Below are positions 1 to 49,170 of a stretch of 49,170 nt of DNA, one piece after another. The position numbers and the translations under genes were made by a program. The notes beneath the pieces are model-generated. The model saw only the letters and a program-made list of their open reading frames with translations, had not been told where the DNA came from and made no database searches. The stretch's first letter is position 1. Every line of letters begins with the position of its first letter. The stretch spans positions 1 through 49,170 of the forward strand of contig DULZ01000042.1 in NCBI GenBank assembly GCA_012840125.1, in the 5' to 3' direction. The stretch comes from Clostridia bacterium. Its GTDB lineage: Bacteria; Bacillota; DULZ01.

Positions 1-98
1 CCGGGGCGGGTTTGGAAGTGTTGCTGCACCGCCGTTTATCTCCCAGTGACCGGAGCATTTCCCTGGGGCAGGCCGTAGTTGCGCTGGCAAAGGAGTGA
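1..98 (+). CDS. hypF: Carbamoyltransferase HypF, C-terminal end only
   Basis: The frame entering at base 3 is open to a TGA at 96-98 and ends in residues ISLGQAVVALAKE. The SLGQAVVA motif is typical of the extreme C-terminus of HypF, which makes the thiocarbamate on HypE that becomes the cyanide ligands of [NiFe] hydrogenase. Only about 31 residues are inside the window; the rest lies upstream. The ribosome-binding site of hypC (AAAGGAG at 89-95) overlaps the end of this gene, so hypF and hypC are almost certainly cotranscribed. The call rests on this short motif and on being directly upstream of hypC-hypD-hypE. Confidence 0.8.
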   Translation, partial: GAGLEVLLHRRLSPSDRSISLGQAVVALAKE

Positions 99-104
99 TA
101 GCAT

Positions 105-326
105 TTGTGTTTGGCGGTACCGGGAAAAATCATTGAAATCATAAGTGAAGCTGTGGCCCGGGTGGACTACGGCAGCCTGGTCACCAATGTGGATCTGAGT
201 CTTGTGCCGGAAGCCAAGCCCGGCCAGTGGGTGCTGGTCCATGCCGGTTTTGCCGTTCAAGTATTGGATGAAGCGGAGGCCAGGGAAACCCTGGCCTTGC
301 TGCGGGAGCTGGATGCCCATGTATAG
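105..326 (+). CDS. hypC: Hydrogenase maturation chaperone HypC
   Basis: A 73-residue protein starting MCLAVPGKI, the HypC/HupF signature. Cys2 is the conserved residue that holds the Fe(CN)2CO precursor together with HypD and then delivers it to the hydrogenase large subunit. The start is a TTG at 105, fixed by AAAGGAG at 89-95 and because methionine removal must leave Cys2 at the N-terminus. Length matches the family (70-90 aa). The 3' end overlaps hypD by 8 bases, so translational coupling is likely. Confidence 0.95.
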   Translation: MCLAVPGKIIEIISEAVARVDYGSLVTNVDLSLVPEAKPGQWVLVHAGFAVQVLDEAEARETLALLRELDAHV

Positions 327-1395
327 GGAATTCCGGGATCCCGCCATGGTGAAAAGACTGCTGAGCCGCATTGAAGCGGTTTTGGAGCCGCCGGTGACGT
401 TGATGGAGGTGTGCGGGACCCATACGGTGGCGGTTTTTCGCTACGGACTGCGCCGGCTGCTGCCGGAAGGGCTGGAGCTCTTGTCGGGACCCGGCTGTCC
501 CGTTTGCGTGACCCCCGACTTCATCATCGATGCTGCCTTGGAGATTGCCCGGCAGCCGGGGGTGGTGCTGGCCACTTTTGGCGATATGCTGCGGGTGCCG
601 GGAAGTGACCAGAGTTTGGAGGAATTGAAAGCCGGGGGTGCTCAGGTCAAGGTGATTTACTCCCCGCTGGAAGCCCTGGCCCTGGCGGAGGAATATCCCC
701 AGCGGCAGGTGGTGTTCTTTGCCGTCGGGTTTGAGACGACGGTACCCATGATTGCCGCCACGGTGTTAAAGGCGAAAGAGAAAGGATTGACCAATTTCAG
801 CCTGCTCTGTGCCCACAAGACCATTCCGGGCGCCCTGCGGTCCCTGTTATCTTCCCCCGATGTCAACATCGACGGGCTGCTGTGCCCGGGCCATGTCAGT
901 GCGGTGATCGGTACCCGGCCTTACGAGTTCATCCCCCGGGAGTTTGGCATTGGGGCGGTGGTGACCGGGTTCGAACCGGTGGATCTCTTGCAAGGCATTT
1001 ACCTGCTGCTGCAGCAGCACCGGGAAAAGGCCCCCAGGGTGGAAAACCAATACCGCCGCTGGGTGCCTGCCGCCGGCAACCCGGAGGCATTAAAGCTCAT
1101 CCGAGCAGTCTTTGCTCCTTGCGGCAGTCACTGGCGCGGGCTCGGCTACTTGGAAGGAACGGGATTGGAGCTCAAAGAGGAGTATCAAGCCTTTGATGCC
1201 CTCCGGCGGTTTCAAGTGTTTCCGACCGTGAAACCGGCCCGTAAAGGCTGCCGCTGCGGCGATGTGCTCCGGGGGGCGATGGCACCTCCGGACTGCCCCT
1301 TATTTGCCACCACTTGCAGCCCGGAACGACCGGTGGGGCCTTGCATGGTGTCCGTGGAAGGTACCTGCCGGGCATATTATACATATGGCAGGTGA
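319..1395 (+). CDS. hypD: Hydrogenase maturation protein HypD
   Basis: The 358-residue product is the iron-sulfur scaffold on which the Fe(CN)2CO unit of [NiFe] hydrogenase is assembled with HypC and HypE. Visible family motifs in order are MEVCGTHT, GPGCPVCVTP, GFETTVP, GSHWRGLGYLEGTG, and a cysteine-rich C-terminus (GCRCGD, PPDCPLF, GPCMVS) that holds the 4Fe-4S cluster. The reading frame is open further upstream, but ATG 319 (MYREFRDP) matches the usual family start and has GGGAG at 304-308; ATG 313 is an alternative six bases earlier. It overlaps hypC and runs into hypE with no gap. Confidence 0.95.
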   Translation: MYREFRDPAMVKRLLSRIEAVLEPPVTLMEVCGTHTVAVFRYGLRRLLPEGLELLSGPGCPVCVTPDFIIDAALEIARQPGVVLATFGDMLRVPGSDQSLEELKAGGAQVKVIYSPLEALALAEEYPQRQVVFFAVGFETTVPMIAATVLKAKEKGLTNFSLLCAHKTIPGALRSLLSSPDVNIDGLLCPGHVSAVIGTRPYEFIPREFGIGAVVTGFEPVDLLQGIYLLLQQHREKAPRVENQYRRWVPAAGNPEALKLIRAVFAPCGSHWRGLGYLEGTGLELKEEYQAFDALRRFQVFPTVKPARKGCRCGDVLRGAMAPPDCPLFATTCSPERPVGPCMVSVEGTCRAYYTYGR

Positions 1396-1399
1396 CATG

Positions 1400-2407
1400 A
1401 TGACGGAACGAATCTTACTGGCTCATGGAAGCGGCGGCAAGCTGTCCCACCGGCTGACGGAGGAGATTTTCCTGCCGGCCTTTGGGAATGCCTGGTTGGC
1501 GCCGCTGGAGGATGCGGCGGTGTTCCCGATCCCCCGGGGCAGGCTGGCTATGACCACGGATTCTTTCGTGGTGAAACCCTTGTTCTTTCCCGGCGGCGAT
1601 ATCGGGCGGCTGGCCGTTTGCGGCACCGTCAACGACTTAGCGGTCAGCGGGGCCAGGCCCCTTTATTTGAGCGTCGGGTTTATCCTAGAAGAAGGATTGC
1701 CCCTGGCCGTTTTGCGGCAAATCGTTTCCTCCCTGGCGGCTACCGCCGCCGAAGCCGGTGTACAAGTTGTCACCGGTGATACGAAAGTAGTGGAGAAGGG
1801 CCTGGCTGACGGCCTGTACATCAATACGGCGGGAATCGGCATCCTGGAAGGTGAAAGGGAGTTAGGCGCGCGCCGGTTGAAGCCGGGGGACCGGATCCTT
1901 GTGTCCGGTTCCATCGGGCAGCACGGTATCGCCATCCTGGCGGCCAGGGAAGGGTTGGAACTTGAGCCTCCGGTGGTAACAGATGCGGCGCCTTTGAACC
2001 GGATGCTGGGTGACCTAGTGGAAAGGGTTTCCGGTATCAAGGCCATGCGGGATCCCACCCGCGGTGGGTTGGCCACCACCCTCAATGAATGGGCGGCCGC
2101 AGCGGGAGTGACGATTAGAATCAAGGAAGAACGACTGCCGATCTTACCGCAAGTCCAAGGGGCCTGTGACCTGTTCGGGTTTGATCCCTTGTATTTAGCC
2201 AACGAAGGCAAGGCCCTTATTGCCGTGGCACCGGAGGCAGCAGAGGAAGCCTTGCAATTATTGTATCGCCATCCCTACGGGCGGGAGGCGGCGGTCATCG
2301 GCACGGTGACGGCAGAACGGCCCGGTACGGTAATCCTTGAAACCGCCATCGGGGGGGAGCGCATCTTGGACATGCTGGCCGGTGAACAACTGCCCCGCAT
2401 TTGCTGA
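1400..2407 (+). CDS. hypE: Hydrogenase maturation protein HypE
   Basis: HypE dehydrates the S-carbamoyl group supplied by HypF to a thiocyanate on its own C-terminal cysteine and passes cyanide to the HypC-HypD complex. The protein ends in PRIC, the essential C-terminal Cys of the family. It also has the N-terminal LAHGSGGK motif and the PurM/AIR-synthase-type ATP-binding region (TTDSFVV, GDTKVVEKG, DPTRGGLATTLNE). Its 335 residues match the family. ATG 1400 is preferred because the only Shine-Dalgarno-like sequence (CAGGTGA, 1389-1395) is correctly spaced from it; ATG 1397 and ATG 1385 are in-frame alternatives. No hypA or hypB follows. Confidence 0.94.
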   Translation: MTERILLAHGSGGKLSHRLTEEIFLPAFGNAWLAPLEDAAVFPIPRGRLAMTTDSFVVKPLFFPGGDIGRLAVCGTVNDLAVSGARPLYLSVGFILEEGLPLAVLRQIVSSLAATAAEAGVQVVTGDTKVVEKGLADGLYINTAGIGILEGERELGARRLKPGDRILVSGSIGQHGIAILAAREGLELEPPVVTDAAPLNRMLGDLVERVSGIKAMRDPTRGGLATTLNEWAAAAGVTIRIKEERLPILPQVQGACDLFGFDPLYLANEGKALIAVAPEAAEEALQLLYRHPYGREAAVIGTVTAERPGTVILETAIGGERILDMLAGEQLPRIC

Positions 2408-2614
2408 CGTGGCGGGATTCCTTTTTCTTTAGAGAAGAGCTGTTTGAAGCTGTCTCTTAACCGGAGGGATACGGGGCGCCGGGATCAACAAGGTGCGCCA
2501 GTCCGGGGAAGATGCCGGCCTGTGCGAACCGGAAGACATCCCCGGGCCACCGGGCACGTTGCTAAGCCGGGCTGCCCCGGTCCTGTTGGGCATCATTGCC
2601 TGGTCAATAAGACT
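2408..2614. other. hypE downstream spacer, no convincing gene
   Basis: About 200 bases separate hypE from the shared terminator. One forward frame (about 2453-2643) is open but has no ribosome-binding site or recognisable motif, and another (from 2444) runs into the antisense of the next gene. I see no reliable coding or RNA signal here. Confidence 0.5.
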
Positions 2615-2643
2615 AAGCCTCTTCGCAGCACGAAGAGGCTTTT
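2615..2643. terminator. Bidirectional terminator between hypE and trypsin-like gene
   Basis: Perfect 11-bp stem AAGCCTCTTCG / CGAAGAGGCTT (2615-2625 with 2631-2641) around a CAGCA loop, followed by TTT on the plus strand. It sits exactly between two convergent genes, so it probably serves both. Confidence 0.85.
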
Positions 2644-3652
2644 AACCGTAGACCAGGTCTACCTCCAACAAATCCAGCACGTTTTGAATGCGGTTTACCA
2701 CCGTGGCGTTGTCCGAGCCGGCAAACAGGAGGCCCACGGCATAGTTCTCCTCATCCAGTACCAGGGAGCCGCTGTCCCCCGGGGACGCCATGGGACCGGT
2801 GACGATCTGGTCCTCGAAGATTACGGATTCATGGGCGCTCAATGCCACCCGCATTAAAGTGGAAATAACCCGTACCTCCGCTGTATTGAAGCCGCTGGAG
2901 CGGCCGCTTTTTTTGAGCATCATGCCCACCTGGGCCTCGCGGATGCCCTTGACAGGGCCTATGTCCAGGATTTCATGGGTGATGAACTGGGGGCTGACGG
3001 GTTTGGCCAGAGCCGCGTCCACCAGGTTGCCCCTGGGTGATTGCCGCTGCAGTTTAAGGCGGTAATTGGGCCGCACCGCTCGCAAGCAGCGGTTAGCCAC
3101 TTTTTCCACGGAGGCGGCGTGGGGGCAGTTGGAAGCGCCGAATTCCCTGGAGAGAGGAATGTAGCGATGGAGATACCCGATCAGGTGCTCCTTTTTCCCC
3201 CCATCGTGGGGCCCCGGCTGCAGGATGGGATCGCCGACGGATGCCCGGCCGTCGCGGCCGTCGGTGCTGTTGGCCAAGACATGATTGTTGGAGAGAATGA
3301 GCAGTTCCTTGGTATGGCGGTCCCGTACCACCGCCCCGAAAGTACCTGCAGAGATTTTATAATGACCGATGCTCACGCCCGGGGGGGCGGGACGGACATA
3401 GCCGGTACGGTTGAGAAAACGGATTTCCCCGACTTCCAGGACGTCTGTGGTGACATTTCCCAACTTGCTGGGTACCAGCTCGGAACGTGTCAGTTCCTGG
3501 CGCGGCACCTTTTTCGATACCAGTACCACGATGGAAGGATCCTTAGTGGTTTCCCCCCGCGTCATCTTCCACCCTTTACCAACCCCCACCACGTTGGGCA
3601 ATTCCAACAACTGGACGGAATTCCGTTTCAAAATTTTGGACAAAAGATCCAT
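2642..3652 (-). CDS. Trypsin-like serine protease domain protein, no signal peptide
   Basis: A 336-residue protein with a chymotrypsin-type catalytic triad that can be read directly: His124 in LSNNHVLA, Asp212 in LVDAALA, and Ser294 in SPGDSGSLV. A KSGRSSGFNTAEV strand lies between the Asp and Ser motifs, as in related bacterial trypsin-like proteins. The N-terminus (MDLLSKILKR) shows no signal peptide or membrane segment, so it is predicted to be cytoplasmic, unlike secreted trypsins or HtrA proteins, and no PDZ domain follows. ATG 3652 has a good GGAGA site. Substrate and role are unknown. It stands alone, convergent with hypE. Confidence 0.8.
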   Translation of the reverse strand: MDLLSKILKRNSVQLLELPNVVGVGKGWKMTRGETTKDPSIVVLVSKKVPRQELTRSELVPSKLGNVTTDVLEVGEIRFLNRTGYVRPAPPGVSIGHYKISAGTFGAVVRDRHTKELLILSNNHVLANSTDGRDGRASVGDPILQPGPHDGGKKEHLIGYLHRYIPLSREFGASNCPHAASVEKVANRCLRAVRPNYRLKLQRQSPRGNLVDAALAKPVSPQFITHEILDIGPVKGIREAQVGMMLKKSGRSSGFNTAEVRVISTLMRVALSAHESVIFEDQIVTGPMASPGDSGSLVLDEENYAVGLLFAGSDNATVVNRIQNVLDLLEVDLVYG

Positions 3653-3743
3653 CCGGGTTGGTCTCCTTTCCTTTACAAGTAAGAAAAAACCTGGTATATT
3701 CTTATGCTGGGAAAGGAGAAAAGGTGTGGTTCACGCCTGGCAG

Positions 3744-4064
3744 TTAAAACATACCCTCAAAAAAGGAAGGGCTAAACCCGGTATAATGGGCTACTTCTTG
3801 CCCGGCTACCTCCCTGGCACGGCTCACGCCTTGGTTGATGGCACGTTTGAGAAGCATTTCCAGGCGCTGCTGTTGTGGGGCCGGCAGTCCTTCCATTTGG
3901 AGCTTCACGTCCACTACCTCTTGCAGCCCGTTAAACACCAAAGTTACTTCTCCGTCTCCGGCGGTAACCGGTATTTTTTTTGCTGCCAGCTCCACCTTTA
4001 GCTCATCCAGTCTTTCCTTTAACTTCATGGCTTGTTCGAACAGGTGGTCAAAACCCTGTACCAT
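3744..4064 (-). CDS. YbaB/EbfC-like nucleoid-associated protein
   Basis: A 106-residue protein with an N-terminal helix rich in Lys/Glu (QAMKLKERLDELKVELAAKK) followed by the YbaB-type beta core (GDGEVTLVFNGLQEVVDVKL) and a C-terminal helix. YbaB/EbfC proteins are small dimeric DNA-binding proteins. The frame opens further upstream, but those ATGs overlap the AGGAGG at 4073-4078; ATG 4064 is spaced 8 bases from it and is the likely start. It is a divergent member and is not in the usual dnaX-ybaB-recR context, so the assignment is by fold pattern only. Confidence 0.65.
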   Translation of the reverse strand: MVQGFDHLFEQAMKLKERLDELKVELAAKKIPVTAGDGEVTLVFNGLQEVVDVKLQMEGLPAPQQQRLEMLLKRAINQGVSRAREVAGQEVAHYTGFSPSFFEGMF

Positions 4065-4209
4065 GATCATGCCTCCTTTTTTCAACCCAGGTTGCTTTGC
4101 AAACGGGATCTGTATGATTATATGCGGGTTAAACGGGAAGGCTGCCAGTCCAGAATCTTTATTTTTTTACATATTTGTGTCTTGCTAGAAAAATATAGTA
4201 AAAATTACA

Positions 4210-4234
4210 AGGAATTTTCCAATTCATGTCGAAA
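4210..4234 (+). promoter_or_regulatory. Spo0A-box-like site over a sigma-H-like promoter
   Basis: TGTCGAA at 4227-4233 matches the Spo0A box core (TGNCGAA). It overlaps a sigma-H-like pair: AGGAATT (4210-4216) and GTCGAAA (4228-4234) with an 11-base spacer, one base shorter than the more typical spoVG example in this window. It lies 63-87 bases before the Spo0E-like gene in an AT-rich stretch. Confidence 0.45.
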
Positions 4235-4296
4235 CTACTATATATAGATGGGACAAGCATGCTGAGTCACGAAATATAGTATAGAGGGGTGAAACC

Positions 4297-4491
4297 GTGA
4301 ATCGCCGGAGCTTGTATGCCGTGATCAGCAAAAAGAAGGCGGAACTGGACCGGCTGGTGACCCAGAGGGAGTCCTTGCAGGACCAGGAGGTCTACCAGAA
4401 AAGCTGTGAATTGGACCAGCTGGTGGTAGCCTATATGAAATTACAAGTTAAAAAAAACTCCAGCCCGGAACCGGTAAAGACCCTTATTTAG
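4297..4491 (+). CDS. Spo0E-like aspartyl-phosphate phosphatase
   Basis: A 64-residue, all-helical protein. The second helix carries SCELDQLVVAY, which fits the SxxLDxxI/V signature of Spo0E-family phosphatases that dephosphorylate Spo0A~P and so hold back sporulation. Two helices joined by a short turn and a charged C-terminal tail match the family (50-85 aa). GTG 4297 is preceded by AGGGGTG. Upstream lies a Spo0A-box-like site, which would allow feedback control by its own target. It stands alone. Confidence 0.85.
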   Translation: MNRRSLYAVISKKKAELDRLVTQRESLQDQEVYQKSCELDQLVVAYMKLQVKKNSSPEPVKTLI

Positions 4492-4534
4492 ACGGCCCGG
4501 TCCATGAATAGGGAGTTCCGCCGGCACAGGTTTC

Positions 4535-4563
4535 TTGATTTTACCTCGCTTTTGGCCCATAAT
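4535..4563 (+). promoter_or_regulatory. Sigma-A-type promoter of lgt
   Basis: TTGATT (4535-4540), a 17-base spacer, and CATAAT (4558-4563), 36 bases before the lgt start. Confidence 0.6.
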
Positions 4564-4598
4564 ATAAGCTAAAATCCGGCACGAAGGAAGGTAAGATC

Positions 4599-5378
4599 AT
4601 GGATCAGATTGCGGTACAATTAGGGCCTCTAAAGATTTACTGGTACGGCATCCTTATCACTTCTGCCATCATCATCGGTATCATCCTGGCCATGCGGGAG
4701 ACCGTCAGGCAGGGATTGGATCCGGAGCATATCATAAACATTGCCCTGGTAGCGGTACCTGCGGCCTTTGTCGGGGCTCGTCTCTACTACGTCATTTTTC
4801 AATGGGAGCATTATGCGGGTAACTGGAGGGAGATTATCGCCGTTTGGCACGGGGGATTGGCTATTCACGGCGGGCTGTTAGGCGGCCTATTAGCCGGTCT
4901 GCTCTATGTAAGAAAAGCGAAACTTTCTTTTTGGCAGCTGGCGGATATCATAGCCCCGAGCATCATTTTGGGACAAGCCATCGGCCGGTGGGGTAATTTC
5001 TTCAATCAAGAGGCCCATGGCGGGCCGGTGAGCGAGGAGTTCATCAGTCATTTCCCGGGCTTCATCCAGAAGGGGATGTTTATCAACGGGCAGTATTACC
5101 ATCCTACTTTCTTGTACGAGTCCCTGTGGAACTTCGGTGTTTTCTTGTTCTTAATCTGGTACCGGCGTAGGAGCCAGGCTGTCCATGGGAAGGTTTTTCT
5201 TTTTTATTTAATGCTGTATTCCGCCGGGCGTTTCTTCATCGAGGGCTTGCGGACGGACAGCCTCATGTTGGGACCCCTGCGAATGGCTCAGGTGATGAGT
5301 CTAATCTTTATTCTAATCGGCGTCGTAGGGCTGTTTTACTTGCCCCGGCAGCAAAAGGAAAAAGAGGCATCCCGTTGA
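4599..5378 (+). CDS. lgt: Prolipoprotein diacylglyceryl transferase Lgt
   Basis: Lgt is the polytopic membrane enzyme that moves diacylglycerol from phosphatidylglycerol to the lipobox cysteine of prolipoproteins. The 259-residue sequence has about seven hydrophobic segments, the WHGGLAIHGGLLGG region with the conserved His, and the Lgt signature GRWGNFFNQEAHG with its essential Arg and Asn. ATG 4599 follows GAAGGAAGG. Substrates encoded in this window include GerC, the PrsA-type foldase, and the SpoIID lipoprotein. It is monocistronic, with its own promoter and a terminator overlapping its stop codon. Confidence 0.96.
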   Translation: MDQIAVQLGPLKIYWYGILITSAIIIGIILAMRETVRQGLDPEHIINIALVAVPAAFVGARLYYVIFQWEHYAGNWREIIAVWHGGLAIHGGLLGGLLAGLLYVRKAKLSFWQLADIIAPSIILGQAIGRWGNFFNQEAHGGPVSEEFISHFPGFIQKGMFINGQYYHPTFLYESLWNFGVFLFLIWYRRRSQAVHGKVFLFYLMLYSAGRFFIEGLRTDSLMLGPLRMAQVMSLIFILIGVVGLFYLPRQQKEKEASR

Positions 5379-5393
5379 AGATGCCTCTTTTTT
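5361..5393. terminator. Bidirectional terminator, lgt and acetate symporter
   Basis: Perfect 10-bp stem AAAGAGGCAT / ATGCCTCTTT (5361-5370 with 5381-5390) with T-runs on both strands. The left arm overlaps the last codons of lgt; it also ends the minus-strand acs operon. Confidence 0.9.
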
Positions 5394-5405
5394 GCGTTAA
5401 TGGTA

Positions 5406-6911
5406 TTAAGCGGACATGTGCACCTGCCGTAGGAGGTCTTGGACTTCTTTCGGCGGCGGCGGTGTCATGAGAGATACGATGATATTTACCAGGGCGTTGG
5501 CGGGAGCGGCTACCAAAGCGGAGCCTACCGGCGGGATGTACTTGGCGAAGAAGGGTACATCGTTGAAGAACAATGCACTTAACGCGATGGCCAATCCTAC
5601 CAGCATGCCGCAAATGGCGCCTTCCTTGGTGGCGCGGCCCCACCAGATGCCCAGCAGAACCGTCGGGAAGAAGGTGCTGCCGGCGATGGCGAAGGCCATG
5701 GCCACTAGTTGGGCCACCAGAGCCGGCGGGTTTAAAGCGATGAAGATGGCGATGAGCGCCATAACTACGGTCGCTACGCGGGCTACCAGCATTTGCTGCT
5801 GGTGGGTGGCATCGGGTTTCAAGATCCGGTGATAAATATCGTGAGAAACGGCAGCGGCGGAAGCCATCAGCAATCCCGACACGGTACTGAAACCGGCGGA
5901 TATGGCACCGGCCGCCAAGAAGCCAACGAACCACTGGGGCAGTCCGGCTAATTCGGCGGCGCTGATGATAATCACGTCAGCAATGGCCTGCCCTCCGTGG
6001 GGGTTCAGCAGTTTGGCGAAAGCCGCGTAAGCCGGGGCGCTCCAGTACAGCAAGCAGATGAAGAAGAGTCCCCAGGGCACCGACCAGCGGGCGGTTTTAG
6101 CGTCCGATGTGGTATAGAAACGGGTTAGCACGTGGGGCAGGCCGCAGGTACCCACCATCAGGGTGAAGGTCAGGGCCACCCACTGGTATGGGCCTTGAAC
6201 AGCCCAAGGCAAAGCGAAATTCGGATCCAACTCCATCGCCTGGTAGGCAGCGGCGCCGTAGCTGATTTGCGGCAGCAAGGCGAAGTAGCCCATGCGACCG
6301 GCGATGAAGAACAGGGGAAAAAGGAAAGCCAAAATTAAGATGATGTACTGGACCACCTGGTTCTTGGTCACGCCCAGCATCCCGGAGATGAGGACGTAAA
6401 TCAGGACCAGAATGGTGCCCATGACGACGGAAGTTTGATAGTTCCAGCCGAAGATCCACTCAAAGATCATGCCGATGCCTTTGTACTGCCCGGTAATGTA
6501 GAATGTACTCAGGATCAAGGTGATGAGGGCAGCCAAACCCCGGGCCCAGTTGGAGTAGTAGCGGTCGCCTACGAAATCTGGGGCCGTGTACTTACCGAAG
6601 CGGCGGATCTGGCTGGCAAACAAGAGGAGCAGCAGCACGTAGCCGCCGGTCCAGCCGACCACGTAACCGACACCATAGTAACCCTGCATGTAGAGCATGC
6701 CGGGCACACCCATGAAGCTGGCGGCGCTCATCCAGTTACTGGCGATGGCCATCCCGTTTTCCACCGGGCCGATGGAACGACCTGCCACCCAGTAACCTTC
6801 CACTTCCTGCACTTTGGAAATCCAGCCCACCCAGATGAATAAAGCCAAGGCGGCGAACATGATGATCGCCGGGGCCAGTTTAAAGCCGGGTTGTAACCCA
6901 ATAAATTCCAT
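5406..6911 (-). CDS. Sodium:solute symporter (SSS family), probable acetate permease
   Basis: A 501-residue protein with about 13 hydrophobic segments. SSS-family features include the early loop EGYWVAGRSIGPVENGMAIASNWMSAASFMG and the GAISAGFSTVSGLLMASAAAVSHDIY region, as in ActP-type cation/acetate symporters. ATG 6911 is chosen because the GGGGGG tract (6918-6923) is correctly spaced from it. It is the last gene of acs - small subunit - symporter, with a 30-base gap to the small-subunit gene, so acetate or another short carboxylate is the likely substrate; that substrate is inferred from context. Confidence 0.88.
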   Translation of the reverse strand: MEFIGLQPGFKLAPAIIMFAALALFIWVGWISKVQEVEGYWVAGRSIGPVENGMAIASNWMSAASFMGVPGMLYMQGYYGVGYVVGWTGGYVLLLLLFASQIRRFGKYTAPDFVGDRYYSNWARGLAALITLILSTFYITGQYKGIGMIFEWIFGWNYQTSVVMGTILVLIYVLISGMLGVTKNQVVQYIILILAFLFPLFFIAGRMGYFALLPQISYGAAAYQAMELDPNFALPWAVQGPYQWVALTFTLMVGTCGLPHVLTRFYTTSDAKTARWSVPWGLFFICLLYWSAPAYAAFAKLLNPHGGQAIADVIIISAAELAGLPQWFVGFLAAGAISAGFSTVSGLLMASAAAVSHDIYHRILKPDATHQQQMLVARVATVVMALIAIFIALNPPALVAQLVAMAFAIAGSTFFPTVLLGIWWGRATKEGAICGMLVGLAIALSALFFNDVPFFAKYIPPVGSALVAAPANALVNIIVSLMTPPPPKEVQDLLRQVHMSA

Positions 6912-6941
6912 TCTCATCCCCCCTATCAATTTGCAGCCGGG

Positions 6942-7277
6942 TTAGCGACGATACTTGTCGTAGATCTTTTCAATAAAGTAGCTGAAAATAGCGCAGAGTA
7001 GAACGAAGCCGACAGTAGTAAATTGTGTGCTGTACCAGTAATGAAAGGGAAACCCTATGAATTTAGCTCGGGTTAAGAAGCTGGCGCCGTCGGGGGTTTC
7101 TTGAAATACGACCAGCAAGAACGGCATGAGGTAGACCATGACGGCCCAAATGATCACGATGACGGCGATGAGCCGGGTTTCCGCCCGCATGCCCTCGGAA
7201 ATGGGCTTGAAGAAGCTAACATAGCCTGCGGTATCCACTTCCTGCTTACCGGTGGACAACGGGGCTTGAGGTTCCAT
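6942..7277 (-). CDS. Small membrane subunit of SSS-type symporter (DUF4212/DUF485-like)
   Basis: An 111-residue protein with two transmembrane segments (VIVIIWAVMVYLMPFLLVVF and a second one around FTTVGFVLLCAIFSYF) and a GFPFHYWYSTQ stretch between them, which is typical of the small proteins encoded just upstream of SSS acetate/solute symporters. It probably assembles with or stabilises the downstream symporter. ATG 7277 is preceded by AAGGAGGG; a TTG one codon upstream is possible. The family choice between DUF4212 and DUF485 is not settled here. Confidence 0.75.
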   Translation of the reverse strand: MEPQAPLSTGKQEVDTAGYVSFFKPISEGMRAETRLIAVIVIIWAVMVYLMPFLLVVFQETPDGASFLTRAKFIGFPFHYWYSTQFTTVGFVLLCAIFSYFIEKIYDKYRR

Positions 7278-7302
7278 CAAGCGATCCCTCCTTGTTTAAC
7301 GT

Positions 7303-9252
7303 TTAACCCTCGTCACTGTATTTTTCTTTCAGAGCCGCCACGACGCTGGGATCGGCCAAGGTCGTGGTATCTCCCAGAGCTCTTCCCTCGGCAATGTCCC
7401 GCAAAAGCCGCCGCATGATCTTACCGCTGCGGGTCTTGGGTAATTCGGCGGTGAAGATGATGTCTTCCGGCCTGGCCAGGGCACCGATTTTCTGTGCCAC
7501 GTGGGATTTAAGCTGGGCCACTAATTCATCGTTACCCTCGAAGCCTTCCCGGAGGGTGACGAAGGCTACTACCGCTTGCCCCTTGACCTCATGGGGTTTG
7601 CCGATCACGGCGGATTCAGCTACCGCCGGGTGTTCCACCAGGCAGCTTTCGATTTCCGCGGTGCCGATCCTGTGCCCGGAGACGTTGATCACGTCGTCTA
7701 CGCGGCCGATGACCCAGAAATAGCCGTCCTCGTCTTTAGTGGCGGCGTCGCCGGTGAAGTAGATACCCTCGAAGCGGGACCAGTAGGTGTCCTTATAGCG
7801 CTCGTCATCACCGTACAAGGTCCGGAGCATAGCCGGCCACGGTGATTTGACCACCAGGTATCCCTGGGTGTTGGGGGGCACCGGCTGACCGTCGTTGTCT
7901 ACCACGTCAGCGAAAACGCCGGGCAGGGGTTTGGTCGCCGAACCGGGTTTTGCGGGAATGACGCCCGGGACGGGAGCAATCAGGATCATACCGGTTTCCG
8001 TTTGCCACCAGGTATCCACGATGGGGCATCTTTCGCCGCCGATATGTTTGTGGTACCAGAGCCAGGCTTCCGGGTTAATGGGCTCCCCTACGGTACCTAA
8101 GAGGCGCAAGGTGGAAAGGTCCCTGCGGGCCGGCCAGTGATCTCCCCATTTCATGAAGGAGCGGATGGCGGTCGGTGCAGTATAGAAAATGGTAACACCG
8201 TATTTCTCGATAATGGCCCAGAAGCGGTCTTTTTCCGGGTAGTCGGGTCCGCCTTCGTACATGACGGAGGTGGCACCGTTGGCCAAAGGCCCGTAGACCA
8301 GGTAACTATGCCCGGTGATCCAGCCGATGTCGGCGGTGCAGAAATAAATGTCATCCTCTTTCAGGTCGAAGACCAGCGAATGGGTGAAAGATACGCCGGT
8401 GAGATAACCGCCGGTGGAATGCTGCACTCCTTTCGGCTTGCCGGTGGAACCGCTGGTGTACAGGATGAATAAAATATCTTCGGCATCCATTTCCTCGCAA
8501 GGACAATGGAGAGGAACGTCTGCCACTAAATCATGCCACCAGATATCTCTGCCTTCCTGCATGGGCGCCAGCTGCGGATCGCCGACTCTCTTCACGACCA
8601 CTACCTTTTCCACGGAAGGAGCGTTTTCCAAAGCCGCATCGGTGTTGAGTTTTAAAGGTACCGGCTTACCTCTCCGGTAACCACCGTCGGCGGTTACCAC
8701 CACTTTGGCCTGGCAGTCATTAATGCGCTCCCGGAGAGCTTCTGCGGAGAAACCGCCGAATACGACGCTGTGGGGCGCACCAATCCGGGCGCAAGCCAGC
8801 ATGGCAATCGCCAGTTCGGGAATCATGGGCATGTATAAAGTGACCCGGTCGCCTTTTTGCACGCCGAGTTTCTTGAGCCCGTTGGCAAAGCGGTTCACTT
8901 CATAATAGAGCTGTTGATAGGTGAGAATGCGGGAATCTCCCGGTTCTCCTTCCCAGATCAGGGCAGCTTTGTTTTTCCTGAAGGTTTTCAGGTGCCGGTC
9001 AACACAGTTATAGGACACGTTCAGTTTGCCGTTCACAAACCACTTGGAGAAAGGTACGTTCCACTCCAGGACTTTATCCCATTTCTTAAACCAATCGAGC
9101 CGTTCGGCTTGAGCAGCCCAAAAAGCTTCCAAATCCTTCTTTGCTTCTTCGTACAGGCCCAGATCCTTGGTATTGGCCTGCGCTACGAATTCAGGAGAAG
9201 GATGAAAGATCTTATCGCCTTTGGTCAAGGTTACTTCTTGGGGGATACTCAT
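7303..9252 (-). CDS. acs: Acetyl-CoA synthetase (AMP-forming)
   Basis: Acs activates acetate with ATP and CoA to acetyl-CoA through an acetyl-adenylate. Family motifs are clear: [12 protein letters not shown] near residue 265 (adenylate-forming P-loop), [27 protein letters not shown], and [11 protein letters not shown] near residue 607, whose lysine (about 611) is the residue acetylated in well-studied Acs enzymes. The length (649 aa) is normal. ATG 9252 is two codons inside a TTG-initiated frame and has AAAGGAGG correctly spaced. It heads a minus-strand operon with the symporter and its small subunit, forming an acetate uptake and activation unit. Confidence 0.97.
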
Positions 9253-9374
9253 GTTCAAGCCTCCTTTATAAATTTACAGATAATGACGAAAAGAAAACGG
9301 GGTAACGGCCGCTCGGACACTCCCTCCTTTCCTGGGTTTTCCATTTGTGGTAGAGAAAATAGTATTGTTGTTAT

Positions 9375-9403
9375 ATCATACCGCACTTCATAAATATTTT
9401 AAA
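9375..9403 (-). promoter_or_regulatory. Candidate promoter of acs operon
   Basis: Reading on the minus strand: TTTAAA (9403-9398), a 17-base spacer, and TATGAT (9380-9375). The -10 is good and the -35 weak. It leaves a leader of about 115 bases before acs, in which I see no known riboswitch. Confidence 0.4.
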
Positions 9404-9643
9404 GAATATTCTGGCAAGTGGGAAAATTTTAACACCAATTGGTCATGTTTCAGTTGTCAGTGGTTAGGAAGAAAAGGTATAAACCTTCAGAAGTGGTTCT
9501 AACTGTCTTTAATGGTAGAAGCATGGTCGCATCGCCAAGGGATGAAATGAACCTGAACCGTTAGGCGGTCGTAGGCGGCTTTTCCATAGATTATAGTTTC
9601 TCATTACAATGAGGTCAAGAACATCCCAAGGAGGTGAAGTTAA
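9404..9643. other. Intergenic region between divergent acs and DUF1659 gene
   Basis: About 240 bases, AT-rich on the left. The plus strand must hold the DUF1659 promoter, but no pair of promoter hexamers stands out. No RNA motif recognised. Confidence 0.4.
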
Positions 9644-9868
9644 ATGGCGGTAATTGTGCAGCCAATGGAAGCTTCCTTAAGACTGGTGGTTATTGAAGGT
9701 ACCACCGGCCAGGGTGATCCCATTTACCGGGTCCGCACTTTCAACCGGGTCAAGCCCGACGCCGATCCCCAGTCGGTGTATGAAGTGGGCCAGCACCTGG
9801 CCGGGCTGCAAGCTTATCCTTTGAGCGACATCCAAATGATTGTCCAGAACGTTTTGAGTGAAAGCTAA
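9644..9868 (+). CDS. DUF1659 family protein
   Basis: A 74-residue protein matching the DUF1659 pattern: MAVIVQPMEASLRLVV, then GQGDPIYRVRTFNRVKPDA, and a C-terminal helix around VYEVGQHLAGLQ. The family is of unknown function and is usually found paired with a DUF2922 gene in spore-forming Firmicutes, as here. AAGGAGGTGAA at 9629 gives strong translation initiation. Small soluble protein without signal peptide or membrane segment. Confidence 0.85.
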   Translation: MAVIVQPMEASLRLVVIEGTTGQGDPIYRVRTFNRVKPDADPQSVYEVGQHLAGLQAYPLSDIQMIVQNVLSES

Positions 9869-9907
9869 AACGGCTGTACGCGATAACCGGAGGAAGGAGG
9901 TGGGAAC

Positions 9908-10123
9908 ATGTCTACTGCCAGGTTGGAAATGTCTTTCCGCAATGCGGAGGGAAGACGGGTTACTTTATCGGTGCTTAACCCGAGAGAGGACCTCAGTACC
10001 CAAGAGGTCCGCGATGCCATGGAAGCCATTGTCGCCCACAATGTCTTTACCAGCAACGGCGGCGACCTGGTGGAAGTAATCGGCGCTCGTCTGGTGAGCC
10101 GGGAAGTGGTGGAGCTGTTCTAA
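9908..10123 (+). CDS. DUF2922 family protein
   Basis: A 71-residue protein with the DUF2922 layout: LEMSFRNAEGRRVTLSVLNPRED, a helix, then NVFTSNGGDLVEVIGARLVSREVVEL. It starts 39 bases after the DUF1659 stop behind AGGAAGGAGG and is followed by a terminator, so the two genes form a two-gene operon. Function unknown in the family; the constant pairing suggests the products act together. Confidence 0.85.
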   Translation: MSTARLEMSFRNAEGRRVTLSVLNPREDLSTQEVRDAMEAIVAHNVFTSNGGDLVEVIGARLVSREVVELF

Positions 10124-10131
10124 ACGTCAGG

Positions 10132-10158
10132 GGGAGCCTTGGGGCTCCCTTAAGCTTT
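10132..10158. terminator. Terminator after the DUF1659/DUF2922 pair
   Basis: Stem GGGAGCC / GGCTCCC (10132-10138 with 10143-10149) with a TTGG loop, then TTAAGCTTTTT. The minus-strand gene ends one base after it and may use it in the other direction. Confidence 0.75.
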
Positions 10159-11106
10159 TTAATACGGGTACGGCGCCAGGGTCAAAAGCTCTTCCGCCTT
10201 TAATACCGCCGGCTGCCGGAAGGAGAGATTGTACACTCCCTCGACGGCCACGTAAGGGGTAATCTCCTGGCGGTGATTGAGCACGGGAGCCAACCGGAGG
10301 GGCCAGGGGCATGGTATCTCTATCTTCGTATGCCAGGCCCTTCCCCTGTCACCGGAGCGCCGGCAGACCAGTACGTTCGGTTCCCCCACCAGGAGCATCG
10401 GTTCGCTGTCATATAAAGTGAGGACCGGTTCACCGGCTATGGAGGAGAAACCCGGAAATTGTTCCTCTTGACATGCTTCTTGGGCCGGATCGAGTACCAG
10501 CAGGTATAAGGTCTGGCTGTTTCCTTGGGGCAAGAAATAGCTGAAGTATAATACGTCCCGCCACAGCCAGCACTGCAGTTTGCGGCCATCTGGCGGAACC
10601 GAAGCAAGAAACTGCTCCGGTAACCACTGCCGGTCCGTCACAGAGAAGCTCCGGGCGAAAAAACGGGTGGTGGATTCATGAATTTCTTTCAGGATGAGCA
10701 CCGGGTGATCTTCTGCCTGCAAAAAGAACCGGTAGGGAGTGCACCGGAGCTGCCGGCCGGGAATCTCCGAAGAGTGGACTTGCTGCCCTGACAGGATATA
10801 ATGCCGGTTATGCCCATTTGTATGGAGGACCACATGCATTTCCTCTCCGTGAAGGAGAGTCCGGTAGGCCGGGGATACCCCGGGCCAGGCATGAAGCTTT
10901 TGCCAGCGGTTTTGGTGGAAGCGATAATAAGTTAATGTGTGGCCGGTATCGAGGATACATAGATGGACTTGATACGGGGAGGTCACCTGGACCTGAAAGC
11001 TAAGGACATTGTCCACTTCATGGCCGGTCAGGTGCAGTTGGTAACGCAAAGAGTGACCGAGCAATTTAAAATTCATCAGGTCGCCGGAAGGTGCCAGGAT
11101 CAACAA
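10159..11106 (-). CDS. Uncharacterised protein, possible beta-propeller
   Basis: A 315-residue protein I do not recognise. It contains repeated units of about 45-60 residues, each with two hydrophobic strands, an aromatic pair and a tryptophan or turn before Pro/Gly (YRFHQNRWQKLHAWPG; FSVTDRQWLPEQF; RGRAWHTKIEIPCPW). This pattern suggests a beta-propeller, as an inference only. It has no signal peptide or membrane segment. The frame is open to 11235, but GGAGG at 11115-11119 points to TTG 11106; GTG 11115 is too close to the site. It lies between two small-protein genes typical of spore formers, so a spore-surface role is possible but unproven. Confidence 0.6.
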   Translation of the reverse strand: MLILAPSGDLMNFKLLGHSLRYQLHLTGHEVDNVLSFQVQVTSPYQVHLCILDTGHTLTYYRFHQNRWQKLHAWPGVSPAYRTLLHGEEMHVVLHTNGHNRHYILSGQQVHSSEIPGRQLRCTPYRFFLQAEDHPVLILKEIHESTTRFFARSFSVTDRQWLPEQFLASVPPDGRKLQCWLWRDVLYFSYFLPQGNSQTLYLLVLDPAQEACQEEQFPGFSSIAGEPVLTLYDSEPMLLVGEPNVLVCRRSGDRGRAWHTKIEIPCPWPLRLAPVLNHRQEITPYVAVEGVYNLSFRQPAVLKAEELLTLAPYPY

Positions 11107-11263
11107 GGCAGTCACCTCCTCAGTCAGGCTGGTTCTAATAATTATGCCGGTCCGGTAAGAAATATCAGCCTTGAATTTATAAGTCAGCCGGGAAAATGGA
11201 AATTTTTCCAAAAACATCACCGGGCGTGTAACCAATATCAGGAAACCGAAGTATTATATACCA

Positions 11264-11282
11264 GACGGAAGGGAATTCCGTC
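11264..11282 (+). repeat. Inverted repeat before the Cys-rich gene
   Basis: GACGGAA-N5-TTCCGTC (11264-11270 with 11276-11282), directly after a TATTATATA stretch (about 11252-11260) that could be the -10 region. It lies 40 bases before the start of the Cys-rich gene, where it could be an operator or a 5' mRNA hairpin. Confidence 0.5.
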
Positions 11283-11321
11283 AACAAAGACAACATGACT
11301 GAATTCAAAGGGGGAAAACGA

Positions 11322-11924
11322 ATGTTTGACAACAAAATGACTCGTCAGCAGCCGAGTCCGGGTGAGTGCCCGCCGGAGGGTTGCCCGCCGCCAACCAGGA
11401 TTGAATGTATCGCCGTCGACAAAGTTTATGACAGCTGCTTCCAAGTAGATGATCGGACCAGAACCTTCACGGTGGAGTTTACCGGTTTGGAAGTCGGCGA
11501 TCTGGTGACCTGCGGCTTAACCGAGGGCGGCGTCATTTCTTGTACGGAAGTGTCCCGGACCGACGTGGGCGGGGGGTTCTTCTCCATTACCCTGTTGGTG
11601 ACGGTGCCCCTGACCATTACCAATCCGGAGGATGATACCCAGACCGAAGACGTGACTTTCAACTTCACCAAGACCGTGACCCTGTGCGCTCCGGAAGAAG
11701 CCGCCATTACCTGCGCCGAGAGCACCCTTATTAACTGTAGCTGCGTGGTTACCGAGGCCACCGATACCGACGTTACCATCTCCTGCGACATTCAAATCTG
11801 CTTGGTTGTCAAGGCGATCTTGAACGTGCAGCTGCTGGTGCCCAGCTACGGGTTCTGTCAACCGGCTCCTTGTGTTACCTTGCCCGGTGTTTGCCCGCCT
11901 GCTCCGCCTGCCCAGTGCTTCTAG
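11322..11924 (+). CDS. Cysteine-rich protein, candidate spore-surface component
   Basis: A 200-residue protein with 16 cysteines and proline-rich ends (ECPPEGCPPP near the N-terminus and PPAPPAQCF at the C-terminus). The middle is a series of beta-strand-like Thr/Val stretches ending in AILNVQLLVPSYGFCQPAPC. It lacks a signal peptide, so it is probably made in the cytoplasm; in a spore former this composition suggests a disulphide-crosslinked coat or exosporium protein, which is an inference. ATG 11322 has AAGGGGG with correct spacing; an upstream in-frame ATG at 11295 lacks a site. A strong terminator follows. Confidence 0.7.
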   Translation: MFDNKMTRQQPSPGECPPEGCPPPTRIECIAVDKVYDSCFQVDDRTRTFTVEFTGLEVGDLVTCGLTEGGVISCTEVSRTDVGGGFFSITLLVTVPLTITNPEDDTQTEDVTFNFTKTVTLCAPEEAAITCAESTLINCSCVVTEATDTDVTISCDIQICLVVKAILNVQLLVPSYGFCQPAPCVTLPGVCPPAPPAQCF

Positions 11925-11929
11925 GCGAA

Positions 11930-11954
11930 AAGCTGCCGGCCGCACCGGCAGCTT
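11930..11954. terminator. Terminator after the Cys-rich gene
   Basis: Perfect 10-bp stem AAGCTGCCGG / CCGGCAGCTT (11930-11939 with 11945-11954), loop CCGCA. The T-run is weak on the plus strand (CTTATGG); on the minus strand it would serve the convergent small gene. Confidence 0.7.
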
Positions 11955-11968
11955 ATGGTACATAGGGA

Positions 11969-12208
11969 TTAATTAGTCTCCTGCTTGAGTTCTTTGAACC
12001 CGGTAAAGGCATCGGTGCCTCCCTCCGGTTTTATTTTCTCCCGCGGTTCCTCTTGCGGGGCGGGAATTCCCAATTGAATAAGTCCGTTGGCCTCTAAAAG
12101 GGCCAGGCAGCACGGGTTGAGCCGGCAGTTCTTAGTGATGGTGTTAAACAAGGCAGCGAGTTCAGGGTTGTTTTTTCCATTCCGGAAATGAAAGGTGCTC
12201 AGCAGCAT
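11969..12208 (-). CDS. Small uncharacterised protein with a C-x4-CC motif
   Basis: A 79-residue protein that I do not recognise. It has a helical N-terminal half (NNPELAALFNTITKNCRLNPCCLALLEANG) interrupted here for length: the cysteines fall in NCRLNPCCLALLEANG, and a charged tail PREKIKPEGGTDAF follows. No signal peptide or membrane segment. AGGAGG with good spacing before ATG 12208 supports real translation. It is followed on its strand by the hairpin shared with the Cys-rich gene. Confidence 0.6.
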   Translation of the reverse strand: MLLSTFHFRNGKNNPELAALFNTITKNCRLNPCCLALLEANGLIQLGIPAPQEEPREKIKPEGGTDAFTGFKELKQETN

Positions 12209-12280
12209 GGATTTTCCTCCTCATGCAAATGTTTCCTTATTTCCATGCTATGCACGGGAGCTGCCGGCTGCCAGCGGTCA

Positions 12281-12311
12281 TAAAACAAAACAGCCCGGTA
12301 TTTCCAGGCTG
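12281..12311 (-). terminator. Terminator of the CAP-protein gene
   Basis: On the minus strand, CAGCCTGG-AAATA-CCGGGCTG (12311-12291, one mismatch) followed by TTTTGTTTTA. It lies 15 bases past the CAP gene stop. Confidence 0.8.
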
Positions 12312-12325
12312 TCTGTTTATTTCAC

Positions 12326-13042
12326 CTACTGCATGATAAACAGCTGGGTGATATAGACCCCGTAAGGCCCTTGCACGACGCCGATGCCGATGTGGGTGAA
12401 ATTGGGGTTGAGGATGTTATTCCGGTGTCCTTCACTGGCCATGAGCAGGGCATGGGCATGGGTGACGTTGCGGGCCTGGGCCAGGTTCTCTCCTACGGAG
12501 CGGAAGCCGATACCATGATTGTAAACCATACTGGCAAAGGAACCATAGGTAGGCGAAGTATGGGAGAAATAATTGTTCTGCAGCATGTCCTGGGACTTGA
12601 GTTGGGCTACTTCCGCCAGCTTGGCGTGGACCGCGAGGGGCTTTAGGCCCTTTTTGGCTCTTTCTTCGTTGACTAAGCTCACCATTTTGGCTGCTTCACT
12701 GCTTAAAACACTTCCCCCGGCAGCCGGTGGGTTCGCAGGGGCGGTGGGTGGGTTGGCCGGTGTAGTGGGGGTTGGGCCGGGATTGGACGGCGCTGGGCTG
12801 CCCCCTTGGGATTTCTGGGCCCGCAAATAGCGGATCAAGTCAGCGGTGGACATGTTACCTGTATCCGGTGGGGGATCCTGTTCAGCAGGGGTTGTGACGG
12901 CAGGAGGGTGCTGGTAGCCTGGGTTGCTGGGCTGTCCTCCTTTGAGATGGGCTGCCCCCCAAGAAGCCTGTGCCAGGCCCGGGGTTATTAACTGGCAGGC
13001 CAAAAGCAGCGACAAAGCGGTGGATAACAATCTTTTTCGCAT
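12326..13042 (-). CDS. Secreted CAP/SCP-domain protein (YkwD type)
   Basis: A 238-residue protein with a Sec signal peptide (MRKRLLSTALSLLLACQL...AQA), a Pro/Thr-rich linker at about 60-110, and a C-terminal CAP domain at about 118-236. CAP hallmarks include MVSLVNEERAKKGLKPL, FSHTSPTYGSF, VGENLAQA, SEGHRNNILNPNFTHIGIG. This matches YkwD/SafA-neighbour proteins of spore formers, which are secreted or cell-wall associated; their exact role is unsettled. The frame is open upstream, but ATG 13042 gives the signal peptide and has GGAGGTG before it. Confidence 0.9.
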   Translation of the reverse strand: MRKRLLSTALSLLLACQLITPGLAQASWGAAHLKGGQPSNPGYQHPPAVTTPAEQDPPPDTGNMSTADLIRYLRAQKSQGGSPAPSNPGPTPTTPANPPTAPANPPAAGGSVLSSEAAKMVSLVNEERAKKGLKPLAVHAKLAEVAQLKSQDMLQNNYFSHTSPTYGSFASMVYNHGIGFRSVGENLAQARNVTHAHALLMASEGHRNNILNPNFTHIGIGVVQGPYGVYITQLFIMQ

Positions 13043-13076
13043 AAGGCACCTCCATGAATTTTGCACGGTTTCTTCT

Positions 13077-13105
13077 ATTGTAAGCAATAATCTAATAAAT
13101 GCCAA
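13077..13105 (-). promoter_or_regulatory. Sigma-A-type promoter of the CAP-protein gene
   Basis: On the minus strand: TTGGCA (13105-13100), a 17-base spacer, and TACAAT (13082-13077), 35 bases upstream of the CAP start. Confidence 0.7.
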
Positions 13106-13326
13106 AGGGACTGAGGCTGCCTCCCCAGCGGAGAGGGGCGAACTGCCCGGGAAGTCCGGCTATTCACTGCCTTCTCCGTAGGGTTAGGACAAGATGGTGA
13201 GATTTGGCAGCAAGGTGGCCCTTGCAGAAACTGCCCGGGGAATTAGCACTTTATTCCAGTTTACATCGTATGATATCCATGAAGAGTGAAATCATGAACA
13301 TTTTAGTACAAAGGGAGGCGTCGTGT
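13106..13326. other. Intergenic region, no gene seen
   Basis: About 220 bases between the CAP promoter and the HMA-fold gene. It contains two near-identical short stretches, AACTGCCCGGGAA (about 13140) and AACTGCCCGGGGAA (about 13230), of unknown meaning. I see no clear promoter or RNA motif. Confidence 0.35.
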
Positions 13327-13599
13327 TTGAGCTGGCATGCGGATAAGTTAGAGGGGGAAGGCTCCAACGTCAAGACCCAGAGCAAGGTAAAGATGATCCT
13401 AACCCTGCTGGGCAACTTGACCGAGGCGGATGTACAGCGCATTAAAACGGAATTGGGCAAGCTGCCCGGGGTACGGGACGTGGACCTTAACTTGAGGACC
13501 AATAGATTGACCGTAGCTTTTGACATGCGCAAGATCAATGTGGAGAAAATCGCCTTGCGCCTGTCCGAGCTGGGCTACAACTATGTCAAACGTGCCTGA
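13327..13599 (+). CDS. HMA-fold (ferredoxin-like) protein lacking CxxC
   Basis: A 90-residue protein with a beta-alpha-beta-beta-alpha-beta pattern like heavy-metal-associated domains: a long helix around LTEADVQRIKTELGKLPGV, then RDVDLNLRTNRLTVAFD and a second helix with KIALRLSELGYNY. The CxxC metal-binding loop of real HMA domains is absent, so metal transport is not supported; a regulatory or adaptor role is more likely. TTG 13327 has AAAGGGAGG at the right distance; the longer upstream frame has no good site. Two hairpins follow. Confidence 0.55.
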   Translation: MSWHADKLEGEGSNVKTQSKVKMILTLLGNLTEADVQRIKTELGKLPGVRDVDLNLRTNRLTVAFDMRKINVEKIALRLSELGYNYVKRA

Positions 13600-13609
13600 A
13601 AAAGCTGTG

Positions 13610-13632
13610 AAGCCAGGTAGGTTACCCGGCTT
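13610..13632. repeat. Hairpin after the HMA-fold gene
   Basis: AAGCCAGGT / ACCCGGCTT (13610-13618 with 13624-13632) with one mismatch. It resembles the hairpin at 13671 (both contain AGCCAGG and GGCTT), so the two may be a duplicated terminator unit. Confidence 0.55.
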
Positions 13633-13670
13633 TAACAAGGAGGGTGCTGAAGGACCTCATCAAAAATTGG

Positions 13671-13695
13671 AGCCAGGCGAATTGCCTGGCTTTTC
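13671..13695. terminator. Terminator between HMA-fold and SpoVT-like genes
   Basis: Perfect 8-bp stem AGCCAGGC / GCCTGGCT (13671-13678 with 13684-13691), loop GAATT, then TTTTC. It separates two convergent genes and could act on both strands. Confidence 0.8.
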
Positions 13696-13698
13696 GCG

Positions 13699-14223
13699 TT
13701 AACTGCGCTGCATTTGTTTGGACAAGAAGGTGGCTGCCGTATGAGCCAAATTGAGTTCGATATCTCCCATCTTGGCATGGGGCTTTTTCGGCGCGATACA
13801 AACACATCCGATGACCCGGTCCGTCATAATCGGCGCCACCACCATGGATTCAAATACACGGCCGTTTTGCGTAATGGTGCCGCGGGTGATGACCGGTTTG
13901 CGCTGCTGCATGGTTTCGGCTATGTCCCCTAGTTTTTGCCCGGCGAATTCTTTCTTGGGTGCCCCGGCGACGGCGATGATACTGTCTTCATCACCGATTA
14001 CCGCAATGGCCCCCAGGGTATCCGCCAGCACTTCCACATATTCCTGGGCGTACAGCCCCAGGTCGTTAATGGGAATATATTTCTTGAGAATGACTTCCCC
14101 ATCGCGGTCGGTAAATATTTCCAGCGGTTCTCCTTCTCGAATGCGGAGGGTTCTTCTGATTTCCTTCGGTATGACTACTCTGCCCAGATCATCGATTCTT
14201 CTTACGACACCTGTTGCTTTCAT
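13699..14223 (-). CDS. SpoVT/AbrB-family regulator, second paralogue
   Basis: A 174-residue protein with an N-terminal AbrB swapped-hairpin DNA-binding domain (MKATGVVRRIDDLGRVVIPKEIRRTLRIREGEP in outline, 1-50) and a C-terminal GAF-like domain (SIIAVAGAPKKEF, VVAPIMTDRVIGCVCI). It is very close in the first 50 residues to the canonical spoVT at 39250 in this window, but its GAF part is shorter and lacks the Cys cluster of that protein. ATG 14223 matches the family; ATG 14250 also has a possible site. It lies 76 bases after the YkuD-LysM gene on the same strand, so they may be cotranscribed. Confidence 0.85.
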   Translation of the reverse strand: MKATGVVRRIDDLGRVVIPKEIRRTLRIREGEPLEIFTDRDGEVILKKYIPINDLGLYAQEYVEVLADTLGAIAVIGDEDSIIAVAGAPKKEFAGQKLGDIAETMQQRKPVITRGTITQNGRVFESMVVAPIMTDRVIGCVCIAPKKPHAKMGDIELNLAHTAATFLSKQMQRS

Positions 14224-14299
14224 TAATGTTTCATCACCCCTTTGGCTCATAGTTTCCCCCGTCCGGGGAGAACTATGTAACCGCCCGGGGCCCGATTAA

Positions 14300-14845
14300 C
14301 TAGTAAATCTTGTTATGGGTGATGATGAGCTTTTGGCCGGGGTAAATGCGATCCGGGTTGGACAGGTGATTTAATCTGAGTAGGGTTTCCATGGGAATCC
14401 CGCACCGCTGGGATATTTGCCAGAGAGTATCTCCCGGCCGGACCAGGTAATATGGCTGGGACGGGTGCGGTCTCCAGTCCATCTCATCAGCAGCCTGGGT
14501 TTTGACAATCAGGACCGGTGTGCCGATCCTGACCTGGTCAAAGACCTCTTCCACATGGTGGTTGTACATCCTGATACAACCGTTGGATACGGCTTTGCCG
14601 ATGGACCAGGGTTGGGTGGTGCCGTGGATGCCGTAAGGCCCGTCATCGCTGGGAATAGACAGCTCCATCCAGCGGGTGCCCAAGATGCCGCCCGGGTTGA
14701 TGATTTTGCGGGTGATATGGTAAAATCCCGTGGGCGTAGGAGTCTGCGGCTTGCCGATGGCTACGGGATATATCCCTTTCACGGAATACCTGTCGAACAG
14801 CTTTAACCGGCGTAAGGTAAGATTCACTTCTATTTGCATTTCCAT
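14300..14845 (-). CDS. YkuD L,D-transpeptidase with C-terminal LysM
   Basis: A 181-residue protein with an N-terminal YkuD catalytic domain: HG at residues 74-75 and the SNGCIRM motif with catalytic Cys90. L,D-transpeptidases make 3-3 peptidoglycan crosslinks. A LysM peptidoglycan-binding motif follows (YLVRPGDTLWQISQRCGIP, then LNHLSNPDRIYPGQKLII). No signal peptide is visible, as in some spore-associated members. ATG 14845 sits behind AGGAGG. Upstream on its strand is CATACAAT (14872-14865), which equals a sigma-E -10, but I see no good -35. Confidence 0.88.
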   Translation of the reverse strand: MEMQIEVNLTLRRLKLFDRYSVKGIYPVAIGKPQTPTPTGFYHITRKIINPGGILGTRWMELSIPSDDGPYGIHGTTQPWSIGKAVSNGCIRMYNHHVEEVFDQVRIGTPVLIVKTQAADEMDWRPHPSQPYYLVRPGDTLWQISQRCGIPMETLLRLNHLSNPDRIYPGQKLIITHNKIY

Positions 14846-14932
14846 GCGACCTCCTTTTGTTGCCATTGTATGCAGTTTCAGGCAAGAGGCCCAGGAGTTA
14901 TTGTGGAAAAATTCAGGTTACCGAGAGAAGTA

Positions 14933-14965
14933 TTGACAATTCCGGAGTGGTCATTACCATATAAA
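14933..14965 (+). promoter_or_regulatory. Promoter of the glycine-cleavage operon
   Basis: TTGACA at 14933-14938 is a perfect -35. The -10 is less certain: TACCAT (14955-14960, 16-base spacer) or CATATA (14958-14963, 19-base spacer). It lies about 50 bases before the riboswitch. Confidence 0.6.
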
Positions 14966-15012
14966 GTAGGGATTAAAATTATAAATAAAAAATAAATAGC
15001 TGTGGATGATAT

Positions 15013-15192
15013 ATGGCGGGAGAGACCTTTTCAGGCACCGAAGAAGCAACCCGGTTACGACGGCAGTGGCCGGGGAAACTTTCAGGTAAAAGGACCGTCT
15101 ATGGACACACCTCTGGAGAGTTTTTGGCCGGTGGCCAAAACACCAACGGGGAAGCCTTTGCAGGTAATCTCTCAGGTAGAAGGACAGAGGGA
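15013..15192 (+). ncRNA. Tandem glycine riboswitch
   Basis: Two gcvT-type aptamers in series. Aptamer 1 (about 15015-15099) has GGGAGAG, CACCGAAG, and TCAGGTAAAAGGAC; its P1 is GGCGG / CCGTC. Aptamer 2 (about 15110-15190) has GGAGAG, ACACCAACGGGGAA, and CTCTCAGGTAGAAGGACAG; its P1 is CCTCT (15110-15114) with AGAGG (15186-15190). The short linker (15100-15109) is typical of the cooperative tandem form. Glycine binding is expected to switch on the downstream cleavage operon. Confidence 0.95.
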
Positions 15193-15300
15193 AATGGCAG
15201 CGCCGGGATGCCGTTTTCATTCTGCCTTTTTGTATTTTGGCCAAATTGCGAGGAGAGGGCGGTGAATTCATAAAATTAGGTAGTTGAGGGCAGAATGAAA
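15189..15300 (+). promoter_or_regulatory. Expression platform of the glycine riboswitch
   Basis: A hairpin can form from 15190-15199 and 15209-15218 (GAAATGGCA with TGCCGTTTTC); it shares bases with P1 of aptamer 2, so the two exclude one another. A T-run (15227-15231) follows after ATTCTGCC. In addition TTTCATTCTGCC (15215-15226) is perfectly complementary to GGCAGAATGAAA (15289-15300), 12 bp, just before the gcvT ribosome-binding site. These alternatives fit a ligand-controlled ON switch. Confidence 0.6.
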
Positions 15301-15324
15301 GAAGCAATCTAGGAGGTGTAGTCT

Positions 15325-16425
15325 GTGTCTGGGTTAAAGAGAACACCATTATATGATGCACATGTGGCTTTGGGAGCTAAAATGGTCGAATTCGGCGGGT
15401 GGGAAATGCCTGTCCAGTACAGCGGGATCGTCAATGAACATCATGCCGTAAGGCAAAGAGCGGGTCTTTTTGACGTGAGCCACATGGGAGAATTTGTGTT
15501 GAAAGGGCCGGACGCTTTCCAAGCGGTCCAAAAACTGTTCACGGCTGACTTCTCCCAGCAGGCCGTAGGGCAATGCATGTATACCATCATGTGCTATCCC
15601 CATGGCGGTGCCGTGGACGATTTAATCGTGTACAAGACCGGCGAGGATGAGTACATGCTGGTGGTTAATGCGGGCAATATTGAGAAGGATTATGCCTGGA
15701 TGCAAGAACATATGGTAGGTTTGCAAGTGGAATTCAAGGACATTTCCGGTGAGACCGCCGAGGTGGCGCTGCAGGGACCGAAAGCATTGGAAATCCTGCA
15801 GCAGTTGACTGATGCACCGGTGGGAGACCTGAAGCCTTACTGGTTCTTACGGGGTAAGGTGGCGGGCAAGGATTGCTTGATATCCCGGACGGGTTATACC
15901 GGGGAGGACGGTTTTGAGATTTATACCAGCCCGGCTGACATTCGCACCGTGTGGGACAGCATTTTAGAGACCGGCAAAGGGATCGTGGAACCGGCTGGTC
16001 TCGGTGCGAGGGATTCTTTACGTTTTGAAGCGAAAATGCCTTTGTACGGCCATGAACTCAGTGAAGACATCACGCCGCTGGAAGCCATGCTGGGTCGTTT
16101 TGTAGCTTTAGATAAACAAGAAGACTTTATCGGCAAGGAAGCGCTGCGGAAACAAAAAGAAGAAGGAATACCCAGAAAAATCAGAGGCTTGGAGATGGTG
16201 GGCCGCGGCATTGCCCGGGCCGGGTACCCGGTGAAAAAAGACGGTACGGTCATTGGGTATATCACCTCAGGCATGCCGGCGCCGACCGTCGGGAAAAACC
16301 TGGGGATGGCCTTAATTAAGAGCGAGTTTGCCGAGATCGGCACGGAAGTGGATGTGGAAATCCGGGGTAAAGACGTGAAAGCAATGATTATAAAAACACC
16401 ATTTCTTCAGAAGGGGGCTAAATAA
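15325..16425 (+). CDS. gcvT: Glycine cleavage system T protein (aminomethyltransferase)
   Basis: GcvT takes the aminomethyl group from lipoylated GcvH, releases ammonia and makes 5,10-methylene-tetrahydrofolate. The 366-residue sequence has family motifs FGGWEMPVQY, GLFDVSHMGE, SRTGYTGEDGFEIY, and GLGARDSLRFEA (folate-binding region), plus the GYITSGMPAPT region in the C-terminal barrel. GTG 15325 lies behind AGGAGGTG. It is the first gene of gcvT-gcvH-gcvPA-gcvPB, all within a few bases of one another and under the glycine riboswitch. Confidence 0.97.
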   Translation: MSGLKRTPLYDAHVALGAKMVEFGGWEMPVQYSGIVNEHHAVRQRAGLFDVSHMGEFVLKGPDAFQAVQKLFTADFSQQAVGQCMYTIMCYPHGGAVDDLIVYKTGEDEYMLVVNAGNIEKDYAWMQEHMVGLQVEFKDISGETAEVALQGPKALEILQQLTDAPVGDLKPYWFLRGKVAGKDCLISRTGYTGEDGFEIYTSPADIRTVWDSILETGKGIVEPAGLGARDSLRFEAKMPLYGHELSEDITPLEAMLGRFVALDKQEDFIGKEALRKQKEEGIPRKIRGLEMVGRGIARAGYPVKKDGTVIGYITSGMPAPTVGKNLGMALIKSEFAEIGTEVDVEIRGKDVKAMIIKTPFLQKGAK

Positions 16426-16809
16426 ATGAGTTTTCCAAGTGAATTAAAGTATTCCAAAGAACACGAGTGGGTCAGAGTGGACGGTAACAAAGCCGTCATC
16501 GGTATTACTTCCCATGCTGCTGAAGCTTTAGGAGATGTTGTTTTCGTGGAGCTGCCGGAAGTTGGGGATCATTTCGGAGCGGGCGACGCCTTCGGCTCCG
16601 TGGAGTCCGTGAAGGCCGTTTCCGACGTCTTTAGCCCTGTCTCCGGCACCGTAGTGGCGGTCAACGAAGCCTTGCTGGACTCCCCCGAACTGGTGAACAG
16701 CGATCCCTACGGGGAAGGCTGGATGGTGGAATTTGAAATGGACGATCCGTCGCAAGTGGATGACCTGCTGTCCGCCAGCGATTACGAGGCCTTTCTTAAG
16801 GAGGAATAA
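16426..16809 (+). CDS. gcvH: Glycine cleavage system H protein
   Basis: GcvH is the small lipoyl carrier that shuttles the aminomethyl group between the P, T and L proteins. The 127-residue sequence shows KEHEWVRV at the N-terminus and the lipoylation motif [11 protein letters not shown], with Lys63 as the lipoyl site, then [11 protein letters not shown] and [10 protein letters not shown]. The ATG follows directly on the gcvT stop codon. Length matches the family. No lipoate ligase or dihydrolipoamide dehydrogenase (L protein) gene is in this window. Confidence 0.97.
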
Positions 16810-16812
16810 TCA

Positions 16813-18159
16813 GTGAATTATGTCCCGCATCGGAAAGAAGAACAGCAAGAGATGCTTGCCGCAGTAGGCAAGCAGTCCATCGATGAGCTGTATCAAGATA
16901 TTCCGGCTGAAGTACGGCTGCAAAGGGACCTCCATGTAGCCGGCGGGCTGTCCGAGATTGAGCTGAGACGCTTACTGGGAGGGCTGGCCAAGAAAAACCG
17001 CAACCTGGAGGAGTACGTGAGTTTTCTCGGGGCCGGCGCCTACGAGCACTATATCCCCGCTTTGGTGGACCAGCTGCTCCTGCGCTCCGAGTTCTATACG
17101 GCTTATACGCCCTACCAGCCGGAAATCAGTCAAGGTACCCTGCAAAACATCTACGAATACCAGACCATGATCTGCGAGCTCACCGGCATGGATGTTTCCA
17201 ATGCTTCCATGTACGACGGGGCCAGCGCCCTGGCGGAAGCGGTGGTCATGGCTTGTGAACAAACCAGGCGGAAAGAATTCGTCATTGCCGCCGCTGTGCA
17301 TCCCGAATACCGGGAGACGGTGACCACTTACACCAAAACCCGGGGCTTAACCGGGGTTTCCTTAGGCTATAAAGACGGGGTGACCTGTGCGGGCGAAGCC
17401 GCCGGGTTGGTAACTGACAAGACGGCAGCCCTGGTGGTGCAGTACCCGAACTTCTTCGGCAACGTGGAAGACCTCAAGAGACTTGCCGAGGTGGCCCATG
17501 CCAAAGGGGCCCTGTTAGTGGTAGCGGTAGTGGATCCCGTGTCCCTGGGTATCCTGGAGGCTCCCGGTGTACTGGGCGCCGATATCGTAGTGGGCGAAGG
17601 CCAGAGCTTTGGTAACCATATCAGCTTTGGCGGGCCTCATATCGGCTTTTTTGCCGCCAAGGAAAAATACGTGCGGCGGATGCCCGGCCGGATCGTCGGT
17701 GTCACGGTGGATAACCGGGGTCAGCGGGCGTTCGTGTTGACCCTGCAGGCCCGCGAGCAGCATATCAGGAGGGAAAAAGCTACTTCCAACATCTGCTCCA
17801 ACCAAGCCTTAAACGCCCTGGCGGTGAACATGGCGCTGACTGCCCTGGGCAAGGAGGGCCTGCGGGATATGGCTTACCAGTGCCTGCAAAAGGCCCATTA
17901 CGCTTTCAAGCAGCTGACGGCCATTCCGGGGGTGGAACCCATGTTCCCGGGCAAACCTTTCTTTAAAGAATTTGTACTTAAGCTGCCCAAAGACCCGGAA
18001 CAAGTGAACGAGGCCCTTTTGGCACACAAGATCATCGGCGGCCTGCCCTTAAAGGGGTTCTATCCTGAACTGGCCGGCGGGCTGTTGGTCTGTGTCACGG
18101 AGCTGCGGACCAAGGAAGAAATTGACTGCTTCGCAGAAAAGTTGGGGGGACTGATGTAA
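16813..18159 (+). CDS. gcvPA: Glycine dehydrogenase (decarboxylating) subunit 1
   Basis: GcvPA is the N-terminal half of the PLP-dependent glycine decarboxylase (P protein), which is split in two in Firmicutes. The 448-residue sequence begins with NYVPHR and carries [35 protein letters not shown], and [11 protein letters not shown], all typical of the family. The GTG start at 16813 uses an AAGGAGG inside the last codons of gcvH. It is required for GcvPB activity as a heterodimer partner. Confidence 0.96.
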
Positions 18160-18160
18160 C

Positions 18161-19621
18161 ATGCCAGAGAAATTGATTTTTGAAAAGAGCGTCCCCGGCA
18201 GGCGGGCGGCCTTTTTCCCGGAGCTGGATGTCCCCGCCGTTGATGTGGATAGTCTAATTCCCAAGGAAATGCAGCGCCAAGAACCGGCCAAACTGCCGGA
18301 AGTCAGTGAAAACGAAGTGGTGCGTCATTTCACCCGCCTGTCCCAGATGAATTTCGGCGTGGATACGGGGTTTTATCCTCTGGGTTCTTGCACCATGAAA
18401 TACAATCCCAAGATCAATGAAGAAACGGCGCGACTGGCAGGTTTTGCCCGCCTGCATCCTTACCAGCCGGAAAGTATGGTGCAGGGAGCTTTGCAGCTGA
18501 TGTACGAAACCATCGTCGACTTGTCGGAAATCGCCGGGATGGCTTTCGGCACCCTGCAGCCGGCGGCCGGCGCCCACGGCGAACTGGTAGGTATGATGAT
18601 CATTAAAGCCTACCATGAAAGCCGCGGCGATGCCAAGCGCACGAAAGTCATTATCCCGGATTCCGCTCACGGTACGAACCCGGCGACGGCGGCTCTCTGC
18701 GGCTTTAAGACGGTGGAAGTGAAATCCCTGCCCAACGGCGAGGTGGATGTGGAGGCCCTGCGCCAACTGGTGGACGAAGAGACCGCCGGGCTCATGCTGA
18801 CCAATCCGAATACGGTGGGTATCTTTGAAACCAAAATCCAAGAGATTGCCAAGATCATCCACGATGCCGGGGGACTCCTGTACTATGACGGTGCCAACAT
18901 GAACGCCATTATGGGCTATGTCCGTCCCGGGGATATGGGGTTTGACGTGGTGCATTTCAACCTCCATAAGACCTTTTCCACCCCCCATGGCGGCGGCGGC
19001 CCCGGCGCCGGTTATGTGGGAGTCAAAGAGCACCTGGTGCCCTTCCTGCCTAAACCGGTGGTGCAGTACGACAGCGCCGGGGACCGGTATTACCTGGATT
19101 ACGATCGTCCCCAGTCCATCGGCCGGGTGAAAGCTTTCTACGGCAACTTCGGCGTGGTGGTTAAAGCTTATACCTACCTGCGGGCCATGGGCGGGGCAGG
19201 TCTGAAGCATGCCAGCGCCAGCGCGGTGCTGAATGCCAACTACTTGTTCCGTCAATTGAAGGAGCATTATTACGCACCTTTTGACCGTACCTGCATGCAT
19301 GAATTTATCATCACGCCCAAGAACCTTAAAGATACCGGTGTCCGTACCTTGGACATCGCCAAGCGGCTCTTGGACTACGGCTATCACCCGCCCACGGTTT
19401 ATTTCCCGTTGATTGTGGAAGAAGCCTTGATGATTGAGCCGACGGAGACGGAGACGAAGGAAACCCTGGACGGTTTCGCCCAGGTGATGATTGGCATTGC
19501 CAAGGAAGCCAGGGAGAATCCGGAAGCCTTGAAGGAAGCTCCCACCAAGACCCTGGTGGGCCGCTTGGACGAGGTACTGGCCGCTCGGCAGCCCAATTTG
19601 CGTTACAAGGAAAGCGAATAA
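18161..19621 (+). CDS. gcvPB: Glycine dehydrogenase (decarboxylating) subunit 2
   Basis: GcvPB is the PLP-binding half of the P protein; it decarboxylates glycine and loads the aminomethyl group onto GcvH lipoate. The 486-residue sequence has [31 protein letters not shown], and the Schiff-base motif [18 protein letters not shown] with Lys270. It starts one base after gcvPA behind GGGGGGA and is followed by a strong hairpin that ends the operon. Confidence 0.96.
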
Positions 19622-19627
19622 AATTTT

Positions 19628-19660
19628 GACGCGGGAGGACCGTCCTCCCGCGTCTTCCAT
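19628..19660. terminator. Terminator of the glycine-cleavage operon
   Basis: Perfect 12-bp stem GACGCGGGAGGA / TCCTCCCGCGTC (19628-19639 with 19643-19654) with a 3-base loop. Only a weak T-stretch follows on the plus strand (TTCCATTAT). Confidence 0.85.
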
Positions 19661-19722
19661 TATCTAGCGGTGTATTGCCGGGACTCTTGGGGCATTCCTA
19701 ATAACAGAAAGGAGGGATGCCT

Positions 19723-19902
19723 ATGGAGCTGCGCGTACCGACCGGCAAACCCATCAGCCGGGTGAAATGTGTGGTGGATACCTGCCGCTTTAACGAGGCC
19801 GGCAAGTATTGTGTCGCCAGCGGGATCGAAATCCAAGCGCCTAATGCTAAGAATTCCCAGGAAACCGATTGCGCCACTTTTACCCCGGTGGGTGGTGATT
19901 AA
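19723..19902 (+). CDS. DUF1540 family small cysteine protein
   Basis: A 59-residue protein with the DUF1540 cysteine pattern: VKCVVDTCRFNEAGKYCVAS, then an Ile-rich strand and ETDCATF at the end. Four spaced cysteines suggest a small metal-binding or structural fold; no function is established for the family, which is common in spore-forming Firmicutes. ATG 19723 is preferred over ATG 19717 because AAAGGAGG (19708-19715) is too near the latter. It stands alone with its own terminator. Confidence 0.85.
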   Translation: MELRVPTGKPISRVKCVVDTCRFNEAGKYCVASGIEIQAPNAKNSQETDCATFTPVGGD

Positions 19903-19908
19903 AAGAGC

Positions 19909-19955
19909 AACCGGCCTCGATGGTTCTGTCGCCGAGAACATCGGGCCGGTTTTTG
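19909..19955 (+). terminator. Terminator after the DUF1540 gene
   Basis: Long hairpin AACCGGCC-CGATG-TTCT with AGAA-CATCG-GGCCGGTT (19909-19951, two single-base bulges), then TTTTT. Confidence 0.85.
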
Positions 19956-20045
19956 TCTTTCCCGTTACCTCCGGATTCCAGCAGGGATTCGCTTTTCTCT
20001 GGGCGAATTGTTTTTAGAACTGCTTAAACCTGGGAGTAGGGAGCC

Positions 20046-20501
20046 ATGGAGCGACATTGGGCTAAAAAAGCCTGCTGGCAAAAATGGATCAAGGAAGAAC
20101 AAGCCAGTCTTTATACCCTGGCCTTTTTCTTTGCCAGGGATGATGAGACCGCCTTGCAGCTTACCAGGGAGGCCGTCACCTTAGCTTATCAAGCTGAGCC
20201 CGGATGGTCCAAGGCGGTATTTTTAAGGGCGGTAGCTGACCAGATGTGCCGGCTGCAGGGGAAATATTCCCCCCCGGAACAAGATGAAGCCGGGGAACTG
20301 GCGCAAGTGACGCGGGTTCTGTTACATATGGAGGGAGAACTGAGACTGCTCGTGTTGTTTTACTGTGTGCTGCAGTTTGACCGCCGGTCCCTGGCGGAGA
20401 AATTGGGATGGCCCCCTGCCAGGCTGGATGCCAAGCTCAATGAAGCTTTGGCAGTGGTGAACCGGAGTTTCCTGCGGCAAAAGCTGCTGGTTACCCAGTA
20501 A
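20046..20501 (+). CDS. Divergent sigma-70-like (region 2/region 4) protein
   Basis: A 151-residue protein laid out like a small ECF sigma factor: a helical N-terminal half (SLYTLAFFFARDDETALQLTREAVTLAYQ, positions about 20-50, resembling region 2) and a C-terminal helix-turn-helix (LLVLFYCVLQFDRRSLAEKLGWPPARLDAKLNEAL in outline, resembling region 4). The usual ECF region 2 aromatic motifs are weak, so whether it recognises a promoter is uncertain. ATG 20046 follows GGGAG. No anti-sigma gene is next to it. It may be a degenerate or specialised regulator. Confidence 0.55.
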   Translation: MERHWAKKACWQKWIKEEQASLYTLAFFFARDDETALQLTREAVTLAYQAEPGWSKAVFLRAVADQMCRLQGKYSPPEQDEAGELAQVTRVLLHMEGELRLLVLFYCVLQFDRRSLAEKLGWPPARLDAKLNEALAVVNRSFLRQKLLVTQ

Positions 20502-20503
20502 TC

Positions 20504-20806
20504 CTAGTCTGCGTCATTTTCACCTTTTCCATCATGCCGTGGGTTGGCCGTGACCACCATAATGGCTTTGGTCAGGGCGGCATAAACATCGGCACGATAC
20601 TGGATTTCCAACGTGTTGAGCTTGGTATAAATCTCACCTTGTTCCCGTGCTACGTAACGGGGGGGCAGCAAGTTTAAGGCAATGGCGACAATGTCATGCT
20701 GGCAGATTTCGCAGTGACATGCTTCCGGGTACTTCGCCAATACGTTGGGCAGGAAGCTCCACACCACGTCCTCCATGTAGTTTTTTACAAAACATTTTCT
20801 GGCCAA
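20504..20806 (-). CDS. ComFB-family protein
   Basis: A 100-residue protein matching ComFB (late competence development): KNYMEDVVWSFLPNVLAKYPEACHCEICQHDIVAIALNLLPPRYV in outline, with the cysteines in CHCEICQHD. In Bacillus subtilis comFB lies in the comF operon; some cyanobacterial relatives have been reported to bind cyclic dinucleotides, which is not something I can show here. TTG 20806 with AAAGGAG upstream is the probable start. It ends convergently with the sigma-like gene, only two bases apart, and is not near other competence genes. Confidence 0.85.
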   Translation of the reverse strand: MARKCFVKNYMEDVVWSFLPNVLAKYPEACHCEICQHDIVAIALNLLPPRYVAREQGEIYTKLNTLEIQYRADVYAALTKAIMVVTANPRHDGKGENDAD

Positions 20807-20890
20807 GGCGTCGCATCTCCTTTGCAGGCGTTTTCAGTGGAATTATTTTCGCTGCAAAACTGTTAAATCCTGCTGGGCGATGTTGTGCCA

Positions 20891-20919
20891 TTTACCTCTA
20901 ATGGGAAAAATGATACAAT
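20891..20919 (+). promoter_or_regulatory. Sigma-A-type promoter, membrane protein gene
   Basis: TTTACC (20891-20896), a 17-base spacer, and TACAAT (20914-20919), 35 bases before GTG 20954. It may also feed ispE. Confidence 0.6.
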
Positions 20920-20953
20920 TACTTAAGAAATTAGTCTAATAGGAAGTGATGAG

Positions 20954-21358
20954 GTGCGCTTTATCGGTCGAGCCGGAATCGTAGCTGTTTTTTTGCTCTT
21001 ATCATTGCTTTATCTGGACTGGGTGAGGGAATGGGAACTGCAAGGCGCTAGCGGGATCGGGCAGTACGTGCTGGCCAACGTCTTCATGGTGGTGGGCACA
21101 TTCCTGCTGGAGGTACCGCGGATCTTGTCTTCTCGCGGGAGAATTTCCTTGGACTGGTTTACCCTGGCGATATTTGTACTGCCGGGTGCGTTCTTTATCC
21201 TCAATCCCTTCTGGGCCGGGTGGGGCATTCAGGTTTCCGAAAAGCTGGCCGCCCATTTAGGAGAACTGCGCTTGTTAGGGAGTTTCATGGTGGGGCTGGG
21301 TATCGGTAAGAGCCTGGTCTTTACCACACTGGAATATTTCAGCTATCGCTCCTGGTAA
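20954..21358 (+). CDS. Uncharacterised four-helix membrane protein
   Basis: A 134-residue protein with about four hydrophobic segments (IVAVFLLLSLLYLDW, VLANVFMVVGTFLL, WFTLAIFVLPGAFFIL, LGSFMVGLGIGKSLVF) and no motif I recognise. GTG 20954 is preceded by AGGAAGTGAT. It lies 102 bases before ispE on the same strand and is probably the first gene of that unit. Function unknown. Confidence 0.7.
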   Translation: MRFIGRAGIVAVFLLLSLLYLDWVREWELQGASGIGQYVLANVFMVVGTFLLEVPRILSSRGRISLDWFTLAIFVLPGAFFILNPFWAGWGIQVSEKLAAHLGELRLLGSFMVGLGIGKSLVFTTLEYFSYRSW

Positions 21359-21460
21359 CGTATCAGGGGCTTTTCTTAGTACGGCAGGATTTTTTGCTTG
21401 GCTGTGGAATATTTTGGCAAGTGCGTTGTGGATTGTTCGTCACGGGGAGGAATAACACCG

Positions 21461-22312
21461 TTGAGTGGTCTGAAGTTACCGGCTTGCGGTAAAATAAACT
21501 TGTCACTGGATGTGCTGGCACGCCGGGCCGACGGCTATCACGAGCTGTCTTCCGTGATGCAGTCCATCGGGCTGGCGGATGAATTGTGTTTCCAGCTCAA
21601 CCTGGCGGGGGACGTTAATTTTGAATGCACCGATCCCGGCCTGGCCCATGGGGAAAACCTGGTGGTGAAGGCAGCCCGCTTGCTGAAGGAGCGTTTTGGA
21701 GTGGACCGGGGCGTGGATATTCACCTAAGGAAAAAGCTGCCGGTGGCGGCGGGTCTCGGAGGAGGTTCCAGTGACGCGGCGGTGACGCTGAAAGCCCTTA
21801 ATCATTTGTGGGGCCTTGGCCTGTCCATTTCCCACCTGGTTTCCCTGGGCCGGGAACTGGGGGCCGATGTCCCCTTTTGCCTCCTGGGAGGTACCGCCCT
21901 GGCCCAGGGCATTGGGGAGACGATTACCATTCTTCCGCCGGTGCCCAGGTTGTGGCTGGTACTGGTGAAACCGGCAGTAGGATTAAGGGCGGGACAAGTT
22001 TATCGCCGCTGGGACGAATTACAGTACCGGACCAACCGGTATACACCCGGGGTTTTAAAGGCCATCGATCAAGGAGACCGGGAACAAGTGCTGCAGGCGG
22101 TGGGCAATGATTTGGAAAGAGTGGTGCGGTCCCTGGTACCGGAGGTGGAGGAGATCCTCCGGAAGCTGGTGGAAGCAGGCGCCGCCAAAGCCATGGTCAG
22201 CGGCAGCGGCCCCACGGTCTTAGGCTTTGTGGAAACCCGGGAACAGGCAGCGGCACTGTGCCGGAAATTGAGCAACGCATATCCTGAGGTTTATTTTACA
22301 CATACCATATAG
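21461..22312 (+). CDS. ispE: 4-diphosphocytidyl-2-C-methyl-D-erythritol kinase
   Basis: IspE phosphorylates CDP-methylerythritol in the non-mevalonate isoprenoid pathway. The 283-residue sequence is a GHMP kinase: KINLSLDV near residue 11, the ATP loop PVAAGLGGGSSDAA at 94-107, GADVPFCLLGGTA with Asp136, and a C-terminal SGSGPTVLGF. The frame extends upstream, but TTG 21461 behind GGGGAGG gives the normal family length. It opens the conserved origin-proximal gene block and runs closely into gntR (15 bases). Confidence 0.96.
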   Translation: MSGLKLPACGKINLSLDVLARRADGYHELSSVMQSIGLADELCFQLNLAGDVNFECTDPGLAHGENLVVKAARLLKERFGVDRGVDIHLRKKLPVAAGLGGGSSDAAVTLKALNHLWGLGLSISHLVSLGRELGADVPFCLLGGTALAQGIGETITILPPVPRLWLVLVKPAVGLRAGQVYRRWDELQYRTNRYTPGVLKAIDQGDREQVLQAVGNDLERVVRSLVPEVEEILRKLVEAGAAKAMVSGSGPTVLGFVETREQAAALCRKLSNAYPEVYFTHTI

Positions 22313-22327
22313 AAAAGGAGGGGTCCC

Positions 22328-23026
22328 ATGGGTAAAAGGCTGTTGCCCATCCGGCTGGATACGTACAAGCCTTTACGGGAAATCGTTTTTGAAACCATGC
22401 GTGAAGCGATTATCAGGGGTGATCTGGCGCCCGGTGAGCGGCTCATGGAAGTGCAGCTGGCCGAAGAAATGGGCGTATCCCGTACACCGGTACGCGAAGC
22501 CATCCGGAAATTGGAACTGGAAGGATTTGTGGCCATGGTTCCCCGTAAAGGGGCTTATGTGGCTGATTACACCATTAAAGATATTACGGATGTATTTGAA
22601 ATCCGGGCGGCGCTGGAATCCCTGGCGGCCGGACTAGCTTGTGAAAGAATTACGGAACGGGAATTGGATGAACTGCAGGTATTGGTGGTTAAAGTTGGGG
22701 AAAATATTAAAGAGAATGATATTGACGGCATCATCCAAATAGACACGGAGTTCCACGACCGGATTTACCGGGCCAGCCGGAACAGCCGCCTGGAGCAGAT
22801 GATTTCCAACTTGCGGGAGCAGATCCAGCGGTTCCGGGCTACTTCCTTGTCTTCGCCCGGTCGACTGAAGGATACCCTCGAAGAGCACAAGAGTATTGTG
22901 GATGCCATTGCCATGCGCGATGTGGCTTTAGCCCAGAAGCTGGCCAGGGAGCATGTGGAGAACGCAGAGGATATTTTCTTGGATGCTTTGAGCAAACAGC
23001 AAGGCAAGACAAAAATTAAAGAATAG
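22328..23026 (+). CDS. GntR-family regulator, FadR (FCD) subfamily
   Basis: A 232-residue regulator with a winged helix at about 15-75 (MREAIIRGDLAPGERL, GVSRTPVREAIRKLELEGFV, PRKGAYV) and an FCD helical domain (FEIRAALESLAAGLA, DTEFHDRIY, EEHKSIVDAI, REHVENA). The His and Asp residues in those last motifs are the usual metal/ligand-binding set of FadR-type FCD domains. Ligand unknown. ATG 22328 follows AAAGGAGG. The gene lies between ispE and a nucleotidyltransferase gene in a tight row, so it may regulate that gene. Confidence 0.93.
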   Translation: MGKRLLPIRLDTYKPLREIVFETMREAIIRGDLAPGERLMEVQLAEEMGVSRTPVREAIRKLELEGFVAMVPRKGAYVADYTIKDITDVFEIRAALESLAAGLACERITERELDELQVLVVKVGENIKENDIDGIIQIDTEFHDRIYRASRNSRLEQMISNLREQIQRFRATSLSSPGRLKDTLEEHKSIVDAIAMRDVALAQKLAREHVENAEDIFLDALSKQQGKTKIKE

Positions 23027-23043
23027 TCCAGAGGTGAGGCCAG

Positions 23044-23793
23044 TTGCCTTTTGATGCGATTGTACTTGCAGGCAGTTCCGGTTCCGGGGATCTGCACCCT
23101 AATCGCGCGTTAATTCCCATTGGGGAAAAGTTGATGGTCCAGTACGTAGTCCACGCCTTGAAAGAAGCCCCGTCGGTGAACAGGATCGTGGTAGTGGGGC
23201 CGGTGAAGGAATTGGAAGCTATCTTTGCCGGCTGCCCGGGGGTTTTGCTGGCGGAGCAGGGAGATACCCAGGTCACCACCTTGTTGAACGGCGTCAAAGT
23301 ACTCCGTCCCAAGGATGAGGATAAAATCATTGTTGCCACCAGTGACATCCCCTTGTTAAGCAGCGAAGCGGTGGAAGATTTCTTGCGGCAGTGCGCGGAG
23401 AAGGAAGGGGACGTGTTTTATCCCATTGTCCCCAAGGAAGTCAATGAAAAAAGGTACCCCGGGATCAAGAGAACTTATGTTCACTTGCGGGACGGGGTCT
23501 TTACCGGCGGCAACCTGTTCTTGATCAGGGCCGGGGTCATTGAACCCTGTGCCGCCAAGGCCGAAGAACTGGTGCGCCTGCGAAAAAGCCCGCTGGCTTT
23601 GAGCTGCCAAATCGGACCGTTGTTCATTATAAAGTACTTATTGCATCGCTTATCCTTGCGGGAAACGGAGGTTAAGTTTTCCAAGCTTTTAGGGATTAAG
23701 GGCTACGGCATTATTTCCCAGTACCCGGAAGTGGGTATTGATGTAGATAAACCCAGCGACTTAGAGCTGGTAAGGCGCATTTTGGCAGGTTAG
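23044..23793 (+). CDS. MobA-like nucleotidyltransferase, atypical
   Basis: A 249-residue protein with a GT-A/MobA-like NTP-transferase fold: FDAIVLAGSSG at the start, then KLMVQYVVHAL, NRIVVVGP, and IIVATSDIPLLSSEAV, which carries the Asp that usually binds metal. The usual nucleotide-binding loop (LAGGxGxR...K) is replaced by LAGSSGSGDLHPNRALIPIG, so its substrate is uncertain. The C-terminal GIDVDKPSDLELVRRIL is shared with MobA/IspD relatives. TTG 23044 has AGAGGTGAG. It directly follows gntR and ends in a terminator. Confidence 0.75.
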   Translation: MPFDAIVLAGSSGSGDLHPNRALIPIGEKLMVQYVVHALKEAPSVNRIVVVGPVKELEAIFAGCPGVLLAEQGDTQVTTLLNGVKVLRPKDEDKIIVATSDIPLLSSEAVEDFLRQCAEKEGDVFYPIVPKEVNEKRYPGIKRTYVHLRDGVFTGGNLFLIRAGVIEPCAAKAEELVRLRKSPLALSCQIGPLFIIKYLLHRLSLRETEVKFSKLLGIKGYGIISQYPEVGIDVDKPSDLELVRRILAG

Positions 23794-23821
23794 GCCCTCA
23801 AGCGGAGGAGGGCCTTTTTTT
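23793..23821 (+). terminator. Terminator after the nucleotidyltransferase gene
   Basis: Stem GGCCCTC / GAGGGCC (23793-23799 with 23807-23813) with TTTTTTTT after it. Confidence 0.9.
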
Positions 23822-23832
23822 TGGGCGGGTCG

Positions 23833-23880
23833 TTGCCAATAAGTGAATGATTAATTACAATTAGTAAAAAATATTCGCTT
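23833..23880 (+). promoter_or_regulatory. purR promoter with overlapping PurBox-like operator
   Basis: Promoter: TTGCCA (23833-23838), a 17-base spacer, TACAAT (23856-23861). Operator candidate: AAGTGAATGATT (23841-23852) and AAATATTCGCTT (23869-23880), an inverted repeat sharing AAGYGAAT arms, separated by 16 bases as in PurR PurBox pairs. The left arm lies in the promoter spacer and the right arm just after the -10, so bound PurR would block initiation. Confidence 0.65.
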
Positions 23881-23899
23881 TAAGGAGCAGGGAGGTGGA

Positions 23900-24694
23900 G
23901 TGTTGAGACGGAGCGAACGCATTGCCGTGATCACCAAGCACTTGGTAGAGCATCCCAGCCGCCTCTTTTCGTTGAACTATTTTGTTGATTTGTTGGGGGT
24001 GGCCAAGTCCACCGTCAGTGAAGACCTAACCTTAATTAAGGATGCCTGGCAACAGCAAGGGCTGGGAGAACTGAAAACGGTGGCCGGTGCTACCGGCGGT
24101 GTCAAGTATGTACCCCGGGTAGCGGATGGAGCCAGGCAAGCTTTATTGCAATCCCTGGCGGAGAAACTCCAGGACCGGGAGCGGATCCTTCCGGGCGGCT
24201 TTATCTATATATCCGATATTATCGGCGATCCTGTGGTGACCGGGGAACTGGGCAAGATTTTTGCCGCCATGTTTAACGTCAAGGCTGATTACGTGGTCAC
24301 GGTGGCCACGAAAGGGATTCCCCTGGCCATGGCCACGGCACGGGCCTTGAATTTGACCACGGTGATCATCAGGGATGACAGCAAAGTGACGGAGGGCTCC
24401 AGCGTCAGTTTGAATTACCTTTCCGGTTCCAGGACCATCCGTACCATGTCCTTGTCCAGGCGTGCCTTGCCCCAGGGGGCCCGGGTTTTATTCATTGATG
24501 ATTTTATGAAAGCCGGCAGCACGGCTCACGCCGTGATGAAACTGATGGAGGAATTTGACGCCCGGGTGGTGGGTGCCGGGTTCCTGATAGCGACTGCCTG
24601 GCCGGAAGAAAAACTGATTACCGATTACGTGGCCCTGTTGTCCCTGGAGGAAATAGACGAGCACCGCGGCAAAGTAGTGGTCAGGCCCTGTTAA
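23900..24694 (+). CDS. purR: Purine operon repressor PurR
   Basis: The 264-residue product has an N-terminal winged helix (RRSERIAVITKHLVEHPSRL, KSTVSEDLTLIKDAW, GATGGVKYVP) and a C-terminal phosphoribosyltransferase-like domain with the PRPP loop VLFIDDFMKAGSTA. In Gram-positive PurR this domain senses PRPP, which releases the repressor from PurBoxes. GTG 23900 or TTG 23903 fit the GGAGGTGGA site; the former is given. The gene has its own promoter with a candidate operator (see 23833), suggesting autoregulation. It is followed by a terminator and spoVG, as in Bacillus. Confidence 0.95.
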   Translation: MLRRSERIAVITKHLVEHPSRLFSLNYFVDLLGVAKSTVSEDLTLIKDAWQQQGLGELKTVAGATGGVKYVPRVADGARQALLQSLAEKLQDRERILPGGFIYISDIIGDPVVTGELGKIFAAMFNVKADYVVTVATKGIPLAMATARALNLTTVIIRDDSKVTEGSSVSLNYLSGSRTIRTMSLSRRALPQGARVLFIDDFMKAGSTAHAVMKLMEEFDARVVGAGFLIATAWPEEKLITDYVALLSLEEIDEHRGKVVVRPC

Positions 24695-24728
24695 ACCGGG
24701 CCGGGAGAACCGCCCTTCGTCGACAGCT

Positions 24729-24762
24729 AACCTTGGATTCTTTACAAGAACCAAGGTTTTTT
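24729..24762 (+). terminator. Terminator of purR
   Basis: Stem AACCTTGG (24729-24736) with CCAAGGTT (24751-24758), continued by TTCTT / AAGAA; T-run TTTTTT follows. Confidence 0.9.
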
Positions 24763-24806
24763 ATGTATAGAACAAGAAAAAATTGTTAAAATTATCAATG
24801 AATAGC

Positions 24807-24832
24807 AGGAATTTGATGGCAATAGGTAGAAT
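24807..24832 (+). promoter_or_regulatory. Sigma-H promoter of spoVG
   Basis: AGGAATT (24807-24813), a 12-base spacer, and GTAGAAT (24826-24832) match the sigma-H consensus AGGAWWT and RnnGAAT. spoVG is a classical sigma-H gene in Bacillus, and an AT-rich tract lies just upstream. Confidence 0.8.
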
Positions 24833-24880
24833 CTCAAGAGGACAACGCTGGTTTCTTTATGACAGAAGGGTGGTGAGCAG

Positions 24881-25144
24881 GTGAATATCACGGATGTCCA
24901 GGTGAGAAAGGTCAACCCGGAGGGTAAAATGAAAGCCATCGTCTCGGTAACCTTTGATGATGCCTTCGTGGTGCATGACGTCAAGGTGGTGGAAGGGCAA
25001 AACGGTCTCTTTGTCGCTATGCCCAGCAGGCGTACTCCCAGCGGGGAATTCCGGGACATTGCCCATCCCATTTCCCAGGCAGCTCGCAACGTCATCCAGG
25101 AAGCAGTTCTCAAAGCTTACATGGCATATAAAGAGGCGATTTAA
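24881..25144 (+). CDS. spoVG: Regulatory RNA/DNA-binding protein SpoVG
   Basis: The 87-residue protein is a clear Spo[34 protein letters not shown] in outline, [20 protein letters not shown], and a C-terminal helix. SpoVG is a small conserved nucleic-acid-binding regulator that affects cell division, virulence genes and sporulation. GTG 24881 follows AAGGGTGG. It has its own sigma-H promoter and terminator and sits before glmU, the usual order. Confidence 0.97.
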
Positions 25145-25147
25145 TGG

Positions 25148-25169
25148 AAGGAGCGCAAGCTCCTTTTTT
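25148..25169 (+). terminator. Terminator of spoVG
   Basis: Stem AAGGAGC / GCTCCTT (25148-25154 with 25159-25165) with a GCAA tetraloop, followed by TTTTTC. Confidence 0.9.
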
Positions 25170-25243
25170 CATTGCCGCAACCTTGCCAACGGGTCGCATA
25201 GAGTGTAAGCTATAAAGGGGTTTAATAATAGAAGGGATGATCT

Positions 25244-26626
25244 GTGAAGATGACTAAAACGGCAGCGGTGATTTTAGCTGCGGGCAAAGGAAAGCGCATG
25301 CATTCCCGCCGGCCCAAGGTGCTGCATTTATTGGCAGGCAAACCGCTGGTACGGTATGTGGTGGATGCGGCTCAAAAAGCCGGTGTTTCGCAAGTGGTGC
25401 TGGTCATCGGCCATGGCGGTGAGGAAGTAAAAGCCGCTTTGGGGGAAGGTTTTGACTACGCCTGGCAAAGGGAGCAATTGGGTACAGGTCATGCCGTTAT
25501 GCAAGCTATGGACGCCCTTGCCCCGGATGTGGAACAGGTGGTGGTGCTGTCCGGTGATGTGCCGCTTTTGACGGGGACTACTATTCAAGCACTCCTGGAT
25601 GAATTCGTGAAAACCGCAGCCAAAGGGGCGGTATTAACCGCTTGCCTGGCGGATCCCACGGGTTACGGGCGGATTATCCGCCACGACGGTAACCTGGTGG
25701 AAAGAATTGTAGAGCACGGGGATGCCTCCCCGGAAGAATTGGCCATTCAGGAAATCAACAGCGGGATCTACTGCTTTGACAGGGCAGTGCTGGCGGAATG
25801 CTTGCAATTCCTCAAGCCGGATAACGTGCAGGGGGAGTATTATCTAACCGACGTGGTGCAGGTCATGCGCAGCCGTGACCTGCCGGTGGTGGCTTATCGA
25901 GTTCAGGATTCCCGGGAGATTATGGGTATTAATAACCGGGTTCAATTAGCGGAAGCGGAAAGCATTATGCGGCAGCAGATCAACACGAGGCTTATGCTGG
26001 CGGGTGTGACCATGCTTGACCCCGTTACTACCTACATTGAGGCCGGGGTGGAAGTGGGGCCGGACACGGTGATCCATCCCTTCACCATCTTGCGGGGGAA
26101 GACCCGCATCGGCAGGGGTTGTACCATCGGGCCCCAGGTCAACATGCTGGACACCGTCGTCGGAGACGAAGTAGAAATCAGGTATACCGTCACCGAAGAA
26201 GCACAAATTGGGGATCAGGCCAAAATAGGGCCTTTTGCCTATCTCAGGCCGGGTACGGTGCTAGGTCGCGGTGTGAAGGTAGGAGATTTTGTCGAAATCA
26301 AGAAATCTATGATTGATGAAGGCAGCAAAGTACCGCACCTGACGTATATCGGCGATGCCGTCATCGGCAAGTCGGTGAATGTGGGTGCCGGAACTATTAC
26401 CTGCAATTACGACGGCAAAGCAAAACACCAAACGGTTATTGAAGACGGGGCTTTTATCGGCAGCAACAGCAACCTGGTGGCACCCATCAAGATAGGTGCC
26501 AATGCTTATGTGGCAGCAGGTTCTACTTTAACCGCCGACGTACCGGCGGAGAGCCTGGCGGTGGCCAGGGAGCGGCAAAGAAACATTCCCGATTGGCACA
26601 ACAAAAGAAGAGCGGGACAAGATTAA
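25244..26626 (+). CDS. glmU: Bifunctional GlmU (UDP-GlcNAc synthesis)
   Basis: GlmU acetylates glucosamine-1-phosphate and then uridylylates it to UDP-GlcNAc, the precursor of peptidoglycan. The 460-residue protein has an N-terminal pyrophosphorylase domain (LAAGKGKRMHSRRPKVLH at 11-28, QLGTGHAV, LSGDVPLLT) and a C-terminal left-handed beta-helix with hexapeptide repeats (from about 260) including GPFAYLRPG and NVGAGTITCNYDG. GTG 25244 is better spaced from AAGGG than ATG 25250. It is 15 bases from prs, with which it likely forms an operon. Confidence 0.97.
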   Translation: MKMTKTAAVILAAGKGKRMHSRRPKVLHLLAGKPLVRYVVDAAQKAGVSQVVLVIGHGGEEVKAALGEGFDYAWQREQLGTGHAVMQAMDALAPDVEQVVVLSGDVPLLTGTTIQALLDEFVKTAAKGAVLTACLADPTGYGRIIRHDGNLVERIVEHGDASPEELAIQEINSGIYCFDRAVLAECLQFLKPDNVQGEYYLTDVVQVMRSRDLPVVAYRVQDSREIMGINNRVQLAEAESIMRQQINTRLMLAGVTMLDPVTTYIEAGVEVGPDTVIHPFTILRGKTRIGRGCTIGPQVNMLDTVVGDEVEIRYTVTEEAQIGDQAKIGPFAYLRPGTVLGRGVKVGDFVEIKKSMIDEGSKVPHLTYIGDAVIGKSVNVGAGTITCNYDGKAKHQTVIEDGAFIGSNSNLVAPIKIGANAYVAAGSTLTADVPAESLAVARERQRNIPDWHNKRRAGQD

Positions 26627-26641
26627 GGATGGAGGATGAAC

Positions 26642-27589
26642 ATGGCTGGGGCACATCAGAAATTCAAGATTTTTACCGGTAACGCAAATCCCGGTTTGGC
26701 GGCGGAGATCGCGGAGTATCTTGGTGTGGAGCTGGCAGCGGCGAGAGTCTCCAGGTTCAGCGACGGTGAGATCAGTATCAATATCAATGAGAGTGTACGC
26801 GGGGCCGATGTGTACATCGTGCAGCCCACTTGCTATCCCGTCAATGAGAACTTGATGGAGCTCTTGATCATGATTGACGGTGTGAGACGGGCTTCGGCCC
26901 GGCGCATTACCGCCGTCGTACCTTATTACGGTTACGCCAGGCAGGAAAGAAAGAGCCGCGCGAGAGACCCCATTTCCGCTAAATTGGTGGCTAATCTGAT
27001 CGTGGCCGCCGGGGCCCGGCGGCTGCTGACCATGGACCTGCATGCCAACGCGATTCAAGGTTTCTTTGATATCCCGGTGGATCACTTGCCGGGCGGGCCT
27101 ATCTTAAGCCAGTATTTTATCAACAAAAAGCTGACTGATGTGGTGATTGTATCCCCCGATATCGGCGGCGTGACCCGGGCGAGGAACTTTGCCGAACGGC
27201 TGGGGGCGGAAATTGCCATTATCGACAAGCGCAGGCCTGCTCCCAATGTGGCGGAAATCATGAACGTGATCGGCAATATTGCCGGCAAAACGGTGATCAT
27301 GATTGACGACATTATCGATACCGCGGGCACCATTACCCAGGGAGCGGAGTTCTTGATGGCGCAGGGGGCCAAGGAGATTTACGCCTGCTGCACCCATGCT
27401 GTGTTATCCGGACCGGCGGTGGAGCGGCTGAACAAATCCCCCATTAAGGAAGTGGTGGTGACTAACACCATTCCCCTGCCCGAGGAGAAAAAATCTCCCA
27501 AAATTAAGGTGTTGTCCGTCGCACCCCTTTTGGGAGAGGCTATCATTCGTATTCACCAGGACTTGTCGGTCAGCAAACTTTTTGATTAG
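26642..27589 (+). CDS. prs: Ribose-phosphate pyrophosphokinase
   Basis: Prs makes PRPP from ribose-5-phosphate and ATP, the substrate sensed by PurR and used in purine and pyrimidine synthesis. The 315-residue protein is a class I enzyme: [34 protein letters not shown] in outline, [12 protein letters not shown], and the PRPP-binding [15 protein letters not shown] 26642 has GGAGG with proper spacing, whereas ATG 26636 touches it. The 3' end overlaps the convergent PRC-barrel gene by 20 bases. Confidence 0.97.
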
Positions 27590-28334
27590 ACGAGTCTTGA
27601 CTTTCATCATCTTGCGCCGTTGGCGTAGGAGAGCCGGAGCCGGTGGGTTCCGGCTTTTCTTTTTGGGGTTTCCCGGCCGGGGCGGCGGGCGGTTCTTCTT
27701 CCGTTTCCCCAGTAAACTTCTCCACGGATTTATAGATGGATTCCCCTAGTTTTTTCGTGGTTTCCTTGGTTTGCTGCCATACTTTGAGGCTGGTTTCTTT
27801 CACGGTTTTGGCCGTTTCCGATAAGGGGGACTCCTCCTTGCAGATGGCCTCGGTGTCTGACTTGACAATAACGGCGCTTTTACCTATAGTGGTAATGACG
27901 CAGCCCTTAATCACGGTTTTGCCGTGCATTAAATTGTCCAACAGGCTGTTGCCCAGCTCCAGCCCGTTGATTTTACCGGTGGCCGGGTCAAAGAAGAATT
28001 CTTCCACGGTGCCCAGGTAATTCCCGTCTTCGGTCAGCACTTTCGCCCCCAGCACGCGGGGGGAACGCCGGAATAATGTAGCCAGGTGGGGAGATTGATT
28101 GACCCGTTCACAGGCACCGGAGTCCTTCACCGTCACGGCATAATCTCCAAAACTGGTAATATGCTCAAAGGGGATGAGGCGCGGTTCGCGAAAGATGCCT
28201 TTACGGTAATCTAAAATCAAAGCAGCCAGGGCGATAGCCTCCGGGTCGATGACGACACCTTGAACCTTGCCTAATTCTTCTCCGTCGTTTAGGGATATGA
28301 CCGGCAAGGCGAACAGCCTTTTACTTCGATACAT
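27570..28334 (-). CDS. PRC-barrel domain protein with acidic/Pro-rich tail
   Basis: A 254-residue protein with two PRC-barrel domains: residues about 4-75 ([25 protein letters not shown]) given here in outline, and about 92-165 ([20 protein letters not shown]). A helical segment ([21 protein letters not shown]) and a low-complexity Pro/Glu/Ser tail follow. PRC-barrel proteins of this shape occur near sporulation and cell-envelope genes but lack a clear function. ATG 28334 follows AAAGGAGGG. Its last 20 bases overlap prs on the other strand, and the prs terminator lies within its tail. Confidence 0.8.
27632..27665 (+). terminator. prs terminator inside the antisense PRC gene
   Basis: AGCCGGA / TCCGGCT (27632-27638 with 27649-27655) followed by TTTCTTTTT on the plus strand. 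It is encoded within the codons for the Pro/Gly-rich tail of the minus-strand PRC protein. Confidence 0.75.
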
Positions 28335-28395
28335 GGTTCTCCCTCCTTTTCTCCCGTTAAAATCTATGCCACAAAGCCGATTATTATGCTAATTT

Positions 28396-28424
28396 TTGGA
28401 ACATACTTTTAAACAGGTTGTACT
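28396..28424 (+). promoter_or_regulatory. Candidate promoter of ctc
   Basis: TTGGAA (28396-28401), a 17-base spacer, and TGTACT (28419-28424), 35 bases before the ctc start. The match is moderate; no Bacillus-type sigma-B promoter is seen. Confidence 0.4.
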
Positions 28425-28459
28425 GGTTGTGCCAAAAAACCTTAAGGAGGTAGGTCTGT

Positions 28460-29077
28460 ATGGAAGTTGTCACGGTAACAGCGGAAAAGAGGTCGGTACT
28501 GGGCAAAGGGGCTGTCAACAGGCTGCGTCGTCAAGGGTTTGTACCGGGCATTCTCTACGGGGAGAAATGCGGCAATGTACCGGTGGCCATTGACGAAAAG
28601 GAGTTCCGGAAGGTGGAACTGGGAACGGGTAAAGTATTCAAAGTGGTGGTAGCCGGCGAGCAAGAACACAGCGTAATCGTCCGGGAAATGCAGCGAGATC
28701 CTGTTTCCCGGCGTCTCACCCATGTGGATTTGCTGGAAGTATCCATGAATGAACCCATCGAAGTGATTGTGCCCATCAGAATCGAGGGCGAGGCCAAGGG
28801 TGAAAAAGTTGGCGGCGTGCTCCAGCACGGCCTCAGGGAAGTGGAAATCAAATGCCTGCCTAAGGATATTCCGGAGGCCATAACGGTGGATATCTCCGCC
28901 TTGGATATCGGTGACTCCATCAAGGTGGAGGACCTGGTGCCCCCGGCAGGGGTGACCGTTTTGACGGAACCGGACCAGCTGGTGGTGACCGTCATTGCCG
29001 CCCAGCATGCCGAGGCAGTGGAGGAGGAAGGCGAAGGAGCCGCTCCGGAGGCAGCGGAAGCTCCCGCGGCGGAGTAG
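28460..29077 (+). CDS. ctc: 50S ribosomal protein bL25/general stress protein Ctc
   Basis: The 205-residue protein is the long CTC form of bL25: an N-terminal 5S rRNA-binding domain (VLGKGAVNRLRRQGFVPGILYG in outline, RDPVSRRLTHVDLLEV) and a C-terminal beta domain (VGGVLQHGLREVEIKCLP, VDISALDIGDSIKVEDL), then an acidic Ala/Glu tail. It binds 5S rRNA in the large subunit. ATG 28460 follows AAGGAGGT. In Bacillus ctc lies between prs and pth, as here except for inserted genes. Confidence 0.95.
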   Translation: MEVVTVTAEKRSVLGKGAVNRLRRQGFVPGILYGEKCGNVPVAIDEKEFRKVELGTGKVFKVVVAGEQEHSVIVREMQRDPVSRRLTHVDLLEVSMNEPIEVIVPIRIEGEAKGEKVGGVLQHGLREVEIKCLPKDIPEAITVDISALDIGDSIKVEDLVPPAGVTVLTEPDQLVVTVIAAQHAEAVEEEGEGAAPEAAEAPAAE

Positions 29078-29103
29078 CCTCTATCGATATAGATGTGATT
29101 GGG

Positions 29104-29130
29104 AAGGAAGGGGTGACCCTTCCTTTCTTT
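29104..29130 (+). terminator. Terminator after ctc
   Basis: Perfect 9-bp stem AAGGAAGGG / CCCTTCCTT (29104-29112 with 29117-29125), GTGA loop, then TCTTTGATTC. Confidence 0.85.
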
Positions 29131-29141
29131 GATTCTTGAAA

Positions 29142-29172
29142 GGCATAGATTTGCCTAAACTTGGACAAACTA
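29142..29172 (+). promoter_or_regulatory. Candidate sigma-G promoter of the ger operon
   Basis: GGCATA (29142-29147), an 18-base spacer, and CAAACTA (29166-29172), one mismatch in each hexamer from TGCATA and CATNNTA. It lies 27 bases before gerA, the expected class for germination receptor genes. Confidence 0.6.
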
Positions 29173-29198
29173 AGGCGGTGGAATAATAAGCCAAGGGT

Positions 29199-30812
29199 GT
29201 GTCCGACGTGAAGAAGCCTAAGAAGATCCGGCGGGAAGCGGCCCGGGAACCCTACGAAGGCAACCGGCATGAGGAGCAAATAGCGGATCTCGAGTTGTGG
29301 CCTGATCTGGATCATAATATCGCCGTGCTGAAGGGCCGGCTGGGGGGCAGCCCCGACATCATCTTTCATGAATTGCTCATCGGGTTGGATGAAATCCGGG
29401 CCTGCCTGGTTTATACCGACGGTTTGATTGACCGGACCGTCGTCACCCAGGACATCATGGGTGCTCTCCAACTGGGGATTCCCCTCTTGGAAGCGGAAAC
29501 GGGCCGCTCGATGCTGCTGGAGGATTTAATCAAAAGACTGAAAACCAGGGCCATCCAAAGCGGTGAAATCAAAAAAGAAAAGCGGGTTAAAGATTTAATC
29601 GGCGCTGCTCTGGGCGGCGGGGTGGTGCTCCTGGTGGAAGGCTGTGCCGAGGCCCTGATCATCAGTGCACCCGGTTGGCCCAGCCGCGGCATCGACGAAC
29701 CCAGTACCGAAGTCCTCATCCGGGGACCCAGGGACGGTTTCAGTGAAACCCTGCGCTCAAACACGGCTCTATTAAGGCGCCGCATCAAAGACCCGGGGCT
29801 CAGGATCGAAAGCCTGAAGCTGGGGGAGCGTTCCCAAACGGAAGTAGCCATCTGCTATATCTATGATATCGTCAGCCTGGACGTGCTGGAGGAAGTGCGG
29901 AAAAGACTTAGCAAAATCAATATTGACGCCATTTTGGAAGGCGGCTATGTGGAACAGCTCATCCAAGACAGCTACTGGTCTCCCTTTCCCCAGGTCCAGT
30001 ACACGGAAAGGCCCGACAAGGCCGCGGCGGCGGTGCTGGAAGGCCGGGTGGTGATCCTGGTAGACACTACGCCTTTCGCTTTAATTGTCCCGGCCACCTT
30101 TGTCCAGTTTTTCCAGAGCCCGGAGGATTATTACGAGCGCTGGATCATCGGCTCCTTGACCAGGGTAACCCGGTATATCGCTTCTTACATGGCGGTCTTT
30201 ATTCCCGGTTTGTACGTGGCGGCGGTGGCTTACCATCCCGGGTTGATCCCCATTAAACTGGGGCTGGCCATTGCCGCCTCCAGGGAAGGGGTGCCGTTTC
30301 CCATCTTTGTGGAAGTGCTGCTGATGGAGGCCGCTTTTGAATTCCTGCGGGAAGCAGGTGCCAGGCTTCCCAAGGCCATCGGCCAGACCATCGGCATTGT
30401 GGGCGGTCTCATTATCGGCGATGCGGCGGTGCGGGCCAACATCACCAGCCCCATTTTGGTGATCATGGTGGCGACCACCGCCATCGCCTCCTTTGCCATT
30501 CCTTCCTACAGCCTGGGGATCGGTTTTAGAATGCTGCGCTTTCCGGCGATTATCCTGGCAGGGGTGCTCGGTATATACGGGGTAGTCCTGTCATTCATCC
30601 TGATCAACATCCACATGGTGACCCTGAAAAGCTTCGGCATAAATTATTTGTCGCCCTTTACCCCTTTCCTGTTCAGCGACTGGAAAGATTTGGTGATCCG
30701 TATGCCCTGGCGCACTTTCATCAAGCGGCCCGTTTACACTAAACCCCAGGATTTGGTGCGCCAGCAAGTGAACCCGCAAGAGGGTGATGCAAATGAAAGC
30801 GACGGCAATTAA
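29199..30812 (+). CDS. gerA: Spore germinant receptor, A subunit (GerA family)
   Basis: The 537-residue protein is a GerA-type receptor: a large N-terminal soluble part and five or more membrane segments in the C-terminal half (ALIVPATFVQFFQSPEDYYER, YIASYMAVFIPGLYVAA, ITSPILVIMVATTAIA). GerA subunits sense small-molecule germinants in the inner spore membrane and form the oligomeric ion channel. GTG 29199 has only a weak site; GTG 29208 is possible. gerB overlaps by 20 bases. Confidence 0.95.
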   Translation: MSDVKKPKKIRREAAREPYEGNRHEEQIADLELWPDLDHNIAVLKGRLGGSPDIIFHELLIGLDEIRACLVYTDGLIDRTVVTQDIMGALQLGIPLLEAETGRSMLLEDLIKRLKTRAIQSGEIKKEKRVKDLIGAALGGGVVLLVEGCAEALIISAPGWPSRGIDEPSTEVLIRGPRDGFSETLRSNTALLRRRIKDPGLRIESLKLGERSQTEVAICYIYDIVSLDVLEEVRKRLSKINIDAILEGGYVEQLIQDSYWSPFPQVQYTERPDKAAAAVLEGRVVILVDTTPFALIVPATFVQFFQSPEDYYERWIIGSLTRVTRYIASYMAVFIPGLYVAAVAYHPGLIPIKLGLAIAASREGVPFPIFVEVLLMEAAFEFLREAGARLPKAIGQTIGIVGGLIIGDAAVRANITSPILVIMVATTAIASFAIPSYSLGIGFRMLRFPAIILAGVLGIYGVVLSFILINIHMVTLKSFGINYLSPFTPFLFSDWKDLVIRMPWRTFIKRPVYTKPQDLVRQQVNPQEGDANESDGN

Positions 30813-31905
30813 AGATGTGCTTACCAGCAGGCAGCTGCTGGTGATCCTGACCACGGTGACCATGGCCATGAATAGTTTTACCGCACCCAGAACCGTAGCT
30901 CAACAGGCCGGCCGGGACGGGTGGCTGTCCATGATCCTGGCCGGCGTGTGGAGCATGCTGGTGGCGGTGACGGCAGTGCGGCTGGCAAGTCTTTTCCCCC
31001 GCCAGTCGCCCAATGGGTGGATCCCGCAGCTTTTGGGACAATGGGTGGGGAAATTGTTTATTTCCTTCTACATCCTCTTTGTTCTCCTGTCGGCAGCCTG
31101 GACCCTGCGGGTGTTTTCCGATGTCCTGAGAATATACTTACTGCCCAGCACCCCCGCGGAAGTCGTCATCTTTTCCTTGCTGTTGTGCGTGCTCTATGTG
31201 GCCAGCTACGGGATCAATCCCATGGCGCGGGTGACTGATATCCTTTTTCTGGTTGGAATAGTCCCGGGATCAATTTTAATAGTTGCCTTTCAAACGGATA
31301 AGAATCTGGGAGAACTGCTGCCGGTGATGGCGGAGGGTTTCCTGCCGGTGGTGCAGGGTATCATGCCCGCCCTGCCTCTTTATCATGGTTGGATGACCGC
31401 TATTTACTTGGTGCAGTTCATGGATACCCCTAAGGAAGCCACCCGCGCCGTGGCCGTGGCCCTGGCCGCGCTGGCACTGTTTTTTACCTCGGGTTACGTT
31501 TTGGCTATTGCTACCTTTGGCCCTTTGGAACTACAATACTTGTTGTACCCGGTGGTGGAACTGGTGCGGGAAATGGAAGGGATCAAAGGTTTCATTGAAA
31601 AGCTGGATTTGCTGTTTCTCATTGCCTTTATCATCGGTAGTTTTGTTTCGGTGACCTTTACATACTACGTGTCTGCTCTGGCCGCCTCCCAGTTCTTCAA
31701 GCTGCGGGATCATCGTCCCCTGCTCTTCTGCCTGTTACCCCTGCTTTATTTCCTGGCCCTGTTGCCCAGCTGCTACAAGGCGGCGGAACAGCTGGGAGAA
31801 TGGGTCAGCTACGGCGGTTTGGCTCTGGACCTGCTCGTTGTCGCCCTGGTAGTCCTAGCCTGGTACAAGATGCGAAAAGGAGGCTTGGGCACCCATGGGG
31901 AGTAA
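30793..31905 (+). CDS. gerB: Spore germinant receptor, B subunit (GerB family)
   Basis: A 370-residue polytopic protein, about ten transmembrane segments, of the GerB/amino-acid permease-like family: LTSRQLLVILTTVTMAMNSF, then QAGRDGWLSMILAG and YGINPMARVTDILFL. GerB subunits bind germinants alongside GerA. ATG 30793 (MKATAIKD) is chosen because AAGAGGG (30778-30784) is at the right distance; GTG 30784 and ATG 30787 are closer to it. The start lies inside the gerA 3' end, so translational coupling is likely. Confidence 0.92.
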   Translation: MKATAIKDVLTSRQLLVILTTVTMAMNSFTAPRTVAQQAGRDGWLSMILAGVWSMLVAVTAVRLASLFPRQSPNGWIPQLLGQWVGKLFISFYILFVLLSAAWTLRVFSDVLRIYLLPSTPAEVVIFSLLLCVLYVASYGINPMARVTDILFLVGIVPGSILIVAFQTDKNLGELLPVMAEGFLPVVQGIMPALPLYHGWMTAIYLVQFMDTPKEATRAVAVALAALALFFTSGYVLAIATFGPLELQYLLYPVVELVREMEGIKGFIEKLDLLFLIAFIIGSFVSVTFTYYVSALAASQFFKLRDHRPLLFCLLPLLYFLALLPSCYKAAEQLGEWVSYGGLALDLLVVALVVLAWYKMRKGGLGTHGE

Positions 31906-33094
31906 GGAAAAACGGGTATGGCTCCTCCTGCCGGTGGTGCTCCTGTCCATGGTCTCCGCGGGCTGCTGGGATTTGTGGGAACTGGAAGAGCGGGGGTTGG
32001 TGCTGGCGGTGGGCATCGAGGAACTGCCCGACGGCCGGCTGCAAGAAACCACCGGAGTGGAAAACCAATTGTTGGGCAATATTTCCGACCGGGTGATCGA
32101 AGTTACCTACCAGTTTGCCATTCCCGGCGACTTCAGCGGGCAAGAAGGAAACGGTGGCCCGAGTTACTATAATATGACCACCACTACTTTGAACTCGGAG
32201 ATTATAGTGAGGGGCTTGGCGGGCACCAGGAGCAGCCGCCGGGGGGACCTGACGCACTTGCAGGTGATGGTCTTGGGGCAGGAGGTGGCCAAGGGTGGGA
32301 TCTATCCCGTTTTGGAACGGTTTATCCGGGATCCGGAAGTGCGGAAGCAGGTTATTGTGCTGGTCACGGAAGGGGACGTGAAAGAAGTGCTGGAGGTTAC
32401 CAACCAGCAGGAACGCCTGCCGGCCCTGTACCTGACGGCATTGATGGAAAACAGTTCCCATATGCAGCGGATCCCGCCGGAGGTTTCCCTCATGAAGGTC
32501 TTTCGCTATATTTTGGAGGACAGCGTCTATGTCATTCCCAAGGTGACCCCGGGAAAAATCGATTCAAAACTGGCGGGCGGCGGCATCTTTCATGGAGACC
32601 GGCTGGTGGGCTGGTTGGGGGAGATGGAGACGGTCATTTACCGCTGGATCACCAACCAGATGACCTCATCTCCCATTGTGACGGCATCTCCCTTGAGTCC
32701 CAGTTACAAGCTGGTGGATGGCTACCTGGCGGAGCGTTCCAAGACCGTGGTTCGCCCGGTGATCCGGGACGGAACCATTAAATTCATCCTGAACATCAGG
32801 ACCGAGGGAAGTCTTTTGGAGCGGCAATTGGCCGAAGAGCTGTGGAATGATCAGGTCTTGGCCTCCATCAGGCGGGATTTGGCCGCTGAGCTGGCCGGGA
32901 ACATCGAGCTGCTGATCAAGAAAGCCCAGGAAGAGTGGCGTTTAGATATTTTCGGCTTTGGGCGCTGCGTGGAACAGCATTATCCCCGGGTCTGGGCGGA
33001 GATCAAGGACCGGTGGCATGATACTTACTTCCCCGCGGCGGAGTTCGAGGTCGATGTGGACATTACCATAACCAGAACGGGTATCGTGAGTTAG
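31895..33094 (+). CDS. gerC: Spore germinant receptor, C subunit lipoprotein (GerC family)
   Basis: A 399-residue protein with a lipoprotein signal peptide: LLSMVSAGCW with lipobox Cys24, the substrate of Lgt. The mature part carries GerC-type features (CWDLWELEERGLVLAVGIEE, DLTHLQVMVLGQEVAKGG, an acidic C-terminal domain). It overlaps gerB by 11 bases. GerC subunits anchor the receptor complex to the outer face of the inner spore membrane. Confidence 0.95.
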   Translation: MGSKEKRVWLLLPVVLLSMVSAGCWDLWELEERGLVLAVGIEELPDGRLQETTGVENQLLGNISDRVIEVTYQFAIPGDFSGQEGNGGPSYYNMTTTTLNSEIIVRGLAGTRSSRRGDLTHLQVMVLGQEVAKGGIYPVLERFIRDPEVRKQVIVLVTEGDVKEVLEVTNQQERLPALYLTALMENSSHMQRIPPEVSLMKVFRYILEDSVYVIPKVTPGKIDSKLAGGGIFHGDRLVGWLGEMETVIYRWITNQMTSSPIVTASPLSPSYKLVDGYLAERSKTVVRPVIRDGTIKFILNIRTEGSLLERQLAEELWNDQVLASIRRDLAAELAGNIELLIKKAQEEWRLDIFGFGRCVEQHYPRVWAEIKDRWHDTYFPAAEFEVDVDITITRTGIVS

Positions 33095-33104
33095 GAGGCT
33101 GTGG

Positions 33105-33338
33105 ATGGGTGGTCTAAACATTTTCGAGATGGCCCATGTATTAAGCTTGGTCTTTAGCGGCTGGTGGCTGCTGGTTACCTGGTTCATGGGTGTCTGGTCC
33201 CTGGTGGTGATCAACCCGGCTTTACAGCAGAGGGGATTGATCCGGGAAGCGGAACTGGCCTTCTTCGGCGGCTGGTTTTGGATTGGGTGCGGCCTGTTAA
33301 CCTTTGCCCTTTCCTATATTTTCGTCAGGTATTTTTGA
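33105..33338 (+). CDS. Small two-helix membrane protein (CLC_0170-like)
   Basis: A 77-residue protein with two transmembrane segments (AHVLSLVFSGWWLLVTWF and WFWIGCGLLTFALSYIF) joined by a loop with QQRGLIREAELA. This layout resembles small membrane proteins found at the ends of ger operons in Clostridia. It begins 10 bases after gerC behind TTAGGAGG and is likely a fourth gene of the ger operon. Function unproven. Confidence 0.7.
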   Translation: MGGLNIFEMAHVLSLVFSGWWLLVTWFMGVWSLVVINPALQQRGLIREAELAFFGGWFWIGCGLLTFALSYIFVRYF

Positions 33339-33401
33339 AGGAGAAAAGGATACGAGACCAGAAATAAAGGTAAGGAAACCGGAGGAAACAGGTGGGTAAA
33401 G

Positions 33402-33962
33402 ATGAAATTGATTGTTGGTTTAGGGAATCCCGGTATCAGGTACGAGACCACGAAGCACAACGTCGGGTTTATGGTGGCCGACCTGATCGGGGATAAGTTG
33501 GGCCTTCATTTCAAAGCCTCTAAACATGAGGCTTTAGTAGCGGAAGGTCATTACCAGGGTCGCAAGATAGTGCTGGCCAAGCCGTTGACATACATGAATC
33601 TTTCCGGCCGGGCCGTCTTTTCCCTGGTTAACTGGTATAAAATAAATCTGCAAGATATTGTGATTGTCTACGATGATATGGACCTGGAAGTGGGGCGGAT
33701 CAGAATTCGCGGCCAGGGCAGTGCCGGCGGCCAGAAGGGGATGGCATCGATTATTCAGGCCTTAGGCACGGATAACTTGCGGCGGGTGCGCATCGGCATC
33801 GGCCGCCCGCCCGCCGGCTGGAGTGCCGCGGACCATGTTTTGAGCCCTTTTTCCGAAGCGGAATGGGCGGTCATGCAGGAAGTGCTGCCCCGGGCGGCGG
33901 AGGCGGCCTTGGCCTTGACCTGCGAGGCATTAGAACAAGTGATGAATGCCTATAATAGATAA
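33402..33962 (+). CDS. pth: Peptidyl-tRNA hydrolase
   Basis: Pth frees peptidyl-tRNAs that drop off the ribosome. The 186-residue protein has IVGLGNPGIRYETTKHNVGF with Asn9 and catalytic His19, PLTYMNLSG with Asn66, and IVYDDMDL with Asp91, all the known active-site positions. ATG 33402 has GGTGGG upstream. The PrsW-like gene that follows overlaps its 3' end by 17 bases. Confidence 0.97.
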   Translation: MKLIVGLGNPGIRYETTKHNVGFMVADLIGDKLGLHFKASKHEALVAEGHYQGRKIVLAKPLTYMNLSGRAVFSLVNWYKINLQDIVIVYDDMDLEVGRIRIRGQGSAGGQKGMASIIQALGTDNLRRVRIGIGRPPAGWSAADHVLSPFSEAEWAVMQEVLPRAAEAALALTCEALEQVMNAYNR

Positions 33963-34383
33963 TGGGAGATCAAACACTGGCTCGGAAAAGAGGTGTGGCC
34001 TTATTTATATCCTGGCAGGCGCAGTGGCGGCCTGTTTAGCCTGGCTTCTTAATCGTTTCCTGTACGGGCGCTTCGGTTCCTCCGTGGTGGGCACCATGGT
34101 TCCGGTGCTTGAGGAGCTCTTGAAGACGGGACTGGCTGTCCTGTGCCGCACTTCCATCATCGGTACCCACGGCGTGTTTGGTATGGTGGAGTTTGTTTGG
34201 GATTTCTCAAACCCGGGTACCGGCCACTGGCTGCCTGCCCTGGCGGGGCTGTTGTCCCATTTGTTGTACGGCTTTCTCACCTACTGGATTGCTCTCCTGA
34301 CGAACAATTTAGGCCTGGGAGTACTGGTGGCGGCAGTGGTGCACATGGCTTGGAACAGGCTCATGCTGCGGCTGGACAGTTGA
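33946..34383 (+). CDS. Compact PrsW-like membrane protein (possible intramembrane protease)
   Basis: A 145-residue protein with three or four hydrophobic segments. It carries, in order, the four marks of PrsW glutamic intramembrane proteases: EELLK (residues 56-60), GMVEF with Glu82, SHLLYG with His105, and VVHMAWN with His133. This is much shorter than typical PrsW. ATG 33946 is inside pth without a clear ribosome-binding site; a rare ATT near 33999 behind AAAGAGGTG is the alternative, so the start is uncertain. The gene sits where Bacillus carries fin, between pth and mfd. Confidence 0.65.
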   Translation: MPIIDNGRSNTGSEKRCGLIYILAGAVAACLAWLLNRFLYGRFGSSVVGTMVPVLEELLKTGLAVLCRTSIIGTHGVFGMVEFVWDFSNPGTGHWLPALAGLLSHLLYGFLTYWIALLTNNLGLGVLVAAVVHMAWNRLMLRLDS

Positions 34384-34421
34384 CCCGGTATCAATCATGA
34401 AAAGAATTTATGGGGGTTCAT

Positions 34422-37400
34422 ATGAGCTTTACAAGTTTACTTGAAATTCTGACAGATCACGGACAATTTAAGGATATGGCAAGACACCTGTCCCGGGCTG
34501 AGGCGAAACTGGCGGTGTTCGGCCTCACCGACGGGTTGAAGCCTTATTGGTGGAGCGCTTTGGCTGTTTCCGGCCAAAGCCAATGCCTCATTATCACCCG
34601 GGATGAGTTAAGCGCCAAAGGCATTGCCAAGGACCTGGCCCTGTTTGTCCCGGCAGAGGAGATCTTGTTGTTTTACGGGCAGGAATTCGTGCCGTACCAG
34701 GTTTTTGCCAAGGGCAGGGAGGCTGTGAGCCAGCGGATTAGGACCTTGACGAAACTGGTACTGGAAAAGCCGTCCTTTGTGATTGCCACCCCGGAAGCTT
34801 TTTGCCAGAAGCTGATGCCGAATCGGGTTTTTCGCAGCGCATTGTTAACTATTACCAGGGGCCAGTCCTTAGATCGAGACGAACTGGCCCGGCGTTTAGT
34901 TGAACTGGGCTATGAGCGGGTGGAATTGGTGGAAGCTCCCGGGCAATTTGCCCTGCGGGGCAGCTTGGTGGATGTTTTCCCGCCGAACCACCTCAAACCG
35001 GTGCGGGTTGATTTCTTTGATGAAGAGATAGACTCCCTCCGCTATTTCGATGAGGAAAACCAGCGCACCATCGAGATGATTGCCGAGGTGGTGATCAGCC
35101 CGGCGGAGGAAACCCTGTTACCGGCCGGGGGGCAGGAGAAGGCCGTCACGGAATTGAGGGAAAAATGGCAGGAAGCGGTTCGCCGGCTGCAAAAGTTAAA
35201 GAAAAAAGCGGCAATTCAGGAATTAAACCAGAAAATGGAGCAGCTGCTGGAGCAGTTGGAACAAGGAATTAAACCGGAGAATCTGGAGCGGTTTCAACCG
35301 TTTTTTTATCCTGACCAGGAAACTATTCTTGCCTACTTCTCCACCCCGCCGGTGGTTTTATTGGATGAACCGCAGGTATTGTGGGACAAGTGGCTCCATT
35401 ACGAGCAAGAACGAGGCGAGGCTTTTGTGGAGCTCCTGGAAACGGGCAAGGTGTTACCCGGGCAGGAAAAGCTTTACGCGGAAACGGAAGCGATTAAGGG
35501 GATTTTGGCCCGCCACCGGGTGGTGGCTTTCGCCTCCCTGCCGCAAAAACTGGAACTCGTAAACCCGGAAGGTATCGTGCACGTGCAAGCAAAAACGATG
35601 CATCCCTTTCTGGGTAAAATAGACCTCTTTAGAGATGACGTGGCCCATTGGAAAGGACAGCACTACTCCGTGGTGCTGGTGGTCGGCTCCCGGGAGCAAG
35701 GGGAACAGCTTAAGGAACTGCTTATGGAACACGGCATCGAAGGGGTAATCAAGGATGAGTTAACGACCCGGGTTTATCCGGGCCAGGTGGTAATCCTGGT
35801 GGGCCACTGGCGGCAGGGATTTGACTATCCGGCTTTAAAACTGGCTGTCATCACCGAAAAGGAGATTTTCGGGCAGAGGACTTCCTCCCGCCGTTCGCGG
35901 GCTTCATCCCAAGCCGGGGTGAAAATCAGCAGCCTCACCGATCTCCAGGAAGGGGATTATGTGGTCCACACCCAGCACGGCATCGGCCGCTATTTAGGCG
36001 TGCAGCGGTTGGAGGTGGGAGGTGTCTACCGGGATTACCTGCACATCCAGTACCGCGGGGCGGACCGGCTGTACGTGCCCATTGACCAGATTGACTTGAT
36101 CCAGAAATATATCGGAGCGGAAGGGCAGCCACCCCGTTTGAATAAACTGGGGGGTTCTGAATGGACCCGGGTCAAGAACCGGGTGAAGGCCTCCGTCCGC
36201 GATATGGCGGAGGAGTTGATTAAACTCTATGCGGCCAGGGAAACGGCTATCGGTCATGCCTTTTCCCCGGATTCGCCCTGGCAGCAGGAATTCGAAAGCC
36301 AGTTTCCCTATACGGAGACCCCGGATCAGCTGCGGGCCATTGATGAAGTAAAGAGGGATATGGAAAAACCCAAGCCCATGGACCGGCTCCTCTGCGGTGA
36401 TGTGGGGTACGGGAAAACGGAAGTGGCTTTGCGAGCTGCTTTCAAGGCGGTCAGTGACGGGAAGCAGGTGGCGGTGCTGGTACCCACCACTGTTCTGGCC
36501 CAGCAGCATTATCATACTTTCCGGGAGCGGATGGCTTCTTTTCCGGTCACCATCGGGTTGCTCAGCCGTTTTCGCACCCCGAAAGAACAGGCGGAAGTGA
36601 TCAGGGGCCTTAAAAACGGTGCGGTGGACATCGTCATCGGCACCCATCGCTTGCTTTCCCCGGACGTCAGTTTTAAGGATTTGGGGCTTTTGATCATCGA
36701 CGAGGAGCAGCGGTTCGGTGTAGCCCATAAGGAAAAGCTGAAGCAACTAAGGCAAAACATCGATGTCCTGACCTTGACGGCCACGCCGATTCCCAGGACC
36801 CTGCATATGGCTTTATCCGGGGTGCGGGATATGAGTATCATCGATACTCCGCCGGAAGACCGGTACCCGGTGCAGACTTACGTGGTGGAGTACCACCCGG
36901 AATTGATCAGGAATGCCATCCGGCGGGAGTTGGGGCGCGGCGGGCAGGTATACTATATCCATAACCGGATCATGGACTTGGAAAAGGTGGCCGTAGAAGT
37001 AAAAGAGCTGGTGCCGGAAGCCAGGGTGGCCCTGGCCCACGGGCAGATGAAAGAAAACGAACTGGAAGATGTGATGCTGGCCTTTGTCGAAGGGGAATAT
37101 GATGTGCTGGTTTCCACCACTATTATTGAAAACGGCCTGGACATTCCCAACGTCAATACTCTCATTGTCAATAACGCGGATCACCTGGGGTTAGCCCAGC
37201 TGTACCAGCTCCGGGGCCGGGTGGGGCGTTCCAACCGGCTGGCCTACGCCTACTTTACTTTTGAGCCGAACAAAGTGGTCAACCAGGTGGCGCAGAAACG
37301 GTTGAATGCGATTAAAGAATTTACCGAGTTTGGTTCCGGTTTCAAGATCGCCATGCGAGACTTGGAAATCCGCGGGGCGGGGAACCTTTTAGGCCCGGAG

Positions 37401-37973
37401 CAGCACGGCCAGATCTTGGCCGTGGGATTTGAAATGTACTGCCGCCTTTTGGAAGAGGCCATTGAAGCAGCCAAAGGGATAAAAGCGGTTGAGAAAAAAG
37501 AAGAAAAGGAAATGGCTGCCATCGAATTGGCTGTCAGTGCCTACCTGCCCGACGATTACATCAGCCAGTCCGGCTTTAAGATGGAGATGTACCGCCGCTT
37601 GGCCGACGCCAGGACGGTGACGGAAGTGGATGAAGTGGACGAGGAACTCTTCGACCGGTTCGGGGAGCTGCCCCCGCCGGCCAGGCATCTCCTGCGGATT
37701 GCCACCCTGCGGGTGATGGCGACGGAACTGGGCATCAAGAGAATAGGACAAACCGCCCAGGAAGTTATCATCGAAGCTTCCCCCGCTTTCCCGTTAAAGG
37801 GAGAAAAGTTGATCCTGCTGGCTCAGGCTTTCCCGCGCAAACTCAGCTTTTCCACCGCCGGCGGCTTGACCATCAAGTTTAAGACCGGCGAGCTGCAGGA
37901 AGAGGGCTTGCTGGAAGGGCTGGAAAGACTTTTAAACGAGATGAAAAACCTTGCGTCCCCAGCGGCAGGTTGA
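34422..37973 (+). CDS. mfd: Transcription-repair coupling factor Mfd
   Basis: Mfd displaces RNA polymerase stalled at DNA lesions and recruits UvrA. The 1183-residue protein has UvrB-like N-terminal domains (GQEFVPYQVFAKGRE), a CarD-type RNA-polymerase interacting domain at about 505-565 (DYVVHTQHGIGRY), the helicase core with Walker A GDVGYGKTEVALRAA at about 659, DEEQ near 759, and a C-terminal autoinhibitory domain (from about 1030). ATG 34422 has a GGGGG site; the ATG at 34410 overlaps it. Gene position (pth..mfd..spoVT) is that of Bacillus. Confidence 0.97.
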   Translation: MSFTSLLEILTDHGQFKDMARHLSRAEAKLAVFGLTDGLKPYWWSALAVSGQSQCLIITRDELSAKGIAKDLALFVPAEEILLFYGQEFVPYQVFAKGREAVSQRIRTLTKLVLEKPSFVIATPEAFCQKLMPNRVFRSALLTITRGQSLDRDELARRLVELGYERVELVEAPGQFALRGSLVDVFPPNHLKPVRVDFFDEEIDSLRYFDEENQRTIEMIAEVVISPAEETLLPAGGQEKAVTELREKWQEAVRRLQKLKKKAAIQELNQKMEQLLEQLEQGIKPENLERFQPFFYPDQETILAYFSTPPVVLLDEPQVLWDKWLHYEQERGEAFVELLETGKVLPGQEKLYAETEAIKGILARHRVVAFASLPQKLELVNPEGIVHVQAKTMHPFLGKIDLFRDDVAHWKGQHYSVVLVVGSREQGEQLKELLMEHGIEGVIKDELTTRVYPGQVVILVGHWRQGFDYPALKLAVITEKEIFGQRTSSRRSRASSQAGVKISSLTDLQEGDYVVHTQHGIGRYLGVQRLEVGGVYRDYLHIQYRGADRLYVPIDQIDLIQKYIGAEGQPPRLNKLGGSEWTRVKNRVKASVRDMAEELIKLYAARETAIGHAFSPDSPWQQEFESQFPYTETPDQLRAIDEVKRDMEKPKPMDRLLCGDVGYGKTEVALRAAFKAVSDGKQVAVLVPTTVLAQQHYHTFRERMASFPVTIGLLSRFRTPKEQAEVIRGLKNGAVDIVIGTHRLLSPDVSFKDLGLLIIDEEQRFGVAHKEKLKQLRQNIDVLTLTATPIPRTLHMALSGVRDMSIIDTPPEDRYPVQTYVVEYHPELIRNAIRRELGRGGQVYYIHNRIMDLEKVAVEVKELVPEARVALAHGQMKENELEDVMLAFVEGEYDVLVSTTIIENGLDIPNVNTLIVNNADHLGLAQLYQLRGRVGRSNRLAYAYFTFEPNKVVNQVAQKRLNAIKEFTEFGSGFKIAMRDLEIRGAGNLLGPEQHGQILAVGFEMYCRLLEEAIEAAKGIKAVEKKEEKEMAAIELAVSAYLPDDYISQSGFKMEMYRRLADARTVTEVDEVDEELFDRFGELPPPARHLLRIATLRVMATELGIKRIGQTAQEVIIEASPAFPLKGEKLILLAQAFPRKLSFSTAGGLTIKFKTGELQEEGLLEGLERLLNEMKNLASPAAG

Positions 37974-38021
37974 TATAATGGGCATGTCTGAGTTGACCCA
38001 ATTGAGGAAGGTAGTGATCAT

Positions 38022-39020
38022 GTGAGAAAAATGTCCCGAAGAGCCCTTGGGGGGATGCTGGTTTTTCTGGTGCTGGCCGTAGCCTTGGTGGCCGGCGGGT
38101 GCCGCAGCGAAAAGGCGGAAGTGGTAGCTGAGGTCAACGGCACGAAAGTGACCAGGGAACAGCTGGATCAAAGAGTCCAGCAGTACAAAACCATGTTTGA
38201 ACTACAGGGCTTCCGGTTCGACGGGGATGAAGGAAAGGAAATGCTGGCGCTGTTAGAGCGGGAAAGCTTAAACCAAATCATCCTGGAGACTCTATTATTA
38301 GATGAAGCAAAGAAACAAAACATCTCCGTAACCAAAGAAGACATCCAGGCCAGTTACGATGAATTGGTGGCCCCGTACGGAGAACAAGCTTTCAAGGAAT
38401 TGCTCAAACAGCAAAATCTCACCGAAAAACAGCTTAAAGCAGACATCGAGCTGATGCTCTTGCAGGACCGGTTGTTTGAGAAGGTCACCGGAGGGATCAC
38501 GGTGGGGGAGGACCAGGTCAAAGAGTATTATGAGGCCCATAAGGAAGACCTGGTACAGTACCGGGCCAGCCATATTCTGATTAGGCCTGACCAGGAAGCC
38601 GAGGACCAGGAAGAAGCCAACCGGCAGGCCAAGGCTAAAGCGGAAGCCTTAATCAAGGAATTAAACCAAGGGGCTGATTTTGCCGAGCTGGCGAAAGAAA
38701 ATTCAGCCGACGGGTCCGCGGCTAACGGCGGCGATTTAGGCCAGTATTTCACCCGGGCTGAGAGCCCCTACATCACCGAATTTACGGAAGCAGCCGTCAG
38801 CCTTAAGGTGGGAGAATACACCCAAGAACCGGTGGAAACCGTCTTCGGCTATCATATTATCAAACTGACGGACAAGAAAGAGAGCTTTGAAGAGTTAAAG
38901 GACGACCTTCTGGCTCGCCTGGAAAAAGAGGAAAAGAACAGGGCCTTTGATGACTACTTTGCCAAGGTCAGGGAAGAGGCGAATATTATCAATTACCTGG
39001 AAGAAGATAGCTCCGAATAA
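38022..39020 (+). CDS. PrsA-type foldase lipoprotein (parvulin PPIase)
   Basis: A 332-residue extracellular lipoprotein. Signal peptide with lipobox LVAGGC (Cys27), then a SurA-N-like helical region (VNGTKVTREQLDQRV, LNQIILETLLLDEA), and a parvulin-type peptidyl-prolyl isomerase domain at about 175-275 (RASHILIR, FAELAKENSADGSAANGGDLGQY in outline, VETVFGYHIIKL). PrsA folds exported proteins at the outer side of the membrane. GTG 38022 is given; ATG 38031 is an in-frame alternative. It is inserted between mfd and spoVT and ends in a terminator. Confidence 0.93.
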   Translation: MRKMSRRALGGMLVFLVLAVALVAGGCRSEKAEVVAEVNGTKVTREQLDQRVQQYKTMFELQGFRFDGDEGKEMLALLERESLNQIILETLLLDEAKKQNISVTKEDIQASYDELVAPYGEQAFKELLKQQNLTEKQLKADIELMLLQDRLFEKVTGGITVGEDQVKEYYEAHKEDLVQYRASHILIRPDQEAEDQEEANRQAKAKAEALIKELNQGADFAELAKENSADGSAANGGDLGQYFTRAESPYITEFTEAAVSLKVGEYTQEPVETVFGYHIIKLTDKKESFEELKDDLLARLEKEEKNRAFDDYFAKVREEANIINYLEEDSSE

Positions 39021-39043
39021 CCCGCAACGGCGGGTTATTTTAT
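39014..39043 (+). terminator. Terminator after the foldase gene
   Basis: Perfect 10-bp stem AATAACCCGC / GCGGGTTATT (39014-39023 with 39028-39037), AACG loop, then TTATTTTA. The left arm overlaps the stop codon. Confidence 0.9.
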
Positions 39044-39171
39044 TTTACCGGGGCAGTGCATAATTGTACCTGGAAAAGAGAATTATAGTATTACTTCATA
39101 AAACAACAACTCGGGGGATGACGCTGGAACAGGACGAGCTTTAAGTTTTTTAAAGGGACAGTGGAAAAAAA

Positions 39172-39202
39172 TGAATAATTAGCCTCATGCCCATATATAC
39201 TA
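39172..39202 (+). promoter_or_regulatory. Candidate sigma-G promoter of spoVT
   Basis: TGAATA (39172-39177), an 18-base spacer, and TATACTA (39196-39202): a full match to the sigma-G -35 and six of seven for the -10 (CATACTA). spoVT is a sigma-G gene in Bacillus. Confidence 0.75.
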
Positions 39203-39249
39203 GGATTGAAAACTCCTAGAAATCAGGCCAAAGGAGGGATAACGCGGGA

Positions 39250-39810
39250 ATGAAGGCGACAGGTATTGTACGACGGATAGATGATTTGGGCCGAGTAGTG
39301 ATCCCGAAAGAGATACGGAGAACACTTCGGATCCGGGAAGGGGACCCCCTGGAGATCTTTGTGGACCGGGAAGGGGAAGTCATTTTAAAGAAATATTCGC
39401 CCATTGGTGAACTAGGCGATTTTGCTAAAGAATATGCGGATTCATTGCACGAAGCCATTGGCCATATAGCTTGCATTACGGACCGTGACACCATCGTCGC
39501 GGTAGCCGGTGCGCCCAAGAAAGAGTTTTTGAATAAACCGATTGGTCAAGCGGTGGAGAAAGTCATTGAAGAGCGCAAGTCAGTCATTATCAATGATCCT
39601 GGTCAGCACAACCTCTGCAAGACCTGCATTACCGCCGATCAAGAAAACTGCCCCTTTACAGCGGAGGTGATTGCCCCGATTATTGCCGAAGGGGATCCCA
39701 TCGGCGCGGTAATTCTCCTTTCCAAAGATCCCAATGTGACCATGGGAGAAATGGAACTGAAACTGGCGGAGACCGCAGCGGGATTTTTGGCAAAACAGAT
39801 GGAGCAGTAA
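39250..39810 (+). CDS. spoVT: Stage V sporulation regulator SpoVT
   Basis: A 186-residue regulator: AbrB-type DNA-binding domain at 1-50 (MKATGIVRRIDDLGRVVIPK in part, RTLRIREGDPLEIF) and a C-terminal GAF-like domain with a Cys cluster (LCKTCITADQENCPF). SpoVT tunes sigma-G-dependent forespore genes. Its position after mfd and before spoVB is that of Bacillus spoVT, which marks it as the true orthologue and the 13699 gene as a paralogue. ATG 39250 follows AAAGGAGG. Terminator directly after. Confidence 0.97.
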   Translation: MKATGIVRRIDDLGRVVIPKEIRRTLRIREGDPLEIFVDREGEVILKKYSPIGELGDFAKEYADSLHEAIGHIACITDRDTIVAVAGAPKKEFLNKPIGQAVEKVIEERKSVIINDPGQHNLCKTCITADQENCPFTAEVIAPIIAEGDPIGAVILLSKDPNVTMGEMELKLAETAAGFLAKQMEQ

Positions 39811-39814
39811 GGCG

Positions 39815-39836
39815 AGGCGTCAACGACGCCTTTTTT
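39815..39836 (+). terminator. Terminator of spoVT
   Basis: Stem GGCGTC / GACGCC (39816-39821 with 39825-39830), AAC loop, followed by TTTTTT. Confidence 0.9.
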
Positions 39837-39899
39837 CATTCTAATTCCAAAGGAGCTTGTATATGCTTATACCAGGCAAAGTTCCGTTGGAAGGGTGTT

Positions 39900-41498
39900 A
39901 TGATGGCCGGAGGAAAATTTTTTAAGGGGACCGTGCTGCTGGCCCTGGCCGGGTTCTTCACCAAGCTCATCGGGGCCGTGTACCGGATACCGCTGGCGCG
40001 CCTGTTGGGTGCCGAAGGCATGGGGTTGTACCAGATGGCTTATCCCGTCTACACCATGCTCTGGGCTTTATCGGCGGCGGGAGTGCCGGTGGCCGTCTCC
40101 CTTTTGGTAGCAGATCAATTATCCGGTTCTAACCGCGCCGGCGTCAAGCGGGTCTTAACCAGTGTCCTGGTAATCATGTCCCTTACCGGCGCTCTCTTTT
40201 CCTTCCTGGTTTACCGCGGGGCGGCTTTTTTTGCCCAGGCGGTGCTCCATGAGCCCAGAGCCTACTTTGCCATTGTGGCCATTTCACCCGCCGTGTTCTT
40301 TGCCTCCCTGTCCGCCGTCCTGCGGGGCTATTTTCAAGGCTTTCAAGAAATGGGACCCACCGCCTCCTCCCAGGTGGTTGAGCAGTTGGTCAGGGTAGTG
40401 ACGGTACTGGCGCTGGTGTATTATCTCTTGCCCTACGGTTTGGAAATAGCGGCGGCCGGTGCCGCTTTCGGGGCGGTCACCGGCGCCATGGCTTCCTTAG
40501 CTTTGTTATATTATGTGTTCAAAAAGTGGCAAGCTAGTCCTTACCGGGCCGGCAGCAGCGGTCTTCCTGGTCCGGCGGAAATAGCCGCGGTGGGAAGGAA
40601 ACTGGCCCAAACCGCTTTGCCCCTGTCTCTCGGGGGGATCGTGCTGCCGGTGATGCAAGTGGTGGATGCTTCCATCGTTCCCTTGCGGCTGCAGGTTGCA
40701 GGGTTGTCGCCCGGCCAGGCCACGGAACAATTCGGCCAGCTGGCGGGGATGGCGGCGACCCTGATTAACTTGCCGGCCATTGTTCCCGTGGCACTGGCCA
40801 CCAGCCTGGTGCCGGTGATTTATGAAGCTTACGCCGGCCGCCGCTACCGCTGGCTCCAAGCCCGCATCCGCACTGCGGTAAGAATCACAGTTCTGTTAAT
40901 GATCCCGGCCGCGGTGGGATTATGGGTGCTGGCGTATCCCATCTGCGGCCTGCTGTATGACTTGCCCGCCGTGGGACGTCCCCTCAGGTTTTTGGCCCCC
41001 GGGGTCCTGGCGTTTGGTTTATACCAGGTCTGTGCCGGTGTCCTGCAGGGGCTGGGCAAAACCTACTTGCCGGCGGTGCACCTGGGGGTGGGGGTCCTGG
41101 TGAAGAGCTACTTGAGCTATTGGCTGGTGACCTGGCCTTACCTGGGCATTAACGGGGCCGCCCTGGCGACGGTCACGGGTTTTAGCGTAGCTTTTTGGCT
41201 CAATTACCGGGCCCTGAGCAGGCTTGCCGGTTTCCGGTTCCCCTGGGCTTTTATCGGCAAACCTGCTCTTGCTGCAGGTATCATGGCCATTGTAGTATAC
41301 TGGATCTATACGGGAACAGCACCCCTGGTGGGAAACAATGTGGCTACGCCGGTGTGCGTAGTCGCCGGGGCGGTTACTTACGGGGCGGGGCTGCTGGTGC
41401 TTGGTGCCGTGGAGGCCGCCGACCTGGAACAATTGCATGGAGGCCCTTTTATGGGTAAAATAATTAGAGCTTTGCAAAAACTGCGCCTATTACGGTAG
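39900..41498 (+). CDS. spoVB: SpoVB-family membrane transporter (MVF superfamily)
   Basis: A 532-residue protein with about 14 transmembrane segments; the N-terminus (FFKGTVLLALAGFFTKLIGA, RIPLARLLGAEGMGLYQMAYP in outline) is typical of SpoVB/polysaccharide exporter flippases. SpoVB acts in cortex peptidoglycan precursor handling. ATG 39900 with GGAAGGG, or ATG 39903, are both possible starts. Bacillus order spoVT-spoVB-mazG is kept. Confidence 0.93.
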   Translation: MMAGGKFFKGTVLLALAGFFTKLIGAVYRIPLARLLGAEGMGLYQMAYPVYTMLWALSAAGVPVAVSLLVADQLSGSNRAGVKRVLTSVLVIMSLTGALFSFLVYRGAAFFAQAVLHEPRAYFAIVAISPAVFFASLSAVLRGYFQGFQEMGPTASSQVVEQLVRVVTVLALVYYLLPYGLEIAAAGAAFGAVTGAMASLALLYYVFKKWQASPYRAGSSGLPGPAEIAAVGRKLAQTALPLSLGGIVLPVMQVVDASIVPLRLQVAGLSPGQATEQFGQLAGMAATLINLPAIVPVALATSLVPVIYEAYAGRRYRWLQARIRTAVRITVLLMIPAAVGLWVLAYPICGLLYDLPAVGRPLRFLAPGVLAFGLYQVCAGVLQGLGKTYLPAVHLGVGVLVKSYLSYWLVTWPYLGINGAALATVTGFSVAFWLNYRALSRLAGFRFPWAFIGKPALAAGIMAIVVYWIYTGTAPLVGNNVATPVCVVAGAVTYGAGLLVLGAVEAADLEQLHGGPFMGKIIRALQKLRLLR

Positions 41499-41581
41499 CA
41501 GCAGGCGATGATGAAGTTATTTGCACGGTGCGTGTATAGTTGGCCGGATTGTGGAACAAATTAGTAAAGGAAGGGAACCTT

Positions 41582-42367
41582 ATGGCTAGTGCTTACCCGT
41601 TAGATCCCCTGGTACAGATCATGCAGGAACTGCGAGGGCCTCAGGGCTGTCCTTGGGACAAAGAACAGACCCATGAAAGCCTGAAACGGTATCTGGTCGA
41701 GGAAACCTATGAGGTAATTGAAGCCATTGAAATGGCGGACATGCATAAACTGCGAGAGGAGTTGGGAGATCTATTACTGCAGATTGTTTTTCATGCCCAG
41801 TTGGCCAGTGAAAAGGCAGCCTTTGACATGAACGATGTGGTGGCTGCCATCGTCCACAAGATGCGGGCCAGGCATCCCCACGTGTTTGGGCAGGAAAAAG
41901 TGGAGTCCGCCGCTCAGGTGCTTGATAACTGGGAGAACATCAAGGACAAGGAAAAGGCGAAGGCAGGTAACCGGAAAACCCTGATGGATGTGCCGCGGGG
42001 ACTGCCGGCCTTGCTGCGGGCGGAGAAAATCCAAGCCAGAGCGGCGCGGGTAGGTTTTGACTGGCCTGATGTGCAGGGTGCCTGGGAGAAAGTGCAAGAA
42101 GAGCAAGAGGAGCTGTTGGCGGCGCTGGAAAAGGGACAGGCCGAGGAGATCCGGGATGAATTCGGGGATCTATTGTTTGCGCTGGTCAATGTGGCCAGGT
42201 TCCTGCAGGTGGACCCGGAAGAGGCATTGAGCAGGACGGTGGACAAGTTCATGCAAAGATTTCGGAAGATGGAAGAAATGGCGGCTGCCCGGGGTGTGGA
42301 TTTAAACCAATTGGATCTGGCCGGGCTGGACAAGCTCTGGGATGAGGCGAAAAAACAAGAAAAATAA
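41582..42367 (+). CDS. mazG: Nucleoside triphosphate pyrophosphohydrolase MazG
   Basis: MazG hydrolyses non-canonical or excess NTPs to NMP and pyrophosphate. The 261-residue protein has two MazG domains, each with its acidic metal-binding helices: GCPWDKEQTHESLK, then EETYEVIEAI and EELGDLLLQIVFHAQ; and EEQEELLAALEKG with RDEFGDLLFALVNVARF. An upstream frame opening at 41540 has no good site; ATG 41582 is behind AAAGGAAGGG. The SAM-methyltransferase part found in Bacillus YabN is absent. Confidence 0.95.
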   Translation: MASAYPLDPLVQIMQELRGPQGCPWDKEQTHESLKRYLVEETYEVIEAIEMADMHKLREELGDLLLQIVFHAQLASEKAAFDMNDVVAAIVHKMRARHPHVFGQEKVESAAQVLDNWENIKDKEKAKAGNRKTLMDVPRGLPALLRAEKIQARAARVGFDWPDVQGAWEKVQEEQEELLAALEKGQAEEIRDEFGDLLFALVNVARFLQVDPEEALSRTVDKFMQRFRKMEEMAAARGVDLNQLDLAGLDKLWDEAKKQEK

Positions 42368-42468
42368 ATGGCAAAACTTATGGTAAAATCGGGATTCAGG
42401 CAGGAATTCCGGGGACTTTAGCGAATTAGCTAACACGGTATTTATTATTACCTTTAGGAGGGATCTTG

Positions 42469-42747
42469 TTGAACAAGGCTGATCTTGTCAATGCGGTGGC
42501 TGAAAAAGCTGAATTAACTAAAAAGGACGCTGAAAAGGCTGTCAATGCAGTATTTGCCAGTATCGAAGAAGCTCTGGCCCGTGACGAGAAAGTTCAGTTG
42601 GTAGGTTTTGGTACTTTTGAAGTGAGGGACCGGGCCCAGCGCACCGGGAGAAATCCCAAGACAGGTGAAGAAATTGTCATCCCGGCTTCTAAGGTGCCTG
42701 CCTTCAAGCCCGGTAAAGCCCTGAAAGAGGCTGTCGATAAGAAGTAG
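42469..42747 (+). CDS. hup: HU family DNA-binding protein
   Basis: The 92-residue histone-like protein starts with [18 protein letters not shown] and carries [20 protein letters not shown], the HU DNA-binding arm, then [13 protein letters not shown]. It bends and compacts DNA. TTG 42469 has AGGAGG at a spacing of six bases and gives the standard family start; TTG 42466 would be too near. It is followed four bases later by rqcP. Confidence 0.95.
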
Positions 42748-42751
42748 GACC

Positions 42752-42994
42752 ATGCGTCTTGACAAGTGGCTGAAAGTATCCCGGATCATCAAAAGGCGTA
42801 CGGTAGCGAAAGAAGTCTGTGATGCCGGTAAGATTTTCATCAACGACCGCCCGGCTAAAGCGGGAACGGAAGTGAAGGCAGGGGATGAATTGACCCTGCA
42901 GTTCGGGTCCCGTACTATGCGGGTAAGGGTGCTGGCAACTCCGGATACGATCAGTGCCGATCAAGCCCATACATTGTACCAAGAATTGCAGTAG
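42752..42994 (+). CDS. rqcP: RNA-binding S4-domain protein RqcP
   Basis: The 80-residue protein is an S4 domain: MRLDKWLKVSRIIKRRTVAK, then GKIFINDRPAKAGTEVKAGD and LTLQFG. RqcP (Hsp15-like YabO) supports Ala-tail synthesis on stalled 50S subunits in ribosome-associated quality control. It follows hup after four bases, so cotranscription is likely. Confidence 0.94.
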   Translation: MRLDKWLKVSRIIKRRTVAKEVCDAGKIFINDRPAKAGTEVKAGDELTLQFGSRTMRVRVLATPDTISADQAHTLYQELQ

Positions 42995-43012
42995 GGTGAT
43001 ATGCCATACATA
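42984..43012 (+). promoter_or_regulatory. Candidate sigma-E promoter of spoIID
   Basis: CATACATA (43005-43012) agrees with the sigma-E -10 core CATACA; the -35 AATTGCA (42984-42990), 14 bases upstream, is weak. It lies about 60 bases before the SpoIID-type gene and within the end of rqcP. Confidence 0.4.
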
Positions 43013-43070
43013 AAATTGCCCCACCAGGAAAAGCTATTAGTAAATTCCTTGGCTGGGGTGATTTCATTTT

Positions 43071-44021
43071 ATGGAAAAAAACCGGAATAGGGTTGGATTG
43101 GCATGGGCCCTTATTCTTATCATGCTTTTTCTTGCCGTAGGGTGCCGGCAGGCAGCCAAAAAACCAGAAGCACCCGATAATAAAATGGGACAAGAACCAG
43201 TGATCAGCCTCTACATCCATGAAACAGGCGAAACAAAGCAGATCCCCATTGAGGAGTATTTAGAAGGGGTAGTGGCGGCGGAGATGGATCCCAACTGGCC
43301 CGACGAAGCCCTGGCAGCCCAGGCTATCCTGGCCAGGACCTTTACCATGAAGAAAATCGAAGAAGGCGGCGTTAAGGCCCATGGTACTGATGCCTCCACC
43401 GATGTGGAAGAATTCCAGGCTTATAACCCGGAAAGAATTAACGACAAAGTGCGCCGCGCCGTGCAGCGCACCAGGGGAGAAGTAGTCACTTACGAAGGGA
43501 AATACATCAACGCCTGGTTTCATGCCGACAGCGGTGGGAAAACGGCTGCCTCGGCGGTGGAAGGGCTGGAATTCCGCCGGGAGCCTGCCCCGTATATCAA
43601 GAGTGTAGAAGATCCCGGTCATGCCATTACCGTGCCGGAGAATAAGAGCTGGACCGCGACCTTTAGCCCGGAGGAAGTGCGCCAGGCCGTCCGCCAGGCC
43701 ACCGGTAACGATCCTGGGCCTGTAACCGGCGTGGAAATCGTGAAAAGAGGCCCCTCCGGACGCGTGACCAGCATCAGGGTGAATAATACCACCTTGAGCG
43801 GTCCGGCCCTGCGGCTGGCCCTGGGTAGTGAGGTCATGCGTTCCACCTTGCTGGACGACATCGGGGTGGAACAGGGCCAGGTGGTCATCCGGGGCAAGGG
43901 CTACGGTCACGGGGTCGGTATGAGCCAGTGGGGCGCCCGGGCCCTGGCGGAACAAGGCAAGAAAGCGGAGGAAATAGTGACCTACTTTTTCCGGGACGTA
44001 AAGATCGAAAAACGGTGGTAA
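43071..44021 (+). CDS. spoIID: SpoIID-type lytic transglycosylase lipoprotein
   Basis: A 316-residue protein with lipobox LAVGC (Cys25) and a SpoIID/LytB domain: EEYLEGVVAAEMDPNW with the catalytic-type Glu71, ALAAQAILARTF, WFHADSGGKTA, and the terminal GYGHGVGMSQWGARAL. SpoIID cleaves peptidoglycan to drive engulfment of the forespore. GGGGTGA lies before ATG 43071. Its place next to yabP/yabQ is unlike Bacillus, where spoIID is elsewhere. Confidence 0.88.
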   Translation: MEKNRNRVGLAWALILIMLFLAVGCRQAAKKPEAPDNKMGQEPVISLYIHETGETKQIPIEEYLEGVVAAEMDPNWPDEALAAQAILARTFTMKKIEEGGVKAHGTDASTDVEEFQAYNPERINDKVRRAVQRTRGEVVTYEGKYINAWFHADSGGKTAASAVEGLEFRREPAPYIKSVEDPGHAITVPENKSWTATFSPEEVRQAVRQATGNDPGPVTGVEIVKRGPSGRVTSIRVNNTTLSGPALRLALGSEVMRSTLLDDIGVEQGQVVIRGKGYGHGVGMSQWGARALAEQGKKAEEIVTYFFRDVKIEKRW

Positions 44022-44150
44022 CCGGCGAAGGATTGCTTCCTCAGTCTTCTGCCTCCGGTGAAACCGGTCACCGGTCTTGGGCAAATCATCAAGGCAAGAT
44101 AACTCTGGTTGTAAAGCAAAAGGCTAAAGTTGAGCTCTTAACAATGGCGG
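44022..44150. other. Spacer after spoIID, no gene seen
   Basis: About 130 bases with no supported frame. A short inverted stretch ACCGGTCACCGGT occurs near 44064. No known motif. Confidence 0.35.
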
Positions 44151-44180
44151 ACCCTGTGGCGACGACGCTGCGGGGTTTTT
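44151..44180 (+). terminator. Weak terminator before yabP
   Basis: ACCC...GGGGT with an inner GCG-ACGA-CGC stem, then TTTTTG. The stem is imperfect, so it is a likely but not certain intrinsic terminator. Confidence 0.5.
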
Positions 44181-44204
44181 GCATATTTCCACGGTGTCAG
44201 GCAT

Positions 44205-44230
44205 AAGTATTGTTAGAAACCAGGCATACG
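44205..44230 (+). promoter_or_regulatory. Candidate sigma-E promoter of yabP
   Basis: AAGTATT (44205-44211), a 13-base spacer, and CATACG (44225-44230), near the sigma-E consensus. yabP and yabQ are sigma-E genes in Bacillus, and the site is 16 bases from the yabP ATG, rather close. Confidence 0.35.
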
Positions 44231-44245
44231 GCAGGAGGGGAGGCC

Positions 44246-44512
44246 ATGGAAAGCCGTCAACACAGCTTGCACTTGAAAGACCGGAGCAGTCTGACTGCCA
44301 GCGGGGTGTCTCATGTAGATAATTATGACGAGCATACGATTACCATGCATACCACTTTGGGAGTTTTGACCATCAAAGGAGAGAATTTAAATATCAGCAA
44401 CCTAAATCTCAATGAAGGAACTCTGGAGGTAAGCGGCCGGGTGGATGAATTGATTTACTCGGAGCAGCAGGGGAAAAAGGCCAAAGGGATGCTGCAAAGG
44501 ATCTTTAAATAG
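44246..44512 (+). CDS. yabP: Sporulation protein YabP
   Basis: The 88-residue protein matches YabP: SRQHSLHLKDRSSLTASGV, the beta core DEHTITMHTTLGVLTIKGEN in outline, then GTLEVSGRVDELIY. YabP is a small protein needed for normal spore formation in Bacillus. The frame opens upstream, but ATG 44246 follows GCAGGAGGGGAGG. It overlaps no gene and is 7 bases before yabQ. Confidence 0.93.
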   Translation: MESRQHSLHLKDRSSLTASGVSHVDNYDEHTITMHTTLGVLTIKGENLNISNLNLNEGTLEVSGRVDELIYSEQQGKKAKGMLQRIFK

Positions 44513-44519
44513 GCAGGCG

Positions 44520-45038
44520 GTGAAGTCCGTGGTACCGGTGTTGGAACAATTCCAATCCTTTTTTTTTACGGTGCTGATAGGGCTGCTTCTCGGGTTTATC
44601 GTGGACGGGTACCGCACCTTGGCGAACCGTGTACCCGGCAAATCTGCCCTCCGGATGGCGGGGGATATCCTCCTCTGGGTGTTCTTGGCAGGACTGGTCT
44701 TTTTTTTATTGCTCCTCAATAACTGGGGGGAAGTTAGGGCCTATGTGTTGATCGGCATGGCCGTGGGTTTAATGATCTACCGCCGTAAATGTAGTTCCTA
44801 TGTAGTTCGTTTCTGGCAGACGGTCTTTGTTGCAGCGGGAAAATTATGGAGATTAGCCGTCGCTCTTCTATTGTTCCCTTTTCGTTTCATGCAAAAGATC
44901 TTATTTGTGCCCCTGGGGATCGTAAGCATGGGGCTGGATTGGCTCTGGCGATTATGGCGGGGGATCCTGCGCCGCCTGGGTTTGAGCCCACGCCGGTGGC
45001 GAGAGAAGATCAAGAAATTGCTGCGCCGGCGAAAATAA
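44520..45038 (+). CDS. yabQ: Sporulation protein YabQ
   Basis: A 172-residue membrane protein with an N-terminal YabQ domain: QFQSFFFTVLIGLLLGFIVD, then LADIL-like helix ILLWVFLAGLVFFLLLL and GMAVGLMIYRR, followed by a basic tail (WREKIKKLLRRRK). YabQ acts in the spore cortex stage under sigma-E. GTG 44520 is used; GTG 44529 is possible. No terminator is visible after it. Confidence 0.92.
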   Translation: MKSVVPVLEQFQSFFFTVLIGLLLGFIVDGYRTLANRVPGKSALRMAGDILLWVFLAGLVFFLLLLNNWGEVRAYVLIGMAVGLMIYRRKCSSYVVRFWQTVFVAAGKLWRLAVALLLFPFRFMQKILFVPLGIVSMGLDWLWRLWRGILRRLGLSPRRWREKIKKLLRRRK

Positions 45039-45105
45039 GTTTTGGGTACTAGCAGGAACTGCCAAAAGGCCGTAGAAATAGATATGTACAAAATTTGTAG
45101 TTAAT

Positions 45106-45148
45106 ATATCCACAATTTGTGGATAATCCGTGGATGATATGTGGATAA
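45106..45148 (+). promoter_or_regulatory. Cluster of four DnaA boxes
   Basis: Two perfect boxes on the minus sense, TGTGGATAA (45118-45126 and 45140-45148); one 8/9 box, ATATCCACA (45106-45114); and a 7/9 variant, CGTGGATGA (45129-45137). The first two form a perfect 9-bp inverted repeat, TATCCACAA-T-TTGTGGATA. The flanks are AT-rich. The cluster lies about 28-70 bases before the HTH-divIC genes. Confidence 0.8.
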
Positions 45149-45175
45149 CTAGAGCGGCCGGAGTTGTTACACCAG

Positions 45176-45403
45176 ATGCGCATGGAAATTCGGGGTGTGG
45201 AAAAATTAAGCTTTAGGGAACGGCAAGTAGTCGCATTAAAGGAAATGGGCAAGAGCACGGAACAAATCGCGAAACAGTTGGGGTTGAGCACCAGTACCGT
45301 AGCGACACTGTACAACCGGGCCAGGAGCAAAGGCTATGAAGTGGTCATCATTATACCCGGAGCAGCCCTTGGCATTACGGATCCGGATGATGAGGAGGCA
45401 TAA
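45176..45403 (+). CDS. Small sigma-70 region 4-like HTH protein
   Basis: A 75-residue protein whose core is a single helix-turn-helix: LSFRERQVVALKEMGKSTEQ then IAKQLGLSTSTVATLYNRAR, like sigma region 4 or LuxR HTH, with a short tail. No other domain is present. ATG 45176 or 45182 or a TTG at 45164 are possible starts; ATG 45176 is given though its Shine-Dalgarno is far (GGAG at 45160-45163). It overlaps the first part of the divIC region and sits directly after the DnaA boxes. Function unknown. Confidence 0.7.
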   Translation: MRMEIRGVEKLSFRERQVVALKEMGKSTEQIAKQLGLSTSTVATLYNRARSKGYEVVIIIPGAALGITDPDDEEA

Positions 45404-45410
45404 GGCGGCA

Positions 45411-45827
45411 GTGGCTGGTTTGAAACCTTTGGCACCCTTGACCGGGGATGAAGAGCACGGTTTACCATATCCCCCTGTCATTACCTCGTCCCGCCAAAAA
45501 GGGCAGAAGAAAACACGGGCACGCTGGCGCTCCCTGATCGTGCTGGCGGTGGTTTTCTATATCCTGGCCACTTTGGTAGGATTAAAACTGGAGTTGTATC
45601 AAGCGGACCGGCAGTTGCTGGAATTACAGCAGCGCAAAGAACAATTGCTGGCTGAACACCAGCAGCTTTTGCAGGACAAGGAAAAACTGAACAGCCCCGC
45701 CTACATAGAGAGAAGAGCCAGGGAAGCCTTAGGTTTAATTAAGCCCGGCGAAAAGATCTTAACCCCGGCGAAGCCCGGACAGGTCCTGCCTCTTCAGCTA
45801 AAGGGCATTGACGAGATCGGCGATTAG
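45411..45827 (+). CDS. divIC: Cell-division septum protein DivIC/FtsB-like
   Basis: A single-pass protein with a short cytoplasmic N-terminus, a transmembrane segment (SLIVLAVVFYILATLVGL), and a coiled-coil extracellular region (QADRQLLELQQRKEQLLAEH) ending in ERRAREALGLIKPGEKI, the DivIC/FtsB signature. It works with FtsL and DivIB in the divisome. The frame is open further up to 45336; GTG 45411 just after the HTH gene's stop is the best compromise (138 aa), as AGGAGG at 45393-45398 is 12 bases off. Confidence 0.85.
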   Translation: MAGLKPLAPLTGDEEHGLPYPPVITSSRQKGQKKTRARWRSLIVLAVVFYILATLVGLKLELYQADRQLLELQQRKEQLLAEHQQLLQDKEKLNSPAYIERRAREALGLIKPGEKILTPAKPGQVLPLQLKGIDEIGD

Positions 45828-45842
45828 GCGATTCACAGCGTG

Positions 45843-45871
45843 TTGACAGGGTTTTGGGCATTGGCTATAAT
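45843..45871 (+). promoter_or_regulatory. Consensus sigma-A promoter of yabR
   Basis: TTGACA (45843-45848), 17-base spacer, TATAAT (45866-45871): both hexamers perfect. It gives a leader of about 35 bases before the S1-domain gene. Confidence 0.9.
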
Positions 45872-45909
45872 GAAGTTACGTATGAATGTTTAGGGGGAGT
45901 TTCGCTAGC

Positions 45910-46299
45910 ATGTCCATTGCAGTAGGCAGCATTGTTGAAGGCCGGGTAACAGGGATCACGAGATTCGGGGCTTTTGTGGAGCTTCCGGGAGGTGTTACTG
46001 GCCTAGTCCACATTTCCGAAGTAGCCGATGCCTACGTCAAAGATGTCAAGGACTACCTGAAAGAACAAGAGCAGGTTCAGGTCAAAGTCATTAACATTGA
46101 CGAAAACGGGAAAATCGGTCTTTCCATCAAACAGGCGCGGCCCGATTACGAGCCGAGACCGCACCGGCGCCGTACCAGCGAGTCCTTTGAGGATAAGCTG
46201 AGCAAGTTCTTGCGGGACAGCGATGAAAAACTGGCCGATCTCAGGCGGCATACGGACGCCAAGCGAGGGGGCCGCGGCAGTTCAAGAGCGAGATTTTAG
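45910..46299 (+). CDS. yabR: S1-domain RNA-binding protein (YabR-like)
   Basis: The 129-residue protein has an N-terminal S1 domain (VGSIVEGRVTGITRFGAFVE, GLVHISEVADAYVKDV, VKVINIDENGKIGLSIKQA) and a basic/acidic tail (HRRRTSESFEDKLSKFLRDS). YabR-type proteins are general-stress-class RNA binders of uncertain role. Frame extends upstream to 45886, but ATG 45910 gives the standard MSI start. Strong consensus promoter and terminator make it a single-gene unit after divIC, as in Bacillus. Confidence 0.92.
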   Translation: MSIAVGSIVEGRVTGITRFGAFVELPGGVTGLVHISEVADAYVKDVKDYLKEQEQVQVKVINIDENGKIGLSIKQARPDYEPRPHRRRTSESFEDKLSKFLRDSDEKLADLRRHTDAKRGGRGSSRARF

Positions 46300-46325
46300 C
46301 ACTATCCACCGGGATAGTGCTTTAT
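46298..46325 (+). terminator. Terminator of yabR
   Basis: Perfect 10-bp stem AGCACTATCC / GGATAGTGCT (46298-46307 with 46312-46321), ACCG loop, followed by TTATTT. It starts in the yabR stop codon. Confidence 0.9.
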
Positions 46326-46356
46326 TTGATTCCAGGGTAAGAGTGGGGGTAGGTTT

Positions 46357-47244
46357 GTGTTAGCTTCCATTGATTTGGGTACCAATTCGGCCCGTTTGCT
46401 AATCGGGCAAGTAAACCGTCATCGAGTCATAACTGTCCGCCGGCACCGTATCGTGACCAAAATGGGTACCGGCTTAAAGGAAACGGGCCATATTGAACGG
46501 GCCGCCCTGGCTCGTACCGCGGCGGCTTTGGAAGAATTCCGGCGGCTTATAGAAGAGCACCAGGCAAGTACCGTGGCCATTGTGGCTACCAGTGCGGCGC
46601 GCCGTGCCGCCAACGTGGCGGAACTGGTCCGTGAAGTGGAACGTATCTTTGGGGTAAAACTCAGGATCTTGGATGGACGGGAAGAGGCGATCTTAAGCTT
46701 TAAAGGAGCTCTCAGCGTGCTGCCGGCTGGATGGCGGGAAAGAATGCCGGTGGTCATCGACATCGGCGGCGGCAGCACGGAGATTTGCTTCCAGGCAGAA
46801 GACGGGCTGCGCGCCTTAAGCCTGGAATTGGGGGCGGTGCGCCTAACGGAGAATCCCATCTCCGCTGCAGCCTTGAGGCAGAAACTTGTACCCCTGCAAG
46901 GGATGCTGGCCGGTTGCCAGGCTTTCGTGCTGGTGGGCGTCGGCGGTACGGTGACCAGTCTGGCAGCTATGGAGCAGCGAATGCTCGTCTATGACGAGGA
47001 GAAAATCAACGGCTACAGGTTATCTCGCAGCACGGTAGACAAATGGCTGGCCATACTTGCCTCACTGACGTTGGCGGAGAGACAAAAACTGCCCGGTCTT
47101 GAACCTGCCAGGGCCGATATTATCGTGGCCGGCACGCAAATCCTGCAAGGGATCATGGACAGCCTGGGGGCGGCAGAGGTCCTGGCCTGCGAAGGAGACC
47201 TGCTCCACGGGCTGCTGCTGGAATACCAGCGGCTACAAGGATAG
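46357..47244 (+). CDS. Ppx/GppA-family phosphatase
   Basis: A 295-residue protein of the exopolyphosphatase/guanosine pentaphosphatase family: ASIDLGTNSARLLIGQV at the start, then ATSAARRAANVAELV and VVIDIGGGSTEICF, and VGVGGTVTSLAAM. These are the phosphate-binding loops of the actin-like ATPase fold. It could act on polyphosphate or (p)ppGpp-linked nucleotides; which one is not decided here. GTG 46357 is the first codon. The last 12 bases overlap the convergent YkuD gene. Confidence 0.92.
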   Translation: MLASIDLGTNSARLLIGQVNRHRVITVRRHRIVTKMGTGLKETGHIERAALARTAAALEEFRRLIEEHQASTVAIVATSAARRAANVAELVREVERIFGVKLRILDGREEAILSFKGALSVLPAGWRERMPVVIDIGGGSTEICFQAEDGLRALSLELGAVRLTENPISAAALRQKLVPLQGMLAGCQAFVLVGVGGTVTSLAAMEQRMLVYDEEKINGYRLSRSTVDKWLAILASLTLAERQKLPGLEPARADIIVAGTQILQGIMDSLGAAEVLACEGDLLHGLLLEYQRLQG

Positions 47245-48171
47245 GGCTTGCCGGGTTTTTGCTTCCACGATGCCGTCGTTGGGCAGCCCATGGAGGGTCT
47301 GGTAGTATTTCACCGCTAGGGCGGTTAGGGCACCGAACCTCCCGTCAGCAGGCCCCCATAATAATCCTTCCTCTTTTAGTTTAAGCTGCAGGTTTACCAC
47401 GTCAGGGCCCGTGGCGCCGGTTTTCAAGTCCCGGACTTGATAGCCGGGGAAGAATTGGATTTTCCCTTTGACAATCACCGGTGTGCCGTAGGTAACCCAG
47501 GGGTAGATTTCCTCCACGTCCCGGTTGTACATCCGGAAACAGCCGTGGGATGCCTCCCGGCCGATGGACCAGGGTTTGTTGGTCCCGTGAATGCCGTAGA
47601 TGCCCCAAGGAACGTTCAGCCCTAACCACCTGGTCCCGAAGCCGCCGCCCCAGTTCGTGCTTTTATGAACAATCTTCCACTCCCCCACCGGAGAGGGGGT
47701 TTCTTTTTTGCCAATGGCGACAGGGTATTCTTTGTAGATCCCTCCTTGGGAATAAACCGTCAATGTCCTGCGGTCAAGATCAATGACGATTTTCACCGGT
47801 CCTTCCGGGGGAGGGGTGCGGCTGGTGACGGTCTTGTCCGTGCCCAAAGCCAGGGTTTGCCAAAACCTGCGGTTGACTACGCCGTTAACCTCTAAGCCGT
47901 GATCTCGCTGGAAAGACCGGACGGCTTGATCGGTGGCCTGGTCAAATCTCCCGTCCACGTCCCCGGGGGGATAACCCAGTTCCAGCAGGCGTTCTTCCAG
48001 TTCATAGATTTCATAGCTCACCATGGGAGGGTCGGTGAGGTAGTAGTTTTCATTTTCCGCCGTGCAGCCGTAATGGTGCGGCAGCAGGGAGGCAGCTCCC
48101 CAAGCAGGCCGTGCCGGGCCGGCAAAGAAGCATAATAACAAGAGCAGGCTGGTGATCCGCCGGTAATGCAT
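47233..48171 (-). CDS. Secreted L,D-transpeptidase, PG-binding/YkuD/PG-binding
   Basis: A 312-residue protein with a signal peptide (LLLLLCFFAGPARPAWGA), an N-terminal peptidoglycan-binding domain at about 52-110 (LEERLLELGYPPGDVDGRFD), a YkuD catalytic domain at about 126-235 with HG at 195-196 and SHGCFRM (Cys211), and a second peptidoglycan-binding domain at about 251-312 (LQLKLKEEGLLWGPADGRFG). It crosslinks peptidoglycan outside the membrane. ATG 48171 is behind GGAGG. Compare the signal-free YkuD-LysM protein at 14300. Confidence 0.92.
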   Translation of the reverse strand: MHYRRITSLLLLLCFFAGPARPAWGAASLLPHHYGCTAENENYYLTDPPMVSYEIYELEERLLELGYPPGDVDGRFDQATDQAVRSFQRDHGLEVNGVVNRRFWQTLALGTDKTVTSRTPPPEGPVKIVIDLDRRTLTVYSQGGIYKEYPVAIGKKETPSPVGEWKIVHKSTNWGGGFGTRWLGLNVPWGIYGIHGTNKPWSIGREASHGCFRMYNRDVEEIYPWVTYGTPVIVKGKIQFFPGYQVRDLKTGATGPDVVNLQLKLKEEGLLWGPADGRFGALTALAVKYYQTLHGLPNDGIVEAKTRQALSL

Positions 48172-48328
48172 AGCTGCTACCTCCAACGAAATCGCCGTTT
48201 TTCTTTAGGTTTTCTAATTTAGGTGCATTTATACATGCGGTCCCGCTCCTTTCCCGGACCGGTGCATAAGAAAGCCCGGATGACTACATAATAAAATGTA
48301 ATTATAGGAGCGGAGGAGTTGGCGTGAA

Positions 48329-48778
48329 GTGTCAGCTAAGATCATGGCATTAGTGTTGGCTCTTACTTCGGGGATAGCCATGGCCCTGCAGGGCACCCTT
48401 AATTCCGCCCTGGCAAAAATCATTGGGCTCTTAGAAGCAACCTTGGTGGTGCATTTAACCGCCACCGTGACCATTTTACTGATGCTTTTCGGCTTCGGTT
48501 TGGGCAGCGGGGAACTGGGCAAGTTGAGAGAAGCACCCTGGTATTTGCTTTTAGGAGGGCTGCTGGGTGTGGCCATTACCTATTTGGTAGTGGCCAGCAT
48601 TCCGAAGGTCGGGGTGGCCCTGGCGACGACGGCCATTATCGTGGGACAGGTGAGCACCGCTTGCCTGGTGGACCACTTGGGTTTGTTCGGTATGGAAAAA
48701 TACCCGTTTACCTGGCACCGGTTAGCCGGTCTCATCCTTTTGGCCGCCGGCGCCCGGCTCATGTTGAGCAACAGTTGA
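48329..48778 (+). CDS. YdcZ/DUF606-type DMT transporter-like membrane protein
   Basis: A 149-residue protein with about five membrane segments: IMALVLALTSGIAMALQGTL, ATLVVHLTATVTILLMLFGF, YLLLGGLLGVAITYLVV, and GVALATTAIIVGQVSTA. This matches the YdcZ (DUF606) branch of the drug/metabolite transporter superfamily, half the size of EamA-type transporters, so it probably acts as a dimer. GTG 48329 is 10 bases from GGAGGAG. Substrate unknown. Confidence 0.85.
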   Translation: MSAKIMALVLALTSGIAMALQGTLNSALAKIIGLLEATLVVHLTATVTILLMLFGFGLGSGELGKLREAPWYLLLGGLLGVAITYLVVASIPKVGVALATTAIIVGQVSTACLVDHLGLFGMEKYPFTWHRLAGLILLAAGARLMLSNS

Positions 48779-48788
48779 AAAAAGCCCC

Positions 48789-48817
48789 TTGACTTTTTGG
48801 CAGGAATGAGGCATAAT
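48789..48817 (+). promoter_or_regulatory. Sigma-A promoter of tRNA-Met
   Basis: TTGACT (48789-48794), 17-base spacer, CATAAT (48812-48817), 37 bases before the tRNA. Confidence 0.75.
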
Positions 48818-48854
48818 TTAAAAGTGCGAAACAGCATAGTAGAGTATGATGTGT

Positions 48855-48931
48855 GGCGGTGTAGCTCAGTTGGTTAGAGCATACGGTTCATACCCGTAGT
48901 GTCGTAGGTTCGAATCCTACCACCGCTACCA
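48855..48931 (+). tRNA. tRNA-Met(CAT), elongator type
   Basis: A 77-base cloverleaf including CCA: acceptor GGCGGTG / CACCGCT, D-arm GCTC...GAGC, anticodon arm TACGG-TTCATAC-CCGTA with anticodon CAT at about 48889-48891, T-arm GTAGG-TTCGAAT-CCTAC. The first acceptor pair is G-U and the body is like the elongator rather than the initiator type; tRNA-Ile with a modified CAT anticodon cannot be excluded from sequence but is less likely. Confidence 0.93.
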
Positions 48932-48983
48932 TTTTGTGTCTAACGGCAGTTTTTATGTAAATAAGTTTCTAAGAAAATGGCCG

Positions 48984-49012
48984 TTGACATAAGTCGAAAA
49001 ACATGCTAGAAT
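48984..49012 (+). promoter_or_regulatory. rRNA operon promoter P1
   Basis: TTGACA (48984-48989), 17-base spacer, TAGAAT (49007-49012). First of two tandem promoters. Confidence 0.8.
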
Positions 49013-49062
49013 AACACTCGTTGACGCCGCGGGAAGCGGCAATAATTGGCGACAAAAAAGGG

Positions 49063-49092
49063 TTGACGCAAGATAACCCGGCGTGATAGAAT
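49063..49092 (+). promoter_or_regulatory. rRNA operon promoter P2
   Basis: TTGACG (49063-49068), 18-base spacer, TAGAAT (49087-49092). Same -10 as P1. Confidence 0.75.
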
Positions 49093-49098
49093 AAGGTT

Positions 49099-49170
49099 TG
49101 TCGTCACGAGGAACAGGTCTTTGAAAACTGAACAGTGGAATGGAGCACATGCCTAGCGCTATAGGGCTCG
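49099..49170 (+). other. rRNA operon leader (5' end only)
   Basis: The leader contains TCTTTGAAAACTGAACAG (49119-49136), a BoxA-like antitermination element found just upstream of 16S genes in Firmicutes. No 16S sequence is visible before the window ends, so the 16S gene starts beyond base 49170. Confidence 0.75.

Follow-up and report, generated by a model that had tools for sequence, protein, structure and literature searches.

It is proposed that the row of DnaA boxes upstream of the division gene divIC in this Clostridia bacterium is a DnaA operator, probably built into a sigma-H-type promoter that drives the operon of a small helix-turn-helix (HTH) gene and divIC; the proposal is drawn from sequence comparison. 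The window, that is, the whole stretch of DNA analyzed (49,170 nucleotides of contig DULZ01000042.1), holds the gene order yabP-yabQ-cluster-HTH-divIC-S1 protein, with the following features around the cluster.

44520-45038, plus strand: yabQ (spore cortex protein), the upstream neighbour (PF09578, E 2.4e-19).
45052-45060, plus strand: sigma-H-like -35 element GCAGGAACT (consensus RNAGGAWWW), conserved in relatives.
45072-45080, plus strand: sigma-H-like -10 element GTAGAAATA (consensus RNNGAATWW), after an 11-bp spacer.
45085-45106, plus strand: two weak TGTA-type units, TGTACAAAATT and TGTAGTTAATA, that share the register of the strong boxes.
45106-45114, plus strand: DnaA box ATATCCACA, 8/9, in an orientation opposed to the other boxes.
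45107-45125, no strand: inverted repeat TATCCACAA-T-TTGTGGATA with 9-bp arms and a 1-base centre, made from the boxes ATATCCACA and TGTGGATAA.
45118-45126, minus strand: perfect DnaA box TGTGGATAA, 9/9.
45129-45137, minus strand: degenerate DnaA box CGTGGATGA, 7/9, 2 bp from either neighbour.
45140-45148, minus strand: perfect DnaA box TGTGGATAA, 9/9.
45176-45403, plus strand: small HTH gene, 75 aa, sigma-70 region 4/GerE-like (PF08281, E 2.7e-10).
45336-45827, plus strand: divIC open frame (PF04977, E 4.6e-15).

The core of this list had been described in an earlier note on the same DNA, and the two perfect boxes, the 8/9 box and the 7/9 box were indeed recovered within 43 bases (45106-45148), together with the 9-bp inverted repeat around a single base at 45107-45125. 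The boxes at 45118-45126 and 45140-45148 are the only perfect ones in the whole window, which contains 20 boxes with at most one mismatch against 8.5 expected. Genome-wide there are 38 perfect boxes against 11 occurrences of the reversed word, which makes it unlikely that two would lie within 31 bp by chance, as the note had argued. A box in the place of the degenerate CGTGGATGA is also present in family relatives. The genome encodes a DnaA with a standard DNA-binding domain (signature GRDHTTVLHACEKV), which should therefore read the standard box, and the occurrence of several boxes near the TTATCCACA consensus beside a promoter corresponds to the layout of a DnaA-regulated promoter.

Downstream of the cluster, the orthologue alignment favours ATG 45176 over TTG 45164 as the probable start of the HTH gene, which leaves 27 bp between the end of the array and this ATG; the true start of divIC probably lies downstream of 45403. 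The HTH protein gave generic sigma/LuxR-type matches in NCBIfam, all under the cut-offs, and generic HTH chains in the PDB.

HTH orthologues are present in 28 of 60 relative genomes, and a scan of GTDB species genomes yielded 385 relatives of the HTH protein, 80 of which were retrieved with names for comparison of their upstream regions. Among these 80, 78 could be tested for divIC, which follows the HTH gene in 77; a match to yabQ precedes the HTH gene in 56 of 76. The earlier note had made its reading depend on conservation of the boxes in relatives that keep yabQ-HTH-divIC, and this conservation was found: boxes with at most one mismatch occur 1.76 times per 130 bp upstream of the HTH gene (79 loci, many families), compared with 0.056 in dinucleotide shuffles (a 31-fold enrichment) and 0.047 in other stretches of the same loci. 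At least two boxes are present in 46 of the 79 upstream regions and at least three in 28; in the orthologue set from the 60 relatives, the window included, 23 of 29 loci have at least two. In the window's own family the promoter and the boxes align and the flanks do not. Offsets of 11 and 12 bp between boxes dominate among relatives, corresponding to gaps of 2-3 bp, and E. coli DnaA in vivo favours box pairs 2-3 bp apart (PMC11317965).

The promoter elements GCAGGAACT-N11-GTAGAAATA show two mismatches in total to the sigma-H consensus RNAGGAWWW/RNNGAATWW (quoted in PMC8510167), a point against the proposal; transcription would start near 45087, at about the beginning of the array. An element with at most one mismatch is found in 32 of the 80 loci (2.2 expected), and among the 60 loci with at most two mismatches the spacer is 11 bp in 42, so that a RNAGGAWWW element followed after about 11-12 bp by RNNGAATWW is conserved at this position, as expected of a sigma-H promoter. 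A stricter fixed pattern, searched on both strands (931 kb in all), matched 12 of the 80 upstream regions, with only 17 further occurrences in the remainder of those loci. No sigma-70-type promoter was found within 44900-45500. The gene spoVG, which is well known to be under sigma-H control in Bacillus, served as an internal control: the same sigma-H-like element lies upstream of it in most of the same genomes, and in the window, where spoVG occupies approximately 24800-25123, the upstream GCAGGAATT-N12-GTAGAATCT provides a good local sigma-H reference. SigH itself is encoded in 21 of 22 carrier genomes, including the source genome (TIGR02859 over the cut-off). The remaining carrier (L016; G033:C17), whose assembly may be incomplete, has no SigH match over the cut-off and three boxes before its HTH gene, and the boxes may thus matter apart from sigma-H.

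The feature is larger than 43 bp, since the boxes form the downstream end of an 11-bp register that reaches back to 45085. In the window this register comprises six units between 45085 and 45148, starting at 45085, 45096, 45107, 45118, 45129 and 45140. Across the 80 upstream regions, 193, 138, 82 and 28 TGT-TGT pairs are separated by 11, 22, 33 and 44 bp, respectively, against roughly 2-15 pairs at other distances, and the four peaks stay when the strong boxes are masked (99, 60, 28 and 12). The register of the weak units was established over 73 non-redundant upstream regions; in 58 of 82 cases, weak TGT units were in phase with the strong box that comes first. Units close to the promoter have the consensus TGTAgAAA and TGTAcAcA, which shifts gradually to TGTGGATAA towards the gene. 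In the reverse direction, a spacing-only pattern (TGTA-N7-TGTR-N7-TGTR-N7-TGTR) was run over 299 genomes of the phylum, and 17 of the 30 loci retrieved adjoin the HTH gene; several matches among the rest resemble short repeats. A different 11-bp phased repeat, of the TGTACTTT type, was seen away from the HTH gene at two loci (L118, G037:C13:7634-7670; L119, G044:C14:43983-44019). The first reading of this DNA had missed both the 11-bp array and the sigma-H-like promoter, and with them the link to sporulation.

We propose that the strong boxes near the gene (45118-45148) would nucleate or anchor a DnaA oligomer, which would then spread in 11-bp steps over the weaker TGTA units back to the transcription start site. 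At high levels of active DnaA, probably in the ATP-bound form, this oligomer would shut off the promoter; as DnaA activity drops, more of the HTH protein and DivIC would be made, and septum formation, vegetative or sporulation-specific, would thereby be tied to replication status. The architecture, its conservation, its coupling to the HTH gene and the presence of a canonical DnaA and a SigH were observed, whereas DnaA occupancy, sigma-H use, ATP-dependence and the physiological purpose are inferred. Repression is the probable sign of regulation, judging solely from the position of the boxes downstream of the promoter; since DnaA activates sda directly in B. subtilis, where it appears to repress ywlC, vpr and others (PMC4447404), activation is a possible outcome as well. 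The low-affinity boxes of E. coli oriC, 2-4 bp apart, are filled cooperatively by ATP-DnaA beside strong anchors (PMC5742627).

The strongest alternative, which we consider rather unlikely, is that the array is the HTH protein's own operator and serves autoregulation, its likeness to DnaA boxes being partial, or that the HTH protein and DnaA compete for it. The HTH protein has a GerE/sigma-4-like HTH, and the array accompanies its gene and is mostly missing where that gene is not found: among 28 genomes that lack the HTH gene, only one has a box cluster in the 500 bp before divIC. Furthermore, 24 of the 79 loci lack any box with one mismatch or fewer within the 130 bp, and many of them still keep TGTA units, so that another protein may read part of the array; because the TGTA units outlast the strong boxes, this reader may be the HTH protein. 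However, the strong units correspond exactly to DnaA boxes, among them the oriC-like variant TTGTCCACA. The exceptional genome without the HTH gene (L171; G036:C7), in which no HTH frame is left, retains a sigma-H-like promoter (GCAGGATAT, GTAGAATTA) and four boxes immediately upstream of divIC. Judging by this single case, divIC may itself be targeted, and the boxes would be more than the HTH protein's operator. The earlier suggestion that the cluster is tied to divIC or the HTH regulator is strongly supported by comparison as a tie to the operon, through the conservation, the coupling to the HTH gene and L171, and other uses that the note had offered, a titration site or a secondary origin element, fared less well.

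The cluster is not the only one in the genome, an idea that was considered and rejected: four perfect boxes are located just downstream of tsaD (gcp) at C57:24151-24247 (L178:1652-1748), and three at C40:22002-22073. One of the eight strong DnaA regions of B. subtilis also lies downstream of gcp (gcp/ydiF) (PMC4447404), and the position of the tsaD-side cluster may accordingly be conserved across Bacillota. Directly abutting pairs of perfect boxes (TTATCCACATTATCCACA, a 9-bp step) were observed at three intergenic places (C57:24195-24212, C40:22056-22073 and C20:28470-28487), an arrangement unlike the 11-bp array.

That the boxes titrate or inactivate DnaA, in the manner of datA or a DnaA-box cluster, and act on replication timing and not on the operon, is in our judgement improbable. 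Several boxes in an intergenic region would suit such a site, and B. subtilis initiates early once six such clusters are deleted together (PMC5295017). But titration requires neither a fixed placement between promoter and start codon across many families nor a register reaching as far as the start site, and it alone fails to account for that fixed place; the genome also possesses other, larger clusters. A DARS-like element that reactivates DnaA is very improbable: one box is set against two, as in the three-box core of E. coli DARS1 and DARS2 (PMC5742627), but in a comparison with both E. coli sequences only the orientation was equal, the core offsets being 14 and 12 bp there and 12 and 11 bp here, and membership was rejected. 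A secondary origin or a part of oriC, to which clustered boxes in AT-rich DNA might point, is scarcely credible, because the trio-bearing element sits in the dnaA-dnaN gap (L002:2611-2640), where TTATCAAC-TTATCCACA-AGTC-CTACTACTAAGTCTACT presents a box followed by trinucleotide repeats (DnaA-trios) in the arrangement expected of an unwinding element, whereas in the window sequence no trio run abuts the boxes upstream of divIC, which thus lack the layout of a basal unwinding system; by its sequence, the gap is probably oriC with its unwinding element.

The preferred reading, an operator within the HTH-divIC promoter, has several partial precedents. As at B. subtilis sda, a gene for a small protein has a DnaA-box cluster at its promoter and a connection to sporulation, but the gene and the protein are different, and here the promoter is of the sigma-H type, the boxes lie downstream of it and weak units are phased at 11 bp. 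Sda itself (PF08970) was detected in the B. subtilis control and in none of the 22 carrier genomes, which gives no sign of an sda checkpoint in them. The E. coli 'double DnaA boxes' identified by ChIP-seq (purH, polA, mutH) share the 2-3-bp spacing, which is required in vivo (PMC11317965), but here there are more units, the first box is opposed, weak units stand in register and the gene is different. With the low-affinity arrays of E. coli oriC the locus has in common head-to-tail boxes 2-4 bp apart and weak sites beside strong anchors (PMC5742627), but it is a promoter leader without an unwinding element or trios.

In Bacillus, DnaA affects ftsL, a late division gene; the present case is alike in joining DnaA to a late division gene and unlike in the gene concerned. 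The eight strong DnaA regions of B. subtilis do not include divIC, and the main text of that study names none of divIC, yabQ and yabR (PMC4447404). A search of the main texts in a partial literature collection found no paper joining DnaA boxes with divIC, or DnaA with yabQ and divIC. DnaA-controlled promoters are known already, and what appears to be undescribed is the conserved link of replication to division or sporulation that HTH-divIC suggests.

The conserved promoter and its row of DnaA boxes in a broad group of spore-forming anaerobes suggest, as far as comparison of the DNA can indicate, a link between replication and cell division or sporulation. We hold only tentatively the wider idea of a group-wide replication-division-sporulation switch, in which the graded 11-bp array would read ATP-DnaA, gate the sigma-H-driven expression of DivIC and the HTH regulator, and replace the Sda checkpoint of Bacillus. 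How replication status reaches the division machinery and the sporulation decision is poorly known outside Bacillus, and here, in many families of anaerobic spore-formers, a defined DNA element places likely DnaA sites right at a promoter for a late division gene. Its gradient from weak to perfect boxes would be a natural site for a DnaA oligomer away from the origin.
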